Source: Deltaproteobacteria bacterium (lineage in GTDB: Bacteria > Myxococcota_A > UBA9160 > UBA4427). Taken from it: a stretch of 64,000 bases of DNA. Below are positions 1 to 64,000 of the stretch, piece by piece. How positions within the stretch are numbered: position 1 is the stretch's first letter; each line of letters opens with the position of its first letter. The position numbers were made by a program, and so were the translations under genes. The stretch covers positions 1-64,000 of the forward strand of contig JAJDAN010000089.1 in the NCBI GenBank assembly GCA_029261855.1. Direction: 5' to 3'. The notes below the pieces were generated by a model. It saw nothing but the letters and a program-made list of their open reading frames with translations. It ran no database searches and had not been told where the DNA came from.

Positions 1-1
1 A

Positions 2-757
2 GAAGACTGGGAGCTTCTGTTCCACTGGACGAACCGAACGATCGGCGCGGCGGACCCCGAGTACTGCGAAGAGGGCAAGACGCCGATCGAAACGATGCAG
101 GCCTCCCGATTGGCGCTCTTCGAGTACTTCAACGCGATGACCGAAGATCGCAGGAAGAGCCCGCGCGACGATCTGGTGAGCATTCTCGCGAACGCGAAGG
201 TCAACGGCGAGTCCCTGCCGATCTTCGAGCTTCTCTCCTTCTATATGCTGCTGGTCGTCGCTGGTAACGAGACTACTCGCAACGCTACGAGCGGCGGAAT
301 GCTTGCACTGATCGAGAATCCCGACGAACTCGAGAAGGTGCGGAGCAACCCGAAGCTCCTGAAGCCACTCGTCGAGGAGATCTTGCGCTGGACATCGCCC
401 GTCATCCACTTCTGCAGAACGGCTGTCGAGGACACGGAGATCCGAGGACAGCAAGTCAAAGCAGGCGATCGGATGGTGCTCTTCTACCCCTCTGCCAATC
501 GCGACGCCGATGTGTTCGAGGCACCTGACACATTCCTGGCCGATCGATCACCGAATCGCCACATCGCGTTCGGGATCGGGGAACACTTCTGTCTCGGCGC
601 TCATGTCGCGCGACTCGAGCTTCAGGTGATCTTCCGTCACCTGATCGAGCGGCTCGAGCACGTGGAGCTGACTGGCCCCATCGAGAGGCTCCAATCGAGC
701 ATCGTCGGCGGGATCAAGCACATGCCGATCCACTACCGACTCCGCTCCGCGGGCTGA
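2..757 (+). CDS. Cytochrome P450, 3'-terminal part
   Basis: C-terminal two thirds of a soluble bacterial class I P450, a heme-thiolate monooxygenase fed electrons by a ferredoxin or flavodoxin. The reading frame is open from base 2, so the gene begins before the window. In order are the I-helix oxygen-activation motif AGNETT (about residue 87 of the visible part), the K-helix ExxR in VEEILRW, and the heme loop FGIGEHFCLG with its Cys ligand. It ends in the usual place after the heme loop. Two hairpins follow its stop at once, so it is probably the last gene of its transcript. Substrate cannot be inferred; three further P450s or remnants lie within 12 kb. Family assignment is secure. Confidence 0.93.
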   Translation, partial: EDWELLFHWTNRTIGAADPEYCEEGKTPIETMQASRLALFEYFNAMTEDRRKSPRDDLVSILANAKVNGESLPIFELLSFYMLLVVAGNETTRNATSGGMLALIENPDELEKVRSNPKLLKPLVEEILRWTSPVIHFCRTAVEDTEIRGQQVKAGDRMVLFYPSANRDADVFEAPDTFLADRSPNRHIAFGIGEHFCLGAHVARLELQVIFRHLIERLEHVELTGPIERLQSSIVGGIKHMPIHYRLRSAG

Positions 758-759
758 CC

Positions 760-792
760 AACCGTCCTCGAACGGTTCCGAGCCGGGCTCGG
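760..792. terminator. Double hairpin after P450
   Basis: Three bases after the P450 stop, AACCGT pairs with ACGGTT (760-765 with 772-777), followed directly by CCGAGC-CGG-GCTCGG (778-783 with 787-792), a perfect stem with a three-base loop. There is no T-tract, so factor-independent termination is not proven. The position between convergent genes fits a terminator. Confidence 0.5.
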
Positions 793-1016
793 CCTCGGTG
801 GATCTCCCGGAAGTCGGCAAGCAGTAGTTGTCCAGGATTGCTGCGGATGAGCGGCGGTTGTCCGTCACAATCGGCGAGCGGGTCTCGAAGCGTGAGGGCT
901 CCGGAGTTCGGATCGAGGGCGGACAAGTCGCGGCAAGGCGCTGCTCTATCTAGACGCCACCGCCGTGGCGTGTCGAGGACGGACAGGCTACCGCTCGGAT
1001 ACGAGGAAGTTGTTGC

Positions 1017-1442
1017 TCACGCCCAGCCTTTCGCCAAGGGCACCCAATGGAAGACGTGAAAAAGACGATGCGAGAATCGCCAGCGATCTCCTTCCCGCCG
1101 ATAGCGATCGTCGTACCAACCCGCCGCGGTGTAGGCCTCGCCTTGCTGGACGAGGCGAATCTCCACCGAGCAGAGCCCCGTCGCCAGGTCGCCGTCGAGT
1201 TCGATGACGTGATTCTGGATGAAGGGGATGGGAGGCGCATCCGAGACGGCCCCGTAGAACGCTTCGAGTTCACTTCGCCCGCGAACCGTGCGCTCGCCCA
1301 TCTCGAAGACACCGTCTTCGCAGAAGAGATCGACAATGGCCGCCGCTTCCGCCCTCGCGATGGCGTGACAGTATCGAGTCGTCAGCTCGCGAATTCGATC
1401 ACGATCCTCGAGGGCCCGCACGCGTTCCTCGAGCGCGCTCAC
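1017..1442 (-). CDS. SnoaL-like / NTF2-fold protein
   Basis: A 141-residue protein of the SnoaL/NTF2-like superfamily, a small alpha+beta barrel used by polyketide cyclases, dehydratases, isomerases and ring-hydroxylase small subunits. The N-terminal helix with RELTTRYCHAIARAE, the segment IVDLFCEDGVFEMGE and the late WYDDRYRREGDRWRFSHR strand pattern are typical. Length is normal for the family. The start is a GTG with GGAG nine bases upstream; no in-frame ATG fits better. It lies downstream of the thioesterase on the same strand (51-base gap), so they may be cotranscribed. The reaction cannot be predicted. Confidence 0.8.
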   Translation of the reverse strand: MSALEERVRALEDRDRIRELTTRYCHAIARAEAAAIVDLFCEDGVFEMGERTVRGRSELEAFYGAVSDAPPIPFIQNHVIELDGDLATGLCSVEIRLVQQGEAYTAAGWYDDRYRREGDRWRFSHRLFHVFHWVPLAKGWA

Positions 1443-1493
1443 CTGGCATCTCCATCACGCTTGTCGAACGCCTCGGTTGCGATGCCCATGCTG

Positions 1494-1967
1494 CTAGCGC
1501 TTGGCGTCGCGGATCAGGACGGATCCTTGCGCCGCGCACACGTCTCGACCCTCGTTCTCGATGTTGATCTGGACGACAGCCGTGGAGCGTGTCATTGAGA
1601 GGAGTCGGGCCTCGGCGCTGACCGTCCCCTTGCTCACGGGTGCGAGAAGGTTGAGCTTGAACTCCATGGTGGCCGCCCATTGCCCGGGCTTCATGTGCGG
1701 GTAGCAGACGCATCCGAGGATGTGGTCACAGAGGGCGGAAAGCACGCCACCGTGCATGTTCCCGAAAGGCGTGAGCAAATCGGGCTTGACCTCCATTTCC
1801 GCCAGTACGCGGCCCGGTGAGAAGTCCACGAAGCGGACTCCGAGGAAGCCGGGTAGCCCCGTCATCTTGTCGTTGGTGTTGAGGAAGCCCCGGGCGACCT
1901 CGGGGTTGAAGCTCTCGATCCACTTCGGGGTTCTCGGGGGGGTGGGAGATTGGGAAGAAGCGCTCAT
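1494..1967 (-). CDS. PaaI-family hotdog thioesterase
   Basis: A 157-residue single hotdog-fold acyl-CoA thioesterase of the PaaI/YbgC-like group, which hydrolyses (often aromatic) acyl-CoA esters. The motif GNMHGGVLSALCDHILG is the family's HGG signature on the central helix, followed by MEFKLNLLAPVSKGT on the beta sheet. The ATG at 1967 is chosen because GGAGG stands six bases upstream; a longer in-frame opening exists but carries a non-protein-like Arg/Ser-rich stretch. It is divergent from the alcohol dehydrogenase, and the 178-base gap between them must hold both promoters. The substrate is unknown, but the setting of CoA-ester and alcohol metabolism agrees with a housekeeping or catabolic esterase. 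Confidence 0.88.
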   Translation of the reverse strand: MSASSQSPTPPRTPKWIESFNPEVARGFLNTNDKMTGLPGFLGVRFVDFSPGRVLAEMEVKPDLLTPFGNMHGGVLSALCDHILGCVCYPHMKPGQWAATMEFKLNLLAPVSKGTVSAEARLLSMTRSTAVVQINIENEGRDVCAAQGSVLIRDAKR

Positions 1968-2145
1968 CGGTCCTCCGAAAGGGGGTGACGGCAGTGAGAC
2001 CCTCCGGGATCTCTTGCCGGCTATTCTCGACTCCGCATCGTGCGGAGGATGCCTTATGCTACACGATGACAACCGATCGGAAATGCCGTATCGACACCCG
2101 GGGCCGGGTAGGCCCGAAGGGAGAAAAAGAAGGAGGAGGAAAGAC

Positions 2146-3231
2146 ATGAAGGCAGCCGTAATGCGCGCCTGGAAGGCTCCCCTCGAAATCGAGGACGTCG
2201 AAGTTTCGAAGCCGGGTCCGAGAGAAGTTCTCGTTCAGACGAAGGCGACGGGGGTTTGCCACAGCGACCTGCACGTGATCGATGGCGGGCTTCCGCTGGC
2301 CCCGCCCGTCATTCTTGGCCACGAGCCCGCGGGCATCGTCGAGGCGGTTGGAAGCGAGGTGACCGCTGTTCGCAAGGGCGATCCGGTGATTGGCTGCTTG
2401 TCGGCCTTCTGTGGAAACTGTGAGTTCTGTGCGACGGGCCGTCCCAATCTCTGCGGCGGCGAGGCGACGAAGCGCGCGGAAGGCGACCCGCCTCGATTGA
2501 CGAAAGATGGCGTCGAGATCGCGCAGTTCGCGCATCTCTCGGCCTTCGCGGAGCAAATGCTGGTGCACGAGAACGCACTCGTGAAGGTCCGAGAGGACGT
2601 ACCGCTGGACCGGGCGGCTCTGATCGGATGCGGCGTGACCACAGGCGTCGGGGCTGCTCTGAACACGGCGAAGGTCCGTCCGGGCTCGACCTGTGTCGTA
2701 ATCGGGTGCGGAGGCGTGGGGCTTTCGGCGATACAGGGGTGCAGGATCGCCGGCGCGTCGCGGATCATTGCAGTCGACACAGAGAGCTGGAAGCTCGATC
2801 TCGCGAACTCTCTCGGCGCCACGCATGCGATCGACGCGTCGGCTGGGGATGCAGTCGCGGAGGTACTCGAGAGCACGGGGGGTGGAGTCGACTATGCCTT
2901 CGAGTGCATCGGGCTGGCGGCGACTGTCGAGCAAGCCGTCGGGATGCTCAAGAAGGGCGGGATGGCGGTCATGGTTGGACTCATGCCAATGGGTGCCAAC
3001 ATCGAGATCCCGGGACTCTTCTTCCTGATGTCCGAGAAGCGCCTGGTCGCTTCTTTGATGGGCTCGAACAGTTTTCGAGTCGACATGCCGCGTTATGTGG
3101 ATCTCTACCTCACGGGTCAGCTGAAACTCGATGAGATGATCTCAGACCGATTCGCGCTCGAAGATATCAACGAGGCTTTCGACAAGATGCGTGCCGGCAA
3201 GGCGGCTCGCAGCGTCATCGTGTTCGATTGA
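2146..3231 (+). CDS. Zinc-dependent alcohol dehydrogenase
   Basis: A 361-residue medium-chain NAD(P)-dependent alcohol dehydrogenase. The catalytic zinc site is GVCHSD (Cys38) and GHEPAG (His59-Glu60). The four structural-zinc cysteines are at 89, 92, 95 and 103. The Rossmann motif GCGGVG follows near residue 185. The architecture matches the class III/aryl-alcohol subgroup that oxidises primary alcohols or reduces aldehydes. The start is the ATG preceded by AAGGAGGAGGAAAG, which overrules an upstream in-frame extension of 142 codons with no domain. A thioesterase is divergent upstream and a P450 remnant lies downstream, so it may once have oxidised a P450-generated alcohol. Substrate remains open. 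Confidence 0.92.
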   Translation: MKAAVMRAWKAPLEIEDVEVSKPGPREVLVQTKATGVCHSDLHVIDGGLPLAPPVILGHEPAGIVEAVGSEVTAVRKGDPVIGCLSAFCGNCEFCATGRPNLCGGEATKRAEGDPPRLTKDGVEIAQFAHLSAFAEQMLVHENALVKVREDVPLDRAALIGCGVTTGVGAALNTAKVRPGSTCVVIGCGGVGLSAIQGCRIAGASRIIAVDTESWKLDLANSLGATHAIDASAGDAVAEVLESTGGGVDYAFECIGLAATVEQAVGMLKKGGMAVMVGLMPMGANIEIPGLFFLMSEKRLVASLMGSNSFRVDMPRYVDLYLTGQLKLDEMISDRFALEDINEAFDKMRAGKAARSVIVFD

Positions 3232-3263
3232 AGACGAGCCTTGAAGCTCCTCGAACGCGACCT

Positions 3264-3500
3264 GTGACCCAGCTCCGCCTTGAGAGCCCGGTGCGCTGGT
3301 GAGACCGCGACGAAGGTGAGCCCTTCTGGGCCACCTCGAATCGCGAAGACATCGTCTACGCCTCCTGCAATCCCGAGAGCTTCGAGAACGGGCAGGAGCG
3401 TCTCGGAGCGAACGATCGTCTCAGAGTCGTCGCCGCCAGACAGGTCGCCCAGCCGCGCCTAGGCGACCTCGAGCCGCGCGTGGCGGCCTTGCAGGCTTGG
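3264..3500 (+). pseudogene. Decayed cytochrome P450 N-terminal remnant
   Basis: One frame reads VTQLRLESPVRW, then an in-frame TGA (3300-3302), then DRDEGEPFWATSNREDIV and YASCNPESFENGQERLG before identity is lost. This matches the conserved P450 N-terminal region (LRxExPVxW...FWAxxRxxDI...SxxPexFSxG). No I-helix or heme loop follows; the next gene, on the other strand, starts its 3' end at 3577. It is therefore a truncated, stop-interrupted remnant. The 345 bases between the flanking genes hold nothing else recognisable. Confidence 0.7.
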
Positions 3501-3576
3501 CTCGAACGTGTGGTCGCCTCCTGGTCATTTTCGTCCATCGGTGCCGGTATCCTCTCGATGAACGGCTTGAAGCCGA

Positions 3577-5067
3577 TCAGCGGAACGGTTCGAACCGGAA
3601 GTCGCGTTCGTGAACGCTGTGGAGGTTTCGCTTCATTCGACCGACGGTCCCGGGAAAGAACGCGAGCACTCGACCCGACGCATCCTTGTAGAAGTTGGTG
3701 CACGCCTCGGTCCAGCTCATGTCCTTGAGCTCGCTTTGGATTTCCGCGTTGTAGCTCTGCGTGGCGTCGGCCTCGACCTCGATCGATCTCAATTGCTCGT
3801 CTAGCAGTCGGCGAGTGAGCTGGCTGATGTAGCCGGCACCCAACTCGGCGGACAAGAAGAACGCGGCATAAGCCACGACGCCATTGATGCCGCATACCGT
3901 GAAATAGTTCGGGAACCCGGGAACGGCCAAGCCACGGTAGGCCTCCGGTCGTTTGGCGAGGGCCATGAGAATGTGTTCGCCGTTTCGCCCGAAGACGTCG
4001 ACTGCCGCTCGGCCACCGAGCTTGGTTCCTTGCGAGTAGCCAGTGGAGAAGATGACGACGTCCACCGGTATGTGCGAGCCGTCGGCTGCCACGACCGAAT
4101 CAGCGGTCAGTTCCGCGACCGCTTGGGGGACCAGGTGCACATGATCTTTGGCCAGCGTGGTGTAGAAGTCGTCCGAGACCAATATGCGCTTGCAGCCGGG
4201 TTCGTAGTCCGGTGTCAATTGTTCGATGAGCTCGGGATCGTCAATCGCGGCAGCCATGTGTTGCAGGCCGACCGATCGGAGACCGGCCCGGGTCTTCTTG
4301 TGGCGCTTGAATGCGCGGTAAAGGAGCATCGAGGTTCGATACTGCTTTCGTCGGAGTTTGTGCCACGTCTCGTCGTCCCGAAACTGTGCCTTCTCCTCAT
4401 CGGAATAGAATGCGTTGCCGCGGGGCATTACCCAGTTTGGCGAGCGAGAGAAAACGAAGACGTCTGAGGCGGAGTCGGCCACCGAGGGAACCACGGTCAC
4501 GGCGCTGGCCGCGCTGCCCACTACGGCTACGCGCTTTCCGGTCAGGTCCACGTCGTGGCGCCAGGCGGCCGAATGCCACCACTCGCCCCCGAAGAGGTCG
4601 AATCCCTCGATATTGGGAAGATTCGGTTCGGCGAGCCCGCCGGTCGCGGAAACGAGGATGCGGTGGGTGTGAGTCTGACCGTCGGCCGTTTCGAGGGTCC
4701 AGCTACCCTTGTCTTCGTCGTATCGGGCCGTGTCGATCATCGTATTGAATTGGATCTTGTCGATCAGTTCGTGCTTCTCGGCACACGATCGGAGGTAGGC
4801 GTGGATCTCCGCCTGGCCGGAGTAGATCATCGACCAGTCCGGGTTCGGCTCGGACGAATAGCAGTACATGTGCGACGGCACGTCGCAGTGGAGACCTGGC
4901 CACGTGTTGCGAAGCCAGGTCCCGCCGACATCGGGTTGTTTCTCATAGATCGTAAAGTCATCGATCCCCGCTCGACGAAGTTCCATGCCCATCGCAATGC
5001 CGCTAATCCCAGCACCAAGAATCGCGACCGTCGTCGTGAGCGTTTCCGCTGTACTGGCTTCGGCCAA
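3577..5067 (-). CDS. Baeyer-Villiger-type flavin monooxygenase
   Basis: A 496-residue FAD- and NADPH-binding class B monooxygenase that would insert oxygen next to a ketone or oxidise a heteroatom. FAD binding is by GAGISG at 18-23. The fingerprint FxGxxxHxxxW is met by FGGEWWHSAAW (159-169). The second dinucleotide site is a degenerate GSAASA near 185. The GTWLRNTWPG segment is typical of cyclohexanone or phenylacetone monooxygenases. The start is a TTG with GGGAG upstream; no ATG lies near. It follows the TauD dioxygenase on the same strand after 129 bases. Ketone oxygenation, N/S-oxidation or a steroid substrate are all possible. Confidence 0.9.
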   Translation of the reverse strand: MAEASTAETLTTTVAILGAGISGIAMGMELRRAGIDDFTIYEKQPDVGGTWLRNTWPGLHCDVPSHMYCYSSEPNPDWSMIYSGQAEIHAYLRSCAEKHELIDKIQFNTMIDTARYDEDKGSWTLETADGQTHTHRILVSATGGLAEPNLPNIEGFDLFGGEWWHSAAWRHDVDLTGKRVAVVGSAASAVTVVPSVADSASDVFVFSRSPNWVMPRGNAFYSDEEKAQFRDDETWHKLRRKQYRTSMLLYRAFKRHKKTRAGLRSVGLQHMAAAIDDPELIEQLTPDYEPGCKRILVSDDFYTTLAKDHVHLVPQAVAELTADSVVAADGSHIPVDVVIFSTGYSQGTKLGGRAAVDVFGRNGEHILMALAKRPEAYRGLAVPGFPNYFTVCGINGVVAYAAFFLSAELGAGYISQLTRRLLDEQLRSIEVEADATQSYNAEIQSELKDMSWTEACTNFYKDASGRVLAFFPGTVGRMKRNLHSVHERDFRFEPFR

Positions 5068-5196
5068 CTCAATTCTCCCAACGGATCACGATAGTGGGAA
5101 TCGGACATTCCGTAGCCCGCGTGCCCTCTGGGTATCGTTCGACGAGGAGCGTCGAACGTCCGATGGCCGCACAGCGGAGGGAATCTCAGGAGCGTA

Positions 5197-6231
5197 CTAC
5201 GACCCTGCCTTCTTCTTGGACCACCAAGATTGGTCGTAGCCTCGATTGGTGAAGGTGTCTGGTCGGTCGCCGAATTTGTCCGTGGACAACCAGAGTCGCT
5301 TCAGGTGACGCTTCTTGTCTTCTTCTTCATGATCTTCATAGGCGGTTCTGGAGTGAAAGATTACGTAGTTGTTGATGAACTGCATGTCCCCGGGTTGCAG
5401 ATCCATGTCGAGTCGAAATCTTGGATCCTCCGTGAGAGCATCCAGGGCATCCAGGGCGCGCTTGTCCAGTTCGGTATGCCTCGGGAGTTCGGCGAAGCGC
5501 TGCGCGCTGTCGATGAAGCCACGGATGTAGCGGTTGAAGAGACGTCCGTGATGCAGGGTAAAAGTCGGCATGTCGTACCACCCGTTGGTCCCGGGTTGTT
5601 CTTCGCCTCGCCAATCGTAGAAGAATGGGTGGTAGTGCCGCTCCAAGAGATCGGGGGCCGTGCGTGCGAGTTCGTTGTGGCAGGCCACTGAACTAACGAT
5701 GCTGCTCAAGCCACCCGATTTTCCGGCACGCAGGCACATCAGGCCCACCAGGTCCGAGCCATCCGTATGAAAGGGCAGGCGCACCTTGGTCTGATATCCA
5801 CGTACGGCGGGATCCAGGATGCTGCGCCCGGTATCTCGCACGTCACCCAGAACGTCGCCGCTCGCGTTCTGCGGCCAGGGGTTGCCGATGTAGGTGCCCA
5901 CTCCCCAGAAGACCGTGCTCGCGTCCTCCTTGGAGAAATCTTGGGCGGGAAAGCCTCGCATGAGGAAGAACCCGCGGCCATCCGCGAGCTCGGTTGCAAG
6001 GTCATTCAACACCGGACCCAATGTCGGCAATGGGAAGTCTTCTCGGCGGACATCGGTCCCACTCAGCCCGGCACTCTTCGCGTGGTCGAGGGCTGCAACC
6101 AGCTCAGAAACCTCATCAGCAGACAGCCGGTAGATCCATTCATCGGTTTCCTGCCACTGCTTGGCGTGCCAGTCAGCTTTGGAGGGCACGATCTGCGGCG
6201 ACCCTTGGGATGTCGCGGAGCCGATGTTCAT
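5197..6231 (-). CDS. TauD/TfdA-family dioxygenase
   Basis: A 344-residue Fe(II)/2-oxoglutarate dioxygenase-fold protein. The iron facial triad reads FHTDGSD (His155, Asp157) and, late in the protein, IFHSRTAYED (His293). It is longer than TauD (about 280) through an N-terminal helical extension, and it shares this build with the gene at 62756-63775 (both have HTDGSDLVG, GDMQFINNY and RHLKRLWL). The ATG at 6231 has AAGGA about 13 bases upstream; further upstream in-frame sequence is not protein-like. It is divergent from an LLM monooxygenase operon, and TauD-type enzymes often release sulfite from sulfonates. A TTGACA motif shared with the other TauD operon lies at 6336-6350. Confidence 0.85.
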   Translation of the reverse strand: MNIGSATSQGSPQIVPSKADWHAKQWQETDEWIYRLSADEVSELVAALDHAKSAGLSGTDVRREDFPLPTLGPVLNDLATELADGRGFFLMRGFPAQDFSKEDASTVFWGVGTYIGNPWPQNASGDVLGDVRDTGRSILDPAVRGYQTKVRLPFHTDGSDLVGLMCLRAGKSGGLSSIVSSVACHNELARTAPDLLERHYHPFFYDWRGEEQPGTNGWYDMPTFTLHHGRLFNRYIRGFIDSAQRFAELPRHTELDKRALDALDALTEDPRFRLDMDLQPGDMQFINNYVIFHSRTAYEDHEEEDKKRHLKRLWLSTDKFGDRPDTFTNRGYDQSWWSKKKAGS

Positions 6232-6335
6232 GGTCCCGGATCCTTTCCGTAGCGAAGGGAGACTCGAACCCGCTCCTGCGCGTTCCAACGAGCACCAGGC
6301 GCAACGAGAAGTCTTTTCTCCGGTCGCAATGCAAG

Positions 6336-6350
6336 TTAGCATAGTGTCAA
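6336..6350 (-). promoter_or_regulatory. TTGACACTNNGCTAA motif before TauD gene
   Basis: Read on the minus strand the site is TTGACACTATGCTAA, 105 bases before the TauD start. The same word with two changes (TTGACACTTCGCTAA) stands at 14268-14282 before the other TauD operon. TTGACA is a perfect sigma70 -35, though no good -10 follows here. It may be a shared promoter/operator. Confidence 0.45.
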
Positions 6351-6401
6351 CGCGCACAAGACCCGTCCAATGAGTCAGGGCCATCCCGATACGGAGTCCC
6401 G

Positions 6402-7691
6402 ATGCCCGAGAAATTCCACCTGACCGGTTTCATGCTCTATTCGCCGGCTCCCCATACGCAATTGTCTTGGGTCTATCCTCCCGAAAAGATCCGTCATCCG
6501 TGGCACTCCATTCGGTATTGGGAGGAGATCGCCCAGACGCTCGAGCGCGGTTGTTTCGACATGTTCTTCTTCGCGGATGGTTGGGCCGGTGGCGGCGAGG
6601 TCGGGACACGCTACGCGATTCAGTTCCCGACTCACGACCCAGTCACCCTGGTGAGCCGCCTCTCGGGCGTCACCAAGCATCTTGGTTTTGCCGTCACGAT
6701 GTCTACGAGCTTCTACGCTCCGTACATGACGGCAAGAAAGCTCTCGACACTGGACCACATCACCGAAGGGCGCATCGGCTGGAACGTCGTCAACTCGCTC
6801 AACACCGGCGAGGCACGCAATTTCGGGATGGAGGAGTTATTGCCTCACGACGAGCGGTACGACCGCGCCGACGAATACATGGAGGTCTGCAACCAGCTTT
6901 GGAACAGTTGGGAGCCCGACGCGGTCAAGATGGACATGAAGAACCGAATCTTCGCCGATCCGGACAAGGTCCATCGTATCGACTTCAAAGGGAAGTACTT
7001 CAAGTGCATGGGTCCGCTGAATGTGATTCCGGGTCCACAGCGCAAGCCTGTGATCTTTCAAGCCGGGGCGTCACCTCGTGGTCGTGAGTTCGCGGTTCGG
7101 CATTCCGAGTGCATCTTCGGAGTTGGGGGCAGCGCTGCGGGAATGAAGGAGTTCAGTGACGATATCGCTGCGCGTGCGGACGCCGCGGATCGCGACCCCA
7201 TCAAGATCATCTGGGGTGCGCAGCCAATCGTGGCCGAAAGTGAATCCGAAGCGCGGGAACGCCAACAGGAGATCATCGAGCGGATCCCGATCGAGGCTGG
7301 GCTGGCAACGATGGCCGGGCATTTCAATTTGGACCTGACCAAGGTGGATATCGATATGCCCGTGAGCAAGCTGCCGCAGATCGACGGTACTCGGGGCATG
7401 CTCGATATCTACACACGCGACGGTGCCGATCCGACGCTCAAAGAGATCGCTCGCAGCTACCTGAATCTAGCCGCGGGAAATCTGGTAGGAACTCCCGAAC
7501 AAGTTGCTGACGTGCTGCAAGGCCTGATCGAGGAAGGGGGGGGCAATGGCTTCCAGCTGACCCCCGCCTGGTACGCGCCCGACTACTATCGCGACATCGT
7601 CGATTTGCTGATCCCCGAGTTGCAACGTCGAGATTGCGTGCGCACGAGCTACCGCGGGCAAACGCTCCGCGACCATCTCAGGGAATTCTGA
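6402..7691 (+). CDS. LLM-class flavin monooxygenase (NtaA/SnaA/DszA type)
   Basis: A 429-residue bacterial luciferase-like monooxygenase that uses FMNH2 supplied in trans. The opening KFHLTGFMLYSPAPHTQLSW, the HPWHSIRYWEEIAQTLERG segment and IGWNVVNSLNTGEARNFG place it in the NtaA/SnaA/DszA/SoxA subfamily (nitrilotriacetate, pristinamycin and dibenzothiophene-sulfone monooxygenases). It is full length. The ATG follows ACGGAG by six bases. An FMN reductase begins three bases after its stop, exactly the partner this family needs, and a molybdoenzyme of the sulfite-oxidase fold follows. Together these suggest oxidation of a sulfur or nitrogen compound; sulfonate or sulfone is my inference. Confidence 0.93.
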   Translation: MPEKFHLTGFMLYSPAPHTQLSWVYPPEKIRHPWHSIRYWEEIAQTLERGCFDMFFFADGWAGGGEVGTRYAIQFPTHDPVTLVSRLSGVTKHLGFAVTMSTSFYAPYMTARKLSTLDHITEGRIGWNVVNSLNTGEARNFGMEELLPHDERYDRADEYMEVCNQLWNSWEPDAVKMDMKNRIFADPDKVHRIDFKGKYFKCMGPLNVIPGPQRKPVIFQAGASPRGREFAVRHSECIFGVGGSAAGMKEFSDDIAARADAADRDPIKIIWGAQPIVAESESEARERQQEIIERIPIEAGLATMAGHFNLDLTKVDIDMPVSKLPQIDGTRGMLDIYTRDGADPTLKEIARSYLNLAAGNLVGTPEQVADVLQGLIEEGGGNGFQLTPAWYAPDYYRDIVDLLIPELQRRDCVRTSYRGQTLRDHLREF

Positions 7692-7694
7692 AAA

Positions 7695-8270
7695 TTGCGG
7701 CTCACACAAGTGATCGGCGCGGCCACGAAGCCTGGGCGGCTTGCCAATGCGCTGTCGATTCTCCGCGAGGACCTGCATGAGCGCGATTCGCAGCTCGAGA
7801 TGGAGGTCGTCGACCTCCACGCATCGACGCTCCAAACCTGTGATGGTCGGCCCGACGATGGATACAGCCACGAGACACAGGCTGCTGTCTTTGCGGTTTC
7901 CCACGCAGACGCCGTCCTCTTGGCGTCGCCCGTCTACCGCGCCTCGTATCCAGGCGTGCTCAAAAACCTGCTCGACCTGCTCCCCGTCGATGCCCTCCGT
8001 GACAAACCGGTTGGCATTGTCGCGATGGGAGGGAGCGCGCATCACTACCTCGGCGTCGATTGGCAGCTCCGGGCGGTCCTCAGCTGGTTTGGAGCTCTCG
8101 CCATGCCGACGTCGGTGTATCTCACGAACTCGGATTTCGAGGACGGCCGACTGCAGAGTCACGAAAAGCGCGACGCGCTCGCCGAACTTGCCAGAGCCTG
8201 TATCAATGTCGCCGACCGTATGAACGATTGCGGCTTTGGGCCAGCGCCCCTCGCCGCGCGTTGGTCCTGA
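7695..8270 (+). CDS. NAD(P)H-dependent FMN reductase
   Basis: A 191-residue flavodoxin-fold flavin reductase of the SsuE/MsuE/FRP family, supplying FMNH2. The N-terminal phosphate-binding segment VIGAATKPGRLANAL, the LASPVYRASYPGVLKNLLDLLP motif and the GGSAHHYLGVDWQLRAVLSWFG segment are diagnostic; SsuE has the same order. The start is a TTG three bases after the stop of the monooxygenase, with AGGGAA upstream, so the two are translationally coupled. This is the electron donor for the upstream LLM enzyme. Confidence 0.9.
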   Translation: MRLTQVIGAATKPGRLANALSILREDLHERDSQLEMEVVDLHASTLQTCDGRPDDGYSHETQAAVFAVSHADAVLLASPVYRASYPGVLKNLLDLLPVDALRDKPVGIVAMGGSAHHYLGVDWQLRAVLSWFGALAMPTSVYLTNSDFEDGRLQSHEKRDALAELARACINVADRMNDCGFGPAPLAARWS

Positions 8271-8319
8271 AACCAATCAACCCACTCCAGGGTGGTTGCA
8301 ACCGTTCGAAGGAATACGA

Positions 8320-9519
8320 ATGCCGCGTCGAGAGATAGAAGGTGGCTGGATCAAGGGCTGGACAGACCGCAAGCGTCCCGAGCAACTCGAGTTCAAGGAC
8401 AGGGACGACCGAACGGTCTTTGCGACGTCGCCGATCACGGCACTCGAGGGACGTATCACCCCCACCGACTACTACTATGTAGTGAACCAGTTGGGTGCAC
8501 CGGAACTGATCCATCCGGATGAGTGGGAACTCGAGATCGCCGGTGTCGTCGACAGCCCGATCAAGATCGGACTCGCTGACCTGAAGAAGCTTCCTCCGCG
8601 CACGGTTCGCGCCGTTACGGAGTGCGCTGGCAACGATACGATGTACTTCGACTACCTCCACAAGAACGGGTACAAACCGTCTCTGCTTGGTCCCGCCAAG
8701 GGTGGCAAGGGACTCGAGGCGATTCCGGCGACGGGCATGGTCAGTGCGGGCGAGTTTGCGGGCGTTTCGCTTCGCGATGTCCTCGCACTCGCTGGCGTGC
8801 GACCCGAAGCGGTCGCGGTGCGAATGCAGGGCGCCGATCGCGGGAAGCCGGACATGGCGTTGGTCAAGGGATCGATTGGCGACAAGAATTATGTCGTCAA
8901 GGACCCTGGTGTCATCAACTTTGACAAGGGATTGCCCATCGAAAAGGCCCTCGAGATCGACACGATCCTCGCGTGGTCCATGAACGGAGAGCATCTCCAT
9001 CATATTCATGGCGCGCCGGTGCGGGCGGTCGTCCCGGGTTGGTCGGGAAACTGGTGGGTCAAATGGCTCAGCGAGATCGAGATCATGGACCGCATGCCCG
9101 ATTGCTATCACCAGACGGAATACTTCGTCATGGGCGATGGGCCCGACGACCCGAACCTGGCCCCCTGTATGGCGATGGGCGTGAAAACCTTGATCCTCGA
9201 TCCACTCGACGAGGACTCACCGCTCACATCCGGATCCCACGCCGTGCGTGGGCTTTCATGGAGCGGGGAAGGCGCAATTGAAAAGGTTGAGGTGAGCGCG
9301 GACGGGGGGGCGACATGGTCTGAAGCGCAGGTCGAGGAGTCACACGACCGTTGGATGTGGGTGCGCTGGACCTGGGTCTGGGACGTTGATCAGCCCGGTC
9401 AATATCAGTTGATGGCACGAGCGACAGACGAACATGGACGGCTCCAACCTCAAACGAAACCCAATTTCCAGAGAAAGCACTTCGACGGGATCATTCCCAC
9501 GGACATCGAGATCGTTTGA
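8320..9519 (+). CDS. Sulfite-oxidase-fold molybdopterin oxidoreductase
   Basis: A 399-residue protein of the sulfite oxidase superfamily: an N-terminal oxidoreductase molybdopterin-binding domain (about 45-260) and a C-terminal Mo-co dimerisation Ig-like domain (about 275-395). The Mo-ligating Cys is Cys102 in TECAGND; the family's usual CAGNRR continues here as CAGNDT, so the anion-binding arginines next to the ligand are changed. No Tat or Sec signal is present, unlike SorA and YedY, so it should be cytoplasmic. The start is the ATG after GAAGGAATACGA. It lies 49 bases behind the LLM/FMN reductase pair. Oxidation of released sulfite to sulfate would complete a desulfonation route, but that is inference. 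Confidence 0.88.
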   Translation: MPRREIEGGWIKGWTDRKRPEQLEFKDRDDRTVFATSPITALEGRITPTDYYYVVNQLGAPELIHPDEWELEIAGVVDSPIKIGLADLKKLPPRTVRAVTECAGNDTMYFDYLHKNGYKPSLLGPAKGGKGLEAIPATGMVSAGEFAGVSLRDVLALAGVRPEAVAVRMQGADRGKPDMALVKGSIGDKNYVVKDPGVINFDKGLPIEKALEIDTILAWSMNGEHLHHIHGAPVRAVVPGWSGNWWVKWLSEIEIMDRMPDCYHQTEYFVMGDGPDDPNLAPCMAMGVKTLILDPLDEDSPLTSGSHAVRGLSWSGEGAIEKVEVSADGGATWSEAQVEESHDRWMWVRWTWVWDVDQPGQYQLMARATDEHGRLQPQTKPNFQRKHFDGIIPTDIEIV

Positions 9520-9571
9520 CGCCGTACACCGACGGGCCAATCATCCGCGAGCTTCCTTTGGAGGGAAGATC

Positions 9572-10795
9572 ATGACCGACTTCGTCTACTCGCCAGGCGA
9601 GGCGGATTTCGCCGATCGGGCACACGATGTATACCGACGCCTTCGCGACGAATTTCCGATCTACCACAACGAGAACCATGACTTCTGGGCGGTCTCCCGC
9701 TTCGACGACGTGCGCGAAATCGCGAGCGACGCCGAACGGTTCTCCTCGGAGGGAACCTCTCTGGGAGAGAACCTCCTTCCGCACATCCAGACGATGGATC
9801 CGCCACGACACGACGCGCTGCGGAATCTCGTGTCAGTGGCCTTCACGCCGCGACGAATTGCAGAGATCGAGCCGCGTGTGCGCGAGGTCGCACATGAGCT
9901 GATCGATGAGTTCGCGGAGCGCGGCCAATGTGATCTGCTCGCCGAATTCGCTCGCCATCTGCCCAGTCGGGTGATCGGCGAGATGATCGGCGTTCCGCCC
10001 GAGCGCCGTGAAGCCTTTCTCGGGTGCACGGAGCAGATGATCGGCGTGACGCCGGACACGGGCAGCGATGCCAACGTCCGAGAGCCCGCGACTCGCATCT
10101 ATCAGGAGTTTACCCAGCTACTCGAGGAACGCCGCAAGCACCGCCGAGACGACCTGATGAGCGCGCTGCTCGAGGCCGAAATAGACGGTGAGCGGCTCTC
10201 TCAGGAGGAGCTACTCGGCTTCTGCTTCGTGTTGATCGTTGCCGGCAACGACACGACGACCAACCTGATCGCGAACGGGACAGTCATGCTGGCCCATCAC
10301 CCCGACCAGCGACGGGAATTGGTTGACGACCCTTCACTCATTCCGAACGCCGTCGAGGAGATGCTCCGCTACGAGGCGCCGGCCCAGGCCCTCCCGCGAA
10401 GGACCACACGCAAGGTGGAGATCCACGGCGAAACGATCCCTGCCGACCAGGAGATCAAGCTCGTCTGGGCGGCGGCCAACCGTGACGAACGCGAGTTCCC
10501 GGACCCCGATCGATTCGATGTCCGGCGCAAAATCGGCCGTCACCTATCGCTCGGGATCGGCCGTCATTTCTGCTTGGGGGCCAAGCTCGCGCGCCTCGAG
10601 GCGCGGGTCGGATTCGAAGAGCTGCTGGCACGTATGCCGCAGTACGAACTCGAACGTGAGCCGCGTTGGATTCCCTCGATCTGGGCCCGCGCCTACGACT
10701 CGGTGCCCGTTCGATTCGATCCGTATCAGACTCCGAAGTCGATGGGCATGGTTTCGGCTCGCGAGAACATGCCCAAGCGCATCCACTCGATCTGA
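9572..10795 (+). CDS. Cytochrome P450
   Basis: A 407-residue soluble bacterial P450. Visible are LRDEFPIYHNENHDFWAVSRFDD at the N terminus, the I-helix AGNDTTTN, ExxR in EEMLRYEAP, and the heme loop LGIGRHFCLG (Cys ligand). The ATG follows GGAGGGAAGATC. It is the last gene of the plus-strand LLM/reductase/molybdoenzyme set, 52 bases behind it. Its C-terminus runs past the usual P450 end (SVPVRFDP) for about 20 residues that overlap, in antisense, the 3' end of the opposing P450 gene (10726-10795). Confidence 0.92.
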   Translation: MTDFVYSPGEADFADRAHDVYRRLRDEFPIYHNENHDFWAVSRFDDVREIASDAERFSSEGTSLGENLLPHIQTMDPPRHDALRNLVSVAFTPRRIAEIEPRVREVAHELIDEFAERGQCDLLAEFARHLPSRVIGEMIGVPPERREAFLGCTEQMIGVTPDTGSDANVREPATRIYQEFTQLLEERRKHRRDDLMSALLEAEIDGERLSQEELLGFCFVLIVAGNDTTTNLIANGTVMLAHHPDQRRELVDDPSLIPNAVEEMLRYEAPAQALPRRTTRKVEIHGETIPADQEIKLVWAAANRDEREFPDPDRFDVRRKIGRHLSLGIGRHFCLGAKLARLEARVGFEELLARMPQYELEREPRWIPSIWARAYDSVPVRFDPYQTPKSMGMVSARENMPKRIHSI

Positions 10796-11925
10796 TCTTC
10801 GAGCAGCTTCGAGTCTTCGGGAAGGACGTCGAGGGCGGCATCGAGCATGATTCCCATCTCGAGCTGCGCAAGATTCGCGCCGATACAGTAGTGCGGGCCG
10901 CGGCCGAAGATCGTCAGGTCCCGCGTGTCGCGCCGGATGTCGAAGCGATCCGGGTCCTCGAAGACGGCTGGGTCGCGATGGGCACCGAGGAAGCTCAGGA
11001 AGAGCGGCTGCCCCTTCTGGATCCTCTTGCCTCGGAGCTCGAAGTCTTCGACCGCGTAGCGCGGGAGCCCGGCCGAGCCGAAGTCGTAGCGGAGAAGCTC
11101 GCGGACTGCGTTCGGCATCAAGGAACGGTCGCGGCGGAGCGCCGTCATCTGATCCGGATTCCGGTAGAGCGTGCGGAGGGCCATCGTCGCCCCCATCGAG
11201 GTCGTCTCCGTTCCCGCGGCCACCAGACCCGAGATCACGAGGATGATTTCTTCCACGCTTGCCGCGTCCTCTCCCCCGTGCTTGGCGAGGAGATCCGAGA
11301 TCATGTCTTCTCGCGGACGGACGGATCGCTCCTCGGACAGCTCCCGAACCCAAGAGCTCAGCTCCACGATCGCGTTCTCCGCTGTCCTACGCCCTTCCTC
11401 GTCGAGCACCGGGCTGATTCCGCTGATCACCTCGCGGGCGAGCTGGCGGAATCGCACCTCGTCGTCTTCTTTCGCGGGGATTCCCGTGATCCGGCTGATC
11501 ACCGTGTTCGGGATCGGCGCACAGAACTCGCCGACCATGTCGACCACACCGGCGCGCCCGCGAAGCTTTGCGGCAAACTGCTCGACGACCTCCCGGATCT
11601 GGCCCTCCATCCGGCGAACGCCCCGTGGCGTCATCGACTTCGAGACCAGATCGCGCATGCGCTGGTGCTCGTCTTCGGGAGCCGAGAAGAAATTGTGCTC
11701 GGACATCCAGCGCAGGTAGCTGCCCTCGGGCGCCGGCTCATAGCCCTTGTAGTGGCTGCGGTCGTTCGAGACGTTTGGATCGGCGAACAGCTGCCGGACG
11801 TCGTCGTAGCGCGTGATCATCCAGGCGTCGATCGAGGCGATGTAGTGAACCGGGTCGCTCTCGCGCAGCTCTGCGATCATGTCTTCCGGATGCTCGAAAT
11901 ACTCTTCGCTGAGAAGGGGATCCAT
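10726..11925 (-). CDS. Cytochrome P450
   Basis: A 399-residue P450. Motifs in order are the I-helix AAGTETTS, ExxR in RELLRYDFG, and the heme loop FGRGPHYCIG with the Cys ligand. The N-terminal SEEYFEHPEDMIAELRESDPVHY is typical. The ATG at 11925 has AAGGAGAACGAG directly upstream; the in-frame extension before it is Arg/Ser-rich and overlaps the methyltransferase gene. It is last in the operon TauD-TetR-methyltransferase-P450. The tail-to-tail overlap with the opposing P450 is 70 bases. Substrate unknown; a methyltransferase partner suggests hydroxylation coupled to O- or N-methylation. Confidence 0.92.
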   Translation of the reverse strand: MDPLLSEEYFEHPEDMIAELRESDPVHYIASIDAWMITRYDDVRQLFADPNVSNDRSHYKGYEPAPEGSYLRWMSEHNFFSAPEDEHQRMRDLVSKSMTPRGVRRMEGQIREVVEQFAAKLRGRAGVVDMVGEFCAPIPNTVISRITGIPAKEDDEVRFRQLAREVISGISPVLDEEGRRTAENAIVELSSWVRELSEERSVRPREDMISDLLAKHGGEDAASVEEIILVISGLVAAGTETTSMGATMALRTLYRNPDQMTALRRDRSLMPNAVRELLRYDFGSAGLPRYAVEDFELRGKRIQKGQPLFLSFLGAHRDPAVFEDPDRFDIRRDTRDLTIFGRGPHYCIGANLAQLEMGIMLDAALDVLPEDSKLLEDQIEWMRLGMFSRAETMPIDFGV

Positions 11926-11965
11926 CTCGTTCTCCTTCCTGATGTCGATCCAATGGGTGGTTGGT

Positions 11966-12763
11966 TCAGTTCGGTACGGCGCCCGTGACGAGGAACTGGG
12001 GCAGCACGAGCAGGTACGTCTCTTTCTCGATTGCCGTCTTGACGTCTTCGACGAAGCGATCGATCTCGCTCGCCTCGAGCTGCTGGGACTCGCGCGCATA
12101 CTTGGCCATGTTGAGCAGAATCGGTGCGGCGCGGCCCTGCGTGTCGGGCCCGGTCAGGACGCCGACCCGCACTTCCTCGAAGCCTGCGGCTCGCATGAGG
12201 CCGTAGAGCTTGCGGCCGATGAGCGGCGTGCGGTACGCGATGCTCGCCGCATCGAAGATCCGGCCCAGCCGCTCGGGCCCAATGGGCTCGACGACCAGCA
12301 TCCCCCAGTCACTGTCGGTCGCGTGAACGAGACCACCCGGCCGCAGAACGCGGCGAAAATCGCGCAGCGTCGACACGGGCTCGTCCACGTACTCGAGGAC
12401 ATTCTTGCAGATGATGCGATCGACGCTCGCGTCTTCGAGTGGAAGCAGGTCCTTCTCGATGTGATGGAAGCTGATGCGGTCGCGAACGCCCGCGACGCGA
12501 GCGTGCTCCTCAGCGCGCGCCAGGAACATCGCGTTGATGTCCACGGCGTGTACGTGGCCACTCGGGCCGACCCTTTGCGCGAGTTCGAGAGACAGCATGC
12601 CTGGCCCGCAGCCGTAGTCGACGACGCTCTGCCCTTCGCCGACGTCCGCGGGAGCCAGCATCGGGGCCATCTCTGGACGCCACCGGAACATCTCCTCGTA
12701 GGCACCCACCCGCTCGGGGTCGACGTCGAGCCAATGATCTCGGTAGTACGTCTCGGGCTGCAT
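11966..12763 (-). CDS. Class I SAM-dependent methyltransferase
   Basis: A 265-residue Rossmann-fold methyltransferase of the Methyltransf_11/25 type. Motif I is VVDYGCGPGMLSLEL, the acidic loop at the end of strand 2 is HAVDIN, motif II is the IICKNVLEYVDEP region and post-motif RVLRPGGL follows. Two ATGs are possible (12778 and 12763); GGAGGTCCAGCC places a strong ribosome site before the second, so 12763 is chosen. The gene lies between the TetR gene and a P450, separated by short gaps, in a four-gene operon. Small-molecule methylation is likely; the substrate is unknown. The C-terminal GRKLYGLMRAAGFEEV segment resembles the ubiquinone/menaquinone methyltransferase group. Confidence 0.87.
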   Translation of the reverse strand: MQPETYYRDHWLDVDPERVGAYEEMFRWRPEMAPMLAPADVGEGQSVVDYGCGPGMLSLELAQRVGPSGHVHAVDINAMFLARAEEHARVAGVRDRISFHHIEKDLLPLEDASVDRIICKNVLEYVDEPVSTLRDFRRVLRPGGLVHATDSDWGMLVVEPIGPERLGRIFDAASIAYRTPLIGRKLYGLMRAAGFEEVRVGVLTGPDTQGRAAPILLNMAKYARESQQLEASEIDRFVEDVKTAIEKETYLLVLPQFLVTGAVPN

Positions 12764-12786
12764 GGCTGGACCTCCCATGGTCGCGT

Positions 12787-12819
12787 CTCACTGTGATGTC
12801 AGGACTCACTGTGATGTCA
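12787..12819 (-). repeat. Two direct copies of TGACATCACAGTGAG
   Basis: The 15-base word occurs twice, identically, with an 18-base period (12805-12819 and 12787-12801, minus-strand orientation). The first copy contains the TGA stop of the TetR gene. The pair sits in the 53-base gap before the methyltransferase gene. It may be an operator or a recent slippage duplication. Confidence 0.7.
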
Positions 12820-13398
12820 AGAAAAGGCGGCCAGCATGCGATCGAAGACCGCCGCCACGCGCTCGTCGAGCTCGCGGACGGAGACGCCGCTCTCGCGGGC
12901 GAGCTGATTCCGGTACAGCGCGTAGCCGTAGACCCCGGCGACGATGGAGGCATGCAGGGCTTCCAGGTCGGCGCCCTCCGAGATCTCGCCTCGCTCGAGG
13001 TCCGCGTTCATGACCTCGAGCGTATGCTCGCGCATCGGCGTGAGTCGAAGCGCCCGGTCGTTGTCGAGAAGCAGCAGGCTCGCAATGCGGATCACCCGCC
13101 GCTGGCTGATCATGGTTCGAAGGAAGCGCACCATTCGTGCACGAAACGGCAGCTTTTCCCCAGCAGACACCGCCTCGAGCCGCTCCTTCAGGCCCCGACC
13201 GAGAGCGGCTCGCAGGAGCTCCTGTCGGGAGCCGAAGTAGTGATACACGAGGCCTCGGTTCATGCCCGCGCGCTCAGCGACCTCCCGAAGGTTGAGTCCC
13301 GCAAGTACCCCGCTCTCCTCGAGCAGTTCGAGCGCCGACTCTTCGAGGGCCCGCTCGCTCGCTTCTCGATCCAGGGGACTGCGATCCTCCGGCGGCAT
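12817..13398 (-). CDS. TetR-family transcriptional regulator
   Basis: A 193-residue TetR/AcrR regulator. The N-terminal helix-turn-helix spans about residues 10-60, with LNLREVAERAGMNRGLVYHYFGSRQELL containing the recognition helix; the rest is an all-helical ligand-binding and dimerisation domain. The ATG at 13398 lies two bases after the TauD stop, and sequence upstream in this frame belongs to the TauD gene, so this start is favoured. Being second in a TauD-TetR-methyltransferase-P450 operon, it probably autoregulates it. Candidate sites are the promoter region at 14253-14282 and the direct repeat at its own 3' end. Confidence 0.9.
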   Translation of the reverse strand: MPPEDRSPLDREASERALEESALELLEESGVLAGLNLREVAERAGMNRGLVYHYFGSRQELLRAALGRGLKERLEAVSAGEKLPFRARMVRFLRTMISQRRVIRIASLLLLDNDRALRLTPMREHTLEVMNADLERGEISEGADLEALHASIVAGVYGYALYRNQLARESGVSVRELDERVAAVFDRMLAAFS

Positions 13399-13400
13399 GC

Positions 13401-14219
13401 TCAGGCCACTCCGATGACGGGCTCGCCAACGGTCTGCGTGCGACGTACCACGCGGCGGCGCCTCGAGTCGAAGCCGTGCCGGCGGTGAATCGTGAGCCGG
13501 TTGTCCCACATCAGCACGTCACGATTCTGCCATCGGTGCTTCCAGCAGAAGCGCTCGTGCACGATGTGCTCGAAGAGTCGCTTCAAGAGCTCCTGACTCT
13601 CGGTCTCGCCTATTCCCTCGATCCGGCGAGTCAGCCCGGGGCTGAGGTAGAGGGTCTTGCGGCCGCCCGGAAGGACTCGCACGATCGGGTGAACCACCGG
13701 GGCGAGCTTCCGCATGAACTGGCGCTCGGCTCGCAGCTTTTCGATGCGATGCTTGGTCTCCTCGTCGAGGGCGTCGTAGGCCGCGGCGAGATTGCAGTAC
13801 TCCGTCTCGCCGCCTTCCTCGGGCACTTCGACCCCATAGAGCACCGAATAGACCTGCGGCTCGGGCATGTACTCGAGATCCGTGTGCCACCCGAGCGAGC
13901 CTCCGCTCGAGTCCGGAGCCGTCTCTCCATCGGGCTCATTGCTCAGGTAGAAGACGTTCTCGTCAGCGTCCTGCGGGGCGGCTCCGCCGATTCGCCCCAG
14001 CGGATGTCCGGTGACGCCCCCGAAGGCACCGGTAAATGCGATCTGCTGAGCCTCGTTCAGCTGGTTGTCACGGGAGACGAGCACGCCGTACTGGATCAGG
14101 GCGCGCCGGATCGCTTCGACGGTGGCGGCGGAAGGAGGCAGGGAGAAGTCCACGCCGCGGATGATCGCACCGGCTTCGCACCCGGTCGGCTCGAGCTCGA
14201 ACTCATCGTCGAAGATCAT
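13401..14219 (-). CDS. TauD/TfdA-family dioxygenase
   Basis: A 272-residue Fe(II)/2-oxoglutarate dioxygenase of normal TauD length. The iron ligands are His112 and Asp114 in WHTDLEY and His245 in DNRLTIHRRHGFD; the Arg cluster just after it would bind 2-oxoglutarate. This is the classical TauD/TfdA arrangement and not the longer form seen at 5197-6231. The ATG at 14219 has AAGGAG 11 bases upstream. It is first in a four-gene operon with a clear sigma70-like promoter 34-63 bases before the start. Substrates in this family include sulfonates, aryloxyalkanoates, alkyl sulfates and carnitine precursors; none can be chosen. Confidence 0.9.
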   Translation of the reverse strand: MIFDDEFELEPTGCEAGAIIRGVDFSLPPSAATVEAIRRALIQYGVLVSRDNQLNEAQQIAFTGAFGGVTGHPLGRIGGAAPQDADENVFYLSNEPDGETAPDSSGGSLGWHTDLEYMPEPQVYSVLYGVEVPEEGGETEYCNLAAAYDALDEETKHRIEKLRAERQFMRKLAPVVHPIVRVLPGGRKTLYLSPGLTRRIEGIGETESQELLKRLFEHIVHERFCWKHRWQNRDVLMWDNRLTIHRRHGFDSRRRRVVRRTQTVGEPVIGVA

Positions 14220-14252
14220 TACGAGCTTCTCCTTGGGACCTGACGAGCGAAC

Positions 14253-14282
14253 AGGATAGTTGAGTGATTAGCGAAGTGTCAA
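14253..14282 (-). promoter_or_regulatory. Sigma70-like promoter of TauD operon
   Basis: On the minus strand TTGACA (14282-14277) is followed after 18 bases by TATCCT (14258-14253), 34 bases before the TauD start codon. The -35 lies inside TTGACACTTCGCTAA, which recurs with two changes before the other TauD gene at 6336-6350. Confidence 0.65.
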
Positions 14283-14405
14283 TCTCCACCGCACGGCCAG
14301 ATGGCTCGTACCCTGGGGATCTTGCTTGGTGTCGAGCCCGCGTTGCGGACGAGCGTGTCTCGACGCGAACGGAGATGGCGCCCGGGGGACCAAGGCGTTG
14401 GCGCG

Positions 14406-14852
14406 TCAGTCTTGATCGAAGGAGCGAACCCGGACGACCTTGCCGTCTCGGAAGTCGACGATCGCGGTGTAGTTCTTCTCGGGCCCGGAGCCGATGCCGA
14501 CCCCGCCTCCCATCGCGGTGCCGCCCCCGTAGCCGCCCCCTCCCAGCCCGATGGAGACGCCGGGCTGGGACTTCGTGTAGGCCCAGCGCAAGGTCTCGCC
14601 CGACTCGTCGATCTCGGTGGAGATCTCGTCGGGCGCGCCGAGTGCCATCCGAACCATGGCCTCGTCGAAGCCGGGTGAGACGTGCCCCGCGCGGATCGTC
14701 TGCTGCACGTCGCTGGGATAGGTGTCGAAGAGAGCCTGCTCCTTTTCGATGCGGTCGGCCGGGGTCGACGCGCAAGCCAGGACCAGCAGAAAGATCGAGA
14801 TCGCGCTCGCCGACCGCGTCGCCTTCGCCAGCCTTCGCGCTTCGCGGACCAT
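14406..14852 (-). CDS. Small lipoprotein with Gly-rich segment
   Basis: A 148-residue predicted lipoprotein. A hydrophobic signal (SAISIFLLVLAC) ends in a lipobox with Cys27. A helical stretch follows (RIEKEQALFDTYPSDVQQTIRAG and VSPGFDEAMVRMALGAPDE), resembling the BamE/SmpA-like fold in which a helix pair senses a small partner. Then comes a Gly-rich loop at about 97-122 and a last strand TAIVDFRDGKVVRVRSF. The ATG at 14852 is preferred because the signal peptide begins there; a very long in-frame opening upstream is antisense to the next gene. It is divergent from a membrane protein gene. No function is assigned. Confidence 0.75.
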   Translation of the reverse strand: MVREARRLAKATRSASAISIFLLVLACASTPADRIEKEQALFDTYPSDVQQTIRAGHVSPGFDEAMVRMALGAPDEISTEIDESGETLRWAYTKSQPGVSIGLGGGGYGGGTAMGGGVGIGSGPEKNYTAIVDFRDGKVVRVRSFDQD

Positions 14853-14967
14853 AATGCACCTCGTTCGCCACGGGCCGAGTGCACCCGGCAGGGTGCAGCG
14901 AGCATAGCTCGCCACGCGGGGGTTCCGGCGCGTGACATCGCGCGCGGCTACGGGATAGGCTGCCAGC

Positions 14968-15357
14968 ATGGCCGAAGACCGCACCCCGCCCCCGAAGCAC
15001 CCGCTCGACCGTCTGGGTGTCTTCGCGGGCGTCGTGGCGGGGATCGCCGGGTTTCTGGTCTCGGTCGCGTGCGTCGCCGTGCCTCTGCTGCACTTCGTCC
15101 TCGGACCCGTGGGACCGGCCATCGGAGGTTTCGTCGCCGGACGCCTGGGCCGCGGCGGCGTCGGCCGGATGATGGTGAGCGCGCTGACGATGGCCGCCGG
15201 CATGGCGCTGGTTGCGGCCGCCTTCACTGGACTGCTCTTCGGCGACGAGGTCGAATCCGGCTGGGCACGGCTCGTGCCGGTGATCGCCTTCGTGTACACC
15301 GGGGCGCTCGCGAGCGCGGGTGCCTTCTTCGGCGTCGCGAGCGCAGCGGCCGAATAG
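14968..15357 (+). CDS. Small integral membrane protein
   Basis: A 129-residue protein with about four hydrophobic helices (near 18-42, 44-60, 70-92 and 103-127) rich in Gly and Ala, and a short charged N terminus ending in a Pro-Lys-Pro-type stretch. I do not recognise the family. Third-position GC is high and the hydrophobic pattern is clear, so it looks genuine. The ribosome site is weak (GGGATAGG region). It converges with the Old Yellow Enzyme gene, with a hairpin between them, and diverges from the lipoprotein gene. Confidence 0.65.
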   Translation: MAEDRTPPPKHPLDRLGVFAGVVAGIAGFLVSVACVAVPLLHFVLGPVGPAIGGFVAGRLGRGGVGRMMVSALTMAAGMALVAAAFTGLLFGDEVESGWARLVPVIAFVYTGALASAGAFFGVASAAAE

Positions 15358-15363
15358 CGGCCA

Positions 15364-15380
15364 CACCCTCGCCGAGGGTG
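15364..15380. terminator. Bidirectional hairpin between convergent genes
   Basis: CACCCTC-GCC-GAGGGTG is a perfect seven-base stem with a three-base loop. It lies exactly between the stop of the membrane-protein gene (15357) and the TAG stop of the Old Yellow Enzyme (15381-15383). No T-tract is present. Confidence 0.6.
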
Positions 15381-16562
15381 CTAGGCCCGCAAGTCCTCGT
15401 CGACGAGAACACAGTGCGTGCCCTGGTAGATCGTCGCCATGCACTTGTTGCAGTGGTCACAAAGAGAATCGGCGGTGCTGCCCTTCGCCATTTCGTTGAC
15501 GAACCCGGGGTTGCGCAGCAGCCCACGCCCCATCGCGACGAACTCGAAGCCGTCGGTCATGGCCTCCTCGATGTTCTCGCGGCGGTTGATGCCACCCAGC
15601 AGCACGAGCGGCAGGTCGAGCGCCGCGCGAACCTGAAGCGCCTGCTTGCGCAGATAACCGTCTTCGTAGGGATAGGTCTTGAGAAAGAAGCGTCCGAACA
15701 GCTTCATCCCCAGGGCCACGGCCTTCGGCATGCTGGCGGCCATTTCCTGGATGGGAGCGTCGCCCCGAAAGAGATACATGGGGTTCTGCAGCGAGCTGCC
15801 ACAGGTCAGCTCGATGGCGTCGAGGGTGCCGTCGGATTCGAGCATGCGCGCCACTTCGATGGACTCTTCCAGACCGAACCCGCCGCGGACGCCATCGTCC
15901 ATGTTGAGCTTGGCGAGAACCGCCATGCCGCTGCCCGCGGCTTCTCTCACCACCTTGGCAACTTCGCGCGAGAAGCGCGCGCGATTCGCCAGCGAACCGC
16001 CCCATTCATCTCGGCGGCGGTTGAGCTTGGGCGAGAGAAACTCGCTGGCCAGGTAGCCGTGGCCGAGATGAATCTCGACGGCGTCGAAGCCGGCGTCACG
16101 CAGCCGCTTCGCACCACTGGCGAAGTCGGAGGTGATGCGACGGATGTCTTCCGCCGTGGCCTGCTTCATGCGCTTCATCGCGAGCGGGCTGAAGACGGGG
16201 GACGGAGCGACGCCCCGAATCCCCGCCGACGCGGCAACGGCGCCTGCATGCCCGATCTGCGCCGAGACGGCGGCCCCCTCCGCGTGCGCTGCATCGGCGA
16301 GTCTGCGCAGCCCCGGCACGGCCTCGTCTCGAAGAACGAGCTCGTTCGGCGTCGCGGCGCCCTCGGGCGAAACTGCGCAGAACGCCAAGGTCGTCATGCC
16401 GACCCCGCCGCGGGCCATCGTCCGGTGGAACTGGACGAGACGATCGCTCACCGTCTGGTCCCCGGTCATGCCCTCGAAGGTGGCCGCCTTGATGATGCGA
16501 TTCCGCAGATCGATGGGGCCAAGGCGTGCGGGCGCGAACGCGTCGGGAGTGGGTGCTGTCAT
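15381..16562 (-). CDS. Old Yellow Enzyme family FMN oxidoreductase
   Basis: A 393-residue FMN-dependent NAD(P)H:ene-reductase with a TIM barrel. QIGHAG (about 104) and IHLGHGYLASEFLSPKLNRR with DEWGGSLANRARF carry the flavin- and substrate-binding residues, and GGINRRENIEEAMTDGFEFVAMGRGLL forms the FMN phosphate site. The C-terminus has CDHCNKC and a later Cys, reminiscent of the 4Fe-4S site of 2,4-dienoyl-CoA reductases but with CxxCxxC spacing and without the downstream FAD/NADH domains. The ATG follows GAGGCATCC. It lies seven bases after the GH4 gene on the same strand. An alkene or unsaturated-ketone reductase is likely. Confidence 0.87.
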   Translation of the reverse strand: MTAPTPDAFAPARLGPIDLRNRIIKAATFEGMTGDQTVSDRLVQFHRTMARGGVGMTTLAFCAVSPEGAATPNELVLRDEAVPGLRRLADAAHAEGAAVSAQIGHAGAVAASAGIRGVAPSPVFSPLAMKRMKQATAEDIRRITSDFASGAKRLRDAGFDAVEIHLGHGYLASEFLSPKLNRRRDEWGGSLANRARFSREVAKVVREAAGSGMAVLAKLNMDDGVRGGFGLEESIEVARMLESDGTLDAIELTCGSSLQNPMYLFRGDAPIQEMAASMPKAVALGMKLFGRFFLKTYPYEDGYLRKQALQVRAALDLPLVLLGGINRRENIEEAMTDGFEFVAMGRGLLRNPGFVNEMAKGSTADSLCDHCNKCMATIYQGTHCVLVDEDLRA

Positions 16563-16569
16563 GGATGCC

Positions 16570-17934
16570 TCAGGCAGCAGGATCGTAGGGCAGCTCCGCC
16601 GTCTGGAGACCCACCATCTCGTCGAAGAGCGCCTTGCAGGCCCCCTCGTCGTCGGGTGAAGCCGGGTCCTCGACGAGGGCGCGCAGGGCGGGCTCGGGGT
16701 CGCCGGTCAGCGCAGACTCGACGATCCAGTCCTGCAGTGGAATCTGCGCTGCGATGTGCTCGGCGATGGGGTCTGCGATCGGCGGCATGACGTCGGGATG
16801 GATCCCGTCGCGATCCACCGTGGCCCCCACCTCGACGATCGCGCCGTCGGCGACGTTGGGCAGATAGCCCCGGTTGGGGACGTTCACCGCCATCACCTCT
16901 CGCCGGGTACCGGTCCAGAGCGAAGCGATGATGGGGATCACCTCCTCGAGGCTGTGCCCCATCCGCCGCAGGGGTACGGGAAGCGACGTCTCGGAGAGCC
17001 AGATCGTGAAGCGTTCGATGACCTTGTCGATTCGCTCGAACTGCCCGACGTGCGCCGGATGGTGACCGCCGATCTCGTGGGCGAACGGCAGGTACTCACC
17101 GATGTGGCTGTCGACACTGCAGGGGACCACGTCGTGAACCCGAACCATGTGGGCCACCAGTGGCGAGTAGAACTGATCGGCAAGCATCGCGAGCACGGGA
17201 CGGGACTCGGAGGCTCTGGCCAGGCGGCTCGAAACGGGGCCGAAGTCGAAGGCCTTGCGGCGGAAGAGCGCCTTTACGCGAGGAAGCAGATCTTCACCCG
17301 TTTCGCGATCGACCATCTCGGTGAAGAAGGTGAAGTGGTTGATCCCCGACGCCTTGGCGGCAATCCGCGAGGGACGCATGCGCAGCAGCATTCCGATCCG
17401 CTGGAGACCGATCGGCATCTCGTGACACATCCCGACGTTGCGAATCGCGGTTCCCTTGTTGATCGCCAGGCTGACTCGGCTCATGGGGTTCGAGAGATTC
17501 ACAAGGAAGGCATCGGGGCAGTACTTCTCGATGCTCGCGCAGATGCCGAGGGTGTTCTGGATGCTGCGCAGCGAGTGGAACACCGCGCCGGGTCCTCCGT
17601 TCTCGCCGTTCACCTGCGTCGAGCCGTATCGACGCGGGATCTCGTAGTCCTGCCGCCAGTAGCGGAACCGACCGTGCTCGGCGCTCGAGATGCAGAAGTC
17701 GGCTCCTTCGAAGGCGCGGGCGGGGTCGGTCTCCTGCTCGAGGTGGACAGGCGATCCGTTCGCGGCGTTGAGGCGGGCGGCGAAGAGATGCGCGCGACCC
17801 AGGCGAGCAGCGTCGATGTCGTGGAGCACCAGCCGGGCGCCGGCAAGCTCTGGCGTGTGGAGGACATCGTTGACCATGGTGGGACCGAAGGACAGTCCTC
17901 CGGCCCCGACGAAGGTGATCTTGGGCGGCTTCAT
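16570..17934 (-). CDS. Glycoside hydrolase family 4 protein
   Basis: A 454-residue GH4 enzyme (alpha-galactosidase/6-phospho-glycosidase group), which cleaves glycosides by NAD+-dependent oxidation-elimination with a divalent metal. VGAGGLSFG (9-17) binds NAD. NLSNPM (about 146-151), Cys170 in GMCHEM and His200 in GINHF are the expected sugar and metal ligands, so the site looks intact. Length is normal. The ATG has AGGAGAGCAGACGAG upstream. The Old Yellow Enzyme follows after seven bases, an unusual pair. No sugar transporter or phosphotransferase gene is nearby, so the physiological glycoside may come from a detoxification or plant-product pathway. Confidence 0.9.
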   Translation of the reverse strand: MKPPKITFVGAGGLSFGPTMVNDVLHTPELAGARLVLHDIDAARLGRAHLFAARLNAANGSPVHLEQETDPARAFEGADFCISSAEHGRFRYWRQDYEIPRRYGSTQVNGENGGPGAVFHSLRSIQNTLGICASIEKYCPDAFLVNLSNPMSRVSLAINKGTAIRNVGMCHEMPIGLQRIGMLLRMRPSRIAAKASGINHFTFFTEMVDRETGEDLLPRVKALFRRKAFDFGPVSSRLARASESRPVLAMLADQFYSPLVAHMVRVHDVVPCSVDSHIGEYLPFAHEIGGHHPAHVGQFERIDKVIERFTIWLSETSLPVPLRRMGHSLEEVIPIIASLWTGTRREVMAVNVPNRGYLPNVADGAIVEVGATVDRDGIHPDVMPPIADPIAEHIAAQIPLQDWIVESALTGDPEPALRALVEDPASPDDEGACKALFDEMVGLQTAELPYDPAA

Positions 17935-18123
17935 CTCGTCTGCTCTCCTGCTCGTCCCGCATGATCGCGAGTCTTCATTCCCGACGATCAGACACCGAAT
18001 TGTCGCCTCTTTCGACGATTCTCTACACGTTTTGATGAAGCGCTTCGAGCTGGGATTCCGGATCGTCCCCGCCCCGCCCTTCGTGGCTTCCTCGCGCGCG
18101 ACACACGGACGCCGTTCCCGCGC

Positions 18124-20736
18124 TCAGACGGACCCCGCTCGAGACCGTGCCCGCTTGCTGCGTGACATCGCGACCAGCGCCGCGAAGCCGGTCAACCACT
18201 GGGCGAGCGCTCCCGGCTCGGGCACGTACTCGACCCTGAGCGAAACACCGCCCGCGTTGTCCTTGGCGTCGTCCTCGATCACGGAGAACCAGACGTTCTG
18301 ATCTACGGTCAGCACGAGGTTCAGCACCTTGTTCGACGTGTCGTCGAAGGCCTGCATCGGGGTCGGTGACGACCCGACGGGGATGCCAGCCGCGAACGGT
18401 CCCTCGATCTCGGTATCCACGCGATACGCAGTGCCCCAATCGATCAACGGACCCTCGAACGTTTCCGGGCCCGGGCTCCAGGCCGTGAACCTTGCCGTCG
18501 GGTCGAGCGTCGGGTTGACGAGCGTCACGATATAGATCCCAGCCTCGAGCATCGTGCAGAGCTTGTGTTCGTTGGTCGAGCCCAGCCGCCCGCTGAACCG
18601 GGTCGCGTCGACGTTGAGTGTCCGCGGCAGCAGCGGGATCACGCAGCCCACCTCGTTGTGGATCTCCTCTGCGAGCAGCGCGCGGTCGTAGAACTTGAAA
18701 TCGTCGATCAGCCCGTGGAAGCCCCGAGACAAGGTGGTTGCACCGCTATCGCGCAGGATGCCGACGGCGACAGGGTCCGGCGGGCCCGCCGGCTCGAGCA
18801 CTCCGGAGTTCGTCGTCGAGATCGAGTCGTCGACGACCATCAGTCCGTCGACGTAGAGCTGTGCCCGCTTGAGATCGCTGTCGCGCAGCAGTGCCAGGTG
18901 ATGGGGCTGCCCGTCTGCGAGCGAAACGGCGCCCGGGGCCGGGCCGAGCACGGTCGCGGTCGGACCGAACTTGTCGCGGAAGAAGGCCGTCGGATGACCA
19001 TTCACATCGAGTCGAAGACCCCAGGCCGAGAGGTTGAAGCCGCCCAGCCCGCCGGCATCGGAGAGGTTGACCACCTCCGTCACGGTGCCGGGCTGGAGCG
19101 TCGTGGTCTCGATCCACGTGGCGACTGTGAACGAAGCGTCGGGGTAGAACTCCGCGCCGGGAATCTCCACCCATTGATTACTCGCCTCATCGAGCGAGAA
19201 GGCCTCGCCGAACACACCGGGATCGGTGCTGGCACCGTTGCGGAGCGTGCCCTCGTTGTCGCCGGCCCAGTCGGCAGCATTGAACTCGCCCTTGAAGCGC
19301 CCGACGAGACCCGTCCTCGAGAACAGCGGCTCCGCGAGCGGGGCGCAGACGACGCTGACTTCGAGGCTCCACGGATCGTTCGTCGGGATGACCTCCTCGG
19401 CCTCACCGGTCCACCCGATCGGGAGGTCGGGGTTCAGGAACTCCTGGGGGTAGATCCCGCGCAGCACGGTCTGGGTGTCGGCGCCGAGGATGCGGGCCCC
19501 GCCGCTGATCGGGTACGTCTCGGCCGGGCAGACGACCGTGTACGCCTTCGGCGACGTACTGTCGCTGGCTGTCGCCTCGGTGAGCCGGTGGAAGCCGGGC
19601 ATGTCGCTGCAGCTGAGATTCATCTCCTCGGACCAGGCGCCGGCGGGGATGCTGAAGTTGCGCAGCTCGACCTGTCCCTCGGTCTCCGAGACCGGCCCCA
19701 TCGCGCGCAGCGCCAGCCGTTCCGATTGAACGAACGCTCCGACGACGTGAACCGCGAGGATCGGGTACGGGTCGGAGCACTCGTCGGTACCGGTCTTGAC
19801 CGCGTTCGTGCCGGACAGCGTCGGCTCTTTACCCGACGTCGATCCGGGGACTTCGGCGCACACCACGCTCACGCGTAGCTCCCACTCCTCGTCGGTATCG
19901 AAGATCTCCCGCGCTTCGGCTTCCCAGCCGGGCTCGGTCCCGTTGGAGCGTTTCCCGCTCCGGCGCAACCCGATCATTCCATCGGCGCCGATGATCTCGA
20001 CGCCGCCTCCGATCCCTACGTTCTGGCAATACGAGCCGACGGTCTGCTCGTCTTGGGACGAGGCCCCGCCGATCGCGAAGGAGTCCTTGTAGATGTATTG
20101 ACGCACTTCGACGACGAGCGGATGGAACGCGGAGAGCACCAGGCTCTCGATTTCCGAGCTACTCGATTCGAGGGCCGACAGGTCGCCGAACCGGAGCACG
20201 TTGCCGGGCGGACCGGAGATCCCGAGGTCGTCATAGGCCGCTGAGACGGCGGGTGCGCCATCGACCTCGAGGGACACCCCGCCCCCATCGACCTGGAGCC
20301 GATAGTCGTGGAATCCGTCCGTCGTCACCATCGCGTGAAGACCCGACTCACCCACGCCGCCGGAAATGAACGCGCCCGTCTCTCCCACGTAGAGCGTGAC
20401 CATTCGGCGCCCCGAGTCGACGAGCGTGACGCCGAACCCGGCGCGTCCCGCGCCGCCACCGGGCGGGTTCAGCGTGGAAGCCACGATCTTCAACCGGAGG
20501 TCCACGACCATCTCGTCCCGGTCGAAATCGAAGATGGGAGGTACGCTCTCGTACCACTGGGTGTTCCCGGGGTCTGTGTTGGGCCCCCCGGTATCGCCCT
20601 GCACGAGCGCGCTCACGACGACCGAGTAGTTGCCTTCGGTCAGCAGGTCGTTCGGGGGCGGATCGGTGAGCTGGTGGACGAAGCCTTGCGCGCTCGGCAG
20701 GGAGCCGAGCGAGGCGTCGTACCCATGGCTCCACAT
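18124..20736 (-). CDS. PEP-CTERM protein with LamG-like domains
   Basis: An exported 870-residue protein (from the first ATG). An N-terminal beta-sandwich (about 10-190) precedes two related Cys-bracketed modules, roughly 235-305 (SYCQNVGIGGGVEIIGADG ... SVVCAE) and 400-470 (VVCPAETYPISGGARILGAD ... SVVCAP). A LamG/concanavalin-like domain (about 485-700) follows, then a PEP-CTERM tail: VPEPGALAQW, a hydrophobic helix and Arg/Lys-rich end, the exosortase/EpsH sorting signal. The 25 codons directly upstream in this frame encode a good signal peptide but have no start codon (see next entry). It is probably anchored and processed at the envelope or in exopolysaccharide. No exosortase gene is in the window. 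Confidence 0.85.
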   Translation of the reverse strand: MWSHGYDASLGSLPSAQGFVHQLTDPPPNDLLTEGNYSVVVSALVQGDTGGPNTDPGNTQWYESVPPIFDFDRDEMVVDLRLKIVASTLNPPGGGAGRAGFGVTLVDSGRRMVTLYVGETGAFISGGVGESGLHAMVTTDGFHDYRLQVDGGGVSLEVDGAPAVSAAYDDLGISGPPGNVLRFGDLSALESSSSEIESLVLSAFHPLVVEVRQYIYKDSFAIGGASSQDEQTVGSYCQNVGIGGGVEIIGADGMIGLRRSGKRSNGTEPGWEAEAREIFDTDEEWELRVSVVCAEVPGSTSGKEPTLSGTNAVKTGTDECSDPYPILAVHVVGAFVQSERLALRAMGPVSETEGQVELRNFSIPAGAWSEEMNLSCSDMPGFHRLTEATASDSTSPKAYTVVCPAETYPISGGARILGADTQTVLRGIYPQEFLNPDLPIGWTGEAEEVIPTNDPWSLEVSVVCAPLAEPLFSRTGLVGRFKGEFNAADWAGDNEGTLRNGASTDPGVFGEAFSLDEASNQWVEIPGAEFYPDASFTVATWIETTTLQPGTVTEVVNLSDAGGLGGFNLSAWGLRLDVNGHPTAFFRDKFGPTATVLGPAPGAVSLADGQPHHLALLRDSDLKRAQLYVDGLMVVDDSISTTNSGVLEPAGPPDPVAVGILRDSGATTLSRGFHGLIDDFKFYDRALLAEEIHNEVGCVIPLLPRTLNVDATRFSGRLGSTNEHKLCTMLEAGIYIVTLVNPTLDPTARFTAWSPGPETFEGPLIDWGTAYRVDTEIEGPFAAGIPVGSSPTPMQAFDDTSNKVLNLVLTVDQNVWFSVIEDDAKDNAGGVSLRVEYVPEPGALAQWLTGFAALVAMSRSKRARSRAGSV

Positions 20737-20811
20737 CTGAGCCGCTGCGCCGGAATCGACGAGCAGGGCGAACGCCAGCAGCGCGCTCGAGAGCGCGAGG
20801 GTCCATCGTCG
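20737..20811 (-). other. Signal-peptide coding extension lacking a start codon
   Basis: In frame with the PEP-CTERM gene the 25 codons before its first ATG read RRWTLALSSALLAFALLVDS then GAAAQ, a textbook signal peptide with an AxA cleavage site. No ATG, GTG or TTG occurs in this frame here. An ATG at 20806 reads ATGGACC; loss of one G would give ATG-ACC-CTC and join it to the signal. A frameshift or sequence error is likely. Confidence 0.6.
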
Positions 20812-21030
20812 CGAACGTGAGCCGCCGAGCGGTGCGGCCCGGCGCCCATGAAGAGCGACGCGGAGGCCGCGTTCTGCGGCGTTTGCTGCAACTTCACTTC
20901 CCGGAGTGTTCGCGCGCGTTGCTGGGCTCCGTGGTTGGACGGTTGAAGGATCTGGATCTCTGGACCCGGAACGGGTCCTACACCGACCATTGTGCCTACG
21001 AGTGCGGCTGGATCAACGAGAAACAACCCC

Positions 21031-21051
21031 AGCGGCCACGAGACGGCCGCT
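21031..21051 (-). terminator. Hairpin with partly T-rich tail
   Basis: AGCGGCC pairs with GGCCGCT across a seven-base loop; on the minus strand the tail reads GGGGTTGTTTCTCGTT. It lies 120 bases downstream of the sulfotransferase stop and upstream of the PEP-CTERM gene. A second perfect stem, GGACCCG-GAA-CGGGTCC (20962-20978), lies between it and that gene. Confidence 0.5.
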
Positions 21052-21170
21052 CAGCCCTCCCCGGACTCCGACCGGAAATGTCGCAGGAACTCCGGTGGGC
21101 GCAGGGGCCCCAGGGTCGGCCGGCATGACGTTCGGCGTCCTGGTCGTGCGCGCACCCACCCGCGAGGCGG

Positions 21171-21866
21171 CTAGAGGAGAAGAACGGCAACTCCTGCTGC
21201 CAATCCCGCGATCGCCAGCCACCCAAGAGTTCGGGCGACAAGGATGAGTCGCTTGATGTTCTTCGCATCGTTGAGGTGGGGGTAGTCGTTGTCGGGGACG
21301 GGGACCCCCAGGAATTCACAGAGCGGCGCCCAGCCGTCCTTGGCCTCGAAGACGAGCAGACGGTCTGCAGGGGCGGTCGCCTTCACGTGTGCGTTGTGAT
21401 CGCGGTAGATCTGTATCGCGTGGACGCGGTCCTCGAAGCGTCCGCCGAAGACACCGTCCCACACGGATGCGATGACCATGCGATTGAAGCGCCGGAACGG
21501 GGGAATCAGGGAGACGATCCAGTTCGGCACGAAGAACGACGCGGCGTAGATCGTCTCGGCGCAGCTGTTGTACCAGCGCTCCTCGTCGCGGACGCTGAGG
21601 ATGATCTTCGCGTCCGGATAGCGGTGGGACAGCTCTTCCCAATAGGTGCACGAGGGCCAGTCGCAGCTCGCCTGGAACCCGTCGAAGACGTCCTCCCAGT
21701 CGACACTCCCGCCGTCGGCGAGGGTCTGCCAGAAGTCGGTCTGCTTGCGCGACTTCGCGACCTCCTGCATGTGATGGCACTTCGAGAAGCCAAGCTGCTC
21801 GAGGGCCGCCTTGAGGGACGTCGTTCCCGTGCGGCCGAAGCCTGCGCCGATCACCTGCAGAGTCAC
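21171..21866 (-). CDS. Sulfotransferase-like protein, membrane-tailed
   Basis: A 231-residue protein of the P-loop sulfotransferase family (Sulfotransfer_4 type). GAGFGRTGTTSLKAALEQLG (about 7-26) is the 5'-phosphosulfate loop for PAPS. ILSVRDEERWYNSCAETIY (about 90-108) carries the 3'-phosphate-binding Arg and Ser. A C-terminal hydrophobic helix (about 210-231) would anchor it in the membrane. The start is a GTG with only a weak GGGAT upstream. The gene stands alone between a PEP-CTERM gene and a PhyH gene. It may sulfate a lipid or small molecule; related proteins are common in marine and soil bacteria without known substrate. Confidence 0.82.
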   Translation of the reverse strand: MTLQVIGAGFGRTGTTSLKAALEQLGFSKCHHMQEVAKSRKQTDFWQTLADGGSVDWEDVFDGFQASCDWPSCTYWEELSHRYPDAKIILSVRDEERWYNSCAETIYAASFFVPNWIVSLIPPFRRFNRMVIASVWDGVFGGRFEDRVHAIQIYRDHNAHVKATAPADRLLVFEAKDGWAPLCEFLGVPVPDNDYPHLNDAKNIKRLILVARTLGWLAIAGLAAGVAVLLL

Positions 21867-21957
21867 GATCCCAGTCTATCCCGTTGGCGGGTACGCCTTC
21901 CCTGCCGAATCGCAGCCCGCCCATGGCGAGCCCGGCTCTACGCCCAGAGTGATCGGG

Positions 21958-22023
21958 CTAGCGGCCGGAACCGCAGGTTCCGGCTTGCTGCGGGTGCGCG
22001 GCCTTCTGCCGCGCATGCTCCTA
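21958..22023 (-). repeat. TAGGAG two-hairpin element, single copy
   Basis: Minus strand: TAGGAG (22023-22018, its TAG being the PhyH stop codon), an eight-base stem TGCGCGGC/GCCGCGCA with a five-base loop (21995-22015), a spacer, then a perfect nine-base stem GCCGGAACC/GGTTCCGGC with a three-base loop (21964-21984), ending CGCTAG (21958-21960). The order is the same as in the tandem copies at 45061-45211 although the arm sequences are unrelated. Confidence 0.6.
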
Positions 22024-23238
22024 GCCCGACCCCTCGCCCGCCGCGGCGATACGGTCCTGGACGTTGCTGAGTTCGGCGCGGGCCTGCTTGCTGTAGCGGT
22101 CCTCGACGATCGCTTCGTCACCCGGAAGCAGCGGCAGGCGGAAGCCCGAGTAGACGACCTTGCGCGGGCGCTGGGTCGGAGGGTGCGCGCGGTGCAGGGT
22201 GTCGCTGCAGTGGACGGTGACATCTCCCGTGCGGGTCTCGAGCATGCGCGCCTCGAGGTCCATCACCGGGTCGCGTCCGGGCATCATCACGTTGGCGCGG
22301 TGAGATCCCGGCACCACACCCAGGGCGCCGCTCACGCGGTCCGCGCCCGTCACCGAGATGCCGCAGGTGAGCGCGTTGCACATGTAAGAGTGGCGGCCCT
22401 GCCCACAGTCCTTGTGCCAGGGCAGATCCGAGAGACCCTTCGCGATACCGAGGGGCTTCACCAGGCCCTCGGCGCCGCGGCGGTAGCAGTGCCCGTCGCC
22501 TGTCAGCTCGCCGATCCACTGGTAGCGATCGCTGTGGACGAGCCCTCGTAGTGCTTCCGACTTCTCGTAGAACTCGAGCACCCGCACCGCCTGGGCGTTG
22601 CCCTCGCCGTCCTCGGCCCACCAGGAATCGCCGTCGTCCGGGCGCGCCAGCGAGATGAAGTGATCGATGTCGCGGCCGACCGCGTCCATCTCGTCCTCTT
22701 CGAACACCCCGCGTACGTGCAGGAAGCCCGCCTCGGCGAGAAAGTGCGCCATCTCCTCGCGGTCGTCGTCGAGGCCGAAGCTGCGGCCCAGGTCGAGGGG
22801 TTGGCCTCCCTCGTCCCGGAACGTCACGTCGCCCGTCTCGTAGACACGCCGGCCATCGAGAAGCGCGCGCAACACGGGCTCCCACGTCAGCCAGTCGGTC
22901 GCCTCACCGCGCACCACCTGCACGCGAGCGGTCATCATGAGGCCCGTGGTGGACTGGTAGTCCTGCACGAGATCCGAGAGCGCATCGACCGAGAGCCGCG
23001 CCACGACTCCGGCGGCGTCGAGTCCCGGCTCGCAAACCAGGCAACGGCCTTCCACGCGCAGGGTGAACGCCGTCCCATCGACCTCGAAGCCAAGGGGTCG
23101 AACCTGGCGGAAACGCGCGCCACGCGCCGCGAGCTCGCCGTGCGCCGCGATGGCCCCCGGGAGCACGACGTCCAGCACCTCTTCCGTGGAGAGCGGGCGG
23201 GCGTCCTTCATCATGCGAGTTCGCTGGTCGACGGTCAT
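22021..23238 (-). CDS. SCP2-like / phytanoyl-CoA dioxygenase fusion
   Basis: A 405-residue protein. The C-terminal half (about 165-400) is a PhyH-type Fe(II)/2-oxoglutarate dioxygenase: iron ligands in PWHKDC (His-x-Asp) and the distal His of VHCSDTLHRAHPP, with PGSHRANV between. The N-terminal part (about 20-130) resembles a sterol-carrier/SCP2-like lipid-binding fold (FTLRVEGRCLVCE, ARLSVDALSDLVQDYQSTTG, ARVQVVRGEATDW). The ATG follows GCGGAGGCCCC. The stop TAG is part of the two-hairpin element. Hydroxylation of a bound acyl or sterol-like substrate is the simplest reading. The PhyH call is firm; the SCP2 call rests on pattern only. Confidence 0.8.
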   Translation of the reverse strand: MTVDQRTRMMKDARPLSTEEVLDVVLPGAIAAHGELAARGARFRQVRPLGFEVDGTAFTLRVEGRCLVCEPGLDAAGVVARLSVDALSDLVQDYQSTTGLMMTARVQVVRGEATDWLTWEPVLRALLDGRRVYETGDVTFRDEGGQPLDLGRSFGLDDDREEMAHFLAEAGFLHVRGVFEEDEMDAVGRDIDHFISLARPDDGDSWWAEDGEGNAQAVRVLEFYEKSEALRGLVHSDRYQWIGELTGDGHCYRRGAEGLVKPLGIAKGLSDLPWHKDCGQGRHSYMCNALTCGISVTGADRVSGALGVVPGSHRANVMMPGRDPVMDLEARMLETRTGDVTVHCSDTLHRAHPPTQRPRKVVYSGFRLPLLPGDEAIVEDRYSKQARAELSNVQDRIAAAGEGSG

Positions 23239-23353
23239 GGGGCCTCCGCGTCGGGTTGCCCGAGAGCTTACGTCTTCAGGATCGCTTGAACGACCGCCGG
23301 CCACGGCGCGCCCCACCCCCGTACCCCGCCCGCGTGAGTCGTCGACTACTCGA

Positions 23354-24580
23354 CTACGGAGCCGGGCTCGATGCCGGTTCGTCGCGCGACTCGGTTCCGA
23401 GTCGTCCCAGGGCGCGCAACAGGCCCGACCATTCGAGGGCCAGGTGCCGGCGCGAGCTCGTCTGCTCGAAGCCCCATCCCGTCACGACCTGCGAGATCCG
23501 GCGCTGGTGAGCGGCGCCCCAGGGTACGATCACACGTCGATAGCTGGGAAGGGCTGTCTCGAGGGCTTCGAGGACGTGCTCGTCCCGACGTTCGAGGATG
23601 TCCTGCATCACGCCCCGAACGTTCGGCGCCTGCATCGCGGGCCGCATCACGACCTGCTGGACCTTCGCGTAGTCCTCGGCTTCGAAGGCCTCGACGGCTT
23701 CCCCCATCCCCTGCATGTAGGCAATGGTTGCGGGCGTGAAGTTCGAAGTGTCCAGGTCCGCGCGTTGCACGTGGGGCCACTCGTCTCCACTGGCTCGGCG
23801 CTCCGCGAAGTGGCTCGAGACCTTCGTCTGCCGCTCCACGCCGAGGGGCTCGATGAGCGCATCGTAGGGAAGCCGCTTTCCCAGTAGATCCTGATCGTCG
23901 GTGACGCCCTCCTCGAGGACGAGGGTGTCCTCGCCGCCGAAGGAGTCGAAGATCTGCGCGTAGGTGTCCCCGGACCCGATGTGGATCATGCCGACCAGCC
24001 AGATCTCGCGCCCCGCCTTCTCGTAGTGACGCTCGACCATGTGAATCCCCGTCGTGTCGAAGGCGAGGAAGCCGGCGGTCGCCTGGTGGGCGAACGTCGC
24101 GATCGCGACGACGAGGTAGCCCGCCAGCAGGACCGGCCCCAGGACCAGACTGCCGATGCCGAATGCCGCAAAGCGAAGCGGTTCGAAACGACCTTCCGAG
24201 CGCGGCAACGTCCAGCTCGCGGACTCCGTCCCGTAGCGAAGCGTGAGGAAGGCGGCGGCGGCCGCCGCAGCCTGGAAGCTCGAGACGGCGAGCGAGAAGG
24301 CATGCGGATCTTCGAAGAACATCCCCATCGGCGCCGCGCCCAGGTTTCCCCAGACCGCCACGCCGACGAGTGGCAGGAACACGCGCGCGGGCAGCCCACG
24401 CGTGAGGCTCGAGCAGGCGAAGAGGGGGAGCAGCTGGAGGACGACGAAGAGCGCGACGGCGCTGCGAAGCGAGCCGATGCCCGCCGCTCCCATCCACTTC
24501 GCCAGGTCATCGATGACCGAGAGGCCCGCGTCGAGGGCGAAGGAGAAGAGGAAGAGGTTGCCGAGGACGCGGATGAACAT
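23354..24580 (-). CDS. Membrane protein with TIKI/TraB-like domain
   Basis: A 408-residue protein. The first ~190 residues hold about five hydrophobic helices. The rest resembles the TIKI/TraB/PrgY (EreA-like) superfamily, which has two GxxH motifs and conserved glutamates: GMIHIG (about 207-212), LVLEEGVTD (about 228-236) and, near the end, IVPWGAAHQRRI with the second GxxH. In that family these residues bind a metal and cleave peptides or inhibit pheromone. The order here, membrane part first, is unlike classical TraB/PrgY. The ATG has AGAGG directly upstream. The gene stands between PhyH and a PEP-CTERM gene with no obvious partner. Confidence 0.65.
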   Translation of the reverse strand: MFIRVLGNLFLFSFALDAGLSVIDDLAKWMGAAGIGSLRSAVALFVVLQLLPLFACSSLTRGLPARVFLPLVGVAVWGNLGAAPMGMFFEDPHAFSLAVSSFQAAAAAAAFLTLRYGTESASWTLPRSEGRFEPLRFAAFGIGSLVLGPVLLAGYLVVAIATFAHQATAGFLAFDTTGIHMVERHYEKAGREIWLVGMIHIGSGDTYAQIFDSFGGEDTLVLEEGVTDDQDLLGKRLPYDALIEPLGVERQTKVSSHFAERRASGDEWPHVQRADLDTSNFTPATIAYMQGMGEAVEAFEAEDYAKVQQVVMRPAMQAPNVRGVMQDILERRDEHVLEALETALPSYRRVIVPWGAAHQRRISQVVTGWGFEQTSSRRHLALEWSGLLRALGRLGTESRDEPASSPAP

Positions 24581-24755
24581 CCTCTAGAACTTCTGTCCCA
24601 CGATCCGCCCCCACATCATGTCCCCGATGTCGATGGCCACGGGCCCCGGTGCATGAGATCCCCCTGCTCGAAACGTGCTGGAAGCGCGCACCAGTATACG
24701 CGCCGACGGAGAAGCCCACTTGACCTGCCTCCCGCGCACGTGAGAGATTCCCGGG

Positions 24756-25598
24756 GTGAGCCTACTCCGACCCTTCCCGCTACTCGCAACTCTCACGCTC
24801 CTTGTCTGCGGACCCGGCGCCTCCGCCGGCTCGCTGGTCGCCTTGGACTACAGCAGTCCCAGCAGCAGTGGCTCCAACGCCTATCGGATGGACACGGCCA
24901 CCGGCACGCGATCCCTGATCGGGCCGGTCGGCTTCGCCGGACTCAACTCAGCGGCCACGGGGCTGGACGGCTCCATCTACTCCGTCGGATACGTCCTCGG
25001 CACCTTCACCCGCCACCTGATCCAGATCGATCCGCAGACCGGAGCGGGCACTTCGGTCGCACCGATCACGCCTTCCAGCCCCTGCGGCGTCTGCTCGACG
25101 GAGATCGGCTCGCTCGCCATTCATCCGACCACGGGAACCGCCATCGGGTCGTGGGCCGGCGCCCGCTATGAAGTCGACCTGGTCACCGGAGCGCTCTCGG
25201 CGCTCGCTCCCCTGAGCGGTGCGAGCCGGATGCAGGGGATGACGTATTCGCCCGACGGCGTGCTCTGGGGTTGGGATCTCGACCTCGGCCTGGTGACGAT
25301 CAGCGCCTCGGGCGCCGCGACCGACGTCAACCCGCTGGTCGGTGCCGATGCGGACATCCAGAGCATCGAGTTCAAGAATGGCGCGCTCTACGGCGCCAAC
25401 GGCAACTTCTTCCAGATCGACACGGAAACCGGCGCCAGCACCGACATGGGCTGGCTGGGCTTCATCAGCATTCGCGGTCTGGCGTACGTGCCCGAACCCA
25501 GCAGCTTCGCGCTCTGGCTTTCGGGCGTGGTGCTGGCCGTCGGCGCCTCCCGCACGCGGGCCGGCCGCGGCGCGGGATCGCGGCGGTCTTCGAGGTAG
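24756..25598 (+). CDS. PEP-CTERM protein, propeller-like
   Basis: A 280-residue exported protein: signal peptide (about 1-24, LLATLTLLVCGPGASAG), then repeated beta-strand segments of WD/NHL-like type (YRMDTATGTRSLIGPVGFAG, LIQIDPQTGAGTSVAPI, YEVDLVTGALSALAPLSG, FQIDTETGASTDMGWLG), each carrying an [IL]D-x-TG-A motif. It ends in a PEP-CTERM signal (YVPEPSSFALWLSGVVLAVG plus an Arg-rich end). The start is a GTG. The second exosortase-type substrate in the window; both lie within 7 kb. Its job is unknown, but such propellers usually form surface or extracellular-matrix proteins. Confidence 0.85.
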   Translation: MSLLRPFPLLATLTLLVCGPGASAGSLVALDYSSPSSSGSNAYRMDTATGTRSLIGPVGFAGLNSAATGLDGSIYSVGYVLGTFTRHLIQIDPQTGAGTSVAPITPSSPCGVCSTEIGSLAIHPTTGTAIGSWAGARYEVDLVTGALSALAPLSGASRMQGMTYSPDGVLWGWDLDLGLVTISASGAATDVNPLVGADADIQSIEFKNGALYGANGNFFQIDTETGASTDMGWLGFISIRGLAYVPEPSSFALWLSGVVLAVGASRTRAGRGAGSRRSSR

Positions 25599-25634
25599 GC
25601 CCGCTCGTAAAGGACACGGGCAGTGCTGGGCGAG

Positions 25635-26771
25635 TCAGATCTCTGCGCGGTCGAACACCGCGAACGTCTCGACGTGCTCGGTGAACGGAAACAGGTCGTA
25701 CGCCTCGAGCGTGGTGAGTCGATAGCCGCCAGCGAGCAGACGTTCTGATTCGCTCAAGAATGCAGCAAGGCCGCAAGCGACATAGACGAGGCGTTTCGGC
25801 GCCGCCAACAGGAGAGCCTCGACCAGTGCATCACCGAGCCCGCCGCGTGGCGGGTCGACGATGACGACGTCGCGCGCGCCGAATGCATCGCTACGGAGCT
25901 CCGCCGCGCCGGGGAACAGCGACGCCCGGGCCCGTTCCTCCTCGGGCCGTTCGGCGAGACCGCGCTCGAGCCCGAGGATTCCCGCTTCGGAACGTTCGTT
26001 GAAGTGCAGCGATCCGGCTTTCGATAGAAGCCCGAGCCCGATCGCGCCAACGCCGGCGTGTAGCTCTGCAACGGCATCGCCGGAGGAGACGAAGTCGGCG
26101 ACCCGCGAGGCGATCCGCTCGGCCAGCGCTTGATGGCTCTGCCCGAACGCAGCAGGTGGGAACGCGACGCGCACGCCGCCGATCGATTCGGTCAGGGCAT
26201 CCGCGCCAGCGATCCGCCACCAATGCGGACCGAGGATGACGTTCGTGCTTTGCGCGTTGCCGTTGACGAAGAGCCCCTGGAGCTTCTGACCCAGTCTGTG
26301 CTCGAGGTCCCTGGCGAGCGGGAGCGCGGGTTCGAGCTCGTTCGAGTTCACGACCAGCACGACTTGCGTTCTCGCGTCCGCACGAGCCACGACGACCTGC
26401 ACATAGCGGAGCAGTCCGCGGTGGGACTGCTCGACGTACGGTGCGCTTCGGGTCGCGCGGATCGAGTCCTTCAACGCCGCGACCACTTCGTTGATGGCGG
26501 GGTGGTGCATCTGGCAGCGCGGGATGTCGACGACTTCGTGCGTACCCAGCTGGAACAGCCCGATCTTCGGCGAGTTGCTGCGGCCACGGACCGCGAGACG
26601 CGCGCGATGGCGATGTCCTTCGGCCGGCGCACTGTGGAATTGCGGAGGTACGAGCCCGGTTCGCTCGGCAAGCGCTCGCAGGGATGCCATCGCCGCGGGC
26701 GCTGGCCCCGTTTCCCCGAATCGCGGGCAGCCGGGGCACGGGGGGCGATGGGAGCAGTCTTCGAGAACCAT
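25635..26771 (-). CDS. RlmD/RumA-like RNA 5-methyluridine methyltransferase
   Basis: A 378-residue SAM-dependent tRNA/rRNA uracil-C5 methyltransferase. Cys6, Cys12, Cys15 and Cys86 give the C-x5-C-x2-C-x70-C spacing of the RumA 4Fe-4S cluster. The SAM loop is VAELHAGVGAIGLGLL, the catalytic block DPPRGGLG is followed by YVACGLAAFLSE with the nucleophilic Cys, and the C-terminal FPFTEHVETFAVF carries the general-base Glu. The N-terminal TRAM domain of RumA is absent. The start at 26771 (ATG, CGGAG upstream) directly precedes the cluster; a longer in-frame opening is Arg/Pro-rich. A decayed second copy of part of this gene lies at 27541-27642. Confidence 0.88.
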   Translation of the reverse strand: MVLEDCSHRPPCPGCPRFGETGPAPAAMASLRALAERTGLVPPQFHSAPAEGHRHRARLAVRGRSNSPKIGLFQLGTHEVVDIPRCQMHHPAINEVVAALKDSIRATRSAPYVEQSHRGLLRYVQVVVARADARTQVVLVVNSNELEPALPLARDLEHRLGQKLQGLFVNGNAQSTNVILGPHWWRIAGADALTESIGGVRVAFPPAAFGQSHQALAERIASRVADFVSSGDAVAELHAGVGAIGLGLLSKAGSLHFNERSEAGILGLERGLAERPEEERARASLFPGAAELRSDAFGARDVVIVDPPRGGLGDALVEALLLAAPKRLVYVACGLAAFLSESERLLAGGYRLTTLEAYDLFPFTEHVETFAVFDRAEI

Positions 26772-26974
26772 CACCGGGGAACTCCGACGTAGTGGGTCGC
26801 CTGTGTGGCGTTCCCTGGCTCGGAGTATGCCACCCGGGCTCTCGAACTCGAACGCCGGAGCCAGAGCCACGAGCCCGCCGCAGGCCGACGCGGATTCGGG
26901 AGCCGAGCGAAGCAGCCCGAAGCCCTCCCGGCGCCCCACGCCTGCAACCCCCCGGAGCCTCCGCGTGCCTGGCT

Positions 26975-27427
26975 CTACGAGCGCAGCTGGCGATAGGCAC
27001 GCTGGATCTCCTGGGACTTCTCGTGCGCGAGCGTCTGCAGCGCGACACCGAGGTGCGCGACCTTGTCCGGGTGGTACTCCTGCATGCGCGTTCGGTAGGC
27101 GGTCTGGACTTCGGCGGCCGACGCGGATCGCGGGATGCCGAGGACGGCATGGGGATCGAACGCCTTCGGCCGCGCTTTCTCCCCGGCTCGGGCGCCCTGT
27201 GTCCCGGTGTCGGCACCCGCTTCGCCGGATCCATCCGGGTTCGCGTGCCGAAGCTGCGAGACGTGCCGCTTGTAGAACCAGACCAGGAACGCGATGACAG
27301 CCAGGTCGTCGATGCGGCCCACTGGGCCGAGCAGATCCGGAACCAGGTCGAAGGGAAAGAGCAGATAGACCACGGCCGCGAGGATCAGCCAGTTGACCAG
27401 GGTCTTCGGTTTCATTTCTTCGAGCAT
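26975..27427 (-). CDS. DUF1232 - J-domain fusion protein
   Basis: About 150 residues. The N-terminal part is a DUF1232/YkvA-like membrane segment (LILAAVVYLLFPFDLVPDLL and RIDDLAVIAFLVWFY), and the C-terminal part is a J domain (FDPHAVLGIPRSASAAEVQTAYRTRM, then HPD in EYHPDKV, then the AHEKSQEIQRAYRQLR helix). The linker is Gly/Ala-rich. The J domain would recruit DnaK to the membrane. Start codons at 27430 (GTG), 27427 (ATG) and 27415 (ATG) are all possible; the ATG at 27427 is chosen without a decisive ribosome site. Bacterial proteins of this two-part type are known, but the client is not. Confidence 0.8.
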   Translation of the reverse strand: MLEEMKPKTLVNWLILAAVVYLLFPFDLVPDLLGPVGRIDDLAVIAFLVWFYKRHVSQLRHANPDGSGEAGADTGTQGARAGEKARPKAFDPHAVLGIPRSASAAEVQTAYRTRMQEYHPDKVAHLGVALQTLAHEKSQEIQRAYRQLRS

Positions 27428-27540
27428 CACGGGAGCCTAGCGGCCCGAACCCCTGGCTGGTGCCGAGCCGCCGCGTGGGCGACCCCCCTGAGCCTGGACT
27501 CAAGAACCTACGTGCCACCGGGTCGCCGGACCAGGACCTC

Positions 27541-27642
27541 GAGGAAGTAGCCGCCCGCGAGCAGACGCTCTGATTCGCTCAGGAATGCAGCAAGGCCACA
27601 AGCGGTATAGACGAGCCGTTTCGGCGCCTCCAACAGGAGAGC
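27541..27642 (-). pseudogene. Fragment of a duplicated RlmD-like methyltransferase
   Basis: About 100 bases nearly identical to 25721-25817 inside the RlmD-like gene, same orientation, some eight or nine differences. Its translation is LLEAPKRLVYTACGLAAF then LSESERLLAGGY, i.e. the catalytic-Cys block, and then diverges. No start, SAM motif or FeS site is present, so it is a decayed partial duplication that lies directly after the end of the hemerythrin-like gene. Confidence 0.75.
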
Positions 27643-28119
27643 TCAGGGAGTTGGAGTCGAGCGGCTGTTGGGATGACGTGGGCTCGGTCGAAGATCGGGG
27701 TCTCGGAGCAGCGCGCCTTTGATGATCGTCATCTCTTCGAGAGCCATGTCATCCAGGATGAGTTCTACGAGGCTGCGCAGCTCGTCGGCGATGACCGGCG
27801 CGGGTCTGTTCAGGTCTCGCAGGCCGGACAGGATGTAGCTCAGGACCTCGCGCTGCTCCCGGTGATCGTCGGCGAGCCGCCTCGAATGCTCGATCCCCGC
27901 AAGGCCGGCTGCGCGCAGCGCTGGCGCCAGGAAGCGATCTTCGAAGGCCAGGTGCTCGGCGAACCTCAAATGGAATGAGAGTCCCGATTCGCGAAGCGCG
28001 GAAATTTCGTCCTCGTGACCCTTCAGTACCCGGAACGCGCTCTGATCGAGCTCGTCCAACATGCCCCTGAGAAACGCGTGATCCGTGAGGATGTGCTTCC
28101 GGATTTCACGAGGCTTCAT
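27643..28119 (-). CDS. Hemerythrin-like HHE-domain protein
   Basis: A 158-residue four-helix protein of the hemerythrin/HHE cation-binding family. Candidate iron ligands are His14 (TDHAFLRG), His50, His56 and Glu60 (FHLRFAEHLAFED), and His86 (DDHREQ); a late LDDMALEEMTI replaces the usual HxxxxD, so the site may be altered. The ATG at 28119 is chosen because GGAGGGCGACTCA precedes it; an ATG at 28134 is in frame too. A run of 14 C (minus strand) stands just upstream. It is the last gene of the molybdoenzyme operon and could sense or scavenge O2 or NO for it. Confidence 0.8.
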   Translation of the reverse strand: MKPREIRKHILTDHAFLRGMLDELDQSAFRVLKGHEDEISALRESGLSFHLRFAEHLAFEDRFLAPALRAAGLAGIEHSRRLADDHREQREVLSYILSGLRDLNRPAPVIADELRSLVELILDDMALEEMTIIKGALLRDPDLRPSPRHPNSRSTPTP

Positions 28120-28139
28120 TGAGTCGCCCTCCATCTTCC

Positions 28140-28153
28140 GGGGGGGGGGGGGG
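28140..28153. repeat. Homopolymer of 14 G
   Basis: Fourteen consecutive G on the plus strand (C on the minus strand), 21 bases before the hemerythrin-like start codon and outside any called gene. Long G/C runs are prone to slippage and can vary expression by changing promoter or leader spacing. Confidence 0.95.
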
Positions 28154-28298
28154 ATGGGTCGCAAGTGCTGGTTCAACTTTTCGGCGTTTTCGTTCACCTC
28201 CTTGAGGGGCGGACTGGCGGGTTCCGGTTCATTCATTTGCCGCTGGGCCCGACGCCTCCAGTAGAGGCCCGCGACGGACCACGGGTTTCTTCTACGCA

Positions 28299-29210
28299 CT
28301 ACCCCGGGCTCCCCACCCCCTCGGCGGCAACGAGCGGTACGTACACGCCGGCCTTCACGATGCAGTATTTGACATAGAAGTCTCCCACGAGCGATGCGAG
28401 GCCGATCGCGCCTAGCAAGACCAGCTCGGGGAGGCCGAGGGCATCGCGCGAGAGGGCGAGGGCGATCGGAGCCACGATGCCAGCGAGTACGGTGCCCCCA
28501 TAGAAGGCCGGCGAGATCCGGCCCGCCACCAGTTGGGCGACCGACTCGCGCGCGGCGCCGCCCGACCGAGTGCTCGAGACGAGGTAGAGAAGAATCAAGA
28601 CCGCGGTCGAGACGACGACCCAGAGCTTGATGACCTCGACTGCGCGGACATCGAAGCCGCTGCCTCCGAAGGCGGCGACCGCCAGCAGCAGGGCGGCCCC
28701 TCCGCGCAGCCCGTATGCGATGTACAGCACAGGAAGCAGTCGGGTTCGCCAGAAGGGGATCGCTCGCGAGGCTGCATAGACGAAGCCCTCGTAGAGCAGA
28801 ATCGCGGTGGCCGCGAGGACGGAGAGTCCCAGCACGACCGGAGCCGCCGCGCTGTCTCGAACAGCGGGCAACATGCTGGCCACTGCGGCCAGCCCAAAGA
28901 TGCCGATCGACCAGATGCCGCGACTGATCCAAGACTGGTGCGGACGCCGGAGCATTCGCCAGAAGCGGTCCCAACGACCGAGGAATGCCATGTGAGCGAC
29001 GCCGGAGAGTCCGATCACGCAGCCGATCGCGAGCGCCTGGCCCATCGGGAAGTCATAGAGGGTTGACCAGAGCCAAGCGCCTGCACCGATGCCCGAGAAG
29101 AAGTGCGCGATGACGATCAGGAGCCCACGGCCGTCGATCCACTCTCGCTGTGGTCGGTAGACCTGTGAGAGGTCCTGTCTCTGCAAGTCGAGTCGGTCGG
29201 GAAAGGCCAT
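28299..29210 (-). CDS. NrfD-family membrane subunit
   Basis: A 303-residue integral membrane protein with about eight hydrophobic helices, of the NrfD/PsrC polysulfide-reductase family, the quinone-reacting anchor of complex iron-sulfur molybdoenzymes. An opening PQREWIDGRGLLIVIAHFFSGIGAGAWL is characteristic. The ATG at 29210 has AGGGGAGACG upstream, and the reading before it is a short tandem repeat. It follows the FeS subunit by 52 bases. With the catalytic and FeS subunits it should pass electrons between quinone and substrate across or at the membrane. Confidence 0.9.
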   Translation of the reverse strand: MAFPDRLDLQRQDLSQVYRPQREWIDGRGLLIVIAHFFSGIGAGAWLWSTLYDFPMGQALAIGCVIGLSGVAHMAFLGRWDRFWRMLRRPHQSWISRGIWSIGIFGLAAVASMLPAVRDSAAAPVVLGLSVLAATAILLYEGFVYAASRAIPFWRTRLLPVLYIAYGLRGGAALLLAVAAFGGSGFDVRAVEVIKLWVVVSTAVLILLYLVSSTRSGGAARESVAQLVAGRISPAFYGGTVLAGIVAPIALALSRDALGLPELVLLGAIGLASLVGDFYVKYCIVKAGVYVPLVAAEGVGSPG

Positions 29211-29235
29211 CGTCTCCCCTGTTCTCCAGTCGATG

Positions 29236-29267
29236 CGTTCACCCATTCACCCGCTCACCCGCTCACC
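29236..29267 (-). repeat. Four 8-base tandem repeats (GGTGARYG)
   Basis: Minus strand: GGTGAGCG twice, then GGTGAATG and GGTGAACG, in register between the FeS gene's stop (which lies in the first unit) and the NrfD start. Each unit offers a GGTGA ribosome-site-like core. Confidence 0.8.
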
Positions 29268-29874
29268 TATCGGGCGGCAAGTAGTAGACGGAGGGGTCCG
29301 TGCCGAGTTCGGGGTTGAGCTGGAACCCGCCCTCCTCACGGATCAGCCGGCTCACCTCGCTATTCGGGTCCTCGAGATCTCCGAAGATGCGGGCCTTGCA
29401 CATGCAGTTCGCCGAGCAGGCAGGCTCCTGTCCTTGCTCGAGCCGGTGCCGACAGAAGTCGCACTTCTCGACGACGCCGGCCTGATGGGCAGCGTACAGA
29501 GCCTGCTCGTACTCGTTCTCGCCCGTGTCGAAGTAGTCGCGCTGCTCGTCCTGGAAGTAGCGCGCGCCGTAAGGGCAGGACATGACGCAGGCGCGGCATC
29601 CGACACAGAAGTCGGACTCCACGAACACGATTCCGTCCTCGCTGCGCTTCTGACTCGCACCCGTCGGACACACTTCGACGCAGGGCGGCTCGGCGCAGTG
29701 CATGCACAGCACCGGAATCGAGAGCTTCTTGACGTTCGGGTAGACGCCCCACTCGCGCTTGACGACCCGCGCGTAGGTCGTTCCCGGACGCGTGCCGTGC
29801 TCGGCCTTGCATGCAATCTGACAGCCATAGCAGCCAATGCAGCGCTTCAGATCGATGACCATGCCCAGTCGCAT
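29263..29874 (-). CDS. Four-cluster ferredoxin subunit
   Basis: A 203-residue PsrB/DmsB/NrfC-like electron-transfer subunit. Sixteen cysteines fall in four ferredoxin-type groups: CIGCYGCQIAC (Cys12, 15, 18, 22), CMHCAEPPCVEVC, CVGCRACVMSC, and the last CDFCRH...CSANCMC, enough for four 4Fe-4S clusters. No Tat or Sec signal is present. The ATG lies one base after the TGA of the catalytic subunit, with GGAGGCCTGA overlapping it. It links the catalytic molybdopterin subunit to the NrfD anchor. Because neither catalytic nor FeS subunit has an export signal, the soluble part should face the cytoplasm. Confidence 0.93.
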   Translation of the reverse strand: MRLGMVIDLKRCIGCYGCQIACKAEHGTRPGTTYARVVKREWGVYPNVKKLSIPVLCMHCAEPPCVEVCPTGASQKRSEDGIVFVESDFCVGCRACVMSCPYGARYFQDEQRDYFDTGENEYEQALYAAHQAGVVEKCDFCRHRLEQGQEPACSANCMCKARIFGDLEDPNSEVSRLIREEGGFQLNPELGTDPSVYYLPPDR

Positions 29875-29875
29875 T

Positions 29876-32470
29876 TCAGGCCTCCGGGACCTTCTGCACG
29901 CGCACGCGCGCGTCGCAATCCATCGAGAGCGAGACGAGGTCCGTGTGCTCGAGATCCATCGGGAGCAGCTGGTTGAAGAAGACTCCCTTCCCACGCGCAA
30001 ACGGCATGCCTTGGGCCCAGTGCCCGCCGTTATTCGCCACGGCGAGAACCTCGGGGTGGACGCCCTGGGTGAGCCTTGCCCGCCCGCGAATCGTTCCACC
30101 GTCGACACCCTCCACTTCGATCGGATCGCCGTCGGCGATCCCCTTGGCGTGCGCGGTGGCGGTGTTGATGCAGACGAAGTAGCTGTACGGCTCACCGCGG
30201 GAAATTTCGTCGAGCCAAGGGTTCTCGTAGGTCATCGAGAAGGTGTGCCACGGCACCCGGTAGTAGATGGCTTGCAGGTCGTAGCCGTCGCGGGGCTTCC
30301 AGGCACGGCACGGCTTCCAGTCCGGAAGCGGTACGAAGCCTTCCGTATCGATGCCCTTCATGCCGCGCTCCTGGGCGATCTTCGCGACCTGCTCGCCAGA
30401 GCGCTTCACCCACTCGTTGTAGAGCGGCGCCCGCGCGTGGATGAACGGCTTCCAGTAGACCTCCTCGACCTTCTTCGGCCACGTGATGACGCCTTGCTCC
30501 TCGAACCAATCGAGGCCCCTCTCCTCGCCGAACCAGCCCTTGTAGGCATGGTCCGCGATCTCGCGCCAGGTGTACTGCTCGTCCGGCGCCAGAGCGTGGG
30601 GGGCCACCAGCCCGTAGAGATGATTGGTGAGCAGGTTCATCGGCTCGGTGATCCCGAGACGCCCGCCGAGCTCGAGGAGGACCTCCGAGAAGTGTCGACG
30701 CTCGAAGAGCGGCTCGACCATCGGCTGGCGGATCGTATGGCCCCAGTCGCCCATGCCGACCGGGTGATGATGCCGGGTGAAGTTCGGAATCGGATCGAGG
30801 CGCTCCAGGTAGCTGGTGTCGGGAAGAACGATGTCGGCCAACGCCTCGGCGGTCTCATCCGAGTGGAGGTTGAAGCAGATGACGAACGTGTCCTTGAAGG
30901 CCTCGAAGCAGACCTCTGGCCGCGCCGCGCTCATCAGCAGGTTCGATCCGTAGTTGATCAACACTTCCGGTCGATGGTCGAACGAGAAGTTCTCGTGATC
31001 GTTGAGGGCGGCTGGCGTGAAGCAGGTCGTGATCGGCCAACCGACGAGGTCGCGCAGGTTGGGCAGCTCGGCGCTAGTCGGCGGGGGGGGCCAGCCGGGC
31101 GACCGGCCATGCGGGTCGTTGTACAACAGGGCGCCTGCCTCCAGCAGCCCGTCGACGTCGGCGCCAGGCTCCCAGCGCGGGAAGCCCGTTTCCGGATGGC
31201 CGAAGCAGACGGGGTTCGTCCCGAGCAGCCCGCCCGGCACGTTGCTCGCGCCGATCACCTCGTTCAGCAGCTCGATGGCGAGCGAGGTCGACCAGGCGTT
31301 GTCGTGGCCGTGCGCGCCCTTGAAGTAGAGCGCCGACGCCGCGCGGTGCGGCAGCTCCTGGCCGTCGATCACGATCGTCTTGCCGATCGACGCGGCCTCG
31401 CCGAACTCGCGCGCGATCTTGCGAATGGTCTCGGCGGAAACCGTCGTGACTTCCGCGGCGGCCTCGGGCGTCCACTTCGCGACCTGCTCTCGCAACGCCC
31501 GGAACACCGTTCGGCACGGCCGGCCATCAACCTGATACACGCCGTCGAGGGCGACGGTGCCGAGGTCGGTGGCGTCGAACGGGCGTGCGTACGCTGCGTT
31601 CGCGTCCCACACGAGCGGGCGGCCGCTCTCACGATCGCGGGCATACCAGCCGTCCTCGGTCAGCAGATAGGGTCCGTCCGCGTGATCGCGCAGGTAGTCG
31701 GCGTCGTAGAGCTCGTACTCGTTGAGCAGTAGGTTGAGCATCGCGCAGGCGAGTGCACCGTCGCTGCCGGGCTTGATGGGCACCCACTCGTCGGCCTTCT
31801 CCGCAGCGGACCCGAGGAACGGGTCGATGGCCACGACCTTCATGCCGCGGATGCGTGCATCGGCGACGTCCTGGGCCATGGTAGTGAGTGCGTAGTACGT
31901 GCCGAGGCCTGCCTGGCAGCCGAATAGCAGCAGGTAGCTGCAGTGGGCGACGTCGGGGTTGGTGGTGACGGAGGCGTGTAGCGTGCGGGCGAGGATGTGC
32001 TCGGCGTTCCCGCAGTGATGGCCGTCCGACACGAAGCTGTTCGGGGTTCCGAACGCCGGGAGGAACGTGCCGAGAGCGTGCATCAGCGGCGCCAGAGAGA
32101 TCACCGTGCCGGCGAAGTAGAGACCGCGGGGGTCTTCCTCCCGCACCGCCTTCAGGCGGGTCGTAATCTCGTCGAGCGCCTCGTCCCAACCGATCTCCTG
32201 CCAGCCGGGGTCGCCGCCGATCGCCTTCTCGGGGTTCGTGCGGCGAAGCGGTCGGTTGACGCGATGGGGATCGTAGAGGAGCTGGATGCCGGCGAGCCCA
32301 CGGGCACAAAGGCGACCGCGGCCGATCGGGTTGTCGGGATTGCCCTCGACCTTGACGAGCGTTCCGTCGATCCGGTGGCCGCGAATGCCGCACTGGTTGT
32401 AACACATGCCACAGGCGCTCGGGATCCAGGTGTCTTCGTATACTTGCGAAGCTGCTTCGGTCGTCATCAC
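29876..32470 (-). CDS. Molybdopterin oxidoreductase catalytic subunit
   Basis: An 864-residue DMSO-reductase-family enzyme with bis-MGD Mo or W. An N-terminal 4Fe-4S site is Cys20, 23, 27 and 55 (CGMCYNQC and GRLCARG). Cys153 in SDGHHCGNAEH aligns with the metal-ligating Cys of polysulfide/thiosulfate reductases; that assignment is my alignment by eye. The C-terminal cofactor domain (about 740-864) includes CINTATAHAKGIADGDPIEV. No twin-arginine signal is present, unlike PsrA/PhsA. It is second in the operon MoaD-like/catalytic/FeS/NrfD/hemerythrin. Sulfur-compound, aldehyde or acetylene-type chemistry are all possible. Confidence 0.9.
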   Translation of the reverse strand: MMTTEAASQVYEDTWIPSACGMCYNQCGIRGHRIDGTLVKVEGNPDNPIGRGRLCARGLAGIQLLYDPHRVNRPLRRTNPEKAIGGDPGWQEIGWDEALDEITTRLKAVREEDPRGLYFAGTVISLAPLMHALGTFLPAFGTPNSFVSDGHHCGNAEHILARTLHASVTTNPDVAHCSYLLLFGCQAGLGTYYALTTMAQDVADARIRGMKVVAIDPFLGSAAEKADEWVPIKPGSDGALACAMLNLLLNEYELYDADYLRDHADGPYLLTEDGWYARDRESGRPLVWDANAAYARPFDATDLGTVALDGVYQVDGRPCRTVFRALREQVAKWTPEAAAEVTTVSAETIRKIAREFGEAASIGKTIVIDGQELPHRAASALYFKGAHGHDNAWSTSLAIELLNEVIGASNVPGGLLGTNPVCFGHPETGFPRWEPGADVDGLLEAGALLYNDPHGRSPGWPPPPTSAELPNLRDLVGWPITTCFTPAALNDHENFSFDHRPEVLINYGSNLLMSAARPEVCFEAFKDTFVICFNLHSDETAEALADIVLPDTSYLERLDPIPNFTRHHHPVGMGDWGHTIRQPMVEPLFERRHFSEVLLELGGRLGITEPMNLLTNHLYGLVAPHALAPDEQYTWREIADHAYKGWFGEERGLDWFEEQGVITWPKKVEEVYWKPFIHARAPLYNEWVKRSGEQVAKIAQERGMKGIDTEGFVPLPDWKPCRAWKPRDGYDLQAIYYRVPWHTFSMTYENPWLDEISRGEPYSYFVCINTATAHAKGIADGDPIEVEGVDGGTIRGRARLTQGVHPEVLAVANNGGHWAQGMPFARGKGVFFNQLLPMDLEHTDLVSLSMDCDARVRVQKVPEA

Positions 32471-32507
32471 GGCGGATCCCCTCTCGCGGCGAGCTAGTTG
32501 TGTAGGC

Positions 32508-32810
32508 CTAGCCTCCCATCATCGGTGTCAGAACCACGACGGTGACGCCCGCGTCCGATCCGTTCGCAGGCACCACGGGCTGATCGAGCGTGACCAGCAT
32601 CTCGCCGTCCACGAACAGACGGAGGTGGCGGGGAAGCCTCTCGTCGGTTGAGTCGAGCGCGCGACGGAACGGATCGCCGCAGCGCTCGGCCAGTGCGTGG
32701 AGGAGGTCGCCCGCATTCCCACCGTTTCGCAAGGTGAGCCCGAACGAGCTGCGCGCCGGATCCATCTCGCAGCTCCGGACACCGCCGTGCAGCTTGACTC
32801 GGACTCTCAT
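32508..32810 (-). CDS. MoaD/ThiS-like sulfur carrier
   Basis: A 100-residue ubiquitin-like protein ending in Met-Met-Gly-Gly, the C-terminal Gly-Gly that is thiocarboxylated in MoaD and ThiS. The predicted strands MRVRVKLHGG, RHLRLFVDGEML and GVTVVVLTP fit the beta-grasp fold, and NAGDLLHALAERCGD is its helix. The ATG follows GAGGAAGGGGCCCGC. It is first in the molybdoenzyme operon, 37 bases before the catalytic subunit, suggesting a dedicated molybdopterin (or tungstopterin) sulfur supply. Confidence 0.83.
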   Translation of the reverse strand: MRVRVKLHGGVRSCEMDPARSSFGLTLRNGGNAGDLLHALAERCGDPFRRALDSTDERLPRHLRLFVDGEMLVTLDQPVVPANGSDAGVTVVVLTPMMGG

Positions 32811-32918
32811 GCGGGCCCCTTCCTCGGCGCAGAGCTATCGGTAATTCGAGGAGCAAGAAGCGTGCCTTGCTGCGGCCGCCCGAGGCCACGCTCACGCGGG
32901 CGTCAACCCGCGGGCTGA

Positions 32919-33431
32919 GGCGTCAGTCCCCAGCGACCCGAATCGCCTCATCCGCAACCGCCGAGCCGGACGGCCGAGTTCGATGAAGCCCGGCACGTCG
33001 AGATCTTCTCCCAGCGGCTCTACGACCTGGGCGTAAAGAAGGTCGAGCTCGAAGACGTCGTGGCGAGATTCGCCAATCCCAACCTCGTCGAGTTCGCTGA
33101 TGAGCGGCGCCACGTCGGCTTCGGCGAGAACCGCATCGGTTCGCTCATCGAGGCGTATCCGGAGAAGAAGGCCGACGTGCAGAAGATGCAGAAGGAGATG
33201 TCCCACCACATGCTGGCGACGTTCGCGGACAGATTCCGCGACGGGGCCATTGCCGAGCAACGGCAGCGCATGCGGGACCAGGCGGGCGCCGACGGCGTGG
33301 CCGCCATGTGGAAGGGCGTCGACCTCGCAGAGGCGTCGCCCGAAGACCTGGAGAAGACGCTCACGAACGTCGTGCTCAGTGAGTTCAAGGTACGTCTCGA
33401 ACGGCTGGGACTGGAGTATCAGACCCCCTGA
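32919..33431 (+). pseudogene. 5'-truncated ferritin-like diiron protein
   Basis: The frame opens after a TGA at 32916 and reads TAEFDEARHVEIFSQRLYDL near its start, a second-half ferritin-like ExxH iron motif, followed by a helical C-terminal domain (GFGENRIGSLIEAYPEKK, SHHMLATFADRFRDGAIAEQ, ending RLGLEYQTP). No ATG, GTG or TTG precedes the motif in frame, and the first-half Glu ligand is missing, so the gene seems to have lost its 5' end. A GTG at 33060 could in principle start a shortened 123-residue product. The full-length relatives would be diiron oxygenases or ferritin-like proteins. Confidence 0.55.
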
Positions 33432-33459
33432 GTGCCTGCTCCAACGATCATCCAATCAG

Positions 33460-33741
33460 TCAGGTCCGTTGCGTGTGGAGCGTGACGGGCGCGACCCGGC
33501 TGTCGGCGGCGGTCACCGCGTTGCGGTGGACCTCGAAGGTCTTCGCCACCTGGGCCGCGTCGGCCTCCAGCGTGTCGCCGTGCTTGAGGTGCCCATTCAA
33601 TGACTGGGGCGACAGGATGCCGGGGATCAGGCCCTTGCGAGCCAGTACGCGGGTGATCTCTTTCGATCCGATGGGCTTCACAACGGGCGGAAAGTCGTTG
33701 TAATCGTCAACGACCACCGGCCAGGTCGAGCCATAGACCAT
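33460..33741 (-). CDS. Hypothetical protein
   Basis: Ninety-three residues from an ATG at 33741, overlapping the end of the metallo-hydrolase gene by 35 bases on the same strand. Codon third positions are G/C-rich and the peptide has ordinary composition (NDFPPVVKPIGSKEITRVLA; HLKHGDTLEADAAQVAKTFE), so it may be coding. I recognise no family, signal or membrane segment. It could also be the remnant of a longer gene whose 5' part was replaced by the neighbour. Confidence 0.4.
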   Translation of the reverse strand: MVYGSTWPVVVDDYNDFPPVVKPIGSKEITRVLARKGLIPGILSPQSLNGHLKHGDTLEADAAQVAKTFEVHRNAVTAADSRVAPVTLHTQRT

Positions 33742-34747
33742 CGTGAGCAACGGTGATTTCGCCCGCGTAGCGGTCTGACATGCCGGCGACGAACGCCCTT
33801 CGCGCGATAAAGATGTCGGGGATGGGTGGGATCAGGTGAGTGAGCACCAGGGACTTCACTCCGATCTCCTGCGCCATCTCCGCCAGTGCGAGCGTGGGTG
33901 AATGAACTTCGGCGATGCGCTGGATCCTCGCGGCAGAAACCGGCACTGCGATCTTCTCCAGCTCTTCTCCGGCAATCGACATGAACTCCTGATTGAACGC
34001 CTCGTGGACCAACAGGTCCGCGTTCTTCGCGTAGCGCTTCACTCCGTCGCTGATCGTCGTATCACCGCTGACGACGATGGTGCGCCCGCCGACCTGAATC
34101 CGATACCCATAGGCGGACTTCCAGTGCGGATGGTTGACACGGAAGGCCTCGATCTTGAAATCACCGTCTTCGTGAACGGTGACGATCTCGTCGCCGTCGA
34201 CCTCGATGTCTTCGGCAACGGGGAAGGCTAGATCCGGGTCTACTCCATCGGCCGCGAGCACGTACATGCGCTCGGTGATGTCGTCCTCGTAGGCGAGCCG
34301 GATTCCCGCAAGGAGATTTTCGGTTCCGGGTGGGCCGAGCAACTCGATCGGGTCCGCGCGGCCGTAGAGCCAGGTGTTGTGAAGCACTTCCGCGGTGCCG
34401 GACATGTGATCCGAGTGAAGATGCGTCAGGAAGATCTTGCTGAGCTTCAGCACGGGTGCCTGGAACTCGTTGAGCCTGCCGATCGCCCCCTCTCCCGCGT
34501 CGAAGAGAAACATCTCACCCCTGGCGACCAACGCGAGACAGGGGCCGGACCGTTCGGCGGAGCGACTCGGCGAGCCCGTCCCGCAGAACAGGAGCTTGGC
34601 GTCGCTCTCGCTAACGGTGGTGGCGTAGGCTTGCTCCGCGACCGTGGAGGCAACGACCCGATCGACGATGGGCTTGTAGTCGACCGTGTGGAGCCAAAGC
34701 GCAGTTCCGCACAGCGCGATCCCCAGCAATCCGACTGCGATTCGCAT
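33707..34747 (-). CDS. Exported metallo-beta-lactamase-fold hydrolase
   Basis: A 346-residue protein: N-terminal signal anchor (RIAVGLLGIALCGTALWL), then an MBL domain with the metal motif THLHSDH (His109, His111, Asp113, His114), a later VNHPHW, GDTTIS with a metal-bridging Asp, and SLVLTHLIPP with the last His. The order resembles the RNase Z/arylsulfatase-like branch of the superfamily. The ATG stands 34 bases after the end of the PhlG-like gene and is likely cotranscribed with it. Hydrolysis of an ester or sulfate at the cell envelope is plausible. Confidence 0.88.
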   Translation of the reverse strand: MRIAVGLLGIALCGTALWLHTVDYKPIVDRVVASTVAEQAYATTVSESDAKLLFCGTGSPSRSAERSGPCLALVARGEMFLFDAGEGAIGRLNEFQAPVLKLSKIFLTHLHSDHMSGTAEVLHNTWLYGRADPIELLGPPGTENLLAGIRLAYEDDITERMYVLAADGVDPDLAFPVAEDIEVDGDEIVTVHEDGDFKIEAFRVNHPHWKSAYGYRIQVGGRTIVVSGDTTISDGVKRYAKNADLLVHEAFNQEFMSIAGEELEKIAVPVSAARIQRIAEVHSPTLALAEMAQEIGVKSLVLTHLIPPIPDIFIARRAFVAGMSDRYAGEITVAHDGLWLDLAGGR

Positions 34748-34781
34748 GGCAAGTCTCCTCGACGGCGCGTCGCGTCGTCGT

Positions 34782-35603
34782 TCAGTGATAGTCGGCGTAT
34801 AGATCCGGCAGAAAGCTGGCCAGGTGATTCATCTCCATGGCACAGTGGACGACCAGATCGCGGCCCTGCTCGACGGATGTGGCGCGCTTTGCGACGAAGC
34901 GCGATCCGGCGATCCGACTGAGCGCTCCTGCGCCTGGCACACCCTTGAATCCGATGTTGCCCAGCCAGAAGCGGCTCCTCATCTCGCAACCGTGCGCAGT
35001 TTCGCGGATGAGGTGGATGATGATTCCAATGCGGATCGGCGCCCTGGCGGGGCTGACGACGCCGCAGATCGCGGTTCCGACGCCTGCGGATTCGAAGCTC
35101 GCCACATCGAGATAGTCGGAAGCTTCCGAGAAGGTGATCGAAATGCGGAGCAAATCGCCGCCCACGTATTCCGTGACGTAGTTGGGATTGTGGAGGTACT
35201 TCTCGCGGTCCGAGAGTTTTGGATCGTCGCCGATCATCCGCTCGGCCCCGTTCGCGAGGTGGGCGCGAGGATGCCACAGCTTGTATCGCTGGGACTCCAT
35301 GTAGTGCCAGCCGAACCACCAGTCGATCATCTCGCTGGTGACGCCTGGCATCTTCGTCAGTGCGGCGACGAAGACCTGCCCGTTGGAAAGCCGCGTGAAA
35401 CCGTTTTCCAACGGGAGGTAGCCGGGTTCCAGGAGTCGGTTCGCTTCCGTCACCGGGAAGCCCAGTTCCGAAGCTTCGATGCCGTGCAGCAGAGCGCGCT
35501 GAACCTGCTCTTGCATGGGCGCCATTTCGGGGTTCCAGTGTCTCCCGTAGGGCTTCCCGTTCAGGTCGCCGGATCGCATGCCGAGATATCTCTCTCGCTT
35601 CAC
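34782..35603 (-). CDS. PhlG-like C-C hydrolase (DAPG hydrolase fold)
   Basis: A 273-residue relative of 2,4-diacetylphloroglucinol hydrolase PhlG, a zinc enzyme of the Bet v1-like fold that cleaves a C-C bond to release an acetyl group. MIDWWFGWHYMESQRYKLWH and PRAHLANG are the family's signature, with the clustered His and Glu expected to bind zinc; NHLASFLPDLYADYH ends the protein. Possible starts are GTG 35639, GTG 35603 and ATG 35579; GGGGAG before 35603 and the operator over 35631-35648 favour 35603. It is divergent from a TetR gene, as phlG is from phlH in Pseudomonas. Confidence 0.85.
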   Translation of the reverse strand: MKRERYLGMRSGDLNGKPYGRHWNPEMAPMQEQVQRALLHGIEASELGFPVTEANRLLEPGYLPLENGFTRLSNGQVFVAALTKMPGVTSEMIDWWFGWHYMESQRYKLWHPRAHLANGAERMIGDDPKLSDREKYLHNPNYVTEYVGGDLLRISITFSEASDYLDVASFESAGVGTAICGVVSPARAPIRIGIIIHLIRETAHGCEMRSRFWLGNIGFKGVPGAGALSRIAGSRFVAKRATSVEQGRDLVVHCAMEMNHLASFLPDLYADYH

Positions 35604-35630
35604 CGTGTGACTCGCTCCCCTGGATTTTAT

Positions 35631-35648
35631 GCTATCCACACGTATAGC
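35631..35648. promoter_or_regulatory. Palindrome between PhlG-like and TetR genes
   Basis: GCTAT-N8-ATAGC (perfect five-base arms) in the 83-base gap between divergent genes, a plausible TetR-dimer operator covering both promoters. Confidence 0.5.
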
Positions 35649-35686
35649 TTAGAGTTGGACAGCGTGCCGAGGTCGTAACGGGAATC

Positions 35687-36346
35687 GTGGTGCAGAAAAC
35701 AGGCGCGGCGCGGAAGCGAAGCGTGGCGCGAAAGACGGGCAGGCAGTCTGCAGAGGCCGCGGCGCTCACCCGAGCGGGCATTCTCGAGGCCGCGATGCAG
35801 CACTTTGCGGCTGGGGGTTTCGAGGGCGCGAGTCTTCGGCAGATCGCAGCCGACGCACGCACGACCCACGGGCTGATCCGCCATCACTTCGGGACCAAGG
35901 AAGACCTCTGGTGCGCGATGGTCGATGACTTCGTGGGCCAGTTCGAAGCGCGGCACAGGCCGCTGCTCTCGAAACTCGGCGGGGCGGATCCAGTCGAGCT
36001 GCTGAAGGGGTTCGTCACCAACTACATCCGGGTTTCGGCAGAGCTACCCGGCGTGGCGAAGATCATCATGAACGACTGCAGTGAGCCGGGCCCGCGGCTC
36101 GACTTCGTTCTCGAGCGTATGATGCCCATCCACAAGGCCATCGAGCCGGTCTTCCTGGCCGTCCAGAAGCGCGGGCTGTTGCGGAAACACGACCCGGATT
36201 CGTTCTTCGTCTTCGTCGTGATGCTGGGAGCCTTTCCGTTTGCGCTGTCGGGATTCACCAACGCGTTCTACCGCAAGGACATCACGTCGAAGGCGGGCAT
36301 CCGACGCCACATCGACCTCGTCCTCCGGACTTTGTTCGACGGGTAG
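35687..36346 (+). CDS. TetR-family transcriptional regulator
   Basis: A 219-residue TetR regulator with a basic N-terminal tail (about 1-25) and a helix-turn-helix (about 28-72; ASLRQIAADARTTHGLIRHHFGTKEDLW contains the recognition helix). The remaining helices form the ligand-binding domain. The start is a GTG, followed directly by a second GTG, with a weak GGGAA. It diverges from the PhlG-like gene across a palindrome and probably represses it until an acylphloroglucinol-like ligand appears, by analogy with PhlH/PhlF. Confidence 0.88.
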   Translation: MVQKTGAARKRSVARKTGRQSAEAAALTRAGILEAAMQHFAAGGFEGASLRQIAADARTTHGLIRHHFGTKEDLWCAMVDDFVGQFEARHRPLLSKLGGADPVELLKGFVTNYIRVSAELPGVAKIIMNDCSEPGPRLDFVLERMMPIHKAIEPVFLAVQKRGLLRKHDPDSFFVFVVMLGAFPFALSGFTNAFYRKDITSKAGIRRHIDLVLRTLFDG

Positions 36347-36538
36347 ATCGGATTCGCTCTGCTGGCTTCGATGAGGCCCGCAAACTCGCCGGGAAACTCC
36401 CCTCGATCGCACGGGAGATGGCAGGAATTGCCAAGACCTGTCCGACCGACGACGGGACTCTGACCACGCTGCCCGATGGCGTGGACCGGGGCCTCCGACT
36501 TTGCGACCTCGCTCGATACGTCCAGCCGGCCGATGGGC

Positions 36539-37087
36539 TCAGCCAGGGTCCGACACGCGCCCCTGAGCCTGCGCCCGCGTCGACTGGACCTCCTCGATGG
36601 TCAGCAGCACCGCGTGCATCAGGTCCGACCGAACGATGACCCCGGCAAACTTCCCCGCCTCGTGGATGAGCACACGGCGGAACTCCGTCGACATCAGCTG
36701 ATCGATCACGTCGACCAGCGGTGCCTCGATCGGCATGACGATCGGATCCATCGTCATTACCGAAGCCACGACCGTCGCATCCAGCTCGTAGAACGCCCGT
36801 AGCACGTCCTTCTGGTTCAGTGCGCCGACGATGAATCCCTCCGCGTCGACCACTGGCAGGCTGCTGACGTCCTGATCGATCATCATCCTCACGGCGGGCC
36901 CGAGCAGGCTCTCCGGGCGGACCGTCGCAAGCTCGGTCTGCATCACGTCGCGAATCGTCAACGATGGCGGCACCAGCGGCGCCGGCCGGCCGCCCACTTG
37001 CCCCGCCTCTTCGCGGAAAAGCTGTGACACCCCTCGTCGAATTCTCCGGATTTCTGCCCTGAACATCTCCGTTCGGATGGTGCGCAT
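36539..37087 (-). CDS. Tandem CBS-domain protein
   Basis: A 182-residue protein: a helical N-terminal 40 residues, then two CBS motifs (about 48-104, PSLTIRDVMQTELATVRPES and SSLPVVDAEGFIVGALNQKDVL; about 112-166, VASVMTMDPIVMPIEAPLVD and RRVLIHEAGKFAGVIVRSDLM). Paired CBS domains bind adenosyl ligands. The ATG has CGGGAGGTTGAG upstream. It is transcribed alone; 301 bases of unassigned sequence lie before it and 192 after it. Stand-alone CBS proteins act as energy or redox sensors, partner unknown. Confidence 0.9.
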   Translation of the reverse strand: MRTIRTEMFRAEIRRIRRGVSQLFREEAGQVGGRPAPLVPPSLTIRDVMQTELATVRPESLLGPAVRMMIDQDVSSLPVVDAEGFIVGALNQKDVLRAFYELDATVVASVMTMDPIVMPIEAPLVDVIDQLMSTEFRRVLIHEAGKFAGVIVRSDLMHAVLLTIEEVQSTRAQAQGRVSDPG

Positions 37088-37389
37088 ACTCAACCTCCCG
37101 TCGCGGAGCCCGACCGTGGCGGAGGCCGGTAGTGGCCTTGATGGCGGCCGACTCCTGGGGAGGTCGCTGCATAACGCATGCCGCGCCGCGGCCGCGGAGA
37201 TCGGGCGCTCGAACGAAGCGGACTGGAGCTGCGGCGTGTCGCCCCGGGCCCGCTCGGCGGCAGAGGCGATTCGCCACACTTCTCGCCAATCGCGCAACAC
37301 CGCAAGCGTGCCGTCGTGCGGTCTCGTGAGTGAGCCGATCGTTGGGCGACCCGGGCTGAACGACCCGCGCCGATCTGCGCGAGCGATCG
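37088..37389. other. Intergenic, no gene seen
   Basis: Three hundred and two bases between the CBS gene start and the end of the acyl-CoA dehydrogenase operon. It must hold the CBS promoter; I could not identify clear -35/-10 boxes. It includes a GC-only palindromic stretch near 37182-37199 (CCGCGCCGCGGCCGCGG). Confidence 0.5.
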
Positions 37390-38538
37390 CTACAACCCCA
37401 GGTCTCGCGCGATCATGTTGCGCTGGAGTTCGCTAGACCCCTCGCCGAGCTCGAAGACCTTGCAGTCGCGGTAGTAGCGCTGGATCGGCGAGTCGCTCAT
37501 GAACCCGGCGGCGCCGTGGTAGTGGAGTGCGCGCTCGACAATCCGCGTGCAGGTTTCGGTCGCAAAGAGTTTCGCCATCGACGCCTCGCGGCCGTGCGGC
37601 AACCCACGATCCGCGGCGATGGCAGCCCGGTGACACAGCAGCCGCGCGGCTTCGATCTGCACTGCCATGTCCGCCACGCCGAAGCGAACGGCCTGAAACG
37701 ACCCGATCGGCTGGCCGAACTGCACGCGCGCGGCAACGTGTGCGAGCGTCGCCTCGTAGGCGGCGCGCGCGACGCCGATCGCGAACGCCGCCGAAGCGAT
37801 CCGGCCCAGGGTCAACGTTGCCAATGAATCGAGAAAGCCGACGTCGGGCCGTCCGATCCGGTTTCCGGCCGGGATGCGGCAGTCGTCGAACACGAGCTCG
37901 GCCATCTCCGAGGCGCGCACGCCGAGTTTCGAAAGAGACCCCGCCACGCGGAAACCCGGACGGTCGGCTTCCACCAAAAACAGCGAAAGGCCCTTGATGC
38001 GCTGTTCCGGGGCGGTGGATGCAACGACGACCAGGAAATCGGCGATCGGTCCATTGGTGATGAACAGCTTCGAGCCGTTGAGCACGTACTCGTCTCCATC
38101 CGCCACGGCGCGCGTCGCGATCGAACCCGCGTCCGAACCGGCGCCTGCCTCCGCGAACGCCCATGCGCCGATGCGTTCTCCGCGCAGCGCTCGCGGAAGC
38201 CAGATCTGCTTGAGTTCCTCACTTGCGAAGGCTTCGAGCGCCGCGCAGGCGAGCGCCATGTGGACGTACACGCCGAGCGCGATGCCGCCGGAGCCGAACG
38301 CGAGTTCCTCGCACAGGATCGCGTAGTCGAGCCTGGACCCGCCGGAACCGCCCACCTCTTCCGGAAAACCCAGACCGAGGTAGCCGAGTTCTCCCAGTCG
38401 CCCGAAGAGCTCTACCGGGTAGCGTTCGCGGTCGTCGCATTCCGCCGCGATCGGCTGGATTTCCTTCGCCACGAACTCACGCAGAGAGCGCTGTAGCTCG
38501 CGCTGTTCTTCGGTCAGGTAGAAGTCCGGTTCGGCCAT
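37390..38538 (-). CDS. Acyl-CoA dehydrogenase
   Basis: A 382-residue FAD-dependent acyl-CoA dehydrogenase of normal length. FAFAEAGAGSDAGS and LFITNGPIADFLVV form the flavin and substrate sites. The C-terminal FELGEGSSELQRNMIARDLG carries the catalytic Glu in the short/medium-chain (SCAD/MCAD) position. The ATG follows CGGAGGACGTTCGA. It is the last gene of the seven-gene minus-strand operon that starts at 44343 and it lies 15 bases after the enoyl-CoA hydratase. Unlike its two paralogues here, it uses the straight-chain-type base. Confidence 0.93.
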   Translation of the reverse strand: MAEPDFYLTEEQRELQRSLREFVAKEIQPIAAECDDRERYPVELFGRLGELGYLGLGFPEEVGGSGGSRLDYAILCEELAFGSGGIALGVYVHMALACAALEAFASEELKQIWLPRALRGERIGAWAFAEAGAGSDAGSIATRAVADGDEYVLNGSKLFITNGPIADFLVVVASTAPEQRIKGLSLFLVEADRPGFRVAGSLSKLGVRASEMAELVFDDCRIPAGNRIGRPDVGFLDSLATLTLGRIASAAFAIGVARAAYEATLAHVAARVQFGQPIGSFQAVRFGVADMAVQIEAARLLCHRAAIAADRGLPHGREASMAKLFATETCTRIVERALHYHGAAGFMSDSPIQRYYRDCKVFELGEGSSELQRNMIARDLGL

Positions 38539-38553
38539 TCGAACGTCCTCCGT

Positions 38554-39333
38554 TCAGCGTCCGCGGAACACGGGCGTGCGTCGTTGCTGAAAGGCCGCCA
38601 CGCCCTCCCGGTGGTCGTCGCTCTGGATGCACTGCACCTGGGCGAAGATCTCGAATTCGAACTCGGCGTTCATGTCGACGCCCAACGAGCGGTGAATGGC
38701 CCGCTTCGTCCAGCGATGCGCGATGGGCGGCCCCGCTGCGAGCTGTTGCGCCAGCGTGGCGACTTCGGTGTCGAAGTCCTCGCGCGCGACGACCCGGTGC
38801 ACCAGTCCGATCGCGAGTGCTTCGTCTGCCGCGACGAGCCGCCCGGTGAACATCAGGTCGGTGGCCGTTCCGAGTCCCACGAGCCGCGGCAGGAACCAAC
38901 CCGCCGACATGTCGCATCCCGCCAGCCCGATCGGCGTGAAGGGCGCCCCCATACGGATGCCTTGGGCCGCGATCCGAAAGTCGCAGGCCAGCGCCAGTCC
39001 CAGCCCGCCTCCGACCGCGTCGCCGTGCAACGCCGCGATGACGGGCTTGTCCATGCCAACGATTGCGCGCACCGGGTCGAGGTAGCGCCTGACGATGGGC
39101 TCCCAGGCTTGCGGGTCCCTTTCGACCATTTCGGCCTGGTCGGCGCCCGCGCAGAAGCGCTTGCCGGCGCCGGCCAACACGACTGCGCGCACGTCGTCGT
39201 CGGCCGCCGCTTTGGCGAGTACGTCCACGAGTCGGTCTACGGTCGGAATCGCGAGCGTGTTCAGGCGATCGGGGCGGTTGAGGGTCACGGTCGCGACACC
39301 TCGTTCGATGTCGAGCAGGATATCGTCGCTCAT
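38554..39333 (-). CDS. Enoyl-CoA hydratase/isomerase family
   Basis: A 259-residue crotonase-fold protein. The oxyanion-hole residues lie in GKRFCAGADQAEM and ALHGDAVGGGLGLALACDFRIA. The active-site Glu pair of rat hydratase is not clearly conserved (the second lies near PFTPIGLAGCDMSAGWFLPRL with Asp/Ser), so it may be an isomerase, hydrolase or a hydratase with altered chemistry. Its ATG overlaps the stop of the upstream alcohol dehydrogenase by four bases (ATGA). Confidence 0.9.
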   Translation of the reverse strand: MSDDILLDIERGVATVTLNRPDRLNTLAIPTVDRLVDVLAKAAADDDVRAVVLAGAGKRFCAGADQAEMVERDPQAWEPIVRRYLDPVRAIVGMDKPVIAALHGDAVGGGLGLALACDFRIAAQGIRMGAPFTPIGLAGCDMSAGWFLPRLVGLGTATDLMFTGRLVAADEALAIGLVHRVVAREDFDTEVATLAQQLAAGPPIAHRWTKRAIHRSLGVDMNAEFEFEIFAQVQCIQSDDHREGVAAFQQRRTPVFRGR

Positions 39334-40361
39334 CGGTGTGGTTCCTCGGTCTGGGGAAGGATGACGGTCCGGGCCGGGCCGCCCGGTTCCGCGAAGATCG
39401 AGGCCGCGTGCTCGAGCGGGACTTCGCGCTGCACCGATCGGGAGACGTCCAGGCGTCCGCGCTCGATCAGGTCGAGGACCCGCGCGATCTCGGTGGGCGT
39501 GGAGCCGAATGATCCCCGCACGCACAACTCGGTGCCGATGAAGCGTGCCAACGGCGGCAGGCGGGGCCGCGCGTTCCCGACGCCGACGACGACCAGACGA
39601 CCACCGGGCGACAGCGCTGCGATTCCCATCTCCACGCTTTCGGCCCTTCCGACACACTCGAGTGCCAGCGTCGCGCCGCGGGCCAGACGGCGCAGCTCGC
39701 GCACCGGCTCGGGGTCGGCGCCTGGGTCCAGCACCGCGTCAGCACCGGCAGCGAGCGCCTCCTTTCGCGCCGATTCGGAGGGATCGACTGCGACGACGCA
39801 GGCCGCGCCCGCCAACCGGGCCAGCTGGATCGCGTGCAGACCGAGTCCGCCGGCACCGATCACCACGACTGTTTCCCCGGCGCGCAGTTCGCCCACCGTC
39901 CACAGTGCGTGCATCGGCGTGGCGATCGCATCGGACGCGATGGCGCCGATCGAGCTCGAGATGGATTCGGGAAGCCGCAACAGGCAACTGGCCGGCAAGG
40001 CGATCTGCTGCGCGAAGCCTCCCTGTCTCGCCATTCCGATCACCGCGGGTCGACGGCAGAGGTTGGTGGCCCCGGCGACACAAGCAGCGCAGATGCCGCA
40101 GGTCACCTGCCCGGAACACGCGACGCGTTCGCCCGGCTTCCATCCCTTTGCGCCGGGACCGGATTCCAGGACCGTGCCTGCGATCTCGTGTCCCGGCACG
40201 GTTCCGGGAGCGACGCCGAGTTCACCGGCAATGATGTGGCGGTCGGTTCCGCAGACGCCGGCCGCGTCGATCTGCAACAGCACTTCGTCCGCAGCCGGAG
40301 TCGGGTCCGCGATCTGTTCCAGTGCGATTTCGCCCGGCCCCCGATACACGAGTGCTCGCAT
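39330..40361 (-). CDS. Zinc-type alcohol dehydrogenase
   Basis: A 343-residue medium-chain dehydrogenase/reductase. GVCGTDRH and PGHEIAG are catalytic-zinc motifs; CGICAACVAGATNLC gives the structural zinc cysteines; GAGGLGLHAIQLARLAG binds NAD(P). The ATG overlaps the last base of the upstream acyl-CoA dehydrogenase stop (TGATG), and its own stop overlaps the next gene, so it is translationally coupled on both sides. It probably oxidises a hydroxyl intermediate of the acyl-CoA pathway. Confidence 0.93.
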   Translation of the reverse strand: MRALVYRGPGEIALEQIADPTPAADEVLLQIDAAGVCGTDRHIIAGELGVAPGTVPGHEIAGTVLESGPGAKGWKPGERVACSGQVTCGICAACVAGATNLCRRPAVIGMARQGGFAQQIALPASCLLRLPESISSSIGAIASDAIATPMHALWTVGELRAGETVVVIGAGGLGLHAIQLARLAGAACVVAVDPSESARKEALAAGADAVLDPGADPEPVRELRRLARGATLALECVGRAESVEMGIAALSPGGRLVVVGVGNARPRLPPLARFIGTELCVRGSFGSTPTEIARVLDLIERGRLDVSRSVQREVPLEHAASIFAEPGGPARTVILPQTEEPHR

Positions 40362-41509
40362 CACATCCCCATGAAACGGGCGATGATGTTGCGCTGGATC
40401 TGGCTGGTTCCGCCTCCCAGCTCGCAACCCCTCACCTCGAGAACGCGCCGCATGAAGTGCGAATCGCGTTCGTAGCCGCGCGCTCCCGCACACTGAAGCG
40501 CCGCGCTGGTCGCGCGGGCTGCCACGTTGTTGGCCAACATCTTGGCCATCGACGCTTCCTTCGGGCACGGTCCTTCGAGGTCGCGCTTGGCGGCGGCGGC
40601 GTAGACGAGCAGCCGCGCGGCGGCCACTTCGGCTTGCGCTTCCGCTAGCGGATGGCTGACCGCCTGGTAACGGCTGATGGGCTGGCCGTACTGCTGGCGG
40701 CTCGTCGCGTACGCAACTCCGTCGTCGATCGCGGCCTGTGCGACGCCGATCGTCTGAGCGGCGTTCGCGAGCCGTTCGGGATCCATCAGCCTGGCCAGGT
40801 TCAGCCAGCCCTCGTCGACCGGGCCGAGCATCGCCGAGTCGGGCACGACGACACCGCGGTAGTGGACCTTGTTGACCATCAGCGCCCGCATCGCCGCATA
40901 CGAGGTGCGCTCGAAGTCGAGACCCGCGGCGCGGTTGTCGACCAGAAACAGGCTGATGCCCTTCTGCCTGGACGCGCCCGGATAGCTGGCGGTGCGCGCG
41001 GCCGTGATGATGACCTCCGCGCGCTCGGCGCCGGAAATGGGACCTTTGACGCCGTCGATCCGCCAACCGCCGTCGACGCGTTCGGCCCGGGTTTCCATCC
41101 CGGCGAAGTCGGACCCGGCTCCCGGCTCGGACATCGCGAGCGCGAAGCGTTTCTCGCCGCTGACGATCGCAGGCAGGTAGTGGCCGGCCTGCTCCTTCGA
41201 TCCGCAGATGTGCAGGGCGTGCGAACCGAAGATCGTGCCCGTGATGTAGAGAGTCGAAAGGGAGATCGAAGTGCGGCCGACCTCCTCGACGAAGACACAC
41301 AGATCGAGCACGGAACCGCCCGAGCCACCGTACTCCTTCGTCACCGGGATCCCCGTCCAGCCGCGCCGGGCGCATTCGCGATAGAAGTCGTCGGGATACT
41401 CCTCGTCGCGTTCCATCTGTCCGATCCGTTCAGGCGGATACTGCTCGTCGAGAAACGCGCGGACGTCGGCACGCAGGTCGAGTTGCTCGGGCGACAGGTA
41501 GATGTCCAT
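40361..41509 (-). CDS. Acyl-CoA dehydrogenase
   Basis: A 382-residue acyl-CoA dehydrogenase. FALAMSEPGAGSDFAG is the flavin-binding loop. At the C-terminus the SCAD/MCAD-type Glu is replaced (ELGGGTSQIQRN, Gly where Glu stands), while DPERLANAAQTIGVAQ offers a Glu in the isovaleryl-CoA-dehydrogenase helix-G position. This suggests a branched-chain or cyclic acyl-CoA substrate. The start at 41509 has AGAGG upstream; a long in-frame opening before it is antisense and Arg-rich. The enoyl-CoA hydratase lies 17 bases upstream and the alcohol dehydrogenase overlaps its stop. Confidence 0.93.
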   Translation of the reverse strand: MDIYLSPEQLDLRADVRAFLDEQYPPERIGQMERDEEYPDDFYRECARRGWTGIPVTKEYGGSGGSVLDLCVFVEEVGRTSISLSTLYITGTIFGSHALHICGSKEQAGHYLPAIVSGEKRFALAMSEPGAGSDFAGMETRAERVDGGWRIDGVKGPISGAERAEVIITAARTASYPGASRQKGISLFLVDNRAAGLDFERTSYAAMRALMVNKVHYRGVVVPDSAMLGPVDEGWLNLARLMDPERLANAAQTIGVAQAAIDDGVAYATSRQQYGQPISRYQAVSHPLAEAQAEVAAARLLVYAAAAKRDLEGPCPKEASMAKMLANNVAARATSAALQCAGARGYERDSHFMRRVLEVRGCELGGGTSQIQRNIIARFMGM

Positions 41510-41526
41510 CGGTTCGGCCTCTTCGC

Positions 41527-42318
41527 TCACCTTCCTTCGAAGGTGGGCCCGCGCTTGTTCTGGAACGCATCGAGTCCCTCGCGAAAATCGGAGGAGCGGA
41601 TGCAGTCCGCCTGGATCTGCGCCTCGAGAGCGAGTTGTGCCTCGAGGGTTCGGCCTTCGATGCCCCGCAGCGCACGCTTGTTGCCGCGTACGGCCATTGG
41701 CGCCAGCGCCGCCAGTCGTCCGGCAAACTCGCCGACCGCGTCGTCGAACTGGTCGGCCGCAGCGACCTCGGTGACGAGTCCGTTCGCGAGAGCTTCGGCG
41801 GCAGCGAAGACGCGGCCGAGACTCAGGATCTCGAGCGCCCGTCCGGGCCCCACGATCCGCGAGAGCCACCAGGTTGCGCCCGTGTCTGCGCCGCTGATCC
41901 CGAGACGCGCGAACACGAAACCCAGCCTCGCTGTATCGCTCATCACGCGGTAATCGCAAGCGAGCGCAACCGCCGCGCCGCCTCCGAAGGCGTCCCCGTT
42001 CACGGCCGCGACGGTGGGGATCGCGAGCCCCGCCAGCGCGAGGATTCCGGCGTTCGCATTCTCGAGTTCGGCCACCGCGTAGGCGCGGTCTCCGTCGAGC
42101 ATCTCCTGGAGGGCCTCGAAGTCGCCTCCGGCGGAGAACGCGCGGCCCGCGCCCGTCAACACGAGCACGCGAGCCGCGTCGTCGGCGGCGACCTGCCGAC
42201 ACGCGGCAGTCAGTTCGCGGAAGGCCTGCTCGTTGAGCGCATTGCGCACATCCGGACGGCGGATCGTCAACGTGTAGATGCCGTGTGCGCAGCGATCCAG
42301 CGCGAGCAGATCAGACAT
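41527..42318 (-). CDS. Enoyl-CoA hydratase/isomerase family
   Basis: A 263-residue crotonase-fold protein; GAGRAFSAGGDFEALQEM and AVNGDAFGGGAAVALACDYRVM hold the CoA and oxyanion sites, and FVFARLGISGADTGATWWLSRIVG occupies the catalytic loop. As in its paralogue at 38554-39333, one of the two classical Glu residues is not evident (Asp144-like residue seen), so the exact reaction is open. The ATG overlaps the TGA of the amidohydrolase-fold gene by eight bases (ATGTCTGA). Confidence 0.9.
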   Translation of the reverse strand: MSDLLALDRCAHGIYTLTIRRPDVRNALNEQAFRELTAACRQVAADDAARVLVLTGAGRAFSAGGDFEALQEMLDGDRAYAVAELENANAGILALAGLAIPTVAAVNGDAFGGGAAVALACDYRVMSDTARLGFVFARLGISGADTGATWWLSRIVGPGRALEILSLGRVFAAAEALANGLVTEVAAADQFDDAVGEFAGRLAALAPMAVRGNKRALRGIEGRTLEAQLALEAQIQADCIRSSDFREGLDAFQNKRGPTFEGR

Positions 42319-43171
42319 CGATCTTGAAAACGCGCGCGGCGTTGTCGCGCAGAATCTTGCGGGTCGCCACATCGGAGAATCCGCAGTCGTAGACGTCCTG
42401 GGCGGTGCGCCCGAACGGCAGCAGCGGGTAGTCGGTTCCCCAGATCATCTTGTCCTGTCCGTGGCCGCCCGCGAACTTCTTGAGTCCCTCGGGCCATTGG
42501 CGGGCGGGACGCGCGGACGACTCGACGTACACGTTCGGATGCTTCCAGGCGAGGATCATCATCTCCTCCTCCCACGGGTTGCCCACGTGGGTCCCGAGGA
42601 TCTTGAGCTCCGGGAACGTCAGCGCGACCTCGTCCAGGTAGATGGGACGCCCGCACTCGGAAGGCAGCAGCGGGCCGGTGTGCCCGACCTGGATCGCGAT
42701 CGGAATGTCGTACTCGCAGCAGGCCACGTAGAAGGGCCAGTAGATCCGGTCCGTAGGTGGCGGTGCGGTGGTGCGGCCATCGCCATACTGGTAGGGCTCG
42801 ACGCGAAAAGCGCGGTATCCGAGTTCTTCGACGCAGCGCCGGAACTCGCGCATCGCCGGCATCGGGTCGCGGATGTCGACGGTGAAGCAGCCGACGAACC
42901 GGTCCGGCGCCCGGGCGATGTACGCGGCGGTTTCGTCGTTGTCGACCACCCAGGTGTCGAGGAACTTGAACGACGAGGCTACGCCGATGTCCACGCCGGC
43001 TTCGTCCATCTCGTCGATGACCTGGTCGAGCGTGAAGCCCTTGCGGAAGCGCTCCTCGACGCCGTATTTCCGGAAGATGTGCCAGAACGAATCCGGCCAG
43101 CGGTCGGCGGTCTCGGGCGCCATGATCGACATCCAGGCATCGATCGCTCCCACGCGTTGCGGCGTCGTCAT
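42311..43171 (-). CDS. Amidohydrolase-2 family protein
   Basis: A 286-residue TIM-barrel protein of the ACMSD/LigW-like amidohydrolase_2 family (decarboxylases and C-C hydrolases). The strand-1 HxH metal pair is replaced (GAIDAWMSI where IDxHxH is expected). The strand-5 His in QVGHTGP, the strand-6 His in GTHVGNPW and the strand-8 Asp in GTDYPLL are kept, so metal binding may be reduced or different. The ATG has AAGGAGCTGCG upstream and overlaps the stop of the first acyl-CoA dehydrogenase (ATGA). In the operon it may open or decarboxylate a cyclic intermediate. Confidence 0.85.
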   Translation of the reverse strand: MTTPQRVGAIDAWMSIMAPETADRWPDSFWHIFRKYGVEERFRKGFTLDQVIDEMDEAGVDIGVASSFKFLDTWVVDNDETAAYIARAPDRFVGCFTVDIRDPMPAMREFRRCVEELGYRAFRVEPYQYGDGRTTAPPPTDRIYWPFYVACCEYDIPIAIQVGHTGPLLPSECGRPIYLDEVALTFPELKILGTHVGNPWEEEMMILAWKHPNVYVESSARPARQWPEGLKKFAGGHGQDKMIWGTDYPLLPFGRTAQDVYDCGFSDVATRKILRDNAARVFKIDV

Positions 43172-44343
43172 CGCAGCTCCTTCGTCTTCACGAGTGCGCG
43201 CGAGATGATCTCGCGCATGATTTCGGATGTGCCGGCGCCGATCGAGAAACCCGCCACGTCCCGGTAGTAGCGGGGGATGGGCGACCCTTCGATCTGCCCG
43301 AAGCCCCCGTGGAGCTGCATCACTTCGGCCGCAACCGCCTGCACGGACGCGGCTGCGTCGAGCTTCGCCATCGACACCGCCAGGTCGGCGCCGGGATGCG
43401 CGTCGGAGAGCAGGCGTGCGGCCTGGTAGGTCAGTCCTCGTGTCGCTTCGAGGCGCGTCGCCATATCGGCGAAGCGATGGCGCCAGGTCTGGAACTCGAG
43501 CAGCTTCGAGCCGAACGCGCTGCGTTCGTGCGCGTAGTCGAGACCGATATCAATCAGACGCTGCATGATCCCGACCGCGAACGCCGCGATCACCAACCGC
43601 TCGCCGCCGAAGTGCGACAGGATGTACTGCATTCCCCGCCCCTCTTCGCCGATCAGGTTCGAAGCCGGGACCCGGCAATCGTCGAAGAACAGCTCACCGG
43701 TATCCGAAGCGCGCGCGCCGAGCTTGTCGAGCCGGCGGCCCACCTGGAAACCCTTCACATCCGTCGGGAAGACGACGAGCGAGATCCCGCGCGGTCCGGG
43801 TTCACCGGTGCGCACTGCGAGCGTGACGAAATCCGCGCGCGGACCGTTTGTGATGTAGGTCTTCTGTCCGGAAATCACGTAGTCGCCGCCGTCACGACGC
43901 GCGCGCGTTGCGATCGACGCGACGTCTGACCCCGCAGCGGGTTCCGATACGCCGATCGCCCCGATCAATTCCCCGCGAATCGCCGGTGCGAGCCACGCCC
44001 GCTTCAATTCGTCGTTGGCCTCGTCGGCGAGGGCCGACAGCGCGAACTCGGATTGGGCAAGTAGTGCGACGGCGGTTCCGACGGAGTCGCCCTGGGCGAG
44101 CTCCTCGCAGAGCACGCAGGTCGCCAGGAAGTCCTGGCCGCTGCCTCCCCATTGTTCGCCGTAACGCAGGCCCAGGAAGCCGGCTTCGCCGGCCGTCCGG
44201 TAGAGCGCGCGCGGAACTTCGCCGGCGGCCTCCCAGGCGTCCGCGTTGGGGCGGATCTCACGCTCCACGAAAGACCGGACGCTCTTGCGGAACGCCTCGT
44301 GCTCGTCGGAGAAATAGATGGAGGGAAGTCGGGTCAAGGACAC
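43168..44343 (-). CDS. Acyl-CoA dehydrogenase, operon's first gene
   Basis: About 391 residues. GAIGVSEPAAGSDVAS and TYITNGPRADFVTL are the flavin/substrate motifs. The C-terminal FSIGAGTSEIMREI has Ala at the SCAD/MCAD Glu position, while GGERLVIAAFAVGIMQR supplies the isovaleryl-CoA-type helix-G Glu. The GTG at 44343 with AAAGG upstream is chosen; a GTG at 44391 is in frame but lies next to the operator palindrome (44368-44390) and adds a non-homologous leader. It is first of a seven-gene operon under the divergent TetR gene. Confidence 0.9.
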   Translation of the reverse strand: MSLTRLPSIYFSDEHEAFRKSVRSFVEREIRPNADAWEAAGEVPRALYRTAGEAGFLGLRYGEQWGGSGQDFLATCVLCEELAQGDSVGTAVALLAQSEFALSALADEANDELKRAWLAPAIRGELIGAIGVSEPAAGSDVASIATRARRDGGDYVISGQKTYITNGPRADFVTLAVRTGEPGPRGISLVVFPTDVKGFQVGRRLDKLGARASDTGELFFDDCRVPASNLIGEEGRGMQYILSHFGGERLVIAAFAVGIMQRLIDIGLDYAHERSAFGSKLLEFQTWRHRFADMATRLEATRGLTYQAARLLSDAHPGADLAVSMAKLDAAASVQAVAAEVMQLHGGFGQIEGSPIPRYYRDVAGFSIGAGTSEIMREIISRALVKTKELR

Positions 44344-44367
44344 GAAGCGGAGCCTTTTGTTGACTGA

Positions 44368-44390
44368 TGACCAAACTATGATATTGGTCA
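44368..44390. promoter_or_regulatory. Perfect TGACCAA/TTGGTCA operator palindrome
   Basis: TGACCAA, nine bases, then TTGGTCA: seven-base arms without mismatch, 24 bases before the acyl-CoA dehydrogenase start and 61 before the TetR start. Size and place are those of a TetR-type operator controlling the seven-gene operon. Confidence 0.75.
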
Positions 44391-44451
44391 CACGTCGTCA
44401 AGCTCCCCATCTGCTGATAGAGTGGCCTCCGGGTCGCCGGGGGAAGCAGAA

Positions 44452-45063
44452 GTGAACGAAGGCAGCGATTCGAGACAGCCATCGGCGCCGGACCGGCGGC
44501 TTGCCGCCGCTGCGGAGAGCCAGTTCCGCCGCTTCGGGTACAAACGAACGACGATCGACGACATCACGGCCGAAGCCGGCACGGGCAAGGGCAGTCTCTA
44601 CCTCCACTTCGAGTCGAAGCAGGCCATCTACATGGCAGTGGTAGAAGCGTCGCTCGAGCGCTTCGTCGAGGCGGCGTCGCGGCTGGTCGATGGGTCCGAG
44701 CCAGTGCCGACGCGCTTGCGATCACTGGTCGAACTCACGATCGAGCACTACGGCCACGACGAACTCCTGTGCGCATCGCTGTTCGGAAGATCCGGCCTGG
44801 TCGATGGCGAGGTGGCCAGGATGGCCGCGGATTTTCAACGAACGCGCATTCGCGACCTGATCCGGGAACTCATCGTCATCGGCCAGAGGGAACGCAGCGT
44901 GCGCGCGCACGTGAACGCCGACGCGGCTGCCGCCGTCCTGTTCGAGATCGGCTGGGCGGTGGTGCGGACCGCGCTCGAAGGCGACAGCCAGATTCCCCTC
45001 GAACAGGCGCTGACGACACTGAACGAAATCGTCGGACTCGGCCTGCTGCCCAGGCACGACTAG
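44452..45063 (+). CDS. TetR-family transcriptional regulator
   Basis: A 203-residue TetR regulator. The helix-turn-helix (about 14-60) includes YKRTTIDDITAEAGTGKGSL and YLHFESKQAIYMAVVEASLE; the rest is a helical effector domain. The GTG at 44452 with GGGGGAAGCAGAA before it is preferred to an earlier GTG at 44422. It is divergent from the acyl-CoA dehydrogenase operon with a perfect palindrome between them, and likely represses it in the absence of an acyl-CoA ligand. Its TAG stop is the first three bases of the tandem hairpin element. Confidence 0.9.
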   Translation: MNEGSDSRQPSAPDRRLAAAAESQFRRFGYKRTTIDDITAEAGTGKGSLYLHFESKQAIYMAVVEASLERFVEAASRLVDGSEPVPTRLRSLVELTIEHYGHDELLCASLFGRSGLVDGEVARMAADFQRTRIRDLIRELIVIGQRERSVRAHVNADAAAAVLFEIGWAVVRTALEGDSQIPLEQALTTLNEIVGLGLLPRHD

Positions 45064-45211
45064 GAGGACGACGCGAGACGGAGTCTCGAGTCTTGAGGAC
45101 GACGCGGAAGATCCCGCGCAGCGGGATCGCAGCTAGGAGGCCGGCCCAAGACGCAGTCTTTGGATTTCGGCTTTCGTCGCAAGCGAATCCGTAGGATTCG
45201 CCAGCTAGGAG
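45061..45211 (+). repeat. TAGGAG two-hairpin element, tandem copies
   Basis: TAGGAG recurs at 45061, 45134 and 45206 (periods 73 and 72). Unit 1 has stems CGAGAC-GGA-GTCTCG (45074-45088) and GATCCCGC-GCA-GCGGGATC (45110-45128). Unit 2 has AAGAC-GCA-GTCTT (45148-45160) and GCGAATCC-GTA-GGATTCGC (45183-45201). All loops are three bases of form GNA. Arms differ between units but pairing is preserved. The first TAG is the TetR stop; the last AGGAG is the ribosome site of the next gene. Confidence 0.8.
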
Positions 45212-45222
45212 ACACACAGCCC

Positions 45223-45588
45223 ATGGACAACGAACAAATCATCCGCGAGTTCATCGAAGCCTGGTCGCGACTCGATGCCAAGGAACTGAGCAGCTACTTC
45301 ACCGACGACGGCGTATACCACAACATGCCCTCCGGGCCGGTCGGCGGGCGCGCGAACGTGGAAAAGATGATCGCCGGGTTCATCGGGCCCTGGACCGAAA
45401 CGAAATGGGACATCCTCCATATCGTCTCGGCGGGCGACGTCGTGATCGCCGAGCGCCTCGATCGCACGAAGGCCGGCGAAAAGTCCGTGGACCTTCCGTG
45501 CACGGGCGTATTCGAGATGCAGAACGGCAAGATCAAGGTCTGGCGCGACTACTTCGACGTGACGACGTACGTGAAGGGAATGAGCTGA
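45223..45588 (+). CDS. Limonene-epoxide-hydrolase-family protein
   Basis: A 121-residue NTF2-fold protein of the limonene-1,2-epoxide hydrolase family. The catalytic constellation is present: Tyr32 and Asn34 (VYHNMP), Arg78 and Asp80 (ERLD), and Asp109 (WRDYFD), matching the Tyr/Asn/Arg/Asp/Asp set of the Rhodococcus enzyme. The ATG at 45223 uses AGGAG from the end of the hairpin element 12 bases upstream. It follows the TetR gene; epoxide opening to a diol would fit the degradation operon. Related proteins without epoxide hydrolase activity exist, so the reaction is probable, not sure. Confidence 0.85.
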   Translation: MDNEQIIREFIEAWSRLDAKELSSYFTDDGVYHNMPSGPVGGRANVEKMIAGFIGPWTETKWDILHIVSAGDVVIAERLDRTKAGEKSVDLPCTGVFEMQNGKIKVWRDYFDVTTYVKGMS

Positions 45589-45617
45589 GGCTCGTTATTC
45601 GCCTGCACACCTCGGGA

Positions 45618-46352
45618 CTACCGGCCGCCCGGCGTCGAATGCGCGGCGACTCCCTCGGATCCGACGGTCAGAACGCCGTCTTCGATCTCGAAGATGCGGT
45701 CGACGAGATCCAGAGCACGCTGATCGTGGGTGACCACGAGCACCGCTGCACCCCGATCCTTCGCGGCCGACCGAAACAGCTGCATGACCTGCCTCCCCAG
45801 CTCCTTGTCCAGCGAGGCGGTCGGTTCATCGGCAAGCAGAAGCGAGGGCTGGTGTATCAAGGATCGCGCGATGGCGACACGCTGCTGCTGCCCGCCAGAG
45901 AGCTGAGCGGGCAGGTGATCGGCGCGGTCCGCCACACCGAGAGCCTCCATGATGTCGCGCGCGCGTTGCCGTGCCTCGCGCCCGGGTACGTCGTCGAGCT
46001 CGAGGACGAGTCGAACGTTCTCGGCTGCCGTAAGGAAGGGGATCAGGTTCGACCGCTGGAAGACGAAGCCGAGTTCGCGTCTTCGAATGATGTTCGCGTT
46101 GCCCACGATCTGACCGTCTCGTATCACCTCCTGCCCCCCGATCGAAAGCCAGCCGGAGCTCGGGGGATTGATCAGCCCCAGGATCGTCAGCAGCGTCGAC
46201 TTGCCCGAACCGGAAGGCCCCAGCAGGGCGACGACCTCGCCGGGCTGGATCTCGAAACCTGCCTCGCTCAGCGCCTGGACGTAGGTATTGCCCTCGCCAT
46301 AGTGCTTGGAGAGTGAACGAGCGACGACTCCGCCGCTGCGGCCACCGGTCAT
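45618..46352 (-). CDS. ABC transporter ATP-binding protein (MacB/DevA type)
   Basis: A 244-residue ABC ATPase: Walker A GPSGSGKST (45-53), Q-loop region VFQRSNLIPFL, signature LSGGQQQR, Walker B LLLADEPTASLD, and the H-loop in LVVTHDQRALDL. Its closest pattern is the MacB/LolD/DevA group that powers tripartite or lipoprotein export and not uptake. The ATG overlaps the permease stop (ATGA). It is the last gene of the TetR-cupin-adaptor-permease-ATPase operon. Confidence 0.94.
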   Translation of the reverse strand: MTGGRSGGVVARSLSKHYGEGNTYVQALSEAGFEIQPGEVVALLGPSGSGKSTLLTILGLINPPSSGWLSIGGQEVIRDGQIVGNANIIRRRELGFVFQRSNLIPFLTAAENVRLVLELDDVPGREARQRARDIMEALGVADRADHLPAQLSGGQQQRVAIARSLIHQPSLLLADEPTASLDKELGRQVMQLFRSAAKDRGAAVLVVTHDQRALDLVDRIFEIEDGVLTVGSEGVAAHSTPGGR

Positions 46353-47563
46353 CCTGCGAGTACCTCGTTGGGATCGGCCGCCAGCGCTTTCTTGATGCCG
46401 ACGATGCTTGCCATGACGGAGATCAACGCGACGACCAACAGGAGAGCGAGGCGGTGTTCGTTGCCGACTACGACCCTTCGCGGAAACAGGTCGAAGGCCA
46501 CGTTACCGAGTACGACGGCCAAGCCATAAGCGAGGCCTCCGAGCAGCAATGACTCCTGCAGGATCATTCCCAGGATGACCGTGCGCCGCGCACCGAGCAG
46601 CTTCAGGAGGGCGATCGAGTGGATCTTGTCGACCGTCATCGTGTAGATGATCAGCCCCATCAAGATCGCCGAGATGACTACGAGCAAGCCGCGGAAGAGG
46701 CCGATCTGCCGCCTCGTCTTCTCGACGACCCCGCCCAGGATCAGCGCGCGCTGCTCCTCCTGCGAGTAGACCGAAACGTCCTGCCACGCCTCCAGCGTCG
46801 CGCGAACGCTCGCCTCACTTGCACCGGGAGCGAGGTTCAACATGACCGCCGCGACAGGTGCCGGGCCGATGGCGGGGATCAACGAGGTTGCTGCCCCCGA
46901 GAATCGCAGGAGTTCCGGATCGCGCCCGAGTTCGCTCTCTCGGATGCGGGCAGAACGTGCAGCACGCTCCAGCCTGAGAGATTCGTTGGACGTCTCGTTC
47001 TGGATCTTCTGGGCATCGGAGCGAGTAAAGAACGCCGCCGGCTCACCGCCCGAAGCCAGCAACCCGTCCGTGATCCCGACGACTACGTAGACCTCGCGGC
47101 CGAGTGGGATGCGCGCGCCCAGCGGCAAACCCAGGGATCGATCCGCGAGGAACTCGTAGTGAGGCTGCGCGATGGGCCGACCCGCGACGATGGGCAACGC
47201 CTGACCCCGGTCGTCCGGCCAGGAGAGGCCGACGGCCATGAACCGCACGGGGCTGCCGTCGGGGAGATCACGTTGAATCGTGTGGGCGACGTATGTCCTG
47301 GCCTCTGCAACGCCGGGCACGGATCGGGCCCGTTCCTCCAAGCCGGCGGGGATCCGGGAGAGTTCGGCAAACGGGCCGCGCGTCTCGCGCTGGACGATCC
47401 ATAGATCGGCCCCGAAGCTGTCCGGGAGTGCGGTCGCATCCAGGATGATCCCGTTGTAGATCCCGGTCATCGCGAGCACCACCGTGAGGAGGAGCCCCAG
47501 GCCGACCGCGGTCAGCACGAAGCGACTGAGATCGTGCCGCACGTCGCGAATCGCGAGGTTCAC
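46349..47563 (-). CDS. ABC permease, FtsX/DevC type
   Basis: A 404-residue permease with one N-terminal helix (about 12-35), a large periplasmic domain (SFGADLWIVQRETRGPFAE near its start), and three C-terminal helices, the FtsX/MacB fold; the opening LAIRDVRHDLSRFVLTAVG is DevC-like. The GTG start overlaps the adaptor stop (GTGA). Together with the adaptor and ATPase it resembles DevBCA or MacAB without fused ATPase. No TolC gene is in the window. Confidence 0.9.
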   Translation of the reverse strand: MNLAIRDVRHDLSRFVLTAVGLGLLLTVVLAMTGIYNGIILDATALPDSFGADLWIVQRETRGPFAELSRIPAGLEERARSVPGVAEARTYVAHTIQRDLPDGSPVRFMAVGLSWPDDRGQALPIVAGRPIAQPHYEFLADRSLGLPLGARIPLGREVYVVVGITDGLLASGGEPAAFFTRSDAQKIQNETSNESLRLERAARSARIRESELGRDPELLRFSGAATSLIPAIGPAPVAAVMLNLAPGASEASVRATLEAWQDVSVYSQEEQRALILGGVVEKTRRQIGLFRGLLVVISAILMGLIIYTMTVDKIHSIALLKLLGARRTVILGMILQESLLLGGLAYGLAVVLGNVAFDLFPRRVVVGNEHRLALLLVVALISVMASIVGIKKALAADPNEVLAG

Positions 47564-48747
47564 GGAGTCGCTTCCTCGTTCGGCTGAGCGAGAAGCCGGA
47601 CCCTCTCTCCACCCTTCAGGCTCTTCGCTCTGCCGATCGAGGGATCGAGAACGACATCGCCCTCGGAGAGGCCCCGAACGACCTCGACGAGCTCACGACC
47701 TCTTCGCCCGAACTCGACGGGACGGAAGCTCGCCCGCGATCCGTCGAGGACGAAGACACCTTCACGGCCACCGACCTGCGCAACAGACCCCGATGGAATG
47801 CAGAGGGCAGCCGACGCCCGCGCCAACTCGATCCATAGATCCACGCGCTGCCCGAGGACCAGCGTTTCCGGTGCGGCATCGAACGCGACGTCCACGAGCA
47901 GTTCACGTGTTTCGCGGTCCACTTCACGGCCAATCCTGGAAACGGTGCCTGGTAGGACGCGCTCGGGCTCGGAACGTAGGACGATGCGCGCCGGCAGTCC
48001 GACCTCGAGGGATCCGAGATAGGTCTCGTCGACCCAGGCGCTCGCCCAAACCGTGTCGGTGGCCGCCAGGCGCAGGACTGCAGCTCCAGGAACGGCCACG
48101 TCACCCACCTCCCTCTCCCTGCGGACCACCACGCCGTCGAATGGGCTCTGGACGATCGCCCGATCGAGGTCCGCCTGCGTGCGGTCGAAGCGCCGGGCCG
48201 CGGCCGCGATGGCCTGGCCGGCTTCCAACTGCGCCGCTCGAGCCCGCGACAGCTCGGCCGTGGCAATCTTCATCCTCTCCTCGGCGACGTCGAGATCCTC
48301 CTTCGAAGCAGCACCCCTCCCTGCGAGGGCGCGAATCCTCTCGAGCCCGTCGACGGCACCTTGCCGCACGGCCTCGGCGCGAGAGATATCGGCGTCGAGC
48401 CGACGCGATGTGGACTTGGCGAGTTCCACCTGCTGCTCGGCCAGGGCCACCTCGGCCCGGAAGGTGCTGTCATCGATGGCCGCCAACAGCTGCCCCTTCG
48501 TCACACGGTCGCCCTGGTCGACGTGGATCATCTTGACGCGACCGGTCACCTCGAAGCTGACGCTCGCCATTTGACGGCTCTCGACCGACCCCGTCCCGAG
48601 GGCCTCGACGACGACGGTCTCGCGGATCACCGGATGAGACCGCACTTCGACCGGGCGCAACACCGCGTAGTAGATCGCCGCCGCGATCCCCAGGACCGTG
48701 GCTACGCCCGCGATGATCGGGCGAACGCGAAGTCTCCGATTCGTCAT
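47560..48747 (-). CDS. Periplasmic adaptor (HlyD/MacA/DevB type)
   Basis: A 395-residue membrane-fusion protein: N-terminal anchor (about 10-32, PIIAGVATVLGIAAAIYYAVL), first half of the lipoyl domain (VSFEVTGRVKMIHVDQGDRVTKGQLLAAID), a long coiled-coil hairpin (about 90-200), second lipoyl half (IVQSPFDGVVVRREREVGDVAVPG), then beta-barrel. The ATG at 48747 is chosen; in-frame TTG (48792) and GTG (48771) starts lie upstream. The cupin gene ends 69 bases before it. Confidence 0.92.
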   Translation of the reverse strand: MTNRRLRVRPIIAGVATVLGIAAAIYYAVLRPVEVRSHPVIRETVVVEALGTGSVESRQMASVSFEVTGRVKMIHVDQGDRVTKGQLLAAIDDSTFRAEVALAEQQVELAKSTSRRLDADISRAEAVRQGAVDGLERIRALAGRGAASKEDLDVAEERMKIATAELSRARAAQLEAGQAIAAAARRFDRTQADLDRAIVQSPFDGVVVRREREVGDVAVPGAAVLRLAATDTVWASAWVDETYLGSLEVGLPARIVLRSEPERVLPGTVSRIGREVDRETRELLVDVAFDAAPETLVLGQRVDLWIELARASAALCIPSGSVAQVGGREGVFVLDGSRASFRPVEFGRRGRELVEVVRGLSEGDVVLDPSIGRAKSLKGGERVRLLAQPNEEATP

Positions 48748-48816
48748 GCGCGATCGCCGCCTTGGCCGCACTCTGCCTGGCTCATTGCGCAATCCCCTTC
48801 CATCAAGTGATCTCGG

Positions 48817-49257
48817 TCAGTCTGATCGATTCGGTCCAGCGCCTGCGGCTCGCAGATAGTGGACGAGAAGAATCATGTCGCCGCCGGGTCGGGGTACGAC
48901 GTCGTGTTCTTCGTTCGCGGCGAGAGCCACCAGGGTTCCTCGGGAAAGCGGCACGGCCTCCTTCCCGAGGTGGATGACGCCCTCGCCTGCCACCACCAGA
49001 ATGGTCGCCGGAACTTTCGCTCGATGCGGAGGGAGGATGCTGCCGTCCCGGAGAACGACCGTCGCAAGCTTCAGATGTTGCGCATCGAGTAGGACCGAGA
49101 CCTCCCGGCCCTCACCGCTTCCGATGCTCTGTGGGATCTCGAAGACGCGATGGGTCGAGGGCGCGACGGGAGCGGAAGTCCCGTTCGCGTTCGCCGAGTT
49201 GGTCCCCACGATGGTGAGCGCGAACAGTGTCACCAAGATGAATCGAGCGGGTTTCAT
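48817..49257 (-). CDS. Secreted cupin-domain protein
   Basis: A 146-residue protein with a Sec signal (about 1-25, FILVTLFALTIVGTNSANA) and a single cupin barrel: LKLATVVLRDGSILPPHRA, GEGVIHLGKEAVPLSRGTLVALAANEEHDVVPRPGG. Metal ligands are incomplete (PPHRA, one His, and EEHD), so it is perhaps a binding protein. The ATG overlaps the TetR stop (ATGA) and follows GAGGAGGAGCAGCC. Cotranscription with the export system suggests it senses or binds the exported compound in the periplasm. Confidence 0.82.
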   Translation of the reverse strand: MKPARFILVTLFALTIVGTNSANANGTSAPVAPSTHRVFEIPQSIGSGEGREVSVLLDAQHLKLATVVLRDGSILPPHRAKVPATILVVAGEGVIHLGKEAVPLSRGTLVALAANEEHDVVPRPGGDMILLVHYLRAAGAGPNRSD

Positions 49258-49874
49258 GGCTGCTCCTCCTCGTTCGAAGTGCCGCGTAGGAAGCCTTCGA
49301 GGGACGCCCACACCTGTTCCGGCGTGGCACTCGAGAGGTCGTCTTCTCGCGGCGCGCGATGGGCATCCGTATCCGCCGCTCCGCGGATGACGCCAATCAC
49401 CATCCACACGAGCAGTGTCAATGGCGCGTCTGGCGTGATCTCCCTTCGCTCCTGCGCATCTGCGAGACAACGACGGACGAACGTCAGCGACCGCTCGACC
49501 ATGCGGCCTACGCGCGCAGCGCCTTCGTGCCCGGCGGCCTCCGCCAGGCGGTCATTGAAGGCTAGACGCAGGATTTCGGGCCGCTCGCGAACGAGGGCGA
49601 GCCGCATCACGACGAACGCGCCGAGACGCTCGAGCGGCAGCCCCTCGTCGGGTGGAAAGGCTTCCGCGATCGAATCTTCGAAAACAGCGATCGCGGCGTC
49701 GACGATCTCGTTCATGTTCTTGAAGTGACGGAAGATCGTCCCGTCCGCGATTCCGACCTGCTCTGCCAAGGCGGCGGACGTCAGACGGCGCACACCCTGG
49801 GTGGAGATGATTCGAAGGGCTGCTTTCGCGATCTGGGCTTGCCGCTCCGCGGTCGGGAGGCGCTTGGATGACAT
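49254..49874 (-). CDS. TetR-family transcriptional regulator
   Basis: A 206-residue TetR regulator. The helix-turn-helix (about 10-56) carries RLTSAALAEQVGIADGTIFR and HFKNMNEIVDAA. It heads the operon TetR-cupin-adaptor-permease-ATPase, with ATGA overlap to the cupin, so it should be autoregulated. An 18-base near-palindrome 13 bases before its ATG is the probable operator. Such operons typically respond to the drug or metabolite they export. Confidence 0.9.
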   Translation of the reverse strand: MSSKRLPTAERQAQIAKAALRIISTQGVRRLTSAALAEQVGIADGTIFRHFKNMNEIVDAAIAVFEDSIAEAFPPDEGLPLERLGAFVVMRLALVRERPEILRLAFNDRLAEAAGHEGAARVGRMVERSLTFVRRCLADAQERREITPDAPLTLLVWMVIGVIRGAADTDAHRAPREDDLSSATPEQVWASLEGFLRGTSNEEEQP

Positions 49875-49887
49875 GGCTCGAGATAAG

Positions 49888-49905
49888 CAAGCAAGTACTC
49901 GCTTG
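49888..49905. promoter_or_regulatory. Operator-like near-palindrome CAAGCAAGTACTCGCTTG
   Basis: Sixteen of 18 bases obey two-fold symmetry about AGTACT. It lies 13 bases before the start codon of the TetR gene that heads the export operon, the usual place for autorepression. Confidence 0.65.
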
Positions 49906-49962
49906 TCAAGAGAAGCACTGGAGTTTGGGTGCGATTGCGAGTCGGGAAAAGGCTGGAAACCT

Positions 49963-50463
49963 TCAGCTCTCGCGGATGTCGTATTTCACCGCGAGCGCCA
50001 GGGTGAGCAGCACACCCAGCAGGAACAGCCCGCCCGAGTAGCCGAAAATTGCGAAGGCCTCCTTGGCTTCGGAGCGTCCCATCTCGGGCCCGTACATTGC
50101 CGCAAAGAGCCACACGAACGGGTAGAGGAAGCCACCGCCCGCTGTCAGGTACGACGCGGCCAGCTTGAGCTTCTCGGGCGCGTCGACCCGCACCAGAAAG
50201 AGCAGCAGCCCCAACACCATCGCTCCAATGCCGGTGGCGTGGAAGTGGTAGCGCTGGTAGTAGCGCCAGTTCTTGCCCGCTTCGGCCTGCAGCTTCGCTG
50301 CCTTCTCCACCGGGTCGGCCATGGCCTGGATCTCCACGTTGCGCTCGAGACCCGCGGCGATCTTGTGCTCGAACATGGCCTCGTTGGCGCCAAAGAGAAT
50401 GGCGATGGATACACCGCCGGCCATCCCGGAGACGGCGAGCAGAAAAGGAATCTTCTTGAGCAT
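49963..50463 (-). CDS. Four-helix membrane protein
   Basis: A 166-residue membrane protein with about four hydrophobic helices (near 7-27, 77-93, 103-125 and 138-160) and a charged loop between the first two (HKIAAGLERNVEIQAMADPV, NWRYYQRYHFHATGIGAM). The RYHFHATG and YLTAGGGFLYPFVWLF stretches look conserved, but I recognise no named family. The ATG follows TGGAGGCCTGA. It is 69 bases behind the Baeyer-Villiger monooxygenase on the same strand and probably in its transcript. Confidence 0.8.
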   Translation of the reverse strand: MLKKIPFLLAVSGMAGGVSIAILFGANEAMFEHKIAAGLERNVEIQAMADPVEKAAKLQAEAGKNWRYYQRYHFHATGIGAMVLGLLLFLVRVDAPEKLKLAASYLTAGGGFLYPFVWLFAAMYGPEMGRSEAKEAFAIFGYSGGLFLLGVLLTLALAVKYDIRES

Positions 50464-50532
50464 TCAGGCCTCCATGTGCGCGCCCGCCCCAAGCCGCCGC
50501 GGATTCGGGAGCAACTTCCGCTTGCCACCTGC

Positions 50533-52194
50533 TTACGACGCTTCGGCGTCTTCCGCGCGGTGCTCCGCCTCGAACGAGAACCCTTCGTAGTCCTTGGCCG
50601 CTACCTCGGCGATGCGCTGGTAGTACAGCATGCCACCCAGGTAAACGGAGAAGTAGCGGGGCTTGCCCTCGATGTTCGCGCCTGTCCACCAGGAGTCGGT
50701 GCGGGGAAAGAGTGTGGCATTCGCGAGCCCGGTGACCTCGTTGGCCCAAGCCTCTTCGCTGTCGGTCGTCGGTTCGACGGCGCCCAGACCCCGCTCGCGC
50801 AGATGGCGCATGAACTCCCCGAGCCAGTTCAGCTGGCGCTCGGCGCCGAGCGGCATGTTGTAGAACACGCCGGGCGACCCGGGACCGTGGATCATGAACA
50901 GATTGGGAAATCCGGCGATCGTGAGACCGAGATAGTTGTGGAAGCGGTCCTTCCATCTCTCCTTGAGGCTCATGCCGCCGCGTCCCTTGGGGTTGAGCCG
51001 CAGCATCGACCCGCTGATGGCATCGAAGCCGGTCGCCAGCACGAGCATGTCGATGGGGTGCTCTCCGGTCCGAGTCACCACGCTGGTGGGCGTGAACCGC
51101 TCGATGGGGTCCTCGCGCAGGTCGACCAGGCTGACGTTGTCGCGGTTGAAGGTCTCGAAGTAGCCGTCGTCGAGGATCGGCCGCTTGGTGATCACGAAGT
51201 AGTCGGGCATCAGCTTCTCGGCAGTCTCCGGGTCGCGCACGATCTCGCGGATCTTGTCGCGCACGAAGTCGGCCAGCGAGCGGTTGGCTTCCTCGCTGAT
51301 CGCGATGTCGACGTAGAGATCCAGGAAGAACTTGAAGCCACCTCGCTGCCACAGCTCTTCGTACAGCACTCGACGCTGCTCGGGCGTGTCCTCGAGGGCC
51401 GAGCGCGTGTGCATGTCGAAGGGGAAGCCCGAGAGGTTCGCGTTCATCTTCGCGCGGACGGCGTCCCAGTTCGCTCTCGCTTCAGCCATCTCGTCGGGCG
51501 TGATGGGGCGGTTCCGTGCGGGAAAGGAGTACTGCGGCGTGCGCTGGAGCACCGTCACGTGCGCCGCCTCCTTGGCGATCTCGGGGATCGACTGGATCCC
51601 CGAGGAGCCCGTACCGATCACGGCAACGCGCTTGCCCTCGAAGGAAACAGGCTCGTGGGGCCAGCGGCCGGTGTGGTAGCACTCGCCCGCGAAGTCGTGG
51701 ATCCCCGGGATGTCGGGCATGTTCGCAGTGGAGAGGGCGCCCACCGCGCAGATCAGGAACTGGGCGGAGGCGCGCACGCCAGTGCTGGTCTCCACCGTCC
51801 AGCGCTGCGCCGCTTCGTCGTAGCGGGCGTCCTGTACCCAGGTCTCGAACTGGATGTCGCGGCGGAGATCGAAGCGATCGGCGACATGCTCGAGGTAGGC
51901 CAGCACCGAGGCCTGGTCGGACTGGGTCTCTTCCCAGTCCCACTCCTGCATGAGCTCTTCCGAGAACGTGTAGCAGTAGAAGGGGCTGCCCGGACCGTCG
52001 ACCCTTGCGCCCGGGTAACGGTTGTACCACCAGGTGCCACCGACGTCGCTGGCACCGTCGTACACCCGCACCGAAAGGCCCATCTCACGCAGATGGTGCA
52101 CTGCGTACATGCCGCTCACACCCGCGCCGATGATCACCGCGTCATAGTGTTCGACTGCCCCGCTCTTTCGCGGAGGCTGATGCTTGCTCGTCAT
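50533..52194 (-). CDS. Baeyer-Villiger-type flavin monooxygenase
   Basis: A 553-residue class B flavoprotein monooxygenase of typical cyclohexanone/phenylacetone monooxygenase length. FAD site GAGVSG (23-28), the fingerprint FAGECYHTGRWPH (from Phe168 to Pro179, exact FxGxxxHxxxWP), and NADPH site GTGSSG near 195. GGTWWYNRYPGARVDGPG is the conserved flavin-shielding segment. The ATG follows AGGAGAAGAGA. It is more canonical than the enzyme at 3577-5067. Substrates could be cyclic ketones, steroids or long-chain ketones. Confidence 0.95.
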   Translation of the reverse strand: MTSKHQPPRKSGAVEHYDAVIIGAGVSGMYAVHHLREMGLSVRVYDGASDVGGTWWYNRYPGARVDGPGSPFYCYTFSEELMQEWDWEETQSDQASVLAYLEHVADRFDLRRDIQFETWVQDARYDEAAQRWTVETSTGVRASAQFLICAVGALSTANMPDIPGIHDFAGECYHTGRWPHEPVSFEGKRVAVIGTGSSGIQSIPEIAKEAAHVTVLQRTPQYSFPARNRPITPDEMAEARANWDAVRAKMNANLSGFPFDMHTRSALEDTPEQRRVLYEELWQRGGFKFFLDLYVDIAISEEANRSLADFVRDKIREIVRDPETAEKLMPDYFVITKRPILDDGYFETFNRDNVSLVDLREDPIERFTPTSVVTRTGEHPIDMLVLATGFDAISGSMLRLNPKGRGGMSLKERWKDRFHNYLGLTIAGFPNLFMIHGPGSPGVFYNMPLGAERQLNWLGEFMRHLRERGLGAVEPTTDSEEAWANEVTGLANATLFPRTDSWWTGANIEGKPRYFSVYLGGMLYYQRIAEVAAKDYEGFSFEAEHRAEDAEAS

Positions 52195-52336
52195 TCTCTT
52201 CTCCTGCGCCCTGCGCGTTCGGGCGTTGCGCTCGCTGAGCGGGGCTTCGATACCGATCGAACTCGGCCAGCGCCGCCCACGCGAGTATGGACTCGAGCGC
52301 CGGATGAGCCCAGTCCGATTCCGCTTGCTGAGAGCA

Positions 52337-53649
52337 TCACTTGCCCCTCGTCGCCCACGCCAGCACCGCCAGACCGGCCACCGCAGAAGCGACGGATGCG
52401 GACAAGATGCCCAACTTGGCCGCGTTGATCAGCGCGTCGTCGAGCGCCAGGTCGGCTATGAACAGCGCCATCGTGAAGCCGATCCCGGCGAGCAGGCCTC
52501 CCCCGGCGAGCAGGCCCCAACCCATGTCCGGAGGACGACTCGCCAGGCCCGAACGCACCGCAAGCCACCCGAAGGCCAGGATCCCGACGGGCTTGCCGAT
52601 CGTGAATCCGACGAAGACCGCAAACGTGACAGGGCTACCGCGGTCTGCCCAGGACAACGGCATTCCGGCATTGGCGAACGCGAAGAGCGGCATGATGGCG
52701 AAGCTCACCCACGGGTGCAGCATGATCTCCAGGCGTTCGACGGGCGATACCGTCTCTCGGATCGCGACCTTGCTCCGTCGCCATGCCCTGCGACCTTCCG
52801 CCCTGTCGCCCCGGCGATCTCCGGATGGATCGTCGACCTCCCGCTCCCGGATTGCCTGAAGGCGATCGTCGCTCACCCATCTTCCTGTCGGCGTCAGCAG
52901 GCCAAGCACCACGCCGGTGATGGTGGCGTGTATGCCAGAGGCATCCACCGACAGCCAGATCACCGCCCCCACCAGGAAGTAGAGCGGTACGCTGCGGATT
53001 CCAAACCGTGCCATCCCGCGCACGCTGGCGATGCCGAACGCGCCCAGGGCAAGCGCTCCCCAGGCGAGCTGGCTGCTGTAACCGATCGCAACCACCAGAA
53101 TGGCTCCGATGTCATCGACGATCGCGAGCGACAGCATGAAGACCCGCAAGCTCTGGGGGATGCGCCGCCCCAGGAGAGCCAGGCAGCCGATGACAAACGC
53201 GGTGTCGGTAGCCATGACCGTGCCCCAGCCGTGCGCGCCTTCTCGACCCAGCTGCAGCGTCAGGTACAGGGCCGCGGGCACGAGCATCCCACCCACGGCG
53301 GCCGCGATCGAGAACGCGGCCATGCGCGGGCTTCGGAGCTCGCCCAGGACCAGCTCGCGCTTGAGCTCCAACGCGACCACGAAGAAGAAGAGCGTCATCA
53401 GACCGTCGTTGATCCACTCTCGCGACGATCGCGCGAATTCGAACGAGCCGACCTGAATGCCGACGGGCAGCTCCCAAGCGCTCGAGAAGGCGTGGGCCCA
53501 GGGCGAGTTGGACAGCGCCAGGGCGGCGACGGTGAACAGCAGCAGAATGCCGCCGCCGAGCGCCTCGACGCGCAGGAACCACGCAGCTGGTCCACGGGCT
53601 CTGCGGGCAGCCGATCGAGCCCCGTATCCGCTTGTCGATCTTCGTTCAT
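52337..53649 (-). CDS. nhaA: Na+/H+ antiporter NhaA, frameshifted near N terminus
   Basis: NhaA antiporter with the ion-binding Asp pair in LAIVDDIGAILVVAIGY and the helix patterns of the family. The main frame is open to about 53592, well beyond its first ATG at 53398: upstream it reads WFLRVEALGGGILLLFTV, NSPWAHAFSSAWELP and REWINDGLMTLFFFVVALE, all standard NhaA N-terminal sequence. That frame has no start codon. The ATG at 53649 begins MNEDRQADTGLDRLPAEPVD in another frame, which would join after a one-base insertion around 53585-53590. Either a recent frameshift or a sequencing error. Loop insertion of about 40 charged residues in the middle. Confidence 0.85.
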
Positions 53650-53770
53650 GCCGACTCGCCCGGGCCGCGGAGCGCCGCGGTCACTTCCGCTCGCGTCCTA
53701 GGGTCGAAGCCCCCATCATCTGCGGAAGTGCTGGCGCAGGCGAAGCGCCTCCGCCTCTCCTGGTAGCTCG

Positions 53771-56191
53771 TTAGCGACGCAGGCCCGGATAGTCCTTCGG
53801 GTCGAACGCGTCCACCTGGATCGCCTCCTCGCGCGCTTCTTCCGCCTCGTGCAGGCGCTCGAACTCCTCGGCCGAGATGATCCCCGCTTCGAGGGCGCGC
53901 TCGGCCAGGCGCTGGCCCGGCTCGCGGTCGAGGTCGCCCGCGCGCACGGCCTCGCGAATCTTCGCCTCGACGGAGAGCGCGGCAACGGCCTTCGCGAGCG
54001 CGGCTTCGAGGCGCCCGAGGCCGGCCTCCTCCGCCGGCGGCCGGTAGATGTCGGCGGTGAGCGCGTCGCGTGCTCCGGCGTCGTCGAGCAGCGCGCGGGC
54101 CACCGCGGCGCCCTGGGCGTCCGACGGCGGCGAGAGATTGCGACCGATGGGGAAGACGAGCGGCCGGAGCGCCCAGGCCGCGCCGCGGTTCGGCAGGTTG
54201 GCGAGCACCCCGGCCAGCGCCTCCTGACACTGGAAGAGCGCGTGCGCGCACGCCCATTCCACGAAGGGGCGCTCGCGCTCCGGCTGGCCGGCATCGCAGA
54301 AGCGCTTCAGCGTCGCCGAGGCCAGGTACATCCACGCGAGTACATCGGCGAGACGACCCGTGATCTTCTCCCGCCGCTTGAGCTTTCCGCCTAACGTCGC
54401 CATGCAGGCGTCCGAGACGAGCGCGAAGGCTGCGCTCATGCGCGTGAGCCGCCCGAACCACGGCCCGACGGAACCGGCCTCCGGGAGCCGCACCAGGCGA
54501 CCGTCGATCAGGCCTAGCACCAGCGCCCGCGTGGCCGTGGAGAACACGAAGCCCACGTGTCCGAAGAAGGCCCGGTCAAAGCGTTCGCGGTCTTCCGCTG
54601 CAACAGCCTCGATCTCCTCGAAGGCGAAGGGGTGACAGCGGATAGCGCCCTGTCCGTAGATGATCATCGAGCGCGTCAGGATGTTGGAGCCCTCGACGGT
54701 GATGCCGATGGGCGCCGCCACGTGCGCCCGCGCCAGGATGTTCCTCGGGCCCCGGCAGATGGCGGCGCCGGCCCGGATGTCCATGGCGTCGTTCACGACC
54801 GCTCGCATGCCCTCGGTCAGGTACGCCTTCACCACCGCCGAGAGCACGGAGGGCTTCTCCCCCGCGTCCACGGCGCCCGCGGTGAGCGTGCGCGCCGCGC
54901 TCATCAGATAGGTGAGGCCGCCGATGCGCGCGAGCGGCTCCTCGATGCCCTCGAAGCGGCCGATCGGCGTGTCGAACTGCTCACGTACCATGCCGTAGGC
55001 GCTGACCACACGCGCCGCGAGCTGCGAGCCTCCCACCGAGAGCGCCGGCAGCGAGATCGAGCGTCCCGCCGCGAGGCTCTCCATCAACATGCGCCAGCCC
55101 TGTCCCGCCCGCTCACGGCCGCCGACGATGAAGCCGAGAGGAACGAAGACGTCGCGACCTTCGTTCGGGCCGTTCTGGAAGGGCACGCCGAGCGGGTCGT
55201 GGCGCTTTCCGATGTCGATGCCTGGCAGGTTCGACGGGATGAGCGCGCAGGTGATGCCGAGGTCTTCCTCGTCACCGAGGAGACGTTCCGGGTCGCGCAG
55301 CTTGAAGGCCAGGCCGATGACCGTCGAGATCGGGCCCAGCGTGATGTAGCGCTTGCGCCAGTGGAGGCGCATGCCCAGCACTTCCTCGCCCTCGAACTTG
55401 CCGCGGCAGATGATCCCCTCGCTCTGGGTGGCGGCGGCATCGCTCCCGGCCTCGGGGCCGGTGAGGGCGAAGCACGGGACCTCCTCGCCGCGTGCCAGAC
55501 GGGGCAGGTAGTGGCGCTTCTGCTCTTCCGTACCGTAGTGGAGCAGCAGCTCCGCAGGCCCGAGGGAGTTCGGAACCATCACCGTCACCGCCGCCGCAAT
55601 GCTGCGGCTCGAGAGCTTGGTGACGACGGCGGAGTGCGCGATGGCGGAGAAGCCCAGGCCGCCGTGCTCCTCGGGGATGATCATCCCGAAGAAGCGGTGC
55701 TCGCTCAGGAAGGCCCAGACCTCCTCGGGCAGGTCACCCCGCTGCGAAATCTCCCAGTCGTCGAGCATCGCGCACAGCTCCTCGACCGGGCCGCCGAGGA
55801 AGGCCTTCTCCGCGGACGAGAGCTGCTGGGGCTCGAAGGCCAGGAGCTTGCGCCAGTCGGGTTTGCCGGAGAAGAGGTCGCCGTCCCACCAGACCGTGCC
55901 CGCCTCGAGGGCGATGCGCTCCGTCTCGCCCAGACGCGGAAGCAGCCCCGCGACGATCGGCATGACACGCGCAGTGACGTACCGCTGGCGCAGGTCAGGA
56001 CGCCCGAACAAGGTGGCGAGTCCCCCAAGCGCGACCAGCGACGCGCCATAGAGCCACGGCGAGTCGACCCCGGTGAACGCCCACCCGACGAGTGCCAGCG
56101 CGCCACCGAGCGTCCAGGCCGCAAAGCCGCGGCCCACGTAGAGGAGCGCGCCCACCGTCGCGCCGACCAGGATCGTGACGAAGATGCTCAT
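53771..56191 (-). CDS. fadE: Large acyl-CoA dehydrogenase FadE
   Basis: An 806-residue acyl-CoA dehydrogenase of the FadE (YafH) type, near E. coli FadE's 814. Two N-terminal hydrophobic helices (about 5-62) anchor it; the dehydrogenase core begins near 110 (EHRFFGMIIPEEHGGLGFS; CFALTGPEAGSDAAAT), and a long C-terminal domain (FVEWACAHALFQCQEALAGV; late AEEFERLHEAEEAREEAIQVDAF) is FadE-specific. It catalyses the first step of fatty-acid beta-oxidation. The ATG follows GGAAGGAGACAAGC. It is upstream of nhaA on the same strand. Confidence 0.94.
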   Translation of the reverse strand: MSIFVTILVGATVGALLYVGRGFAAWTLGGALALVGWAFTGVDSPWLYGASLVALGGLATLFGRPDLRQRYVTARVMPIVAGLLPRLGETERIALEAGTVWWDGDLFSGKPDWRKLLAFEPQQLSSAEKAFLGGPVEELCAMLDDWEISQRGDLPEEVWAFLSEHRFFGMIIPEEHGGLGFSAIAHSAVVTKLSSRSIAAAVTVMVPNSLGPAELLLHYGTEEQKRHYLPRLARGEEVPCFALTGPEAGSDAAATQSEGIICRGKFEGEEVLGMRLHWRKRYITLGPISTVIGLAFKLRDPERLLGDEEDLGITCALIPSNLPGIDIGKRHDPLGVPFQNGPNEGRDVFVPLGFIVGGRERAGQGWRMLMESLAAGRSISLPALSVGGSQLAARVVSAYGMVREQFDTPIGRFEGIEEPLARIGGLTYLMSAARTLTAGAVDAGEKPSVLSAVVKAYLTEGMRAVVNDAMDIRAGAAICRGPRNILARAHVAAPIGITVEGSNILTRSMIIYGQGAIRCHPFAFEEIEAVAAEDRERFDRAFFGHVGFVFSTATRALVLGLIDGRLVRLPEAGSVGPWFGRLTRMSAAFALVSDACMATLGGKLKRREKITGRLADVLAWMYLASATLKRFCDAGQPERERPFVEWACAHALFQCQEALAGVLANLPNRGAAWALRPLVFPIGRNLSPPSDAQGAAVARALLDDAGARDALTADIYRPPAEEAGLGRLEAALAKAVAALSVEAKIREAVRAGDLDREPGQRLAERALEAGIISAEEFERLHEAEEAREEAIQVDAFDPKDYPGLRR

Positions 56192-56473
56192 GCTTGTCTC
56201 CTTCCGGTGGCCCGGGTCGATTGCGCGGAGCGCGGCGTCAACGGGCGCCCGAGGACCGGCACTCGCGGATCCTAGGGAAGTGGAGCGATGCCGACGACGT
56301 CCTCGTGCTGAGGCGTCCCACAGCCGTGTAGGGCTGGTTCAACTGGAATCAAGAGGTCAGGCGTGTTGTCGCGAGTTCGAGCTCGGGTCTTTCTTCCGTC
56401 TATCGTGAGTTCGAGACCGGCCAATCGTTCTGCACCGCCGGGCTGTTCGCGCCCGGGCCGCTACGCTGCGAGC

Positions 56474-57838
56474 GTGCCCCCGACTGAAGACTCCGACCGG
56501 GATCCCAACTCGGATACCGACTCCGACTCCAACCTCGAACCCGACCTCAACGCCTCGCCTGCGCTCCGGCTGCGGCGTAGCCCGCTCGTGCTGGTCGCTG
56601 TCGGCGGGGGTGTGGCCTCCGGCAAGAGCACCGTGGCGGCGCGGCTCGCGCCCCTGCTCGGGGCCGTTCACTTCGGATCCGACGAAGTTCGAAACGAGGT
56701 GCCGCTGGACGGGCTCGACCCCTTCTCCCGCAGATTCGAGGACGTGGTGTACGCGGAACTCCTGCGACGCGCCGAGCGCGGCCTCGCGGACGGGCATTCG
56801 GTGGTCGTGGACGGCTGCTTTTCGCTGGCACACGAGCGCGAAGGCGCGCGTGCGATGGCGGTCAGGCACGGCGCGCCCTTTCTGTTCGTCGAATGTCGCG
56901 CGTCGCAAGCCGCGCTGCGCGAGCGGCTCGCCGCGCGCGACGCCGAAGTCGAGGAGCCCTTCTGGCAGACCGTGGCCGACGATCTTGCGCGGCGCTCCGA
57001 ACCTGTGGTGGAGCTGCCGGAAGACGAACACCGGGTCGTCGCCACCGACGAACCCGGCGACGAGGTTCTCGAAGAAGTCGCGGCACTCGTGCGGACGCGC
57101 CGCGCGCAGATCGCGATGCCAGAAGCCGTGACCTTCGACTGCTGGAACACCCTCATCTGCGAAGAAAACTGGGAACTCGCCCACGCGCTGCGAGTCACCC
57201 GGCTGCAGGAAGCCGCGGAGCAGGCGGGACGCCCGGTCTCGCCAGAAGAGGCTACGCGCGCTTTCGACTCGGCCTGGCTCCGACACATGCAACTGTGGCG
57301 CGCGGGGGAGGCGAGCGGTGCGCGCGAGGTCGCCCGATGGAGCCTCGCGGTGCTCGAACTCGAAGGAGACGAGCAGGCGCTCGATTCGCTGGTCAGCGCT
57401 TTCGAAGAGGCGTCGCACACCGGCGATGTGGTCGCGCTCGAGGGCGCTCGGGAAACGCTCGAAGCGCTGCGTGCGGCCGGGATCCCCTGCGCGCTCGTGT
57501 GTGACACGGGGCTGACGCCGGGCCGTGTGGTGCGCAAGCATCTCGACCGCCTCGGACTCCTCGAGAACCTCGCCGTGCAGGCCTTCTCCGACGAAGTCGG
57601 CGTCCCCAAGCCGGATCCGCAGATCTTTCGCGCAGCCCTCGAGCCGCTCGGGGTGAGCCCGGAACGCGCGCTCCACGTGGGCGACCTGCGCCACACCGAC
57701 GTGGCGGGTGCCCGCAGTCTCGCGATGCGCTCGGTTCGCATCCGGGCCAGCCATGACGACGAGTCGCCCCTGGCCGACGCCGACTTCGTCGTCGCCTCGC
57801 ACGCGGATCTGCGAGACCTGCTCGACCTCCACAAGTAA
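56474..57838 (+). CDS. P-loop kinase - HAD phosphatase fusion
   Basis: A 454-residue two-domain protein. Residues about 35-200: AAA/shikimate-kinase-like P-loop domain with Walker A GGGVASGKST, DEVRNEV and VVVDGCFSL. Residues about 213-454: HAD hydrolase with motif I VTFDCWNTLI, motif II VCDTG, motif III Lys in GVPKPDPQIF and motif IV HVGDLRHTD, plus a helical cap. The order kinase-then-HAD resembles T4-type polynucleotide kinase-phosphatase, but the HAD is of the phosphoglycolate-phosphatase type. The GTG at 56474 is preferred over a TTG at 56363; the N terminus is a Ser/Asp repeat. Substrate unknown. Confidence 0.75.
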   Translation: MPPTEDSDRDPNSDTDSDSNLEPDLNASPALRLRRSPLVLVAVGGGVASGKSTVAARLAPLLGAVHFGSDEVRNEVPLDGLDPFSRRFEDVVYAELLRRAERGLADGHSVVVDGCFSLAHEREGARAMAVRHGAPFLFVECRASQAALRERLAARDAEVEEPFWQTVADDLARRSEPVVELPEDEHRVVATDEPGDEVLEEVAALVRTRRAQIAMPEAVTFDCWNTLICEENWELAHALRVTRLQEAAEQAGRPVSPEEATRAFDSAWLRHMQLWRAGEASGAREVARWSLAVLELEGDEQALDSLVSAFEEASHTGDVVALEGARETLEALRAAGIPCALVCDTGLTPGRVVRKHLDRLGLLENLAVQAFSDEVGVPKPDPQIFRAALEPLGVSPERALHVGDLRHTDVAGARSLAMRSVRIRASHDDESPLADADFVVASHADLRDLLDLHK

Positions 57839-57855
57839 GACCGCGGCGATCCCCG

Positions 57856-57873
57856 ACCGCGCACCTGCGCGGT
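57856..57873. terminator. Hairpin after kinase-HAD gene
   Basis: ACCGCGC-ACCT-GCGCGGT, perfect seven-base stem, 18 bases after the TAA stop; no T-tract follows. The 250 bases beyond it to the next gene hold no recognisable coding sequence. Confidence 0.5.
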
Positions 57874-58091
57874 TCCTGACCGCGCGACACAAGCCGCCCC
57901 CGCATGGTCCCGTGCGCAGCACGAAAACTCAGAGCAGGGTCGCCCGCCCCTGCGGCGCCAGCTCGATCTCGCTGCCGGCCGACCCGCTGTGCGCAGCTCG
58001 TCAGACGGGCCAGGAGATCTGAGCATGGCGAGCACGACGGGTAGGAGGGGGCCTGACCGAGCTAGAGGGCTGACGCAGCTGCGAGCTTCCG

Positions 58092-58955
58092 CTAGCGGCG
58101 CCCCTCGTCCTTCACGCGGTAGATCCGCGCCATGTCCTGGGACACGAGGCTGGCCGCCGGCAGCGCGATTCCGCAGGACCGCCCGAGCTGCAGCGCGTGG
58201 GCGAGATCCTTCTCGGCGTTGAACATCTGGATCTTCACGAAGCTCTGGTATCCCTCGCTCGCGGCGGCCTCGTCCGGAAGTTTCTGGCCCGCAATGAAGC
58301 GCTGCTGCATCTCCGAAAGCTGGCCATTCGAAATCACGGCCTCGAGAAACTTCTCGGTGTCGAGCCCCGAGGCCTTCGCGAGGCGAAAGGATTCCGCGGC
58401 GGCGGCCCAGTTCACGTAGGTGAGCAGGTTCACACACAGCTTCAGCTTGGCGCCGGCGCCGAGCGGGCCGGCGTGGACGAGAGTCGTGCCGTAGGCCTCG
58501 AGGACGGGACGGGCCTTCTCCACGGCTTCCTGCTCCCCGCCGATCAGCAGCGTGAGCTCGCCCGCCTCCGCGACCGCGTGACCTCCCGTAACGCAGGCAT
58601 CGATCAGCTCCACTCCGCGCTCGCGGGCGGCAGCAGCCATCCGCTCGATGGTCGCGGGTTGCACGGTGCTGTGGATCGCGACGAGGGAGCCGGCAGCCAT
58701 CCCGGCCAGTGCGCCGTCCTCCCCGAGGAGCACTGCTTCGACGTGCGCATCCGCGGGAACGCAGATGGAGAGCACCTCGGCATGCTCACCGACTTCGCGA
58801 CAGCTCGAGGCCGGCTTCGCGCCAGCGGCCGCCAGCTCCTGCATGGGCTTGGGATCGAGATCGTAGACGCAGGCATCGAAGCCTTTGGGCGCGAGATTGC
58901 TGGCCATCGCCCCGCCCATGTCGCCGAGGCCGATGTAGCCGACGCGGATCTTCAT
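58092..58955 (-). CDS. Beta-hydroxyacid dehydrogenase (HIBADH family)
   Basis: A 287-residue NAD(P)-dependent dehydrogenase of the 3-hydroxyisobutyrate/tartronate-semialdehyde/GLYR family. N-terminal Rossmann motif GYIGLGDMGGAMASNL, substrate loop DACVTGGHAVAEAGELTLLIGG, and the catalytic Lys in GAGAKLKLCVNLL. Length is normal. The ATG has a strong AGGAGGACTCAC. It is monocistronic by position. Oxidation of a small 3-hydroxyacid (for example in valine breakdown) or imine reduction are both possible. Confidence 0.92.
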   Translation of the reverse strand: MKIRVGYIGLGDMGGAMASNLAPKGFDACVYDLDPKPMQELAAAGAKPASSCREVGEHAEVLSICVPADAHVEAVLLGEDGALAGMAAGSLVAIHSTVQPATIERMAAAARERGVELIDACVTGGHAVAEAGELTLLIGGEQEAVEKARPVLEAYGTTLVHAGPLGAGAKLKLCVNLLTYVNWAAAAESFRLAKASGLDTEKFLEAVISNGQLSEMQQRFIAGQKLPDEAAASEGYQSFVKIQMFNAEKDLAHALQLGRSCGIALPAASLVSQDMARIYRVKDEGRR

Positions 58956-59226
58956 GTGAGTCCTCCTGTGCGGCGCTCAGCCGCATCGCGCGCGAGCACC
59001 TCTGCAACGTCCTGCCGGATGTCTGCTCCGTCTTCTCGCTCGAACACCAGCCGTCGAGCGCATTGGCGCCCAGGCGATTCTAGGCGGGCCCGCCGACCGG
59101 ATCGACTGTGACCCGTCCCTGCCCGTGTTCCCGCGGATTCCCGCTGCTTGCCGCATGGAACCGGGAAACTACACGGATTTCCTCAACCCCCATTCAAGAT
59201 GCGCCCGCGTGTGCCCGCGACCCGCG

Positions 59227-61941
59227 CTACTTCGCGGAGATCAGCACGAACGGGGACCAGTAGAAGGGGTTCGCGTAGGGACCCGTGCCTGCGCTCACGA
59301 CGCCTGGCCTCGGCGTTTTCGTCGCGATGCCGCGGGCGGCGCCGTCCTGGGACGCGCCTTCGGAACGCAGATCCCGCTGTGCTTGCCAGAGCGCGCGGTC
59401 TTCGGGCTCGCCCTGGCTCATGCGCGCGTAGAACAATTCCATCAGGCGCTGGGTCGAGAACGATTCAACGGGCCAGAGGGATACGACGACGCGATCCGAA
59501 CCGGCCAGCAAGAACGCTCGGCCCATGCCCATCAGGCCTTCGCCGTCGAAGTACTCGCCGTTGCCCGTGTTGCAGGCGGAGAGGACCGTCAGCCGCGCGT
59601 GAAGACCGAGCTTCGCCACTTCGTTCGCGGTCAAGAATCCGTCTTCCCCCTCCTCCCAGCCGAGCACCAGCGCGGGCTCGGACAGATTCGGCAGATCGTT
59701 GCTGATCACGCCGTGGGTGGCGAAATGGAAGTGGCTGTAGGACGCGAGATCTGGGTCGTTTTTGAGGCCGCTTTCCGTGGCTTCCGGCCCCAGCAGGAGC
59801 CGGCTCGACGCGCCGGATGACGAGCCGGACGAGAGCGCGCTCACGACCGCGCGCGCTTCGTCCGCGGTCTCGGGCAGCTGCTGGAAGTAGCCGAGCGAGG
59901 CGCTCCCGCGCGTCGCCATCAGCCCGCGGCCGATCTGTGCATCGATCACCGCCTCGGCATCGAAGACCGGATCGCCGAGGACGAACGCGCGCGGGGCGGC
60001 CGTTTGCGACGGGGCCGGCGCGTCGCCTGCGGCCAGCAACAGCGACAGCGACGGCACGAGCGTGACGACGGCCCGGTCGCTCAGCATACGGCCCGGGGCG
60101 TAGGACAGGATCGAGGGGGGCAGCGCACTCATCGCGCCATCGACCACCACATGCAGTCGATCGAAGGTGTCGAGGTCGCGCGCGGCAAAGCCGAGCAGCG
60201 ACCTGCCGAGCCGCTCGAAAGCGGCTCGATCGTAGGTCCGCGAATCGGCCAGCTGATTTCGGATTCGGAAGATCTCCGCGTCCCAATCCCCGCTCTTCTC
60301 GATCAACTGCACACGGGCCACGCGCTTCGAGACGACGATCGCGGCGAGATGGGAATCGAGGTCGAGCAGCTGCAGGACAGCCTCCCCGCTTCCGAGCCGG
60401 GCGACCAGTGCGGCACGAGAGAGCGACCCGGCGGATCCCGCATCGGTTCCGAGAAGCTCCTGGAATTGGCGCGCCCGCAGCCGTTCCGCCTTGACCAGGA
60501 TGCGATCGAACGCTCGCTCGGCCGCGCCTGGATCTCGACGCCCGTCTTCCGCGCGCAGATAGAGACGGACCGCACTGCGGATCGACCCGAGATAGGCTTC
60601 GCGCGCCTGGCCGCGGAAGAAATGCATCCGCTGTTCGAGCGGAACACTCGAGCGCTCCTGCTCGGACCACGCGATGTAGCCTTCGTAGAGCCCCTCCGCT
60701 TCGGCGAAGCGACCGAGCGCCTCGAGGATCTCCGCGCGCAACCGGTCGAGGGCTCTTTCGTCGTAGAGAAGACCGTCCTGCGCGACGAGCGCGGGGCTCA
60801 TCGACTGGTAGAAGGTCCGCAGGCCAGCGAAAGACTTCGACGCCTGCTCCGCCGCGGCGAGCGCACTCGAGTACTCGCCGAGCGCAAGATCGATTCGCGC
60901 TCGTTCCGTCGCTTCGACGATGGCATCGCGGGCGAGGTAGCGACGCAGGTCCGGAGGCTGATCCTGGATGGTGCCCCGAAGCGAGCCGACGGCCGGGTGG
61001 AACATCACGTGCAACGCGCGGTGGAGATCGCGCCCGTACTGGCTCGAATTCCAGTCGATCCTGCGCTCGTTGGCGAACACGATCGGATCCCGGGTTCGAT
61101 TGATCCGGTGAAGGCGAGACAGGTCGTCCCTCACCTTCTTCGCGGCCTGCACGTCGCCGAGTTCGGCAAGCCGAATCGCGAAGGGCGCCGCGATCTCGAC
61201 GAAGCGATAGCCCGAGCCGGGAGCCCAACCCCAGGATTCCGGGCTGGCCTCGAGCGACGCCAGATAGAAGTCGTACAGCCGGACGAGCTGCTTCGCGTCG
61301 GCGTAGTCGCCGGGACGGATCGCGACCTGACGCGCGTGGAGCGTGACGAAGACCACGGCATCTCGCGTCGATCCGGGTGGAAAGCGATCGAGCGAATATC
61401 CGATTCGCCCGAGGAAGGCCAGCTGGCCGGCGATGCGCTCGCGCGCCTGATCGATCATGCCGAGCCGCTGATAGAGCTCCACCAGGTCGAGGGTCAGGCC
61501 CTGCCAATGCTCGTAGTATCGCAGCCGCTTCGACTCGGCGACGGCTTCTTCGAGGACGGGAATGGCGAGCCCGGTCCGACCGGTCGCAACGAAGTAGTCG
61601 ACGAGCGCGTAATCGACGATCTCGACCTCGTAGCCCGAGGCGCCGGCGCCCGAGGTCACGCGAGCGGAGTTCGAGGGCGACGCGGCCCAGAGCTTCCGCG
61701 CCTTCTCGCGCAGCCGGGCGACGCTGTCGTCCGAAGCGCGCAGGTCCTCAGCACTCCGATCCGAGGCGTTCCCTTGCCCCTCGATTCGAATCTCCTCGGC
61801 GACGCCGAGCAGGCTCTTTTCCGTTGGGGTCCGGCCTTCGCGCAAGCCAGCGAGACAACCGGTCCCAGCGAGTGCCACGCACACGAGCAGGTGTCCGAGT
61901 CGAATCAGACGTCGGGATTCCGTCGATGGATCGGTCCGCAA
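59227..61941 (-). CDS. TPR-CHAT protease-like lipoprotein
   Basis: A 904-residue protein. Signal with lipobox ending at Cys29 (LLVCVALAGTGC). A long helical TPR-like region (about 100-560; LAIPVLEEAVAESKRLRYYE, RFAEAEGLYEGYIAWSEQE) is followed by a CHAT domain (about 590-904) with catalytic His in HFHFATHG and Cys in LSACNTGNGE, so the caspase-like dyad is intact. The start is a TTG five bases after the upstream lipoprotein's TGA; translational coupling replaces a clear ribosome site. It should be an outer-membrane or periplasmic-side protease. The CHAT call is firm; the envelope location follows from the lipobox. Confidence 0.85.
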   Translation of the reverse strand: MRTDPSTESRRLIRLGHLLVCVALAGTGCLAGLREGRTPTEKSLLGVAEEIRIEGQGNASDRSAEDLRASDDSVARLREKARKLWAASPSNSARVTSGAGASGYEVEIVDYALVDYFVATGRTGLAIPVLEEAVAESKRLRYYEHWQGLTLDLVELYQRLGMIDQARERIAGQLAFLGRIGYSLDRFPPGSTRDAVVFVTLHARQVAIRPGDYADAKQLVRLYDFYLASLEASPESWGWAPGSGYRFVEIAAPFAIRLAELGDVQAAKKVRDDLSRLHRINRTRDPIVFANERRIDWNSSQYGRDLHRALHVMFHPAVGSLRGTIQDQPPDLRRYLARDAIVEATERARIDLALGEYSSALAAAEQASKSFAGLRTFYQSMSPALVAQDGLLYDERALDRLRAEILEALGRFAEAEGLYEGYIAWSEQERSSVPLEQRMHFFRGQAREAYLGSIRSAVRLYLRAEDGRRDPGAAERAFDRILVKAERLRARQFQELLGTDAGSAGSLSRAALVARLGSGEAVLQLLDLDSHLAAIVVSKRVARVQLIEKSGDWDAEIFRIRNQLADSRTYDRAAFERLGRSLLGFAARDLDTFDRLHVVVDGAMSALPPSILSYAPGRMLSDRAVVTLVPSLSLLLAAGDAPAPSQTAAPRAFVLGDPVFDAEAVIDAQIGRGLMATRGSASLGYFQQLPETADEARAVVSALSSGSSSGASSRLLLGPEATESGLKNDPDLASYSHFHFATHGVISNDLPNLSEPALVLGWEEGEDGFLTANEVAKLGLHARLTVLSACNTGNGEYFDGEGLMGMGRAFLLAGSDRVVVSLWPVESFSTQRLMELFYARMSQGEPEDRALWQAQRDLRSEGASQDGAARGIATKTPRPGVVSAGTGPYANPFYWSPFVLISAK

Positions 61942-61945
61942 CGGG

Positions 61946-62653
61946 TCAGCCCGTGGTCGTCTTCAGCTTCGCGATCTGAAGCGTGACGCCCTCGAGCGCT
62001 TCATGGTTCTCGAGACCATGTGAGTACTGAACGGTCACCATCAGTATGGTGGAGCTTCCGGTCATTCCCATGTCCAGATAGGTCATGTAGGTCGTCTGGC
62101 CGAACATGGGATTGAGCTTCGGATCGTGGCTCTGCGATCGGGACCATTTCGGGTCGACGGCGAAGAGCGGAGCGATCCGCGCCACCAGGTCGGCGGCGAC
62201 CGCCTCCCGATTCGCGAAGGGCACATCGAAGTTGAAGGTCACATAGCGCTGGTCCGAGGTCGCACTCGGAATCACGACGACCTGTTCCCAGTAGCGGCCC
62301 GCCGCGTCAGGGATGCTGACCGTCACGTGACGAGCGCCGCCCGCGGCCGCCTCTGCGATCCGCAACAGCTCCAACTTGCTCTGTGACTGACTGAGGAAGT
62401 CCCCCTTCATCCAGTTCTCGATCATCGTCGTCTGCTCGGCTTCCGAGAAGGGGGCGGCCTGGATCGCAACGAAGTCCTGCGCCTGCGTGGCGAGGACTTC
62501 GACGACCGCAGCACGAACCGGGTCGGATCGATCCGCGGCGGCGATGACCTTGTCGACGCCACCGGTGTACGAAGACATACAAGCCGAGAATGCGAAGACG
62601 ACCAGAAGCAGGACGGATGTTCGATTCCGGCAAAGGCGAGACAATGGATTCAC
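61946..62653 (-). CDS. Lipoprotein, partner of CHAT gene
   Basis: A 235-residue lipoprotein: signal SVLLLVVFAFSAC with lipobox Cys25. An N-terminal mostly helical part (about 30-90; AAVVEVLATQAQDFVAIQAA) is followed by a beta-rich part (about 105-235: TVSIPDAAGRYWEQVVVIPS, QRYVTFNFDVPF, TYMTYLDMGMTG, ILMVTVQYSHG) I do not recognise. The start is a GTG with GGAGAACTTCTCGC. The CHAT lipoprotein starts four bases after its stop, so the two are made together. It may be the CHAT protease's substrate, inhibitor or sensor. Confidence 0.8.
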   Translation of the reverse strand: MNPLSRLCRNRTSVLLLVVFAFSACMSSYTGGVDKVIAAADRSDPVRAAVVEVLATQAQDFVAIQAAPFSEAEQTTMIENWMKGDFLSQSQSKLELLRIAEAAAGGARHVTVSIPDAAGRYWEQVVVIPSATSDQRYVTFNFDVPFANREAVAADLVARIAPLFAVDPKWSRSQSHDPKLNPMFGQTTYMTYLDMGMTGSSTILMVTVQYSHGLENHEALEGVTLQIAKLKTTTG

Positions 62654-62755
62654 GCGAGAAGTTCTCCAGGTTCAGCAGTGTTGGGTTGCGGAGCAGCACG
62701 GGACACTACCGGCTCTGTAGGGCGGGGCCTACCCCCTGCCCTCCCGATTTCGCGG

Positions 62756-63775
62756 TCAGTTCACCGTCAGCCGACTCGCGCTCCGATTCCTGGCCCAGTC
62801 CGAATGCGTGTTCTGAAAATACTCCGGGCGCTCGTCGAGCACGCGAGTCTCGAGCCAGAGCCGCTTGAGGTGGCGCACCGAACCCGCGCGTCGGTCGTCC
62901 TGGTAGGCGGTTCGCCCGTGCATGACGTGGTAGTTGTTGATGAACTGCATGTCGCCGGGGACCAGGTTCATCGCGACGTGGTACCGGGGGTCCTCCGCCA
63001 TTTCGACGACCCGCGTCAGCGCGCGCTTCGCATTTTCCGTGAGACGCGGGGCATCTTCGTGCCGCTGGGACGCCAGGGTGTACGGCGGAATGCAGCGCAC
63101 GAAGAGCCGATCGTTGCATTCCGTGAAGATCGGCACCGTGTACCAGCCCTTCCCCCCCTTCGGTTGCTCTCCTCGAAAGTCGAACGGCTGGGGCAGGTAC
63201 AACTCCGCGGCAAGCTCGGGGGCCTCGCGCACGAGTTGATTGTGGATCGACACGGAATTGGCGACAGTCGAGAGACCGCCCTCGATTCCGTTATGGAGAC
63301 ACAGCAACCCGACCAGGTCGGAGCCGTCGGTGTGGAATGGCAGTCCGATTCCCCCGAGTTCGTTTCCACGCGCTTCGGGGTCGTCCGGGGCGCGCCCCTG
63401 ATCCGTCACGTCGCCGAGCATGTGGCCGTGCTTGTTCTGTGCCCATGGCGTGCCGAGATGCATCCCGATCCCCCAGTAGAGCATCTCCATCTCTGCCTGG
63501 TCGTAACGCGCTCGGTCGATCCCGCGCAGCCGCACGAAGCCCCGGCCATTGATGAGTTCGTCTTCGATGCGGGCGAGACGGGACCTGAGCCCGCCGAGTG
63601 GAAAGTCCTTCTGTTCGACGTCGAGCACATCTGTCGCAACCGAGAGCGCATGGCGCAGCGCTTCGTCGAGTTCTTCGGCCTCACTCTGAGTCAGCACTTC
63701 GGTCCATTGCGATTCGTCCGCAACATCGTCAGCCGTCCACTCGCAGCGGGATTCCAGGATCCGGGGATCGTTCAT
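62756..63775 (-). CDS. TauD/TfdA-family dioxygenase
   Basis: A 339-residue homologue of the protein at 5197-6231, sharing length, GRGF near 80, LPFHTDGSDLVGLLCL (His148, Asp150), the distal His286 in NYHVMHGRTAYQD and RHLKRLWLE. The ATG at 63775 has AGGAG five bases upstream; the GTG at 63781 would lie within the ribosome site. It starts three bases after the deacylase gene that enters from the window's end, suggesting one operon. The upstream deacylase and this oxygenase may work on a common N-acyl or amide compound. Confidence 0.88.
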   Translation of the reverse strand: MNDPRILESRCEWTADDVADESQWTEVLTQSEAEELDEALRHALSVATDVLDVEQKDFPLGGLRSRLARIEDELINGRGFVRLRGIDRARYDQAEMEMLYWGIGMHLGTPWAQNKHGHMLGDVTDQGRAPDDPEARGNELGGIGLPFHTDGSDLVGLLCLHNGIEGGLSTVANSVSIHNQLVREAPELAAELYLPQPFDFRGEQPKGGKGWYTVPIFTECNDRLFVRCIPPYTLASQRHEDAPRLTENAKRALTRVVEMAEDPRYHVAMNLVPGDMQFINNYHVMHGRTAYQDDRRAGSVRHLKRLWLETRVLDERPEYFQNTHSDWARNRSASRLTVN

Positions 63776-63777
63776 GA

Positions 63778-63999
63778 TCACTCCTGTGTCCGAAGGGTCG
63801 GTGACGACGTGGCGCCCCGGACGAGACGCCCCGGCAATGCGCCGGTTGCTTCGCCCTCTTCGTAGGTGACGACTCCGGAGACGATGGTGTAGCTGTAGCC
63901 GTCGGCTCCCTGCATGAGCCGACCACCGCCCGCCGGGAGGTCGCGCACCATCTCCGGCTCGTGCAGCCGCAAGGCGTCGTAGTCGAAGACGATGATGTC
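63778..63999 (-). CDS. N-acyl-D-amino-acid deacylase-like amidohydrolase, 3' part
   Basis: C-terminal 73 residues of a D-aminoacylase/amidohydrolase-3 family protein; the 5' part lies beyond the window. VFDYDALRLHEPEMVRDLPA and GGGRLMQGADGYSYTIVSGV resemble the closing beta-sandwich of D-aminoacylases (RDLPGGGxRL...xxVxVNGxxV). The catalytic barrel is not visible here. The next gene on this strand, the TauD dioxygenase, begins three bases after its stop. The family assignment is by motif, and the substrate is unknown. Confidence 0.75.
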   Translation of the reverse strand, partial: DIIVFDYDALRLHEPEMVRDLPAGGGRLMQGADGYSYTIVSGVVTYEEGEATGALPGRLVRGATSSPTLRTQE

Positions 64000-64000
64000 C

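Follow-up and report, generated by a model that had tools for sequence, protein, structure and literature searches.

A MoaD-linked MopB/Fe-S/NrfD gene unit, recurrent in several bacterial phyla, that probably encodes a cytoplasm-facing molybdo- or tungstoenzyme

The window, by which we mean the whole stretch of 64,000 nucleotides analysed (contig JAJDAN010000089.1 of a Deltaproteobacteria bacterium), carries a series of genes on the minus strand with the following features:

32508-32810, minus strand: MoaD-like sulfur carrier of predicted ubiquitin fold, an ORF of 100 aa with C-terminal PMMGG.
29876-32470, minus strand: catalytic subunit of the MopB/DMSO-reductase family without signal peptide, 864 aa from a GTG (PF00384, PF04879, PF01568).
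32012-32014, minus strand: codon of Cys153, the predicted Mo/W ligand, from alignment to a cysteine of PsrA 2vpw.
29263-29874, minus strand: Fe-S electron-transfer subunit without leader, 203 aa, with Fer4 domains and, as seen in the sequence, four 4Cys motifs.
28299-29246, minus strand: NrfD/PsrC-type membrane anchor with an expected quinone site, 315 aa (PF03916, E 2.5e-15).
27643-28119, minus strand: hemerythrin-like gene, a neighbour outside the conserved unit, 158 aa from the ATG at 28119 (PF01814, E 5.4e-9).

All five reading frames are open at these coordinates and run in the order MoaD-like, catalytic, Fe-S, NrfD and hemerythrin-like, as laid out in the original prediction, and Pfam backs every assignment except that of the MoaD-like gene. 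By Pfam, the MopB, Fe-S and NrfD set of complex iron-sulfur molybdoenzymes (CISM) is thus present in a single operon. The Fe-S subunit begins with MRLGMVIDLKRC, a terminus from which a leader is absent, and its best NCBIfam matches are DsrO with 194.8 bits (cut-off 200) and ArrB with 191.5 bits (cut-off 450).

The catalytic subunit belongs to the DMSO reductase (MopB) superfamily, its Molybdopterin, Fe4S4 and dinucleotide-binding domains scoring 78.6, 50.2 and 38.6 bits against Pfam cut-offs of 24, 22.7 and 26.8. Cys153, singled out beforehand as a candidate metal ligand, aligns with a cysteine of PsrA 2vpw that we take to be the ligand in that enzyme; judged by alignment, it sits at the expected ligand position, and the column holds Cys in 32 of 33 rows, with Gly in L055. 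The predicted model (pLDDT 88, pTM 0.91) has its nearest folds in PsrA 2vpw (Z 31.0; 682 residues structurally aligned at 26% identity) and ArrA 6cz7 (Z 30.6), which are tied with each other and with others, while Foldseek places ArrA 6cz7 at the top. The curated PhsA model gives 230.5 bits, under a strict cut-off of 694 that is reached by none of 140 phylum genomes. We set aside the NCBIfam cut-offs as a membership test, since they are of little use where even the Arx-type L112 gets 438 bits against the 1600 asked for ArrA.

In the tree, the catalytic subunit and its relatives from Myxococcota, Chloroflexota, Nitrospinota, Rokubacteria and Pseudomonadota form one lineage without any included reference. 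The distinct clade that had been anticipated is therefore seen, and among the references used it does not nest within any well-characterised clade that has periplasmic members; the nearest outside group, from Eggerthellaceae, is Tat-exported. AU tests, on groups chosen after a first tree had been inspected, reject a union with two SoeA-like rows (p 0.00026), which are plasmid proteins named by gene order (L147) or by likeness to it (L111) in a tree that holds no assayed SoeA. They likewise reject a union with the single row L112 (p 0.00037), which we presume to be Arx-type. Matches to the PhsA model (409-525 bits, below the cut-off of 694) make up a separate starred clade, the tree rows including no assayed PsrA or PhsA. 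Around the clade the deeper branches are long, and some are poorly supported, with 81/75 for the 17 core rows taken together.

The first four genes travel together. The set MoaD-MopB-FeS-NrfD was found in all five phylum-sample genomes that have the catalytic subunit, although in L045 nrfD is cut by the contig end, and relatives of the catalytic subunit are known from additional phyla; the Fe-S gene is present in 23 of the 32 core loci and NrfD likewise in 23, several contigs being cut. Because the gene set recurs across phyla, we regard it as beyond chance. Among the matches listed from the open-licence literature, titles and abstract openings do not describe such an operon.

The fifth gene does not share in this conservation, so that of the neighbourhood originally proposed the four-gene unit stands and the hemerythrin drops out. 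It starts 179 bases after nrfD and was found in one core locus of 32, that of the window itself; 20 others extend at least 1 kb beyond nrfD, and it is missing from all three close relatives whose contigs continue past that gene, in a search seeded by the window protein alone, which a very different hemerythrin could escape. We have accordingly rejected it as a functional partner and regard it as a bystander. Other neighbours were inspected as clues to the substrate. TPP enzymes adjoin the operon in L053, L063, L065, L074 and L076, and were set aside because the full-length ones have differing best models, which leaves the link weak. A type II DMSO-reductase operon with a NarJ-like chaperone lies nearby in L063, L064, L066, L072 and L076, and single loci have an acetophenone carboxylase (L060), SBP56 (L059) or a SagB-like gene (L054); these neighbours are too narrowly shared to indicate a substrate.

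A MoaD-like gene was recovered in 21 of the 32 core loci, at a profile E-value of 3.2e-18 or better (the next row has E 2.1), and lies directly upstream of the catalytic gene in 18 of the 21. It was not found in the other 11, including the fully flanked L058, L061 and L075, and for this reason MoaD is not strictly required in cis. The same genome separately encodes a MoaD-MoaE fusion, to which the operon protein is additional; the recurrence and this redundancy agree, at the level of sequence, with the dedicated carrier of the original prediction. The window protein itself has no Pfam or NCBIfam match at 0.001 and so stays below the cut-off of PF02597, a family profile that scores other MoaDs of these genomes with up to 39.9 bits; a search of PDB sequences with the MoaD profile likewise found no relative (best E 0.96). 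Its predicted model (pLDDT 79) points to a beta-grasp fold of the MoaD/SAMP1 kind, with SAMP1 (E 1.2e-4), mycobacterial MoaD and a CysO complex as the best Foldseek matches, a molybdopterin synthase chain at E 2.7e-4, and ubiquitin slightly lower than SAMP1, CysO and MoaD. The Gly-Gly pair is invariant in the 20 aligned members and stands at the very C-terminus in 16, residues following it in the other four. A FastTree phylogeny of these proteins comes from an alignment too short for firm branches.

Two observations bear on the side of the membrane that the enzyme faces. The first is the export signal: a twin-arginine motif with a hydrophobic leader was found on the catalytic subunit in none of the 32 core loci and in all four of the Eggerthellaceae/Coriobacteriales relatives, and no leader was found on the Fe-S subunits shown. 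The second is the distribution of Lys and Arg in the anchor, whose topology was read by counting charges after a simple cut on hydropathy. The window NrfD has 19 such residues on the N-terminal side vs 3 on the other, and the core anchors (n=23) have 13-23 vs 0-4 in homologous loops. Six anchors with a Tat-bearing partner have aligned counts of 2-7 vs 5-10, a clear reverse bias being confined to the related L089, L091 and L092, and the aligned E. coli controls show no clear bias (NrfD 6 vs 6, HybB 8 vs 6). Counts by each anchor's own helix calls are less clean than the aligned counts and partly contrary to them: the bias is lost or blurred in the core anchors L053, L059 and L061, for each of which only seven helices were called, and the ten-helix, Tat-linked anchors L109 and L112 lean N-terminal (16 to 4 and 14 to 6). 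Two anchors were left out of the Tat-linked group, L108 (Sporomusa; 12 vs 2 aligned, 8 vs 9 by own helix calls) for the absence of the twin arginine and L090 because its partner catalytic gene is cut and the N-terminus unseen. The lack of a Tat signal and the N-terminal-side charge bias therefore indicate a cytoplasm-facing, quinone-linked enzyme, in keeping with the orientation first proposed from the DNA.

We consider that the whole is probably best explained by a Mo or W CISM enzyme on the cytoplasmic face of the membrane, with an NrfD anchor and a private MoaD. In such a complex, the MoaD-MopB-FeS-NrfD genes would specify a complex iron-sulfur molybdo- or tungstoenzyme whose bis-pterin cofactor is held by Cys153, and electrons would pass between the catalytic site and quinone by way of the [4Fe-4S] cluster in the N-terminal part of the catalytic subunit and the four that the Fe-S subunit carries, reaching quinone on the cytoplasmic side of an anchor that would lie upside-down relative to PsrC. 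The operon MoaD-like protein, as a C-terminal thiocarboxylate, would supply sulfur for the pterin cofactor beside the general MoaD-MoaE. Our guess is that the main activity of the enzyme is to dehydrogenate a substrate in the cytoplasm.

Other identities for the complex have been weighed. A divergent SoeABC-type sulfite:quinone oxidoreductase would share the orientation, which for SoeABC is also proposed to be N-side in the available part of PMC8076601, and SoeA is likewise entered with a Cys ligand and a cytoplasmic location in the part of PMC10100899 at hand; this identity is nevertheless improbable, given the AU rejection of one clade with the two SoeA-like plasmid proteins (p 0.00026; labelled by gene order or likeness, none assayed) and the DmsC/YnfH-type anchor of the SoeA-like operon vs NrfD here. 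Could it instead be a PsrABC/ArrABC-type reductase of the ordinary kind, with its catalytic subunit still exported along a route that escapes recognition? PsrA and ArrA are the closest solved folds, the nearest outside relatives are Tat-exported, and L109 and L112 lean N-terminal by their own helix calls in spite of a Tat-bearing partner; we still consider this improbable, because no core locus has the signal, the Fe-S subunits shown are leaderless, and the strong charge bias of the core anchors is absent from the aligned controls.

The MoaD-like protein, for its part, might have another sulfur-transfer or protein-modifying role and merely travel with the operon, as the company of SAMP1, CysO and the slightly lower ubiquitin in the fold search, its absence from 11 core loci and the four members with residues past Gly-Gly would allow. 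Its position immediately upstream of the catalytic gene in 18 of 21 loci speaks against such a role, as does the precedent of a MoaD beside a Mo/W enzyme known for AOR (PMC1779556, available part) and repeated in the same genomes, and we judge the role unlikely.

Turning to the metal, five genomes contain 18 AOR-family genes, and for 13 of these a match to the ThiS/MoaD family lies no more than 3 kb away; for AOR, the pairing of a MoaD with a Mo/W enzyme is an established pattern (PMC1779556, available part). Tungsten is plausible in view of these MoaD genes linked to AOR, which the same genomes carry, and of published work on genes of this kind (PMC1779556, PMC6365974, each in its available part), and we would guess that the MopB enzyme may hold it. 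Going further, a tungsten lineage of the DMSO-reductase superfamily, delivering electrons to quinone at the cytoplasmic side and relying on a private MoaD to make or sulfurate its cofactor outside the general pathway, strikes us as rather doubtful; if true, it would be a counterpart, among enzymes of an unrelated family, of the AOR-MoaD gene pairs. With the linked MoaD one could test whether separate early cofactor routes are kept for single enzymes, as has been proposed for AOR in the available text of PMC1779556.

A second, unrelated inverted lineage would also test whether the anchor can function either way up and how this affects energy conservation. Among known systems, the MopB proteins of Eggerthellaceae/Coriobacteriales (L077, L078, L079 and L082) share 34-35% full-length identity and Cys at the ligand position, and differ in bearing a Tat signal in all four cases and in MoaD and NrfD not having been found at their loci. 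AOR clusters with a linked MoaD, some in these very genomes, have the same private carrier beside a metal enzyme; AOR is an enzyme family unrelated to that of DMSO reductase, to which the membrane-anchored partner in the present case belongs. ArrABC/ArxABC come close through ArrA 6cz7 as top Foldseek match and the 191.5 bits of the ArrB model for the Fe-S subunit, and part company in being periplasmic (PMC10100899, available part) and in the separation of the presumed Arx-type row (p 0.00037). PsrABC of Thermus thermophilus (2vpw) has the same set of MopB, four-cluster Fe-S subunit and NrfD with Cys at the ligand position; its PsrA faces the periplasm (same source and part), unlike the window enzyme, which has no Tat signal, another anchor charge pattern and an operon MoaD gene. 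SoeABC, a complex of three parts proposed to have a cytoplasmic orientation, is the only NrfD-linked molybdoenzyme so described in the available part of the review PMC8076601, and the SoeA-like reference operon differs in its DmsC/YnfH-type anchor, the window anchor scoring above the NrfD cut-off, and in that its gene table, which is incomplete, lists no MoaD. The lineage described here appears to be a second cytoplasm-facing, NrfD-linked one, present in unrelated bacteria. By analogy, the system would resemble PsrABC turned over, and its nearest functional parallel is SoeABC.

The operon runs from position 32810 down to 28299 on the minus strand as four genes in close order, followed by a hemerythrin-like gene:
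operon gene 1, minus strand: MoaD-like protein, 100 aa, C-terminus PMMGG
operon gene 2, minus strand: catalytic subunit, 864 aa, family named by Pfam
operon gene 3, minus strand: Fe-S subunit, 203 aa, family named by Pfam
operon gene 4, minus strand: NrfD anchor, 315 aa, family named by Pfam
27643-28119, minus strand: hemerythrin-like gene, 179 bases past the NrfD gene, family named by Pfam

Open frames and Pfam, with the MoaD-like assignment coming from the fold, bear out the gene order of the original prediction. The catalytic gene is one of 13 PF00384 genes in the 7.0 Mb source genome, and its product reaches none of the curated NCBIfam cut-offs (top model PhsA, 230.5 bits versus a cut-off of 694). 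Elsewhere in the window, proteins at 18124-20736 (minus strand) and 24756-25598 (plus strand) have C-termini resembling PEP-CTERM sorting signals.

Among 97 genomes (the window's own and 96 relatives), catalytic orthologues at 76-86% identity occur in four besides its own, after which the next-best match is local, at 37% identity. One search of a phylum sample of 377 genomes, own included, with E up to 1e-40, returned five full-length orthologues, again counting its own, and four partial matches at 37-40%. A GTDB contig scan with an alignment of the five orthologues gave 46 loci, of which 15 are more remote (25-34% identity). The remainder contribute to a core of 32 loci: the window, L042-L045, L053-L076, L081, L083, and L084, the four relatives L042-L045 being identical to L050-L052 and L080 of the scan. 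Among close relatives with named records are Myxococcota MAGs, and by record title the core spans Myxococcota/Deltaproteobacteria, Chloroflexi/Dehalococcoidia, Nitrospinae, Rokubacteria, Gamma- and Betaproteobacteria, or plain "bacterium".

Profiles seeded by the window proteins and run against all open frames of these loci revealed the conserved neighbourhood that had been proposed as a check. Fe-S and NrfD genes are each present in 23/32 core loci and MoaD in 21. In 18 of these MoaD immediately precedes the catalytic gene; it comes after nrfD in L057 and L059 and lies farther upstream in L083. The MoaD scores are bimodal: E is 3.2e-18 or better in 25 rows, of which four are duplicates, and 2.1 in the next. 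This profile did not find MoaD in L055, L058, L061, L062, L068, L069, L071, L073, L075, L081, and L084. Some of the contigs concerned, several in all, stop near the gene, but L058, L061, and L075 have full flanks. The hemerythrin gene, which the original prediction counted as part of the system, occurs in the window alone among the 32 core loci, 20 others of which have at least 1 kb past nrfD, and it is absent from L042, L043, and L044, whose contigs run on beyond nrfD. The conserved unit is therefore four genes, and hemerythrin is a bystander. In L063, L064, L066, L072, and L076, a divergent operon (type II DMSO-reductase-like catalytic subunit, Fe-S subunit, and NarJ-like chaperone) adjoins the MoaD operon, and in L059 an SBP56-family gene (2934-4181) lies between the catalytic and Fe-S genes.

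Phylogeny sets the catalytic subunit apart from the reference sequences in our trees, in line with the predicted distinct clade; the references in both trees are sequences other than assayed PsrA, PhsA, ArrA, and SoeA. A quick tree of 85 rows unites 28 core-family rows with support of 98. A careful tree of 42 rows and 675 columns unites all 17 core rows at 81/75, and 13 of them, including the window and leaving aside four basal rows, at 100/99. The nearest rows outside the core are Eggerthellaceae proteins, a second copy from the core locus L063, and a Sporomusa plasmid protein. A clade joining the core to two SoeA-like rows is rejected by the AU test (p 0.00026), as is one joining it to an Arx-type row (p 0.00037); both p values flatter, since the groups were chosen with a first tree already in view. 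Of the two SoeA-like rows, L147 is so labelled by its gene order, which features a DmsC/YnfH anchor, and L111 shares 67% identity with L147 across the tree columns; L112 is called Arx-type for its ArrA-model score, its ArsR neighbour, and its strain, which we take to be of this type. Many frames of ~1000 aa in the relatives among the 97 genomes match residues 42-361 at ~33% identity, and the four sampled (L016, L017, L018, and L022) group with NarG in the quick tree, a hint that a type II DMSO-reductase-like family has expanded in the window's order.

The predicted fold of the catalytic subunit (pLDDT 88.1) is closest to PsrA 2vpw (Z 31.0, rmsd 3.0, 682 aligned), with ArrA 6cz7 (Z 30.6), acetylene hydratase 2e7z (30.2), and formate dehydrogenase 8j83 (30.2) so near that the model matches are tied. 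Cys153, the predicted metal ligand, aligns with the PsrA cysteine and is Cys in 32/33 aligned rows, four of them Eggerthellaceae/Coriobacteriales; none of the four N-terminal cluster cysteines varies across the 33 rows. In L055, where MoaD was not found, Gly replaces the ligand cysteine, a possible loss of the predicted metal ligand.

The MoaD-like model (pLDDT 79.1) matches SAMP1, mycobacterial MoaD, and a CysO complex, and ubiquitin entries score only slightly lower. Across 20 members, no positions but Gly9 and the Gly-Gly are invariant, and Gly-Gly is the exact C-terminal end in 16; one extra Ala follows in L044 and L053. The L057 and L059 frames continue well beyond Gly-Gly, which would mean processing of the carrier or, alternatively, a sequencing error in the frame. 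Five more ThiS/MoaD-family genes reside in the window's own genome: three by AOR-family genes, one fused to a MoaE-like stretch (from sequence reading rather than family search), and one elsewhere. All five are more than 20 kb from any PF00384 gene. On the other MoaDs of the genomes compared, the operon MoaD profile scores up to 39.9 bits.

Across G000, G014, G018, G054, and G063, a ThiS/MoaD-family match (two below the family cut-off) lies within 3 kb of 13 of 18 AFOR_N (AOR-family) matches, five of the 18 being in the window's own genome. Iyer et al. 2006 describe MoaD genes in strict adjacency to AOR genes and propose a role for them in tungsten cofactor synthesis (PMC1779556), and the Aromatoleum AOR has two MoaD-like genes in its operon and is an enzyme with W and no Mo (PMC6365974). 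By analogy with this pairing and this W-only enzyme, W is a plausible metal here. A private MoaD is no proof of W, and W needs none, because for a Methylorubrum formate dehydrogenase the W-specific maturation is credited to MoeA1, MobB, and FdhD, while the MoaD listed there is a single one (PMC13197769).

The absence of a Tat signal holds throughout the core: none of the 32 core loci has a twin-arginine motif with a hydrophobic stretch upstream of the catalytic domain, and the core Fe-S subunits shown start with the first cluster motif or close to it, with no leader. RR-x-[FLIVMA] strings in four core rows (L053, L056, L074, and L083) are judged to precede the likely start and lack a hydrophobic stretch. 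A clear Tat leader is present in 4/4 Eggerthellaceae/Coriobacteriales rows.

Positively charged loops of membrane proteins are cytoplasmic under the positive-inside rule. In homologous loops of 23 core anchors (L045 without its C-terminus), Lys+Arg number 13-23 on the N-terminal side versus 0-4 on the other, a bias that, under this rule, would make the termini and loops 2-3, 4-5, and 6-7 cytoplasmic. The second-copy anchors of L063 and L065 have 10 versus 2. Aligned controls are mixed, none being as biased as the core and only three related ones clearly reversed: six anchors with a Tat-bearing partner (L088, L089, L091, L092, L109, and L112) have 2-7 versus 5-10, E. coli NrfD 6 versus 6, and HybB 8 versus 6. 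These counts come from the second of two alignments; the first gave 2-7 versus 6-10 for the six anchors. By their own helix calls, E. coli NrfD has 5 versus 12 and L088-L092 2-6 versus 14-20; in L109 and L112, for which ten helices were called, the N-terminal side instead has the excess, which the extra helices may explain. For the three core anchors that have seven called helices, the counts are 15 to 10, 17 to 7, and 6 to 12. The Sporomusa termitida plasmid locus L108, an NrfD-FeS-MopB-TorD operon with no twin-arginine motif, has a core-like anchor when aligned (12 to 2; 8 to 9 by its own helix calls) and is perhaps another cytoplasm-facing case.

We propose, for the first steps because of family membership, that a cytoplasmic substrate would be oxidised (or reduced) at Mo/W and that five [4Fe-4S] clusters would carry electrons between this site and a quinone close to the cytoplasmic face of the anchor in its inverted orientation, with the MoaD thiocarboxylate supplying pterin sulfur for the operon's own enzyme. 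Wells et al. 2023 report seemingly novel Cys-ligated branches in a MopB tree with MAGs (PMC10100899), among which the operon's lineage may fall; the main text searched mentions neither MoaD nor NrfD, and the matches listed from the open-licence literature include no prior description of a MoaD-MopB-FeS-NrfD operon. According to a review of NrfD-like subunits, PsrC and ActC have their termini and quinone site at the P-side, beside the Fe-S subunit, and SoeC is expected to be inverted (PMC8076601); the core anchor would share this expected inversion of SoeC relative to PsrC and ActC.

What the first reader, a model, noticed from the sequence alone, without database searches (positions are those of the whole stretch)
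59227..62653. Two-lipoprotein operon with an envelope CHAT protease
An unrecognised lipoprotein and a 904-residue TPR-CHAT protein, itself with a lipobox (Cys29), are separated by four bases. The CHAT dyad (FATHG, SACNTG) is intact. CHAT proteases in known defence systems (for example type III-E CRISPR Craspase) are cytoplasmic; a lipid-anchored one coupled to a second lipoprotein suggests an envelope stress or programmed-death system not among the ones I know.
Basis: partly seen in the sequence, partly recalled or inferred. Interest (0 to 1): 0.6.

Follow-up and report, generated by a model that had tools for sequence, protein, structure and literature searches.

The report
Exported CHAT protease beside orphan lipoprotein
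Two neighbouring genes encode a caspase-like protease predicted to be anchored in the bacterial cell envelope and a small lipoprotein with no known relatives; exported proteases of this kind turn out to be common, so the pair is a new member of a known kind, not a new system.

Summary
A 235-residue lipoprotein gene (61946-62653, -) lies four bases upstream of a 904-residue TPR-CHAT gene (59227-61941, -); both match the lipoprotein pattern (Cys25, Cys29), the CHAT dyad H743/C790 is intact, and the small gene has coding-like codon usage. The small lipoprotein is an orphan: no homologue in any of 91 genomes of the class, a 379-genome phylum sample, viral contigs or plasmids, nor in a close-relative scan of GTDB; so 'always beside CHAT' cannot be tested. 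Exported CHATs do not sit beside small exported partners more often than other exported genes (8/57 versus 9/61). No sigma factor, CRISPR or defence gene was recognised nearby. Best reading: a lipid-anchored, TPR-gated CHAT protease whose adjacent lipoprotein is probably its ligand or substrate. Stress or death function is undemonstrated.

The parts
61946..62653 (-). Orphan small lipoprotein, 235 aa, GTG start, GGAG 10 nt upstream, lipobox FSAC (Cys25)
   Evidence: no family or homologue
59227..61941 (-). Exported TPR-CHAT protein, 904 aa, TTG start, lipobox GTGC (Cys29)
   Evidence: model, fold matches
61855..61941 (-). Predicted signal peptide and lipobox cysteine of the CHAT protein (residues 1-29)
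   Evidence: pattern; sequence
62579..62653 (-). Predicted signal peptide and lipobox cysteine of the small lipoprotein (residues 1-25)
   Evidence: pattern; sequence
60379..61617 (-). Helical-repeat (TPR-like) region, about residues 109-521
   Evidence: AlphaFold helices and PDB TPR-CHAT alignment; weak TPR hits in Pfam
59239..60201 (-). CHAT protease domain, residues 581-901
   Evidence: PF12770 E 9.4e-56
59710..59715 (-). Catalytic His743 and the following Gly744 of FATHG
   Evidence: invariant H743
59572..59574 (-). Catalytic Cys790 of LSACNTG
   Evidence: invariant

Best explanation
The pair encodes an exported, lipid-anchored TPR-CHAT cysteine protease and a cognate small lipoprotein held on the same membrane. 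Shown: gene arrangement, CHAT domain with intact His-Cys dyad, export-type N-termini by pattern, overall fold like the TPR-CHAT proteins Csx29 and DdvA. Inferred: the TPR arm binds a ligand and allosterically sets the CHAT active site, as in Csx29, and the active protease makes a limited cut in a protein of the envelope; the adjacent lipoprotein is most likely the ligand, inhibitor or substrate of this protease. What the signal is, and what the cut achieves, is not known.
For: CHAT domain and dyad; AF2 model from 24 homologues, pTM 0.75; best matches in PDB are Craspase TPR-CHAT/Csx29, separases and DdvA; the CHAT profile finds by sequence only DdvA in PDB, E 2e-4, with the ATHG His motif and a cysteine at the catalytic position (AACEGG) retained; the window CHAT falls in a six-member clade, support 99, all exported by heuristic, four with lipobox; lipoprotein and CHAT are 4 bp apart, 103 bp from TauD, and in G033 the TauD-amidohydrolase pair lacks both genes, so the two look like one cassette. 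Csx29 precedent for TPR-triggered cleavage of a co-encoded protein: PMC10028731.
Against: No homologue of the lipoprotein, so no conservation of the pair. Exported CHATs are not beside small exported genes more often than other exported genes (8/57 vs 9/61). The CHAT start codon is uncertain and its lipobox is weak. No activity data.
Confidence: 0.4

Rival explanations
1. The CHAT lipoprotein is an ordinary exported TPR-CHAT protein; the small lipoprotein is an unrelated orphan that merely shares its transcript.
For: Other clade members with readable flanks have no such neighbour; adjacency to exported genes is at background; orphan genes are common in large genomes (general knowledge).
Against: 4-bp spacing with a start without clear Shine-Dalgarno suggests translational coupling; both are predicted lipoproteins; both are absent together where TauD is conserved.
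Confidence: 0.35
2. Envelope signalling module like DdvA: the TPR-CHAT lipoprotein senses an external signal and feeds an ECF sigma/anti-sigma pair encoded elsewhere.
For: DdvA is a solved transmembrane anti-sigma CHAT protein (DdvS/DdvA in PMC4374960); sigma factors or anti-sigma-like genes lie beside some exported CHATs (L056, L058, L156).
Against: The window CHAT has no anti-sigma domain, and no sigma factor was recognised among the neighbours scanned, roughly 43-78 kb.
Confidence: 0.12
3. Envelope programmed-death or defence system, with the lipoprotein as toxin or immunity partner.
For: Caspase fold; in Propionivibrio (L053) a clade member overlaps a C14 caspase gene by 4 bp.
Against: No PADLOC match in the pair and none of substance in the neighbours; metabolic neighbourhood; single copy in the genome.
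Confidence: 0.08

Closest known systems
DdvA, Myxococcus xanthus transmembrane anti-sigma factor (PDB 8rot, 8rw5)
   Same: TPR-CHAT fold over 548 residues, Z 22, highest query TM-score listed (0.39); only PDB protein found by the CHAT sequence profile; His and Cys retained; membrane-linked
   Different: DdvA is a transmembrane anti-sigma factor with partner DdvS; the window protein starts with a lipoprotein-type signal, has no recognised anti-sigma domain and no sigma factor recognised nearby
Csx29 / TPR-CHAT of type III-E Craspase (8eey, 7y83 and others)
   Same: TPR arm plus pseudo-caspase and active CHAT; Z 25-26
   Different: bound to the Cas7-11 RNA-guided effector and not exported; the window protein has an export-type N-terminus and no recognised CRISPR gene nearby
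Propionivibrio dicarboxylicus exported CHAT lipoprotein (L053)
   Same: same clade, lipobox, about 37% identity
   Different: paired with an exported C14 caspase-DUF4384 protein, not with a small orphan lipoprotein
HetF of Anabaena
   Same: CHAT plus TPR, membrane protein (PMC8406250)
   Different: CHAT at the N-terminus, one transmembrane segment, divisome role

Membership tests
CHAT family (PF12770, clan CD cysteine peptidases) | CHAT domain above curated cut-off | tested here: met
   189.8 bits versus cut-off 24
CHAT family (PF12770, clan CD cysteine peptidases) | catalytic His and Cys | tested here: met
   H743 and C790 invariant in 24 homologues
CHAT family (PF12770, clan CD cysteine peptidases) | peptidase activity | not testable with these tools
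   needs protein
Bacterial lipoprotein (both proteins) | charged n-region, hydrophobic stretch, lipobox Cys at 15-35 | tested here: met
   PS51257-type pattern met by both; CHAT lipobox weak, start codon uncertain
Bacterial lipoprotein (both proteins) | lipidation | not testable with these tools
   needs labelling
Type III-E Craspase TPR-CHAT | TPR-CHAT fold | tested here: met
   Z 25-26 with Craspase chains
Type III-E Craspase TPR-CHAT | adjacent Cas7-11, Csx30, Csx31, CASP-sigma | tested here: not met
   adjacent genes are metabolic or transport genes; no CRISPR or defence family recognised
DdvA-type anti-sigma factor | anti-sigma domain and transmembrane segment before the TPR-CHAT part | tested here: not met
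   residues 1-29 look like a lipoprotein signal peptide and Pfam finds no zinc-finger or other N-terminal domain
DdvA-type anti-sigma factor | ECF sigma factor in the operon | tested here: not met
   no sigma factor among the adjacent genes
Known defence system | PADLOC match | tested here: not met
   no match for either protein; neighbours only a trivial desaturase-type hit

The most novel reading that the evidence does not exclude
The pair is a self-contained envelope protease-partner module: a lipid-anchored CHAT protease cleaves or is controlled by a fast-evolving lipoprotein on the same membrane, giving a caspase-like proteolytic switch outside the cytoplasm without a sigma factor or CRISPR trigger.
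Probability: 0.2. Interest if true: 0.6.

Novelty: new member of a known kind. Interest (0 to 1): 0.3.

Why it matters
It corrects the premise that bacterial CHAT proteases are cytoplasmic: in this sample most CHAT homologues with complete N-termini carry export-type N-termini, and DdvA gives a solved membrane-linked structure. If the lipoprotein is the substrate, the pair would be a compact system for finding what an envelope CHAT protease cuts.

Tried and rejected
Homologues of the lipoprotein: 192 relatives, 379 phylum genomes, all 91 class genomes held, GTDB pattern scan (close relatives only), IMG/VR, plasmids: none. Four weak hits (E 7e-4 to 0.03 per genome) were inspected and look like chance: different proteins, short alignments, none covering the lipobox. 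Structure of the lipoprotein from one sequence: pLDDT 43.5, not used. Comparison with small exported genes near other CHATs (L054, L130): no similarity. The idea that exported CHATs generally pair with a small exported partner: not above background. Promoter or terminator near the pair: no more than shuffles.

Full report
Observation. Two ORFs lie on the minus strand: 61946-62653 (235 aa, GTG start) and 59227-61941 (904 aa, TTG start), separated by CCCG. The small ORF is preceded by GGAG ten bases upstream; the TTG start has no clear Shine-Dalgarno, and the close spacing fits translational coupling (inference). Codon statistics support the small ORF in its own frame only (+0.21; the other five frames are negative), and third-position GC is 0.79, against 0.80-0.90 in the neighbouring genes measured.

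Export signals. A PS51257-type rule (the pattern as I know it) finds Cys29 in the CHAT protein (LVCVALAGTGC) and Cys25 in the small protein (LLLVVFAFSAC); 35 of 1506 ORFs in the collected loci meet it. The CHAT lipobox has G at -3 and is weak. If translation began at GTG 20 or 22 the signal would be lost. No trained predictor was available.

CHAT protein. PF12770 matches residues 581-901 at E 9.4e-56; TPR models match weakly. H743 and C790 are invariant in 24 homologues. The AlphaFold model made from that alignment has mean pLDDT 74 and pTM 0.75, with much of the CHAT half above 90. Foldseek and VIA-align put Craspase TPR-CHAT/Csx29 first (E 3.8e-13; Z 25-26), with separases and DdvA (Z 22, 548 residues) close behind. 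DdvA has the highest query TM-score of the listed rows (0.39). A profile of the CHAT part alone finds one PDB sequence, DdvA, E 2e-4, with an ATHG His motif and a cysteine at the catalytic position (AACEGG). The PDB title calls DdvA a transmembrane anti-sigma factor; PMC4374960 describes DdvS as an ECF sigma factor that becomes active when its anti-sigma DdvA is inactivated, by an unknown external signal. That the TPR-CHAT part of DdvA faces outwards is my inference from its place in the C-terminal part of a transmembrane anti-sigma factor.

Is an exported CHAT unusual? A GTDB scan gave 80 loci from named genomes. With a permissive heuristic, 56 of 70 CHAT proteins with complete N-termini look exported with at most one further membrane segment, against 72 of 240 other genes in the same loci (p 7e-14). 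The heuristic overcalls, so the contrast matters more than the fraction. A quick maximum-likelihood tree (the careful search did not finish) puts the window protein in a six-member clade (SH-aLRT 99) with proteins of Propionivibrio dicarboxylicus, a betaproteobacterial MAG, G012 (two) and G069; all six look exported and four have a lipobox.

The lipoprotein. No Pfam, NCBIfam, PADLOC or PDB match. No homologue in 192 relatives, in a 379-genome phylum sample or in all 91 class genomes held, none in GTDB contigs by the close-relative scan, viral contigs or plasmids. The best weak hit (E 7e-4 in one genome among 379) aligns to an unrelated ORF and is expected by chance. Its single-sequence model is not usable. 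It is therefore an orphan at this sampling, and metagenomes were not searched.

The pair as a cassette. In G033 the amidohydrolase-TauD gene pair upstream is conserved (TauD 84% identical) but both genes of interest are missing there. The same-genus genome G001 lacks both the lipoprotein and a detectable CHAT homologue. The CHAT is the only one found in the genome. The other clade members show no similar small lipoprotein: L053 has a C14 caspase-DUF4384 gene overlapping by 4 bp, L054 a small secreted protein 158 bp downstream without similarity, L032 and L034 no co-directional partner that I would call real, and the contig of L033 is too short to judge. Over all exported CHATs, 8 of 57 have a small exported co-directional neighbour, against 9 of 61 other exported genes (p 1.0). 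A general rule of paired lipoproteins is thus not supported.

Surroundings. Neighbours include FadE, a HAD-AAA fusion, HIBADH, TauD, an amidohydrolase, a sulfatase, an Na+/H+ antiporter and transporter genes; no sigma factor, CRISPR or defence family was recognised among those scanned.

Mechanism. By analogy with Csx29, where ligand binding to the TPR part repositions the CHAT active site and leads to one cut in a co-encoded protein (PMC10028731), the likeliest working is ligand-gated limited proteolysis on the outer face of a membrane, with the co-encoded lipoprotein as ligand, inhibitor or substrate. Shown: sequence, predicted fold, dyad, arrangement. Inferred: export, activity, partnership. 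Not shown: any link to stress, death or defence.

Noticed in passing
L053:4756-9092: Propionivibrio dicarboxylicus: exported CHAT lipoprotein gene overlaps by 4 bp an exported C14 caspase-DUF4384 gene, two caspase-fold proteases in one operon.
   Followed up: partly
L099:7210-7956, L103:4467-5174, L107:7200-7925: A conserved small secreted protein (LIVxEARGxGLK motif), no Pfam match for the one scanned (L107), follows an exported CHAT gene by -4 to +3 bp in three loci of one tree clade.
   Followed up: partly
L156:659-7437: G033: ECF sigma, zf-HC2-DUF928, VWA protein and two short ORFs with lipoprotein-like N-termini run convergent to a CHAT gene with a probable lipobox.
   Followed up: partly
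L106:1-14378: Saprospiraceae contig with four CHAT genes in tandem.
   Followed up: no
L056:5278-5880, L058:2302-3048: Sigma-factor-like genes lie beside exported CHAT genes; a Sigma70_r2 match was found for L058, the L056 gene was judged by eye.
   Followed up: no
56363-57838: Fusion of an AAA_33 kinase-like domain with a HAD hydrolase.
   Followed up: no
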